Below, piece after piece: positions 1 to 16,770 of a stretch of DNA of 16,770 nucleotides. Under the pieces are notes generated by a model, which searched no databases, was not told the origin of the DNA, and worked only from the letters and a program-made list of their open reading frames with translations. Source of the stretch: Clostridia bacterium. Its GTDB lineage: Bacteria > Bacillota > Clostridia > Monoglobales > Firm-18. The position numbers and the translations under genes are program-made. The stretch spans positions 1 to 16,770 of the forward strand of contig JAFQVC010000009.1 in the NCBI GenBank assembly GCA_017408205.1, in the 5' to 3' direction. Within the stretch, counting starts at the first letter, position 1. Each line of letters opens with the position of its first letter.

Positions 1-291
1 TATCAATGATATTACATATATAACAGCAACAGCACAATGAAACAATGGCAAAAGTGATTTCTTTGTTATTTTCTTAAGTTTACAGGTTTTGATTAACGCG
101 TATATATAACTTATTATATACGTACCGCCGATTACCGCACCGACAAACATAGAAACAGTTTCAACCAATGTTTTGTCCGTCATTATGCAAATCAAAAACC
201 TTATTGATGTCCAAAACCAGGCAAATATCGCCACAGGTATAGGCAATGCAAAAAATATAAAAAAGGATATAGTCAATAATTTCTTCTTCAT
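1..291 (-). CDS. Partial membrane protein, unknown (C-terminus beyond the window)
   Basis: This reading frame starts at an ATG (289-291) and stays open to the window edge, giving 97 residues with no stop. An excellent Shine-Dalgarno, AAAAGGAG, lies about 9 bases upstream of the ATG. The start MKKKLLTISFFIFF is followed by a hydrophobic segment (about residues 4-26), a second one around 49-66 rich in Ile, Gly and Tyr, a basic stretch (KTCKLKKITKK), and the beginning of a third at the edge. This looks like a small multi-pass inner-membrane protein. It lies 48 bp downstream of the preceding gene on the same strand and is probably the fifth gene of the membrane-protein operon transcribed from about 2561. 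I recognise no family. That it is a gene is fairly secure from the RBS and length; its function is unknown. Confidence 0.7.
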   Translation of the reverse strand, partial: MKKKLLTISFFIFFALPIPVAIFAWFWTSIRFLICIMTDKTLVETVSMFVGAVIGGTYIISYIYALIKTCKLKKITKKSLLPLFHCAVAVIYVISLI

Positions 292-339
292 TATTTCAAC
301 TCCTTTTGGAGAGATTTTAACTTAGGTGGTACTGCGAAA

Positions 340-894
340 TCAATGCTGGGCAAATGTGGTATCCTTAGCAATACCGTTCTCAAATACAATTTCGTAATAA
401 TACGAGTCAATTCCGTCTCCCGCATAATATTCATATCTTATAATTGTTTCATTGCCGTAATTGTACATTGGTTCTCCTAACAATTCAAGCACTTCTTTTT
501 CTGTCTTTCCTACAATTCCGTGTTCCTCTTCCAGATCGTCTATCATATATATTCTGAGACTTTCATATTTGCCCCATTTTTCCTGACTGAAATCGGATAT
601 ATAGCCTTTGGCTATGGCTAATATCGAGCCAACAAGCACTACAGAAATTATTGTAAAAATAAGAAATGATAACGGCAAGGAAAAGTATTTTGTTATCCGT
701 TTTCTAAATAAAATCGGTAAAACAAAAACCAGTATGTATATAATAGCAGTAATATTAACCAATATGCCGTTACCCAGTGATGTAAACATAGGGCTGAATA
801 CGAGCAGAAAAAATGATACAAATAAAATCCCTGCCCAACCTATAATAAGTGCAGCAGTACAAAGTGTATTTAATATAATATTTTGTTTACTCAA
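340..894 (-). CDS. Three-TM protein with BamE/SmpA-like C-terminal domain
   Basis: This encodes 184 residues. The start is TTG at 892-894, supported by TTAAAGGAG with a 7-base spacer; there is no better ATG nearby. Hydrophobic segments lie at about 10-35, 46-63 and 74-96, followed by a soluble, probably extracytoplasmic, tail. The tail contains GKTEKEVLELLGEP, then a Tyr-rich strand (IIRYEYY) and YYEIVFENGIAKD. This order (G-x-t-x-x-e-V-x-x-l-l-G-x-P, then aromatic strand, then FenGkv) resembles the small domain of the BamE/SmpA-OmlA superfamily, also found in Firmicute membrane-anchored proteins. In a monoderm it cannot serve the outer-membrane Bam complex, so the resemblance indicates fold only. 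It is the fourth gene of the operon, 27 bp after its neighbour. Function is unknown; the family resemblance is inferred by eye. Confidence 0.75.
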   Translation of the reverse strand: MSKQNIILNTLCTAALIIGWAGILFVSFFLLVFSPMFTSLGNGILVNITAIIYILVFVLPILFRKRITKYFSLPLSFLIFTIISVVLVGSILAIAKGYISDFSQEKWGKYESLRIYMIDDLEEEHGIVGKTEKEVLELLGEPMYNYGNETIIRYEYYAGDGIDSYYYEIVFENGIAKDTTFAQH

Positions 895-921
895 ATTTTT
901 TCTCCTTTAATAACTGTAAAT

Positions 922-1329
922 TTATTTAAAATCTTCGATTTTATATCCATCAGAAAGCCGGTATATCCTAAACCAATGGCACCATTCATTCTGTGAGCCA
1001 ATTCCAAAGTCATAATGTTCATTTACGCTATCATCTTTTTTATAATAACCTACTAATCCAAGACGATCTATTTCTTTAAACCCGTGTTCATTAAACAACT
1101 CCTCGTAAATATAATCATGCCTACCAATAAACACACTTGTTTCACTATCGGGTATCTCATACACAGTAAAACCGTCACTAAAACCGAAATATACGGCCAT
1201 TGTTTGCGGTATCGCATAGGCACTGTATCCATATTCTTTTAAGTACTTATAAATCCCGCCAATGGTTATTGTTAAATATAATATTATCAGTATCAAAATA
1301 TAAGTGATTATCTTTTTAAATACTTTCAT
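922..1329 (-). CDS. Small membrane-anchored protein, unrecognised
   Basis: This encodes 135 residues from ATG at 1327-1329. The upstream RBS is weak (GGGGTG about 5-6 bases away), so expression may partly depend on coupling to the gene ending 14 bp upstream. The N-terminus is MKVFKK followed by a strongly hydrophobic segment to about residue 27, an uncleaved signal anchor or signal peptide without a lipobox Cys. The rest (about 30-135) is soluble, with many aromatic and acidic residues (FGFSDGFTVYEIPDSE, WCHWFRIYRLSDGYKIEDF) and probably faces outward. I recognise no domain. The size and architecture match the preceding gene (1344-1790), which suggests related extracytoplasmic roles, but I saw no convincing sequence similarity between them. 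Confidence 0.72.
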   Translation of the reverse strand: MKVFKKIITYILILIILYLTITIGGIYKYLKEYGYSAYAIPQTMAVYFGFSDGFTVYEIPDSETSVFIGRHDYIYEELFNEHGFKEIDRLGLVGYYKKDDSVNEHYDFGIGSQNEWCHWFRIYRLSDGYKIEDFK

Positions 1330-1343
1330 ATATACACCCCGAA

Positions 1344-1790
1344 CTAAATTTCAGCACCAAGAATAGAAATCAATTGGTTTTCAAAATCAGGATTATTTAT
1401 CTTGTGGTAATGACTTCCGTATTCTCCTAAAATCTGTATATACTCACCACCGATAAGACTGATTTGCAAATGTTTTTGACCACCATCGTTCCAGTTTGCA
1501 AATATTGTGTACCTTTTATCGGGCAACACTCCAACAATGGTTGATGATATACGGCGGGTATATGAATTTTCCTCTATAAGTTTTTTAAACTGTTCTATCT
1601 GTGTTATGTCTAAATTGTATTCGGCTCTTTCGTCACCGTCTTCATTCATAACAATAACTGTAACAGATTTTGCCTCCAAAAGTTTATCTACAAACTTAAT
1701 TTCCTGACCGCTGATATTGAAAAAAGAATATACAGAAGCAATAACAAACAACACTATAATTACCGTCAAAATTATTTTTAAATGCTTCAT
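1344..1790 (-). CDS. Small membrane-anchored protein, unrecognised
   Basis: This encodes 148 residues from ATG at 1788-1790, with a strong RBS (AGGAGG, about 7 bases upstream). The N-terminal hydrophobic segment runs from about 5 to 24 (IILTVIIVLFVIASVYSFF), giving a signal anchor. The soluble part contains VTVIVMNEDGDE, then a helix (QIEQFKKLIEENSY), then YTIFANWNDGG and HLQISLIGGEYIQIL, ending in NPDFENQLISIL. This alternation of strands and one or two helices is common among uncharacterised extracytoplasmic domains of Firmicutes, some named as DUFs. I cannot name the family with confidence. It is the second gene of the operon, 18 bp from the first gene and 14 bp from the third. No catalytic motif is visible. 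Confidence 0.74.
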   Translation of the reverse strand: MKHLKIILTVIIVLFVIASVYSFFNISGQEIKFVDKLLEAKSVTVIVMNEDGDERAEYNLDITQIEQFKKLIEENSYTRRISSTIVGVLPDKRYTIFANWNDGGQKHLQISLIGGEYIQILGEYGSHYHKINNPDFENQLISILGAEI

Positions 1791-1808
1791 AGTTTATCCT
1801 CCTGATGT

Positions 1809-2531
1809 TTATTCCATATCATAACTAACGTTATTTATCAAAAGAGTATTAGCATCTTCCCATTTTAAATTTGGTGATTTCCCCCAAGGTCCCGTCCACA
1901 ACTGTTCTTCTCTGATTACCGAGCCAAGCAATAATGGTATCTGATTTTTATTATTACGAACTCTTACACAAGTATCGCCGCCCAATGCTCCTTCGTCATG
2001 GGAAATGGATACAGCAACATAAGTGCCATCAGGTGATTTAACTGTTTGCAAAATCTTGCTTTCTCCAATATTTGAAACAAACATGGTAACAAGCAATATA
2101 AATCCAAATACCAGGATAAGAGCAAATGAAATAACACCAACAACAATCTTAAGCCATAAAACTTTGTTATATACAAAAAAGATTGTTAACGAAAATGCAA
2201 GTGTTACTATAAGCATCATTTCATAATATAAAAGACTGTATGTTCTATAATCATTGATAAAGTCAAAGGAAAACAATAATGTTACAACATACACCAGTAC
2301 TATTATCGGTAAGAAAGAAGCGAATATTTTCGAAGTTTTACCAGCGCAACTTCTATACTTAATTGAAAAAAACATAATAAAAACTGCTATTATTAAATTT
2401 ATCACATAAAAAACAGTGTAATTATTTGGTCTGTATGTATAATCAAACTTAACCAAAATTAAATTTAATGCAGACAAAATAATCATGATAATTCCTGTTA
2501 TGGAATTAATATTGGTTTTAATTTTGTTCAC
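1809..2531 (-). CDS. Five-TM membrane protein with soluble C-terminal domain
   Basis: This encodes 240 residues when started at the GTG at 2529-2531, which has AAAGGAG 8 bases upstream. An in-frame ATG at 2583-2585 would lie upstream of the likely -10 element (2568-2573) and has no good RBS, so I reject it. Predicted membrane segments are at about 10-27, 40-57, 69-89, 105-121 and 128-152. They are followed by an 88-residue soluble tail beginning VKSPDGTYVAVSI and containing GGDTCVRVRNN, GPWGKSPNLKWEDANTLLINN. The tail pattern (SPDG-Y, then a charged strand, then a W-x-D-x-x-x-L-x-I-N strand) is reminiscent of DUF5412-like domains, a weak assignment by eye. It is the first gene of a five-gene minus-strand membrane operon. 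Its function is not known. Confidence 0.78.
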   Translation of the reverse strand: MNKIKTNINSITGIIMIILSALNLILVKFDYTYRPNNYTVFYVINLIIAVFIMFFSIKYRSCAGKTSKIFASFLPIIVLVYVVTLLFSFDFINDYRTYSLLYYEMMLIVTLAFSLTIFFVYNKVLWLKIVVGVISFALILVFGFILLVTMFVSNIGESKILQTVKSPDGTYVAVSISHDEGALGGDTCVRVRNNKNQIPLLLGSVIREEQLWTGPWGKSPNLKWEDANTLLINNVSYDME

Positions 2532-2565
2532 ACCAATATCTCCTTTCGGCATAATTTGAATAAAT

Positions 2566-2610
2566 TTATTATAACATACTTTCATTTATTTTTAAAGTAT
2601 GTTATAATAA
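2566..2610. promoter_or_regulatory. 17-bp inverted repeat with mirror-image divergent promoters
   Basis: The arms 2566-2582 and 2594-2610 are perfect reverse complements of 17 bp around an 11-base spacer. Each arm carries TGTTATAAT reading outward, that is TATAAT with the extended -10 TGn. The minus-strand hexamer is at 2568-2573 and the plus-strand one at 2603-2608. Clear -35 hexamers are not visible (TTTAAA for minus at 2591-2596; only a weak TTTCAT for plus at 2580-2585), which fits extended -10 promoters. The left promoter would serve the membrane operon and the right one the QueG-like gene. The dyad could equally be an operator that controls both directions. It has no T-tract, so it is unlikely to be a terminator. 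Confidence 0.6.
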
Positions 2611-2625
2611 TTTCAGGTGATTTTT

Positions 2626-3285
2626 TTGAATAATAATGATTATATTAAAAACTTATGTGAAAAACTTGGTGTTTACGAAGTTGGGTTTTCAAAAATCGAC
2701 CACGATTTACCGTACGCAATATCCATTGTAGTACCTTTGTCAAAATACATAATAAATCAGATAAGCGATAAGCCAACTCACCAGTATTTTCACCATTACA
2801 GAACTGTAAACACATTTATCGACAACACTCTGTTAAAAATCGGTATGGAAATTGCAAACCAGAATTACAATTACCTCCCTGTTGCATCATCTCAGTCAAT
2901 TGACGGCTATAAAGGGTACCTTTCCCACAAGACCGCCGCACGGCTTGCAGGACTCGGTTTTATAGGCAAAAATGCAATGTTCATTTCCGAAAAGTACGGA
3001 ATTGCAGTACGCTTGGGAACAATACTTACCGATATGCCCTTTGACACGGGTACTCCCATACAAAAAGACTGCGGTGACTGTAACCTTTGCAAAAACGCCT
3101 GTCCTGCCATGGCTATATCAGGAGTTAATTACAAAGAAGGCATTTCCCGTGAAGAGATGTTTGACCCGAACGCCTGCAGCGAATATATGAAAAAGGCATT
3201 TCAGCATATTGGCAGAGGTGCTGTCTGCGGTATTTGTATTAAAAATTGCAGATATTTTAACTTAAAAAATCCGAGCGATAGTTAA
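2626..3285 (+). CDS. Double [4Fe-4S] QueG-like (COG1600-type) protein
   Basis: This encodes 219 residues if started at TTG 2626-2628, with AGGTGA at 2615-2620 as Shine-Dalgarno. The alternative GTG at 2617 overlaps that SD and would be nearly leaderless. The C-terminal third has two ferredoxin-like clusters: CGDCNLCKNACP (about residues 149-160) and a later C-x(n)-CGICIKNC, together eight Cys for two [4Fe-4S] clusters. The segment SHKTAARLAGLGFIGKNAMFI is the hallmark G-x-x-G-K-x-x family region of epoxyqueuosine reductase-like proteins. True QueG is about 380 residues with a corrinoid-binding N-terminal domain and often HEAT repeats. This protein is far shorter, so it should not be called QueG; the role is probably reductase-like but the substrate is unknown. 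Its 3' end overlaps the convergent protease gene by 29 bp. Confidence 0.82.
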   Translation: MNNNDYIKNLCEKLGVYEVGFSKIDHDLPYAISIVVPLSKYIINQISDKPTHQYFHHYRTVNTFIDNTLLKIGMEIANQNYNYLPVASSQSIDGYKGYLSHKTAARLAGLGFIGKNAMFISEKYGIAVRLGTILTDMPFDTGTPIQKDCGDCNLCKNACPAMAISGVNYKEGISREEMFDPNACSEYMKKAFQHIGRGAVCGICIKNCRYFNLKNPSDS

Positions 3286-3748
3286 ACTCGCCGAAATTAT
3301 ATCCCCGTTTATTCATAGACGAAAGTTTAATGCAAATTAAATTTTCGTCTGTATTTAAATTACGGGCAATTTCTGCAGTTGAACAGTCTGACAGTTCCAG
3401 TATGTCGCTGTCTGAAATAAGCAGTTCCGCTGCAAACAGATTTGCCTCATATTCCTGCTTTCCGTCTGTACCAAACAAAGTATATTCTCTCCAGAAACCG
3501 TTTTTTGCAAAATTTCTGTGCAAAACGTCGTGTCCCAGTTCGTGAGCACAAACTATTCTTGCGGTTTTTTCGTCAAGTTTGTCACTTATTACAATATACC
3601 TGTTTCTTTTAATGTATTTATACATTCCCTTTAGTTCGCCAATGTCTGCGAACACCACATTAACGCCTGCGGAATTGCATATTTCAAAAGGGTTTCTGCT
3701 GTCGCTGTAGCCGGATAGTTTAACCGCTTTTTCAACTATGTAATTCAT
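3257..3748 (-). CDS. ImmA/IrrE-family metallo-endopeptidase
   Basis: This encodes 163 residues from ATG at 3746-3748, with AAGGAG about 11 bases upstream. The zinc motif HELGH is at residues 69-73 (H69, E70, H73), preceded by ARIVCA, and the downstream YEANLFAAELL at 100-110 supplies the likely third ligand Glu101. This order and spacing are typical of ImmA/IrrE peptidases, which cleave XRE-family repressors in mobile elements (ImmA on ImmR) and in Deinococcus (IrrE/PprI on DdrO). The ATG overlaps the repressor's TGA as ATGA (3745-3748), so the two are translationally coupled and probably form repressor and cognate protease. The 3' end overlaps the convergent QueG-like gene by 29 bp. The cleavage target is inferred from context, not seen. 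The catalytic residues are intact. Confidence 0.9.
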   Translation of the reverse strand: MNYIVEKAVKLSGYSDSRNPFEICNSAGVNVVFADIGELKGMYKYIKRNRYIVISDKLDEKTARIVCAHELGHDVLHRNFAKNGFWREYTLFGTDGKQEYEANLFAAELLISDSDILELSDCSTAEIARNLNTDENLICIKLSSMNKRGYNFGEFNYRSDFLS

Positions 3749-4125
3749 TTTTTATTTTTCTCCTTAGCGTCCCAGTAAAGTTCAGTAACCACTTTAAATA
3801 CTTTGTCCATATCTTCTTCGTTAAGATGGCCCCCGGCATACATTCCGTTTATCTCTTCTATTAATTCTTTTGCATCTTTAAGACCTGCACCGCCGTATTT
3901 CATTTGTGCATCTACCGCAAAACTCTCCTTCTGGTCAAACAGTTCCTCATAAGTTACCCCAAACAAACTGCACATTTTATTAATTACTTCTGTTGATTTG
4001 GGGTATCTGCTTCCTGTTTCGTAAAACTGAACAGTTCTTTCGGACACTCCTATTTTTTGTGCCAGTGCTTTTTGAGAAATATTGTTTTTGGTACGCAAAT
4101 CTTTTAGTTTGTGGCAAAATTTCAT
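3745..4125 (-). CDS. XRE-family transcriptional repressor, partner of ImmA-type protease
   Basis: This encodes 126 residues from the ATG at 4123-4125, with GGAGG (4131-4135) 5 bases upstream. An upstream in-frame ATG at 4171-4173 is rejected because it lacks an RBS and would run through an operator. The N-terminus is a Cro/C1-type helix-turn-helix (about 3-60): ISQKALAQKIGVSERTVQFYE, where SERTVQFYETG is the recognition region. The C-terminal helical part includes DAKELIEEINGMYAGGHLNEEDMDKV and ends in a basic KEKNKK tail. That tail type is common in clostridial XRE regulators beside ImmA-like proteases. It is expected to bind the three 16-bp repeats in its own upstream region and repress both itself and dinB. 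That role is inferred. The LexA-like look of the sites leaves other regulators possible. Confidence 0.88.
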   Translation of the reverse strand: MKFCHKLKDLRTKNNISQKALAQKIGVSERTVQFYETGSRYPKSTEVINKMCSLFGVTYEELFDQKESFAVDAQMKYGGAGLKDAKELIEEINGMYAGGHLNEEDMDKVFKVVTELYWDAKEKNKK

Positions 4126-4142
4126 ACTTACCTCCAAATAAC

Positions 4143-4158
4143 ACGAACTATAATTCGT
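4143..4158 (+). promoter_or_regulatory. Operator 1 of XRE/dinB control region
   Basis: The sequence ACGAACTATAATTCGT has inverted arms ACGAA/TTCGT. It matches the local consensus ACGAACTWWAATTCGT exactly. It lies in the 5' leader of the repressor transcript, just upstream of its RBS, and starts exactly 30 bp before operator 2. Confidence 0.7.
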
Positions 4159-4166
4159 TTTTTCTA

Positions 4167-4195
4167 TTGACAACGAACTTTAATTCATATATACT
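4167..4195 (+). promoter_or_regulatory. dinB promoter (TTGACA-17-TATACT)
   Basis: The -35 is a perfect TTGACA at 4167-4172 and the -10 is TATACT at 4190-4195, with a 17-base spacer. The start site would be near 4202, giving a leader of about 59 bases before the dinB ATG. Operator 2 fills the spacer almost exactly (4173-4188), a placement where a bound repressor would block RNA polymerase. A second plus-strand TATAAT at 4230-4235 has only a poor -35 and is a weaker alternative. Confidence 0.75.
4173..4188 (+). promoter_or_regulatory. Operator 2 of XRE/dinB control region
   Basis: The sequence ACGAACTTTAATTCAT differs from the consensus ACGAACTWWAATTCGT at one position. It fills the spacer of the dinB promoter and is 30 bp from both operator 1 and operator 3. 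Confidence 0.7.
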
Positions 4196-4202
4196 TAATA
4201 TG

Positions 4203-4218
4203 ACGAATTTAAGTTCGT
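4203..4218 (-). promoter_or_regulatory. Operator 3 of XRE/dinB control region
   Basis: On the minus strand this reads ACGAACTTAAATTCGT, an exact consensus match; on the plus strand it is ACGAATTTAAGTTCGT. It covers the predicted start sites of both promoters (about 4202 for dinB, about 4216 for the repressor), so occupancy should silence both. Confidence 0.72.
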
Positions 4219-4222
4219 GTCT

Positions 4223-4251
4223 ATTATATTATAATTACGAATGAAAGTCAA
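4223..4251 (-). promoter_or_regulatory. Repressor-protease operon promoter (TTGACT-17-TATAAT)
   Basis: On the minus strand the -35 TTGACT (4246-4251) and the -10 TATAAT (4223-4228) are 17 bases apart. The start site would be near 4216. This promoter faces the dinB promoter, so the two predicted transcripts overlap at their 5' ends by roughly 15 bases, and each polymerase must cross the other's promoter. Confidence 0.7.
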
Positions 4252-4252
4252 G
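4237..4252 (-). promoter_or_regulatory. Degenerate fourth operator
   Basis: On the minus strand CTTGACTTTCATTCGT matches the 16-bp consensus at 11 positions, with one half (ATTCGT) intact. It overlaps the -35 of the repressor promoter. It starts 34 bp, not 30 bp, after operator 3, and is probably a weak site or a half-site. Confidence 0.4.
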
Positions 4253-4260
4253 GAGAAAAG

Positions 4261-5499
4261 ATGAGAACAATACTGCATTGCGATATGAATAATTTCTACG
4301 CCTCTGTGGAGTGTTATAAGAATCCCGCAATAAGAAATCTGCCTGTTGCAGTAGGCGGAAATCAAGAGGCACGTCACGGAATTATCCTTGCAAAAAATTA
4401 CATTGCAAAAAAATATAATATACAGACAGGTGAGCCCATAGTAAGTGCAAAAAGGAAATGTCCCGACCTTGTAGTTGTACCTCCCGATTTCAAAACATAT
4501 ATGGAATATTCAAATGAGGCACGGGAAATATACTACAGTTACACAGACCAGGTAGAAAGTTTTGGTTTAGACGAAAACTGGCTTGACGTAACGGGAAGCG
4601 CACAAACCTTTGGCACCGGCGAAAAAATCGCAGGAGAATTAAGGGAAAAGATAAAAAAACGTTTAGGTGTTACCATTTCCGTAGGCGTAAGTTACAACAA
4701 GATATTTGCAAAACTTGGCTCCGACATTAAAAAGCCCGATGCCACTACAATTATTTCCAAAAGCAATTACCGTGAAGTTGCCTGGCCTCTTCCTGCTTCC
4801 GACCTCCTTTATGTAGGACCAAAAACAGACATTAAATTAAAAAAGTACGGAATTAAAACCATAGGGGGAATTGCAAATACAGATGTAAAAATTCTAAAAG
4901 TTCTCCTTGGTAAAAACGGCGAAATGCTGTGGGGATTTGCAAACGGCTTTGACTGTTCTCCCGTTAAAACAATGGACCATTTCCAGATACCCAAAAGCAT
5001 AGGCAACTCAACAACCACATACCGCGACTTAGTAAGCGACGATGACGTAAAAATAGGTCTTATGGTTATGTGCGAAAGTGTTGCCTCAAGAATGAGGGAT
5101 ATAAACTTAAGATGCAACACTGTACAACTTCATATCCGCGACAAAAACCTTGTCACAACGGAAAGGCAGTGTAAACTGTCATACCCCTGCTGTGATGCAA
5201 AAAGTCTATTTGAAGCAACATTTGCCCTTTATAAAAACCACTTTAAAAACTCCCCTGCAATACGAAGTATAGGGGTACGTGCAACAGACTTTATTCCTGA
5301 CAAAAACATACAACTGAGTTTTAATACCGACGCTTATAAAATATCAAAGCAGGAAAATCTTGAACGGCAGATTGACATTATAAGAAAAAAATACGGCACC
5401 TCTGCCATAAGGCAGGGCACCGTTTTATTTGACAGTAAATTAGCACAGTTAGACCCGAAAAACGACAACGTTATTTATCCCGAAAGTTACTTCAATTAA
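4261..5499 (+). CDS. dinB: Y-family DNA polymerase (DNA polymerase IV, DinB type)
   Basis: This encodes 412 residues from ATG at 4261, with AAGGAG 5 bases upstream. It is an error-prone translesion polymerase. Catalytic carboxylates are visible: Asp8 in HCDMNNFYASVE (Tyr13 is the likely steric gate against ribonucleotides), and Asp104/Glu105 in FGLDENWLDVT, equivalent to the usual SIDEAYLD. The palm motif SVGVSYNKIFAKLGSDIKKP follows, then a thumb and little-finger region with FIPDKNIQLSFN around 344-355. QLSFN is a plausible beta-clamp contact resembling the QLSLF of Pol IV. Length and motifs are complete. It is divergent from the repressor-protease pair and shares its operators, which implies damage- or stress-inducible expression. 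Its stop overlaps that of the convergent response regulator by 3 bp. The UvrX subgroup is possible, but Pol IV-like is the safer name. Confidence 0.92.
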   Translation: MRTILHCDMNNFYASVECYKNPAIRNLPVAVGGNQEARHGIILAKNYIAKKYNIQTGEPIVSAKRKCPDLVVVPPDFKTYMEYSNEAREIYYSYTDQVESFGLDENWLDVTGSAQTFGTGEKIAGELREKIKKRLGVTISVGVSYNKIFAKLGSDIKKPDATTIISKSNYREVAWPLPASDLLYVGPKTDIKLKKYGIKTIGGIANTDVKILKVLLGKNGEMLWGFANGFDCSPVKTMDHFQIPKSIGNSTTTYRDLVSDDDVKIGLMVMCESVASRMRDINLRCNTVQLHIRDKNLVTTERQCKLSYPCCDAKSLFEATFALYKNHFKNSPAIRSIGVRATDFIPDKNIQLSFNTDAYKISKQENLERQIDIIRKKYGTSAIRQGTVLFDSKLAQLDPKNDNVIYPESYFN

Positions 5500-6266
5500 T
5501 TACAGTAATTTCTTACAACGTGTGCAATGGTAGAAATAAATTCGGAATTAGTGGGCCTACCTTTAGTTTTATCAATAAAGGGCTTAAAGTAATCCATATA
5601 AACTGTTGAATTACTTCTGTTCCAGGAAGTCTGAATGGCATTTCTTATAGCACGTTCAACATTCCAGGCAGAAGTGTTTGTGGCACGGGCGATATCGGGA
5701 TACAACAGTTTAGTTACGCTGCAAGCAACGGAAATGTCTTCTGTTGCCATTAATATTGCCCGTCTTAAGTAATCATAACCTTTAAGATGTGCAGGCACAC
5801 CAAGTTCACGAAGAATTTTAAACACCAGTTTTTCAGGGTCTGAATACACTTCGGCATTTTCCTCTATGGTATCGTCAAGTTGTGGATTGTTTTTTCTCAT
5901 TATCATTCTGCATCTGTCAAACAGGATGTCAAATCCGTAGTCCTTGTGCAAAAACAAATCAGCGCCGCTGTCCTGTAAAATCTGAAACAGTGACGGAAAC
6001 GGATGTGAACAAATAACGATAACCTTCGGTTTTTTCACAAGCTTCATTTCGTGTATTTTCTCCATTACGTTTGTTGCATCTTCTTCTAAAAGAAAGTTGT
6101 CCAAAAATACAACGTCAGGCAAAGTATCTTTAATAAGGGTAATTGCGTCTTTTGCATTATTGGCGCAACCAACCAGATGCAAATCCTCTGTTTTATTAGC
6201 CATACACTGAAAAGCGACGCAATAATCCGCATCGTCATCTATTAATGCAATATCAATAATCGACAT
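5496..6266 (-). CDS. Response regulator with Spo0A-type DNA-binding domain
   Basis: This encodes 256 residues from ATG at 6264-6266, with AAGGAG about 10 bases upstream. The receiver (about 1-125) has the acidic pocket DDD at 10-12, phosphoacceptor Asp56 in VVFLDNF, Ser87 and Lys108, so phosphorylation looks possible. The C-terminal domain (about 145-256) matches Spo0A strongly: LGVPAHLKGYDYLRRAI, LLYPDIARATNT, the recognition-helix region NVERAIRNAIQTSWNRSN, and RPTNSEFI. It should therefore bind 0A-box-like DNA. The receiver is atypical: the MP-H-x-DG region after the phospho-Asp in true Spo0A is replaced by LLEEDATN. The neighbours are repair genes, not spoIVB. I read it as a Spo0A paralogue or a diverged Spo0A, not proven to be the master sporulation regulator. 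Confidence 0.85.
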   Translation of the reverse strand: MSIIDIALIDDDADYCVAFQCMANKTEDLHLVGCANNAKDAITLIKDTLPDVVFLDNFLLEEDATNVMEKIHEMKLVKKPKVIVICSHPFPSLFQILQDSGADLFLHKDYGFDILFDRCRMIMRKNNPQLDDTIEENAEVYSDPEKLVFKILRELGVPAHLKGYDYLRRAILMATEDISVACSVTKLLYPDIARATNTSAWNVERAIRNAIQTSWNRSNSTVYMDYFKPFIDKTKGRPTNSEFISTIAHVVRNYCN

Positions 6267-6288
6267 ATTTTACCAACTCCTTGGGTTC

Positions 6289-6317
6289 AGTATAGCACAA
6301 TAATAATTACATTTCAA
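6289..6317 (-). promoter_or_regulatory. Promoter of the Spo0A-like regulator
   Basis: On the minus strand TTGAAA (6312-6317) is followed by a 17-base spacer and TATACT (6289-6294), with an extended -10 TGC just before it. The start site would be near 6282, about 16 bases upstream of the ATG, leaving a very short leader that carries the SD. It lies in the 78-bp gap after addA, where I see no terminator hairpin, so read-through from addA is also possible. Confidence 0.65.
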
Positions 6318-6344
6318 TAGTTTTTGGTAAATTTTTCCATTTTT

Positions 6345-9300
6345 TTACAATTTATACAAAATAGTTTCCTTTACTTTAACACCAAGTAACTTTTCAAGGC
6401 ACTTCTTGTAAATTTCTATCTGCCTGTCATACTGCTCGTTTATATTACCTGTTTTGTAATCGACAATAACAATGTCGCCATCTTCGTAAAAGAAGCAGTC
6501 AACAGTACCCTGAACAAGTATTTCCTCGTCGTTGTCAAAACCAATATCTTTTAAATTGATGCTTACGACGAAACTGTATTCGCGAAGTACCTTGTCTGAT
6601 TTTTTAATTCTGTCACCTATTGGTGAATTATAAAAATCGTAAATTCTGTCAACATCAACGACTTTTTGTTGCAAATCGGTGATAAGCCCGTCCGCAACCA
6701 TATTTTGAATCTGAGCATTTATAGCGTCAACTGAAGTGTTATTGTAATCAATATGGCTCATAACGAAGTGGATAAGAGAGCCGACCTGTGCTTTAGTGAA
6801 TTTTTTGTCTTTATCAACTGTAAATTGTTTTACAAAAGGAACACCATCGTTACCGCTTATCTCGGTAACAGACATTTTGGACTTAATCTGCGACAGTACC
6901 GCATGCTTGTATCTGTAAGACAAAAGTTCGTCAATCTCATCGCAGACGGTATTGTCTTTGTACTTATCATCAAAAGACGAAGAGTAACAGTTTAGCGGCT
7001 TCAACGCCTCCTCGTGTGAAATAATTTTAAACAGTTTATGATTTTCAACGCCCTGCATAATCCAGTCAAGGAAACAGCCGACACTCATTATTTCCCGTTC
7101 AATCACAGGCATCAGTGACAGTTTTTCAAGTTTATCCTGTGCCTTGGACGAACTTCCTATAATGCAGAGGTAATTTTTGGCTCTTGTTAATGCAACGTAT
7201 AAAACACGCATTTCTTCCGCCATATCTTTGTCAAGGCGCTTTTTAAGAATGGCGTTTTGCGGAAGGGAATTATAACGGAACGTTTTTTCAGGCACAACAT
7301 AGTTAAGACCTATGCCAAGTTCACCGTCAGTTACCGCAGGAACGTCATTCGATTGTTTTTTAAACCCGAACCCCTTACCGCTTCTTACCAGAAATACAAC
7401 AGGAAATTCAAGACCTTTACTTTTGTGTATGGTCATAATTCTGACGGCGTTTTTAAAGCCCGAAGTGTCTCTGGCACTTTTGTACTGACCATTACCGTCA
7501 GCCATAGATTTAATGTAAGTAATGTACTGAAATACTGATTTTCGCTCATTCTTTTCAAACTGTGCAGCCCTTGTAATCAAAAGGCGTAAATTTGCCATTC
7601 TCTGCTGACCTGCAGGAAGCAAACCGACAAACGAATAGTAACCTGTGTCGGTAATTATTTTATTTATAAGAAACTCAAGATTTTCAGTTTTTGAAAGTTT
7701 TATAAAAGTGTTTACTGTTTTTACAAACTCAACCGCTTTTGGATTTTTACTTAAAAATACAGCATTATAAAACTTACAGTTTTTATGTTCAAGTTTAATT
7801 TCTGCAAGTTCGTTGTCTGTAAAACCGAACATAGGACTTCTCATAACGGAAAGCATAGGTATATCCTGATAAGGATTGTCTATAAGTTGCAGAAAAGACA
7901 AAACTGTGGAAATCTCAATTGCAGACAGATAACTTTCCGTTTCTTCACATACAGAAGAAATACCAAACATTGACAGTTCCCTCATAATGGAAGTTGCGGT
8001 ATCGCCTTTTACGGAGCGGGCAAGAATCGCTATGTCGCTGTACTTTACAGGACGAAGTTCATTGGTATCACTGTCAACTATAAGCGGTTTATCCACTTCA
8101 ACCATAGTAACGATTTTTTTTGCAATAAAGTAATCTTCCGTTTCATAATCTGTTTTCCTGTCAGGGTTGTCAATAACGCAGATTTCAACTGGCAAATCAG
8201 TAACTTGCTTTTTATTACTGTAAACTAATTTCTGGTCGTCGGTGTAATTAACGCCACCCGTTTTTTCCGTCATTATTTTCTCAAAAATACCGTTGATAAA
8301 AGAAAGGATATTTTCGGAACTTCTGAAGTTGTTGCTTAATGAAATTTTCATACCATCGGGAGAAATCTCGTCTTTATAACTCAAATATCTATTGACAAAA
8401 CTGTCGGGAAGGGCGTTTAAAAAACCGTAAATGCTTTGCTTTACGTCGCCAACCATAAATAAATTATTTCCCTTTGAAATATTTTCAAATATTGCTACGT
8501 TTACTTCGTTGGTATCCTGAAACTCATCAATTAAAATTTCGTGATATTTGTTTTTAAGTTCCCCCGCAATTTCATCATTTGAAAGTAGCTTGTCAAGGGT
8601 TAAATGCAACAAATCATCAAAGTCATAACAGTTGTTTGAAACTTTGTAATCGCTGTAAAATTCACCGTACCAAAGCACAAGTTTTCTTATTAAATCAACA
8701 GTTCCGAACTGGTTGTTAAGTTCTTTTGTTGCGTCTTCCGATTTAAAGGGAACATAATTTGCAAACCCACCAACGATATTTTTAATTTTTTTACGGCACT
8801 CTTTTACAATGTCTGCAAATCTGTCATCACAGTCTTTTGTTTTTTTGGGCATAGTTTCAAACGTAATATTAAGCCCGAAGTCATAAAGTTCGTTCCAGTT
8901 AAGTTTTTTGTCAAATACAAACTTCTGTTTTTCCTGTGTAAGGAAATCATAATAACTTGTTATACCGCCCAAATCAGAAAGGTCGATAGCCGTATCGTAA
9001 TATTTTTGTATATCTGAAAGTTCGGAATTTATCATATCAACTATATATTCCGCCACAACGGTATCAGAAAATTTTCCGCTGTAAGTGTCAGCACAAAAGT
9101 CAAGCCACTCCTTTGGGTTTGCCTTGCACATACTGTACTTATGAATGTCAATTATCATATTCTTAAGTTTGGTATCGTCAAATCTGCCGCCGTGACAGTA
9201 CAAAAGATTGTTCATACCGTCTTCATCCTGACTAAAGCCCTTTTCAATACTTAATCGTGCACAGTCTGCCTGTGCTTCACCCATAACAATTTCATCAATT

Positions 9301-9677
9301 ATGGAAAAATCAGGGCTTATACCAATTTTATAAAAGTTGTCTTTTAACAAATTCTGACAAAATGAATGAATGGTTGAAATCTGTGTCTGGGAAAGACGGT
9401 CAAGTTGGTCTCTGTAAAAACCGTTATCGGGATTTTCGTTAATAAGGCGCGATAACGCTTTGTAAATTCTTGTTTTCATTTCTGCCGCAGCAGCGGTAGT
9501 GAATGTAACAATGAGTAACTTGTCCGCAGGTACGGGCTTATCGGGATTGGTAATAATTTTAATTACCCTTTCAACCAGAACCGCAGTTTTGCCAGACCCC
9601 GCTGCAGCCGAAACTAAAATATTTGAACCGGAGGAGATCATTGCCTTTAATTGATTATCTGTCCATTTCATTGACAT
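6345..9677 (-). CDS. addA: ATP-dependent helicase/nuclease subunit A (AddA)
   Basis: This encodes 1110 residues. AddA is the UvrD-type 3'-5' helicase and nuclease subunit of AddAB, which resects double-strand breaks for RecA. Superfamily 1 motifs appear in order: Walker A AAAGSGKT at 24-31; TFTTAAAAEMK; STIHSFC; DEFQDTN near 385; VGDVKQSIYGF; NNFRSS; TIHKSKGLEFPVVF; and YVALTRAKN near 826. The C-terminal RecB-family nuclease has a His in GSLIHFVMSH, Asp in GTVDCFF and DYKTGN near 1072. All expected catalytic residues are seen. It is slightly shorter than B. subtilis AddA (about 1230). The start ATG at 9675-9677 lies inside the end of addB (23-bp overlap), with AAGGAGG upstream; a second in-frame ATG two codons on is an alternative start. 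The overlap implies coupled translation. Confidence 0.96.
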   Translation of the reverse strand: MSMKWTDNQLKAMISSGSNILVSAAAGSGKTAVLVERVIKIITNPDKPVPADKLLIVTFTTAAAAEMKTRIYKALSRLINENPDNGFYRDQLDRLSQTQISTIHSFCQNLLKDNFYKIGISPDFSIIDEIVMGEAQADCARLSIEKGFSQDEDGMNNLLYCHGGRFDDTKLKNMIIDIHKYSMCKANPKEWLDFCADTYSGKFSDTVVAEYIVDMINSELSDIQKYYDTAIDLSDLGGITSYYDFLTQEKQKFVFDKKLNWNELYDFGLNITFETMPKKTKDCDDRFADIVKECRKKIKNIVGGFANYVPFKSEDATKELNNQFGTVDLIRKLVLWYGEFYSDYKVSNNCYDFDDLLHLTLDKLLSNDEIAGELKNKYHEILIDEFQDTNEVNVAIFENISKGNNLFMVGDVKQSIYGFLNALPDSFVNRYLSYKDEISPDGMKISLSNNFRSSENILSFINGIFEKIMTEKTGGVNYTDDQKLVYSNKKQVTDLPVEICVIDNPDRKTDYETEDYFIAKKIVTMVEVDKPLIVDSDTNELRPVKYSDIAILARSVKGDTATSIMRELSMFGISSVCEETESYLSAIEISTVLSFLQLIDNPYQDIPMLSVMRSPMFGFTDNELAEIKLEHKNCKFYNAVFLSKNPKAVEFVKTVNTFIKLSKTENLEFLINKIITDTGYYSFVGLLPAGQQRMANLRLLITRAAQFEKNERKSVFQYITYIKSMADGNGQYKSARDTSGFKNAVRIMTIHKSKGLEFPVVFLVRSGKGFGFKKQSNDVPAVTDGELGIGLNYVVPEKTFRYNSLPQNAILKKRLDKDMAEEMRVLYVALTRAKNYLCIIGSSSKAQDKLEKLSLMPVIEREIMSVGCFLDWIMQGVENHKLFKIISHEEALKPLNCYSSSFDDKYKDNTVCDEIDELLSYRYKHAVLSQIKSKMSVTEISGNDGVPFVKQFTVDKDKKFTKAQVGSLIHFVMSHIDYNNTSVDAINAQIQNMVADGLITDLQQKVVDVDRIYDFYNSPIGDRIKKSDKVLREYSFVVSINLKDIGFDNDEEILVQGTVDCFFYEDGDIVIVDYKTGNINEQYDRQIEIYKKCLEKLLGVKVKETILYKL

Positions 9678-12600
9678 AATTTATATACTCCTCCTTACTT
9701 ATTTTATTTATAATTCTGTATTTGTTATCAAAGCAACTGTCAAAAGTGCAGACAGACATATAGTCGCAAAGATTACACCAGGGATTTCCTCCTACGTTGG
9801 CAGGGGATATCTCTATTTTACCAGACATAATTTCCGCAACAGTTGATTTGATTTTTTTGTACGCATTTTTGCACATAATTTCAATATCTTTTCTGGAAAC
9901 ATCGGGCTTAACAGCAAAAGTGTCACCCAGTGCACCGCAGGATACCTGCTCGTCTGCAACAATGCCCTTCATTTTAAGAGCATCTCTTATCTTTTCTTTA
10001 ATTTGCTGTTCGTTGTCTGTTCTGTTTCCCGAAATAATCGGATAATCTATCTTATAGTACAAAATTGCAGCAGGTACAGTTACCACTTTGGTTTTTTCAG
10101 TTAAAAATCTGCATATTGCATCAATATAGACGGGAAGTTGTATCTGAATACCGTATAATGCCTTTGCAAAATCTACGTCTTTATTACCTGTTTTGTAGTC
10201 AACAACGTTAATGTAATTGACATCATCCGTCATATACATATCAACTCTGTCAATTTTACCAGTAAAATGTGCAACTGTGCCATCGTCGAGAGTAATATCA
10301 ATTTCGGGGAATTCGCTGTCTTTTCCTCCAAAGGCAACCTCACTTCCGTACATTTCAAATTTACTGTTTTTGTAAAATTCCGTAATGTTCCAAAGTACTC
10401 CCTTTAAAATTCCCGAAATTTTTTTAACCATCGTACTGCCCTGCAAACTGTCATAAAAAGTTTCACCCATAATTTCTTTCACGGTATCATGGGTAAGTTT
10501 TGCTGCCATTTCATCACAAACGGATTTTGTGACAGATTCAAAGTTTTGTACCTTGCAGTAATTTGTGTAATTTTCAATAACGCTGTGCATAATTGTACCA
10601 ATATCCAGATTTAATGCGGCATTTTCTTTTCTTGCTCTCGCTTTTAATCCGTACCTTAAGAAATAAGAATAGGGACAGTTGTTAAACAATTCAATCTTTG
10701 AAATACTGAAATACGGAGTATCGCCGTAAAGCCCGTTTACTATATCGTTCCTTAATTGTTCAGGATTGTTGGTGAACTTGCGTGCATTTAGTATTACGTT
10801 ATATTTTTCAGGCATATTTTCTTTAAACCATAATTCAATATCCTTGTTTTCTTTCGCAATAATTCTGTTAAACGTTGGAACTACCGCATCCGCAACCGCA
10901 TCATTTTTACAAACAGTAATTTCAGGAAAAATGTCTGTCAGATTATTAAACACCCTTGATTTATTAAGGGAATTTCCGTCAAAATCGTTCAAACTGTAAG
11001 AAAGGTATAATTTTTGCGATGGCGATGTCAATACGGAATACAAAAGAAAACTTTCCGCTCTTTGTTTTATTACTGTTGTGTCGGGAGCATCAAACCCCGC
11101 CTTTTCAAGTTCTTCCTTATCCGTTTCCGAGATTAATCCGTCGTTAATGTAACCCTTGGGCATAACACCCTCGTTAATTCCAATAACAAAAACAATCTTT
11201 TTTTCCTCTTTAAACAAATCCGCTTCGCTTACGGTTACGCAGTCAAGTGACGGGGGGACCTGACCTGCATCGCAACCCGAAAGTCCGGATTTTAATATTT
11301 CAAAATATTTTTCCACCGTTGTGGGCTGTTCCCCGAAAACACTGCACATATTGTTTATAACATCAACCAAAATGTTGCAAACGGTAATGTACTGCTTCCC
11401 TTTTTGCAAATCATCAGTATTATTGTATTTAACATAAACGTATTTTTCAATATTAAGGTCATTTAAAATATTAATAAACGCCTCTGAAATCTTTACAAAG
11501 GTCTTTCTGCCCGATAACTGTTCTTTGAATTTATAAATAACGTCAGTTAACTTGTGATAATTCTCTTTAAGATACGAAAACTCGCCATCCGACAAATCCG
11601 CCTGATAAGTAAATTGCTTTTGCCACTTTTTCTCATTACTTCCCGTTGCGATAATATAGTTTTCCATTATCCAGCAAAGTTTTCTGTCATTATGAAAATC
11701 AGATTTAATAAAGTTTATCAGGGAATTCTGTGAAAAGTTGTTTATTATAACTTCAAAAGGTGTAAGTAAATCACTTATAAGGGGATGCTTTGTGCAGTTT
11801 ACCGCTTCACTTAAAAACACAGGAATTTCGTAATCCGAAAACACTTTTTTAATCAGAGAGTTATATGCGTCCCTGTCTCTGTGCACAACAGCAAAATCAT
11901 TGTATTTGTAGCCAAAATCACGTGCAAGACGGTAAATTTCAGATGCAACAAAAGAAATCTCATCATAATAATCGTCTGCTTTATAAAGTCCGATATTCTC
12001 TGTCTTTTCACCATACGGCCTGACAGGATAACGAAACAGATTGTTATTAAGATAAAGAAGTTCATTGTTATTGTATCTGGTTACATCGCCAAGATAAACA
12101 TTAGGCATAACCTCAACATTATTTTTGTATGCAAGTTTATACATTTTGTCTGCAACGGTAATGCCCCTGAAAAATATACTGTTATCGTTGTTAAGATTGT
12201 CTGTAACGCAGGTAACGTAAATATTTTCAGCAACACTCATAAGTGCCTCTATAACCTGCTCCTGTGCCTTTGTGAAACCGTTAAAACCGTCAATTATTAC
12301 TGTATATCCTTTAAAAATATTAAATTTAAATATCTTTTCAGAAAGTAACGGAAGACAGTCGCTTGTGTCAAAATAACCGTCTTTAAATTCCGAATTGTAT
12401 TTTTCGTACAAAAAAGCAATGTCCGTAAGTTTAAGTTTAGAAATCATATTACTGCAATCTGACGCAACAAAGCGTAAATCAGCGGGGGTAACACAACTTG
12501 CCTTTAAAGAATTAATCGCATCAAGAAGATGACCTGCAAAATTAAGTTCATCTTCATAGGCACGAAGTACAGACAACTCTTTGGCGTGCTTTATAAGAAG

Positions 12601-12870
12601 TTTTTTAATAATCATACATTTTGTGCTGTTATCAATAAAATTGCACAAAACCGGACCGTATTTTGAAAAAACAGAGAGAGCAAGACGGGAAAAACCCGTA
12701 ACAGTAACATTACCGCCCAGATTGTTTTTTGCAACTTCTTTTTCAGCGCTTAAGCAAATATGTTCGGGCGTTATAAATAAAACATTATTGTCGGCTGATT
12801 TTTTAATAATGTCAAAACAATATTTTGTTTTTCCGCTTCCCGGCAGTCCGTAAATTATACCAATAGCCAT
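9655..12870 (-). CDS. addB: ATP-dependent helicase/nuclease subunit B (AddB)
   Basis: This encodes 1071 residues from ATG at 12868-12870, with a GGGGGAAGGA SD. AddB is the partner of AddA; in known AddAB its helicase fold is inactive as a motor and scans for Chi, and it carries a second nuclease. Visible features are Walker A GLPGSGKT at 8-15; the AddB-typical FVIGINEGVMPKG region; ISKIELFNNCPYSYFLRYG (first Fe-S cysteine near 731); the nuclease signature GKIDRVDMY followed by VVDYKTGN near 891; and the C-terminal CNLCDYMSVC near 1035, which completes the four-Cys [4Fe-4S] site. Length is close to the roughly 1160 of B. subtilis AddB. It is the first gene of the addBA pair. It starts only about 15 bases after the spoVG terminator, and no obvious promoter is visible between them. 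Confidence 0.95.
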   Translation of the reverse strand: MAIGIIYGLPGSGKTKYCFDIIKKSADNNVLFITPEHICLSAEKEVAKNNLGGNVTVTGFSRLALSVFSKYGPVLCNFIDNSTKCMIIKKLLIKHAKELSVLRAYEDELNFAGHLLDAINSLKASCVTPADLRFVASDCSNMISKLKLTDIAFLYEKYNSEFKDGYFDTSDCLPLLSEKIFKFNIFKGYTVIIDGFNGFTKAQEQVIEALMSVAENIYVTCVTDNLNNDNSIFFRGITVADKMYKLAYKNNVEVMPNVYLGDVTRYNNNELLYLNNNLFRYPVRPYGEKTENIGLYKADDYYDEISFVASEIYRLARDFGYKYNDFAVVHRDRDAYNSLIKKVFSDYEIPVFLSEAVNCTKHPLISDLLTPFEVIINNFSQNSLINFIKSDFHNDRKLCWIMENYIIATGSNEKKWQKQFTYQADLSDGEFSYLKENYHKLTDVIYKFKEQLSGRKTFVKISEAFINILNDLNIEKYVYVKYNNTDDLQKGKQYITVCNILVDVINNMCSVFGEQPTTVEKYFEILKSGLSGCDAGQVPPSLDCVTVSEADLFKEEKKIVFVIGINEGVMPKGYINDGLISETDKEELEKAGFDAPDTTVIKQRAESFLLYSVLTSPSQKLYLSYSLNDFDGNSLNKSRVFNNLTDIFPEITVCKNDAVADAVVPTFNRIIAKENKDIELWFKENMPEKYNVILNARKFTNNPEQLRNDIVNGLYGDTPYFSISKIELFNNCPYSYFLRYGLKARARKENAALNLDIGTIMHSVIENYTNYCKVQNFESVTKSVCDEMAAKLTHDTVKEIMGETFYDSLQGSTMVKKISGILKGVLWNITEFYKNSKFEMYGSEVAFGGKDSEFPEIDITLDDGTVAHFTGKIDRVDMYMTDDVNYINVVDYKTGNKDVDFAKALYGIQIQLPVYIDAICRFLTEKTKVVTVPAAILYYKIDYPIISGNRTDNEQQIKEKIRDALKMKGIVADEQVSCGALGDTFAVKPDVSRKDIEIMCKNAYKKIKSTVAEIMSGKIEISPANVGGNPWCNLCDYMSVCTFDSCFDNKYRIINKISKEEYINYVNEMDR

Positions 12871-12885
12871 TAATCCTTCCCCCTG

Positions 12886-12921
12886 AAAAACAAAAAGGAA
12901 TTACCGACGGCAATTCCTTTT
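12886..12921 (-). terminator. Intrinsic terminator after spoVG
   Basis: On the minus strand the arm AAAAGGAATT (12912-12921) pairs perfectly with AATTCCTTTT (12893-12902). The 9-base middle GCCGTCGGT can add three more pairs. A T-rich run follows (TTTTTGTTTTT including the end of the stem, down to 12886). It begins 28 bases after the spoVG stop. Reading-strand orientation and T-tract support spoVG termination, perhaps partial, since addB follows immediately. Confidence 0.8.
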
Positions 12922-12949
12922 ATAATTATTATCCGAGCCAATGCGCGTC

Positions 12950-13237
12950 TTATTCGCTGTCAGCAGTAACTTCGGGCTCAGCATCTTTTACTTCAAGATA
13001 CTTGTCAATAATTGATTGTTGAATAGACTCACGCATTTCTGCGTTGATTGGATGAGCGATGTCTTTAAACTCACCATCAGGAGTCTTTCTGCTCGGCATA
13101 GCAACAAACAATTTGTCCTGTCCTTCAATTACCTTAATGTCATGAACCACGAAGCAATCATCAAATGTAACAGATACTACTGCTTTCATTCGACCTTCCG
13201 CATTTATTTTACGAACTCTGATATCAGTAATATTCAT
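12950..13237 (-). CDS. spoVG: Septation / DNA-binding regulator SpoVG
   Basis: This encodes 95 residues from ATG at 13235-13237, with AAAGGTGG about 10 bases upstream. An in-frame ATG seven codons earlier contains the SD and is rejected. The start [19 protein letters not shown] and the core [31 protein letters not shown] are nearly textbook SpoVG. The tail is acidic ([10 protein letters not shown]). SpoVG is a small, conserved nucleic-acid-binding protein. It affects septum formation and spore cortex in Bacillus and global gene expression in non-sporulating Firmicutes and Borrelia. It is apparently monocistronic here, with its own promoter and terminator. Its presence does not by itself prove sporulation. 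Confidence 0.97.
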
Positions 13238-13276
13238 AGCAAACTTTCCACCTTTCACGAAAATTCATTTATACAT

Positions 13277-13291
13277 ATAGTTTACAACTAT
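13277..13291. promoter_or_regulatory. Short palindrome over the spoVG -10
   Basis: The plus-strand ATAGTTTACAACTAT has inverted 6-bp arms around 3 bases. It overlaps the predicted -10 element (13279-13284) of spoVG and could be an operator. It is short and AT-rich, so chance is a real alternative. Confidence 0.3.
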
Positions 13292-13307
13292 TTTCACAAA
13301 AAATCAA
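13279..13307 (-). promoter_or_regulatory. Probable spoVG promoter
   Basis: On the minus strand TTGATT (13302-13307), a 17-base spacer and TAAACT (13279-13284) form a fair sigma-A-type promoter, with a start site near 13272. I do not see a clear sigma-H-type promoter, the type known for B. subtilis spoVG. The rest of the AT-rich gap up to pgsA (13308-13387) shows no hairpin I would call a terminator. Confidence 0.45.
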
Positions 13308-13387
13308 CAAATTTTTAATTTTTATATGAAAAATATGCACAAAAATATGGTGTAAAAACTATGAATTATAATTAAATGAAAAATTTA

Positions 13388-13933
13388 CTAACGAGAAACT
13401 TTTTCGGTTTTATTCTTCTGTATATTTAAAAATTGTATAAAATAGTTTATAAATGCCAGAAGACTGAATCCCAAAGCCGTAACAATTATTACAAGTTTAA
13501 CATTGTCGTGCATAATACCGCCAAACAATATAAGCAGATAAAATGAAAGATAAATTACAAAAGTAGCAACCTTTCCGTACCATTTCGCGTGGATAACAAT
13601 ATCATCATCGGCATACAGTTTGACGCCACCTATAATCATAAAAACTTCTTTTAATACCAGAAATCCAAAAACTATCCACATCAGTTCAAAACCGTTGTAT
13701 GCAATACAAAACGACACAACAATCTGTGTAAGTTTGTCCGCAAGAGGGTCTAAAAGTGCGCCTGTCTTGGTTATAAGATTAAATTTTCTTGCAATAAAAC
13801 CGTCTAAAAAATCAGTAAAGCCCGATGCAAGAAGCAAAATAATCGCACCGACAACATCACCTATTAAAAAACGCCAGGTAAAAAACGGTATAATTACTAT
13901 TCGCAATAATGTTAATATGTTTGGTAAATTCAC
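13388..13933 (-). CDS. pgsA: CDP-diacylglycerol-glycerol-3-phosphate 3-phosphatidyltransferase
   Basis: This encodes 181 residues. The start is GTG at 13931-13933, with GAGG 7 bases upstream. PgsA makes phosphatidylglycerol phosphate from CDP-diacylglycerol and glycerol 3-phosphate in the membrane. The CDP-alcohol phosphatidyltransferase signature is complete: Asp44-Gly45-x2-Ala48-Arg49-x8-Gly58-x3-Asp62-x3-Asp66, preceded by Asp41. The start MNLPNILTLLRI is typical of PgsA. Hydrophobic segments at about 8-38, 72-98 and 116-175 fit a six-helix membrane enzyme. It lies 19 bp after pfkA and is probably cotranscribed with it. A cardiolipin-type or other CDP-alcohol transferase is possible, but the N-terminus and length favour PgsA. 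Confidence 0.93.
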   Translation of the reverse strand: MNLPNILTLLRIVIIPFFTWRFLIGDVVGAIILLLASGFTDFLDGFIARKFNLITKTGALLDPLADKLTQIVVSFCIAYNGFELMWIVFGFLVLKEVFMIIGGVKLYADDDIVIHAKWYGKVATFVIYLSFYLLILFGGIMHDNVKLVIIVTALGFSLLAFINYFIQFLNIQKNKTEKVSR

Positions 13934-13952
13934 AATAAAACCTCAATTTCTT

Positions 13953-14924
13953 TTAAATTGACAATACTTTTGACAAATCAAGCATATCCTGTCTTACAGT
14001 GTTCTTCATATTAAGTGCCTCAACTATGTCAATGTCATAAATCTTGTCATTTTTAACTGCAACAATTCTGTTGCCGATGCCTTCTTTTAAAAGTTCTACG
14101 GCTCTTGAACCAAGCTGGCTTGAAACAACTCTGTCTTTAACAGATGGTGAACCGCCTCTTTGAACGTGTCCAAGTTTTGTAGTTCTTGTTTCTACTCCTG
14201 TTTGTTCTTCAATGGTTTTTTCAAGGTCACCGTCAAAATTAAAGCCCTCTGCTTTAATGATAATAAAGTGGGATTTATTACGGTTAACGCCGTCTTTGAT
14301 GGGCTTAATCAAATCTTTTTCAAGGTCGAAATCCATTTCGGGAATTAAAACCGCTTCTGCACCTGTTGCTATTGCAACATTAAGTGCAATCATACCTGAA
14401 TTTCTGCCCATAACTTCCACAACGTTGCATCTTCTGTGACTTGAAGAAGTGTCTCTTAATTTATCAACAGACTGAGCCGCTGTGTTGACTGCGGTATCAA
14501 AACCAATTGTGTAATCGGAACAAGCAATATCATTGTCAATTGTACCGGGAATACCAATTGTTGGCATACCTTCAAGAGACAAATCCTTTGCTCCTCTGAA
14601 CGAACCATCGCCACCAACTACAACAAGACCTTCGATTCCGTAGGAATGCGCAACGGTAATGGCTTTTCTGATTACGTCAATATCCTTGAATTCAGGACAA
14701 CGTGCAGTCTGTAAAACTGTACCGCCTCTGTTAATGATGTCAGATACGTCACCTGCACCTGCTTCTTTGATATATCCGTTAACTAGTCCCAGATAACCTT
14801 TGTTAATGGTCATAACACGCATACCATAGTATTTTGCAGTTCTTACAACTGCTCTTACTGCGGCGTTCATACCGGGAGCATCTCCGCCGCTTGTTAAAAC
14901 ACCTATTGTGTTAATCTTTTGCAT
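13953..14924 (-). CDS. pfkA: ATP-dependent 6-phosphofructokinase
   Basis: This encodes 323 residues from ATG at 14922-14924, with AGGAGG 7-8 bases upstream. PfkA phosphorylates fructose 6-phosphate to the 1,6-bisphosphate, the committed step of glycolysis, in the cytoplasm. The motifs are TSGGDAPGMNAAVRAVV at 11-27; VVGGDGSFRGA around 101-111, whose Gly after GGD marks the ATP rather than the PPi-dependent type (GGDD); PGTIDNDI around 126-133 with the catalytic Asp; EVMGRNSGMIA; and KLGHVQRGGSPS. Length matches the canonical bacterial enzyme (about 320). It is 11 bp after the small DUF2007-like gene and 19 bp before pgsA. Confidence 0.98.
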   Translation of the reverse strand: MQKINTIGVLTSGGDAPGMNAAVRAVVRTAKYYGMRVMTINKGYLGLVNGYIKEAGAGDVSDIINRGGTVLQTARCPEFKDIDVIRKAITVAHSYGIEGLVVVGGDGSFRGAKDLSLEGMPTIGIPGTIDNDIACSDYTIGFDTAVNTAAQSVDKLRDTSSSHRRCNVVEVMGRNSGMIALNVAIATGAEAVLIPEMDFDLEKDLIKPIKDGVNRNKSHFIIIKAEGFNFDGDLEKTIEEQTGVETRTTKLGHVQRGGSPSVKDRVVSSQLGSRAVELLKEGIGNRIVAVKNDKIYDIDIVEALNMKNTVRQDMLDLSKVLSI

Positions 14925-14935
14925 TATCTTTCCTC

Positions 14936-15130
14936 CTAAAAACCAATGTCAATAATTATTCCGTGTGCCAGAGAAACTTCCGCATCAGGTACCAAAAACT
15001 CGCAACAGTAATCAGCAGGAGTTTCGCTGTTGTTTTCTCTGACTTTATAAATTATGCCTTTTTCGGTCAACGCCTGTTTAATTCTTTCCGTGATATCTTT
15101 ATCACGGGCAATATAAACTATAGTCCACAT
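14936..15130 (-). CDS. Small DUF2007-like conserved protein
   Basis: This encodes 64 residues from ATG at 15128-15130, with AAAGGAG 9 bases upstream. An upstream in-frame ATG at 15188-15190 is rejected because it overlaps the end of mtrB and has no SD. The start MWTIVYIARDKDITERIKQAL, then GIIYKVREN, then CEFLVPDAEVSLAHGI fits a beta-alpha-beta-beta-alpha ferredoxin-like fold, as in DUF2007-type putative signal-transducing proteins. In clostridia I recall similar short proteins next to pfkA, some misannotated as glutamate decarboxylase; there is no pyridoxal-phosphate motif here. It sits 17 bp after mtrB and 11 bp before pfkA. Its function is unknown. Confidence 0.8.
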   Translation of the reverse strand: MWTIVYIARDKDITERIKQALTEKGIIYKVRENNSETPADYCCEFLVPDAEVSLAHGIIIDIGF

Positions 15131-15147
15131 AAAAGCACTCTCCTTTA

Positions 15148-15375
15148 TCAGCCCACATCTATAACACCGTGTTTTGTGTACAACTTGCATTTTCCGCGGA
15201 TTTTAATTGCGGAAGTTGTTTCGGTGAATTGGGCAACATACGCTTCTCCGTTATCTAATTTTTCAGTATGGTGAAACTTTGTATCTTTACCTCTCGTTAA
15301 ACCAATAATGTTTACGCCGTCGCTTTCTGCCTTAATAACAATATATTCATTGATGCCGTTTTCAGTATAATCCAT
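15148..15375 (-). CDS. mtrB: trp RNA-binding attenuation protein TRAP (MtrB)
   Basis: This encodes 75 residues from ATG at 15373-15375, with TTAGGAGG 7 bases upstream. An earlier ATG that itself overlaps the SD is rejected. The core IIGLTRGKDTKFHHTEKL, then VAQFTETTSAIKIRG, aligns almost residue for residue with B. subtilis TRAP (also 75 residues). The RNA-contact residues equivalent to Lys37, Lys56 and Arg58 are present (Lys39, Lys58, Arg60). The tryptophan-pocket residues equivalent to Thr25, Gln47, Thr49 and Ser53 are present too. TRAP forms an 11-mer ring that, when loaded with tryptophan, binds GAG/UAG repeats to terminate trp transcription or block translation. No trp gene, anti-TRAP gene or triplet-repeat target is in this window. 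The neighbour is not folE (mtrA) as in Bacillus. Confidence 0.94.
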   Translation of the reverse strand: MDYTENGINEYIVIKAESDGVNIIGLTRGKDTKFHHTEKLDNGEAYVAQFTETTSAIKIRGKCKLYTKHGVIDVG

Positions 15376-15402
15376 TGCCATACCTCCTAACATACTCTTA
15401 CC

Positions 15403-15431
15403 ATTTTATACTATTTTTAATAAAAAATCAA
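15403..15431 (-). promoter_or_regulatory. Probable promoter of mtrB-orf-pfkA-pgsA
   Basis: On the minus strand TTGATT (15426-15431), a 17-base spacer and TAAAAT (15403-15408) lie between the dnaE stop and mtrB. The start site would be near 15396, about 20 bases before the mtrB ATG, with the SD inside this short leader. No riboswitch-sized leader exists. Read-through from dnaE is also possible because the gap has only a weak 5-bp stem. Confidence 0.5.
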
Positions 15432-15443
15432 CAGTAAAGTTAA

Positions 15444-16770
15444 TTATTTTAGAACAATTTCGCATTTATTGTCAAATAATTCACGAATTTTAGTGTACAA
15501 AACTTCGTTCGGTGTAACTTTTAAAGAACGCCCGCCCGACATTGTGCTTTTGTCTTTTTCAAAATATAAAATAATATCCGCATCGCCTGAATATATTTTA
15601 CAATATTCCTTTAAAGTATTTACTTTGTTTTCATACCCTTTTGGAATTTTAATATATAACCTCTGTTGTTCTTTAGTATTTACCAAATATGCTTCGGATA
15701 AAATAATTTTTGGCTGTTGTTCTTCTTTGTTGTCAATTTTACCGATGATTTCAACAATTTTTTCTTTTTTCAGTACATTATAATACTGACTGTACTGCCT
15801 TGAAAATACAATCACTTCAATTGATGCGGTCAAATCTTCAACTGTAATAAACGCCATTTCTTTGTCGCTTTTAGTTGACTTTCTTACAACATCAGTAACA
15901 ATACCTGCAATTTTAACTACTGTTCCGTCATTTTGTTCAGTACCTAAAATTTCTGCAACATTCATTGCACCTGTAGTTGACAATGCCTTTTTATAATCAT
16001 CAAGAGGATGCCCCGAAACATAAACACCAACGGTACTCTTTTCAAGTGCAAGAAGTGTTTCCTTGTCAAATTCATCCATTTCCCGTAAGTTGTCTTCGTA
16101 AGCAAAATCATTGCCAAACATTGAAATCTGGTTTGTGTCAGAAAAACGACCGCCAAAAGACGCTCTTTCCGATGTTTCTTCAAACAACGCAAGATACTGT
16201 GACCGTTTTCCGCCGAGACAATCAAATGCACCGCATTGTATCAGACATTCTATTGCCCTTTTATTAATGCCTGCCGACGACATTCTTGAGCAAAAAGAAG
16301 TAAAACTCGAAAAAGGTCCCCTTTCTCTTTCCTTAACAATTTCATTGGCAGCACCTGTGCCGAGATTTTTTACAGCCGAAAAAGCAAATCGTATATTTTT
16401 ACCGTCTGTTGTAAATTTTACATCACTTTTGTTAATATCAACGGGCAGAATTTTAAGTCCCATTGACGGCATCTTGTTAATATATTGTGCAATCTTTACA
16501 TCATCATTATAGTGGGTTGACATTAAAGCACACATAAATTCTGCGGGATAATGGCACTTTAAATACGCAGTCTGGTACGCTACAACTGCATAAGCGGCGG
16601 CGTGGGATTTGTTAAAGGCATATCTGCCGAAATCAGTCATCATATCAAACAGTTTTTTAGCGCTGTCTTTGTCAACACCGTTATTTACTGCACCCAAAAC
16701 TTCCTCGTCACCATATATAAAACTGTGCTCTTCTTTAAGAATTATTTCAGGTTTTTTCTTACTCATTGCA
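15444..16770 (-). CDS. dnaE: DNA polymerase III subunit alpha DnaE, C-terminal part
   Basis: The frame is open through the right edge, so the N-terminus (PHP and most of the catalytic palm) is missing; about 442 residues are visible. DnaE is a replicative polymerase alpha subunit; in Firmicutes it works with PolC. The segment FNKSHAAAYAVVAYQTAYLK followed by HYPAEFMCALMS is characteristic. Next come the tandem helix-hairpin-helix region (INKRAIECLIQCGAFDCLGG) and QISMF, which is the internal beta-clamp-binding motif. An OB fold (VVKIAGIVTDVVRKSTKS to EVIVFSRQY) and a C-terminal domain ending in NKCEIVLK follow. The ATG at 16764-16766 is internal, since the residue before it is the Ala typical of the R-A-M-G/S-K-K-K segment. 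The stop lies 68 bp before mtrB. Confidence 0.96.
   Translation of the reverse strand, partial: AMSKKKPEIILKEEHSFIYGDEEVLGAVNNGVDKDSAKKLFDMMTDFGRYAFNKSHAAAYAVVAYQTAYLKCHYPAEFMCALMSTHYNDDVKIAQYINKMPSMGLKILPVDINKSDVKFTTDGKNIRFAFSAVKNLGTGAANEIVKERERGPFSSFTSFCSRMSSAGINKRAIECLIQCGAFDCLGGKRSQYLALFEETSERASFGGRFSDTNQISMFGNDFAYEDNLREMDEFDKETLLALEKSTVGVYVSGHPLDDYKKALSTTGAMNVAEILGTEQNDGTVVKIAGIVTDVVRKSTKSDKEMAFITVEDLTASIEVIVFSRQYSQYYNVLKKEKIVEIIGKIDNKEEQQPKIILSEAYLVNTKEQQRLYIKIPKGYENKVNTLKEYCKIYSGDADIILYFEKDKSTMSGGRSLKVTPNEVLYTKIRELFDNKCEIVLK

Follow-up and report, generated by a model that had tools for sequence, protein, structure and literature searches.

Several bacterial switches pair a small XRE repressor with a separate metalloprotease of the M78 family. 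In ICEBs1 of Bacillus subtilis, the repressor ImmR and its partner protease ImmA govern a payload of int/xis and transfer genes, and ImmR is reported to be cut at F95-M96 (PMC8960796, excerpt). In Deinococcus, the XRE repressor DdrO is cut by the M78 protease IrrE (PprI) in a LexA-independent response to DNA damage. In CBASS operons, the pair CapH/CapP guards defence genes, and CapP is reported to be activated by single-stranded DNA (PMC10904395, excerpt). Among the literature matches listed, no title or opening of an abstract describes such a switch paired with a Y-family polymerase.

The window analysed here is a stretch of 16,770 nucleotides from a Clostridia bacterium (contig JAFQVC010000009.1). 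In it, a repressor-protease pair lies divergent from dinB, a gene for a translesion polymerase. The locus is proposed to be a self-contained, LexA-independent induction cassette for that polymerase, a reading to which a probability of roughly 0.72 is assigned. Its features, in window coordinates, are these:

3257..3748, minus strand: M78 (ImmA/IrrE-type) zinc protease, 163 aa (Pfam PF06114, Peptidase_M78, 5.1e-17)
3745..4125, minus strand: XRE/Cro-C1 repressor, 126 aa (Pfam HTH_3, 5.5e-13)
3745..3748, minus strand: ATGA overlap of repressor stop and protease start, read from the sequence
4143..4158, unstranded: candidate operator 1, ACGAACTATAATTCGT, upstream of the dinB -35 box
4167..4195, plus strand: dinB promoter, TTGACA at 4167-4172, 17-bp spacer, TATACT at 4190-4195, 11/12 consensus
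4173..4188, unstranded: candidate operator 2, ACGAACTTTAATTCAT, within the -35/-10 spacer of the dinB promoter
4203..4218, unstranded: candidate operator 3, ACGAATTTAAGTTCGT, between both -10 boxes and over both expected start points
4223..4251, minus strand: repressor-protease promoter, TTGACT at 4251-4246, 17-bp spacer, TATAAT at 4228-4223, 11/12 consensus
4236..4241, unstranded: TACGAA half-site, within the spacer of the repressor promoter
4261..5499, plus strand: dinB, Y-family (DinB/YqjW-type) translesion polymerase, 412 aa (Pfam IMS 1.4e-44, IMS_C 8.4e-24)

All three reading frames are open and complete at these coordinates, just as a preliminary description of the locus had it when it placed an XRE repressor and a HELGH protease, joined by an ATGA overlap, divergent from dinB. 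The repressor starts with ATG; a listed open reading frame extends it upstream to a TTG at 4173. The overlap may couple translation of repressor and protease. The protease is a single M78 domain with its HELGH motif intact, and none of the residues H69, E70, H73, H77 and E99 varies across 50 aligned sequences. Like an ImmA-type protease, it has HExxH with a third acidic ligand and adjoins its repressor. The dinB product has the IMS domains of a Y-family polymerase and three acids, D8, D104 and E105, which are presumably catalytic and which recur in 41 of 41 DinB-type matches. It lies above the cut-off for NCBIfam PRK02406 and below it for PRK03103, and matches DNA polymerase IV in the PDB (3.6e-50); no other Y-family polymerase was found in G000, the window's genome.

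The neighbours identified in the window are dinB, a Spo0A-like gene, addAB and a gene for an Fe-S protein. No integrase, excisionase, transfer, recombinase or phage gene is among the open reading frames identified there, in agreement with the earlier remark that no integrase, excisionase or phage gene lies nearby. With no int, xis or transfer gene among the frames searched, the pair does not look like one that controls excision or transfer of a mobile element.

The control region common to the repressor-protease pair and dinB is 135 bp long. One palindrome occurs in it three times, the copies exactly 30 bp apart, and the three-site score is 58.0 against 41.0 ± 1.8 in 20 dinucleotide shuffles (z = 9.4). 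The operators surmised in the preliminary description are, at the level of sequence, these three sites. Two strong promoters, one for dinB and one for the repressor and protease, face each other across the region, and the candidate operators are common to the promoter of the target and to the repressor's own. Of 39 loci whose polymerase is divergent, 31 have this head-on geometry, compared with 5 of 2040 shuffled regions.

At zero to one mismatch, the 16-mer operator occurs only in these three places in the 1.16 Mb of G000 (71% complete); no second site lies elsewhere in that sequence, and no operator regulon was found there. The only further match at one mismatch is in the near-identical genome G001, inside the coding sequence of a protein predicted by eye to be secreted. 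At two mismatches G000 has no genome-wide excess (5, against 10 per strand for the reversed pattern), nor has the whole window for a looser pattern (16 matches, 19.4 expected). Thus, the operator signal consists of close matches and their spacing. Spo0A was also considered as a regulator and rejected: TGACGAA at 4200-4206, which we take to match the 0A box, is near chance level by our own estimate.

The repressor most likely reads the three sites, because operator content follows its recognition helix. Control-region 5-mers co-vary with that helix (r 0.269; 0 of 2000 permutations). The partial r given the rest of the repressor protein is 0.234; the co-variation peaks at helix 3 and persists when repressors are cut at 55% identity (5 of 1000 for 5-mers, 23 of 1000 for 4-mers). 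De novo motif scores for individual loci exceed z = 3 in only 5 of 77 relatives, and profiling of fixed-centre palindromes across relatives mainly picked up the -10 box. For the family as a whole, the case for operators is built on promoter geometry together with a co-variation of modest size.

The AlphaFold model of the repressor (pLDDT 91.2) has an HTH domain followed by two long C-terminal helices (65-95 and 103-123), with a predicted loop, YAGGHLN, at 96-102 between them. In 49 aligned sequences, G98 and G99 are invariant and A97 is conserved in at least 90%. This conserved AGG loop is placed in the model like the cut site of ImmR and, by analogy, would be the expected site of cleavage. 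Foldseek gave no match to the whole repressor at E <= 0.001, and VIA-align matches mostly cover residues 1-66, the HTH half; structural kin of the C-terminal half did not emerge, a result that argues neither way. The protease model (pLDDT 91.6) has its best structural matches in PprI with ssDNA (8sln), PprI (8slm), IrrE (3dti/3dte) and CapP (7t5t).

The proposed switch would work as follows. Repressor dimers on the three 16-bp palindromes, at their 30-bp spacing, would block the near-consensus dinB promoter, one site lying in the promoter spacer and one over the start. Because the promoters face each other and a half-site lies in that of the repressor and protease, the repressor would also limit itself, and the two promoters would exclude one another. 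Coupled translation would deliver repressor and protease together, so the switch would be pre-armed. Once stress is signalled, with DNA damage the likeliest cue, the M78 protease would cut the loop between the repressor's C-terminal helices. The dimers would fall apart, dinB would be expressed, and lesions would be bypassed, with mutations as the cost.

The same switch might, of course, answer to a signal other than DNA damage: zinc or redox stress, competence, or a peptide acting on the protease. IrrE can be activated via zinc and redox signals (PMC7907104, excerpt), and in some pneumococcal ImmA-type switches RecA represses rather than activates (PMC12637031, excerpt). Further, the window protease, with 163 amino acids and M78 only, has no GAF-like domain, on which stimulation of PprI by ssDNA depended in published assays (PMC10904395, excerpt); it is therefore not certain to sense ssDNA directly in the manner of PprI. 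Conversely, ImmA of ICEBs1, CapP and PprI are all reported to respond to DNA damage (PMC8960796 and PMC10904395, excerpts), and a payload that is repeatedly a translesion polymerase fits DNA damage best. A signal of another kind therefore seems improbable.

Quite unlikely is the view that dinB is an ordinary SOS gene under LexA, with the palindromes as LexA boxes and the XRE/M78 pair as an unrelated neighbour. The operators, CGAAC/T-N4-A/GTTCG, do come within one or two changes of the LexA box of Gram-positive bacteria, each of the three differing from GAAC-N4-GTTC in one core base. LexA-like boxes also turn up more often than in shuffles where the polymerase is divergent (11 of 39 loci, 126 of 2060 shuffles), and LexA-like sequences lie within the spacer of the dinB promoter in L136, L148 and L149 (CGAATATACGTTCG) and in L018 (GGAACAAATGTTCC). 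In L017, the LexA-like match lies outside the intergenic stretch.

Against LexA control stands the host itself. LexA was found in none, and RecA in all, of the three congeneric genomes, each of them incomplete (G000, G001 and G002; 71, 89 and 84% complete). Upstream of recA, neither G000 nor G001 showed a LexA-like box, and four genomes that carry the triad (G018, G021, G064, G073) gave no LexA match above the cut-off. G076 and G084 have GAAC-N4-GTTT boxes in their lexA promoters, and the operators of their modules do not resemble these boxes. The box finder is imperfect: it gave a box ahead of lexA at 5 of the 9 loci scanned and in 2 of the 4 triad genomes with lexA (G076 and G084), and the lexA upstream regions of G003 and G007, in which it found no box, are hence uninformative. 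Control-region content, moreover, tracks the recognition helix of the XRE repressor. The LexA-independence that had been proposed for the locus thus has genomic support.

The three-gene neighbourhood envisaged in the preliminary description is widely conserved. In genome contigs, the repressor is followed by an M78 protease in 65 of the 80 top-scoring relatives and flanked by a Y-family polymerase in 41, divergent in 28 and downstream in 13. No polymerase is in reach in 39, and no same-strand M78 lies behind the repressor in 15, in both cases sometimes for want of contig; the pair is therefore not tied to polymerases. In 100 related genomes, a polymerase lies within 1.5 kb at 10 of 21 repressor loci, the window's own included. 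The polymerases, which may lie to either side of the pair, fall into two types, DinB/YqjW-like and UmuC-like. On a 63-row tree of repressor plus protease, 18 changes of payload are seen, and the two types are exchanged between sister repressors (L084/L088, L087/L130). These exchanges suggest that the pair has been coupled repeatedly to the same function. It is very improbable that the pair serves as a toxin-antitoxin or mobile-element maintenance module with dinB as passenger, even if COG2856-Xre pairs have been proposed as toxin-antitoxin-like and mobile (PMC2701414, excerpt) and some of the 39 polymerase-less relatives have serine recombinases or phage-type regulators as neighbours, for two distantly related polymerase types exchanged repeatedly on either side, and operators sited in the polymerase promoter, would then be unexpected, and the genes identified in the window include no recombinase or phage gene.

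Beyond many gut bacteria, plasmids, viral contigs and a phage record carry the same cassette, which so appears to be part of a mobile family. Ruminococcus bromii has its own version of repressor and protease (L145), and in strain FMBCY1 an IS30-type gene separates the two (L144). Only G000 and G001 are known to have the exact locus of the window. In the congener G002 (84% complete), neither the repressor-protease pair nor the polymerase was found, and a search for the empty site via the Spo0A-like neighbour met no match to that neighbour there. The SOS-like switch suggested earlier is thus strengthened by the conserved neighbourhood, by co-variation and by the failure to find LexA; the suggestion that it is domesticated or native does not hold in that simple form.

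A broader view, given about even odds, is that such loci form a widespread, mobile class of mutagenesis cassettes. Here, an ImmR/ImmA-type pair would replace LexA and UmuD, capture different Y-family polymerases repeatedly, and move between chromosomes, plasmids and phages; in LexA-less gut Clostridia it would be the sole mutagenesis system that can be induced, with its two promoters facing each other as a toggle. If true, three genes and one control region would offer a testable answer to how LexA-less Clostridia control error-prone DNA synthesis. Metalloprotease-repressor switches would extend from mobile-element exit and defence to mutation rate, and a mutagenesis cassette would be able to travel on plasmids and phages.

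How, then, does the cassette compare with known systems? With DdrO/IrrE it has in common a protease for which PprI/IrrE are among the best structural matches. Cleavage here would act on one local target, as against about twenty genes in Deinococcus (PMC8533742, excerpt); the window protease has neither the HTH nor the GAF-like domain of IrrE, and structural matches of the repressor, mostly to residues 1-66, stop short of a DdrO-type C-terminal domain. CapH/CapP is likewise an XRE and M78 pair whose HTH and protease folds match, but it guards defence genes rather than a polymerase, and no link to a defence operon was seen among the window neighbours identified. The UmuDC/MucAB-type plasmid mutagenesis cassettes are mobile, stress-controlled cassettes of Y-family polymerases. 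They differ in that their control is by RecA-driven self-cleavage, whereas here there is an XRE repressor with a separate metalloprotease and no UmuD among the neighbours identified. ImmR/ImmA is matched in repressor size (126 aa here, 127 aa in ImmR), in an ImmR-like HTH domain, in an M78 partner, in several sites within the regulatory regions of two promoters, and in two predicted C-terminal helices, between which, in the linker, ImmR is cut (the last two as reported for ImmR in excerpt). It differs in that no mobile-element gene was identified around the window cassette, and in that int/xis and transfer genes are replaced by a Y-family polymerase. The closest kin is ImmR/ImmA; what is new is the polymerase as payload.

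The module of XRE repressor, M78 protease and Y-family polymerase is real. Comparative evidence supports well the reading that it is a LexA-independent switch, in which the repressor-protease pair controls a translesion polymerase; repressor cleavage, the signal and dinB induction are its predicted steps. The source genome (G000) is 1.16 Mb and 71% complete. Reading the open reading frames placed all three genes where the preliminary description had put them. The genes and their promoters are:

3257-3748, minus strand: M78 zinc protease (Pfam Peptidase_M78)
4125 (ATG) to 3745 (stop), minus strand: XRE repressor, 126 aa (Pfam HTH_3)
4261-5499, plus strand: Y-family polymerase, dinB (Pfam IMS/IMS_C)
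TTGACA 4167-4172 and TATACT 4190-4195: sigma-70 promoter of dinB, with operator 2 within its spacer
TTGACT 4251-4246 and TATAAT 4228-4223: promoter of the repressor-protease pair, facing the dinB promoter

An ATGA overlap joins the repressor gene to the protease gene. The best NCBIfam score of dinB is to PRK03103, yet under that model's cut-off (345.8 versus 381 bits); its score to PRK02406, DNA polymerase IV, is narrowly above the cut-off (258.5 versus 256), and the product matches DNA polymerase IV structures. Residues D8, D104 and E105 are kept, and are identical in 41 of 41 DinB-type matches. This is the sole Y-family polymerase found in the source genome; likewise, only one was found in the congeneric genome G001, and none in the congeneric G002.

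Convergent with dinB, and overlapping its end by 4 nt, is a gene for a Spo0A-like regulator (receiver plus Spo0A_C, 5496-6266). G001 has a second match to it elsewhere, 34% identical; in G002 neither a match to the regulator nor the cassette was found. On the other side, a short Fe-S protein of 222 aa (2617-3285), weakly QueG- or reductive-dehalogenase-like but under those cut-offs, overlaps the 3' end of the protease gene by 29 bp at its own 3' end.

The repressor and the protease were each used as query against 100 related genomes. This returned 30 repressor loci, 21 matching at 60 bits or more, and an M78 gene adjoins the repressor in all 21. Within 1.5 kb of these, a polymerase is divergent in nine, downstream in one and absent in 11, one of which (L012, in G018) has a DinB about 1.6 kb downstream, as seen at L034. 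Eight M78 loci were fetched that lie beyond this repressor family or on its border (L050, L052-L058), and none of them has a polymerase. Among genome contigs, at least 324 relatives were confirmed; in the best 80 of these, which were analysed, M78 lies behind the repressor in 65. With flanks bounded by contig ends, and polymerase type set by identity to the window polymerase with a border at 35%, these 80 comprise 22 with a divergent DinB-type polymerase, six with a divergent UmuC-type, 13 with a downstream polymerase and 39 with none. All seven polymerases tested by Pfam, three of them out of the 80 and the others carried by plasmids (or, in one record, a phage), are IMS. Among the carriers are Ruminococcus bromii 5AMG, Faecalibacterium longum, Hespellia stercorisuis and Proteocatella sphenisci. 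Some of the 39 polymerase-free loci have a serine recombinase, a sigma-like or phage-type regulator, or a helicase in the vicinity; others include a locus near a DNA methylase and Monoglobus-type loci beside transporter genes (both judged by eye). In Ruminococcus sp. FMBCY1 an IS30-type transposase gene (L144:4538-5887) separates repressor and protease; R. bromii 5AMG (L145) has none between them.

A quick-method tree built from repressor plus protease (63 rows) requires 18 changes of payload label, against a shuffled mean of 30.0 and a minimum of 4. Payload is thus clustered, yet the changes are far above the minimum, in a short tree with uneven branch support (28 of the 60 inner branches are starred). 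Sister repressors can carry different payloads: L084 has UmuC downstream and L088 a divergent DinB, although their recognition helices are almost identical and both have TCACAA sites. Two polymerase types have joined the pair repeatedly, on either side of it, and it is difficult to see why if translesion synthesis were not the purpose.

The control region holds a 16-bp palindrome three times, starting at 4143, 4173 and 4203, a spacing of exactly 30 bp (score for the three sites together 58.0, versus 41.0 ± 1.8 in 20 shuffles). At zero or one mismatch, a scan of the source genome found it only at these three places; G001 has the same three plus one at one mismatch, within coding sequence. At two mismatches, hits do not exceed those of the reversed pattern in either genome. 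Operator 3 is flanked by the two -10 boxes, and the spacer of the repressor-protease promoter contains a half-site. Since the two promoters face each other, they run head-on. This geometry (80-98 bp from one -35 to the other, each promoter with at least 10 of 12 matches) occurs in 31 of the 39 divergent-polymerase loci, in 8 of 13 with a downstream polymerase (one more being too short) and in 29 of 50 without, counts that include near-duplicates such as G000 and G001; among shuffled regions, 5 of 2040 show it. Because polymerase-free loci are also head-on, the geometry is a trait of the repressor family rather than of the polymerase alone. Seven Monoglobus-type loci (L005, L127, L133, L140, L142, L143, L147) have the pair without a neighbouring polymerase; those from L127 to L147 adjoin phosphate or amino-acid transporter-like genes (by eye), and of the seven only L005 and L127 pass the head-on test. 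At the edge of operator 3, TGACGAA (4200-4206) matches a Spo0A 0A box, near chance level.

Co-variation bears on which protein reads these sites. From 103 control regions, the 75 with a strong promoter were used, and 48 were left after dropping repressors at least 85% identical; 5-mer similarity of control regions, promoter hexamers masked, was then compared with similarity of the 13-residue recognition helix. The 5-mers follow the helix, with r 0.269 and, once the rest of the protein is accounted for, a partial value of 0.234 (0 of 2000 permutations), while the rest of the protein, given the helix, contributes only 0.029 (80 of 2000). Among 13-residue blocks along the repressor, those over helix 3 score highest. 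With a 55% identity cut (n = 21), the partial value is 0.163 with 5-mers (5 of 1000) and 0.127 with 4-mers (23 of 1000).

The main rival to LexA-independence is control by LexA. LexA (TIGR00498) was found in none of G000, G001 and G002 (71, 89 and 84% complete); by our own arithmetic, the joint chance that all three losses reflect incompleteness is about 0.29 x 0.11 x 0.16 = 0.005. RecA was found in all three; a look upstream of recA in G000 and G001 revealed no LexA-type box. Among ten genomes with divergent triads, LexA exceeds the cut-off in G003, G007, G076 and G084, and in none of G000, G001, G018, G021, G064 and G073; as 44 of the 100 genomes have LexA, these numbers show no enrichment. 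The boxes upstream of lexA in G076 and G084 are unlike the module sites, and none was found there in G003 or G007. Against independence, the window sites resemble imperfect LexA boxes, L018 contains GGAACAAATGTTCC, and LexA-like boxes are over-represented at divergent-polymerase loci (11 of 39, versus 126 of 2060 shuffled); they occur in 0 of 14 loci with a downstream polymerase and 2 of 50 without any. Three Lachnospiraceae loci (L136, L148, L149), whose promoters are not face to face, have a LexA-like CGAATATACGTTCG in the dinB promoter spacer and other repeated sites nearby; they are likely under dual control by LexA and the repressor. Such boxes are a real limit on any general claim of LexA-independence.

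As for how the repressor-protease switch would work, the repressor model (pLDDT 91) has an HTH domain and long helices at 65-95 and 103-123, linked by YAGGHLN, whose G98 and G99 do not vary across 49 sequences. For ImmR (127 aa), the reported cut (PMC8960796) is at F95-M96, within the linker that connects its two predicted C-terminal helices. Given the helix-loop-helix model, the invariant glycines and the ImmR cut in the equivalent linker, the protease would be expected to cut the repressor in the 96-102 loop. The best structural matches of the protease model are PprI with ssDNA, PprI, IrrE and CapP, and 50 sequences all keep H69, E70, H73 and E99. Another account (PMC10904395) reports PprI and CapP to be activated by ssDNA, and PprI without its GAF-like domain not to be; the window protease is without a GAF-like domain. 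By analogy, ssDNA may be the signal, the leading but unproven candidate.

The preliminary description saw no integrase, excisionase or phage gene near the module, and no mobile-element gene was identified in the window; the flanks in G001 are the same. Relatives do occur on mobile DNA. Thirty plasmid records have a match; of five opened, Monoglobus plasmid 5, Ruminococcus albus pRUMAL02 (typed conjugative) and Campylobacter p16192 carry repressor, protease and Y-family polymerase co-directionally, and the Streptococcus dysgalactiae and Vescimonas records have no polymerase in the stretch shown. Of 29 phage records with a match, the one opened, NatCom_34192, holds the full divergent triad, and in viral contigs a polymerase lies beside the repressor in 5 of 23 loci (L196, L200-L203). 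At L073 and L076-L082 the pair is divergent from a weakly ArpU-like gene (under cut-off), with sigma-like regulators and, in seven of the eight, a serine recombinase farther out; these loci probably carry an ICE or prophage version of the switch. At L075, L084, L098 and L192, in element-like surroundings, the cassette has next to it another protein, longer than the first at about 240 aa; it is annotated ImmA/IrrE-like in R. albus and has no Pfam match in L084.

Among the literature matches listed, titles and the openings of abstracts contain no description of this switch. Makarova et al. (2009; PMC2701414) anticipated that such pairs would regulate additional components; neither UmuC nor DinB occurs in the text of that paper. 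In structure the module is of the ImmR/ImmA kind, and it would work in the same way, but the mobile-element role of that system is missing from the window module. It differs from IrrE/DdrO in that the multi-gene regulon and the multidomain protease of that system are missing.
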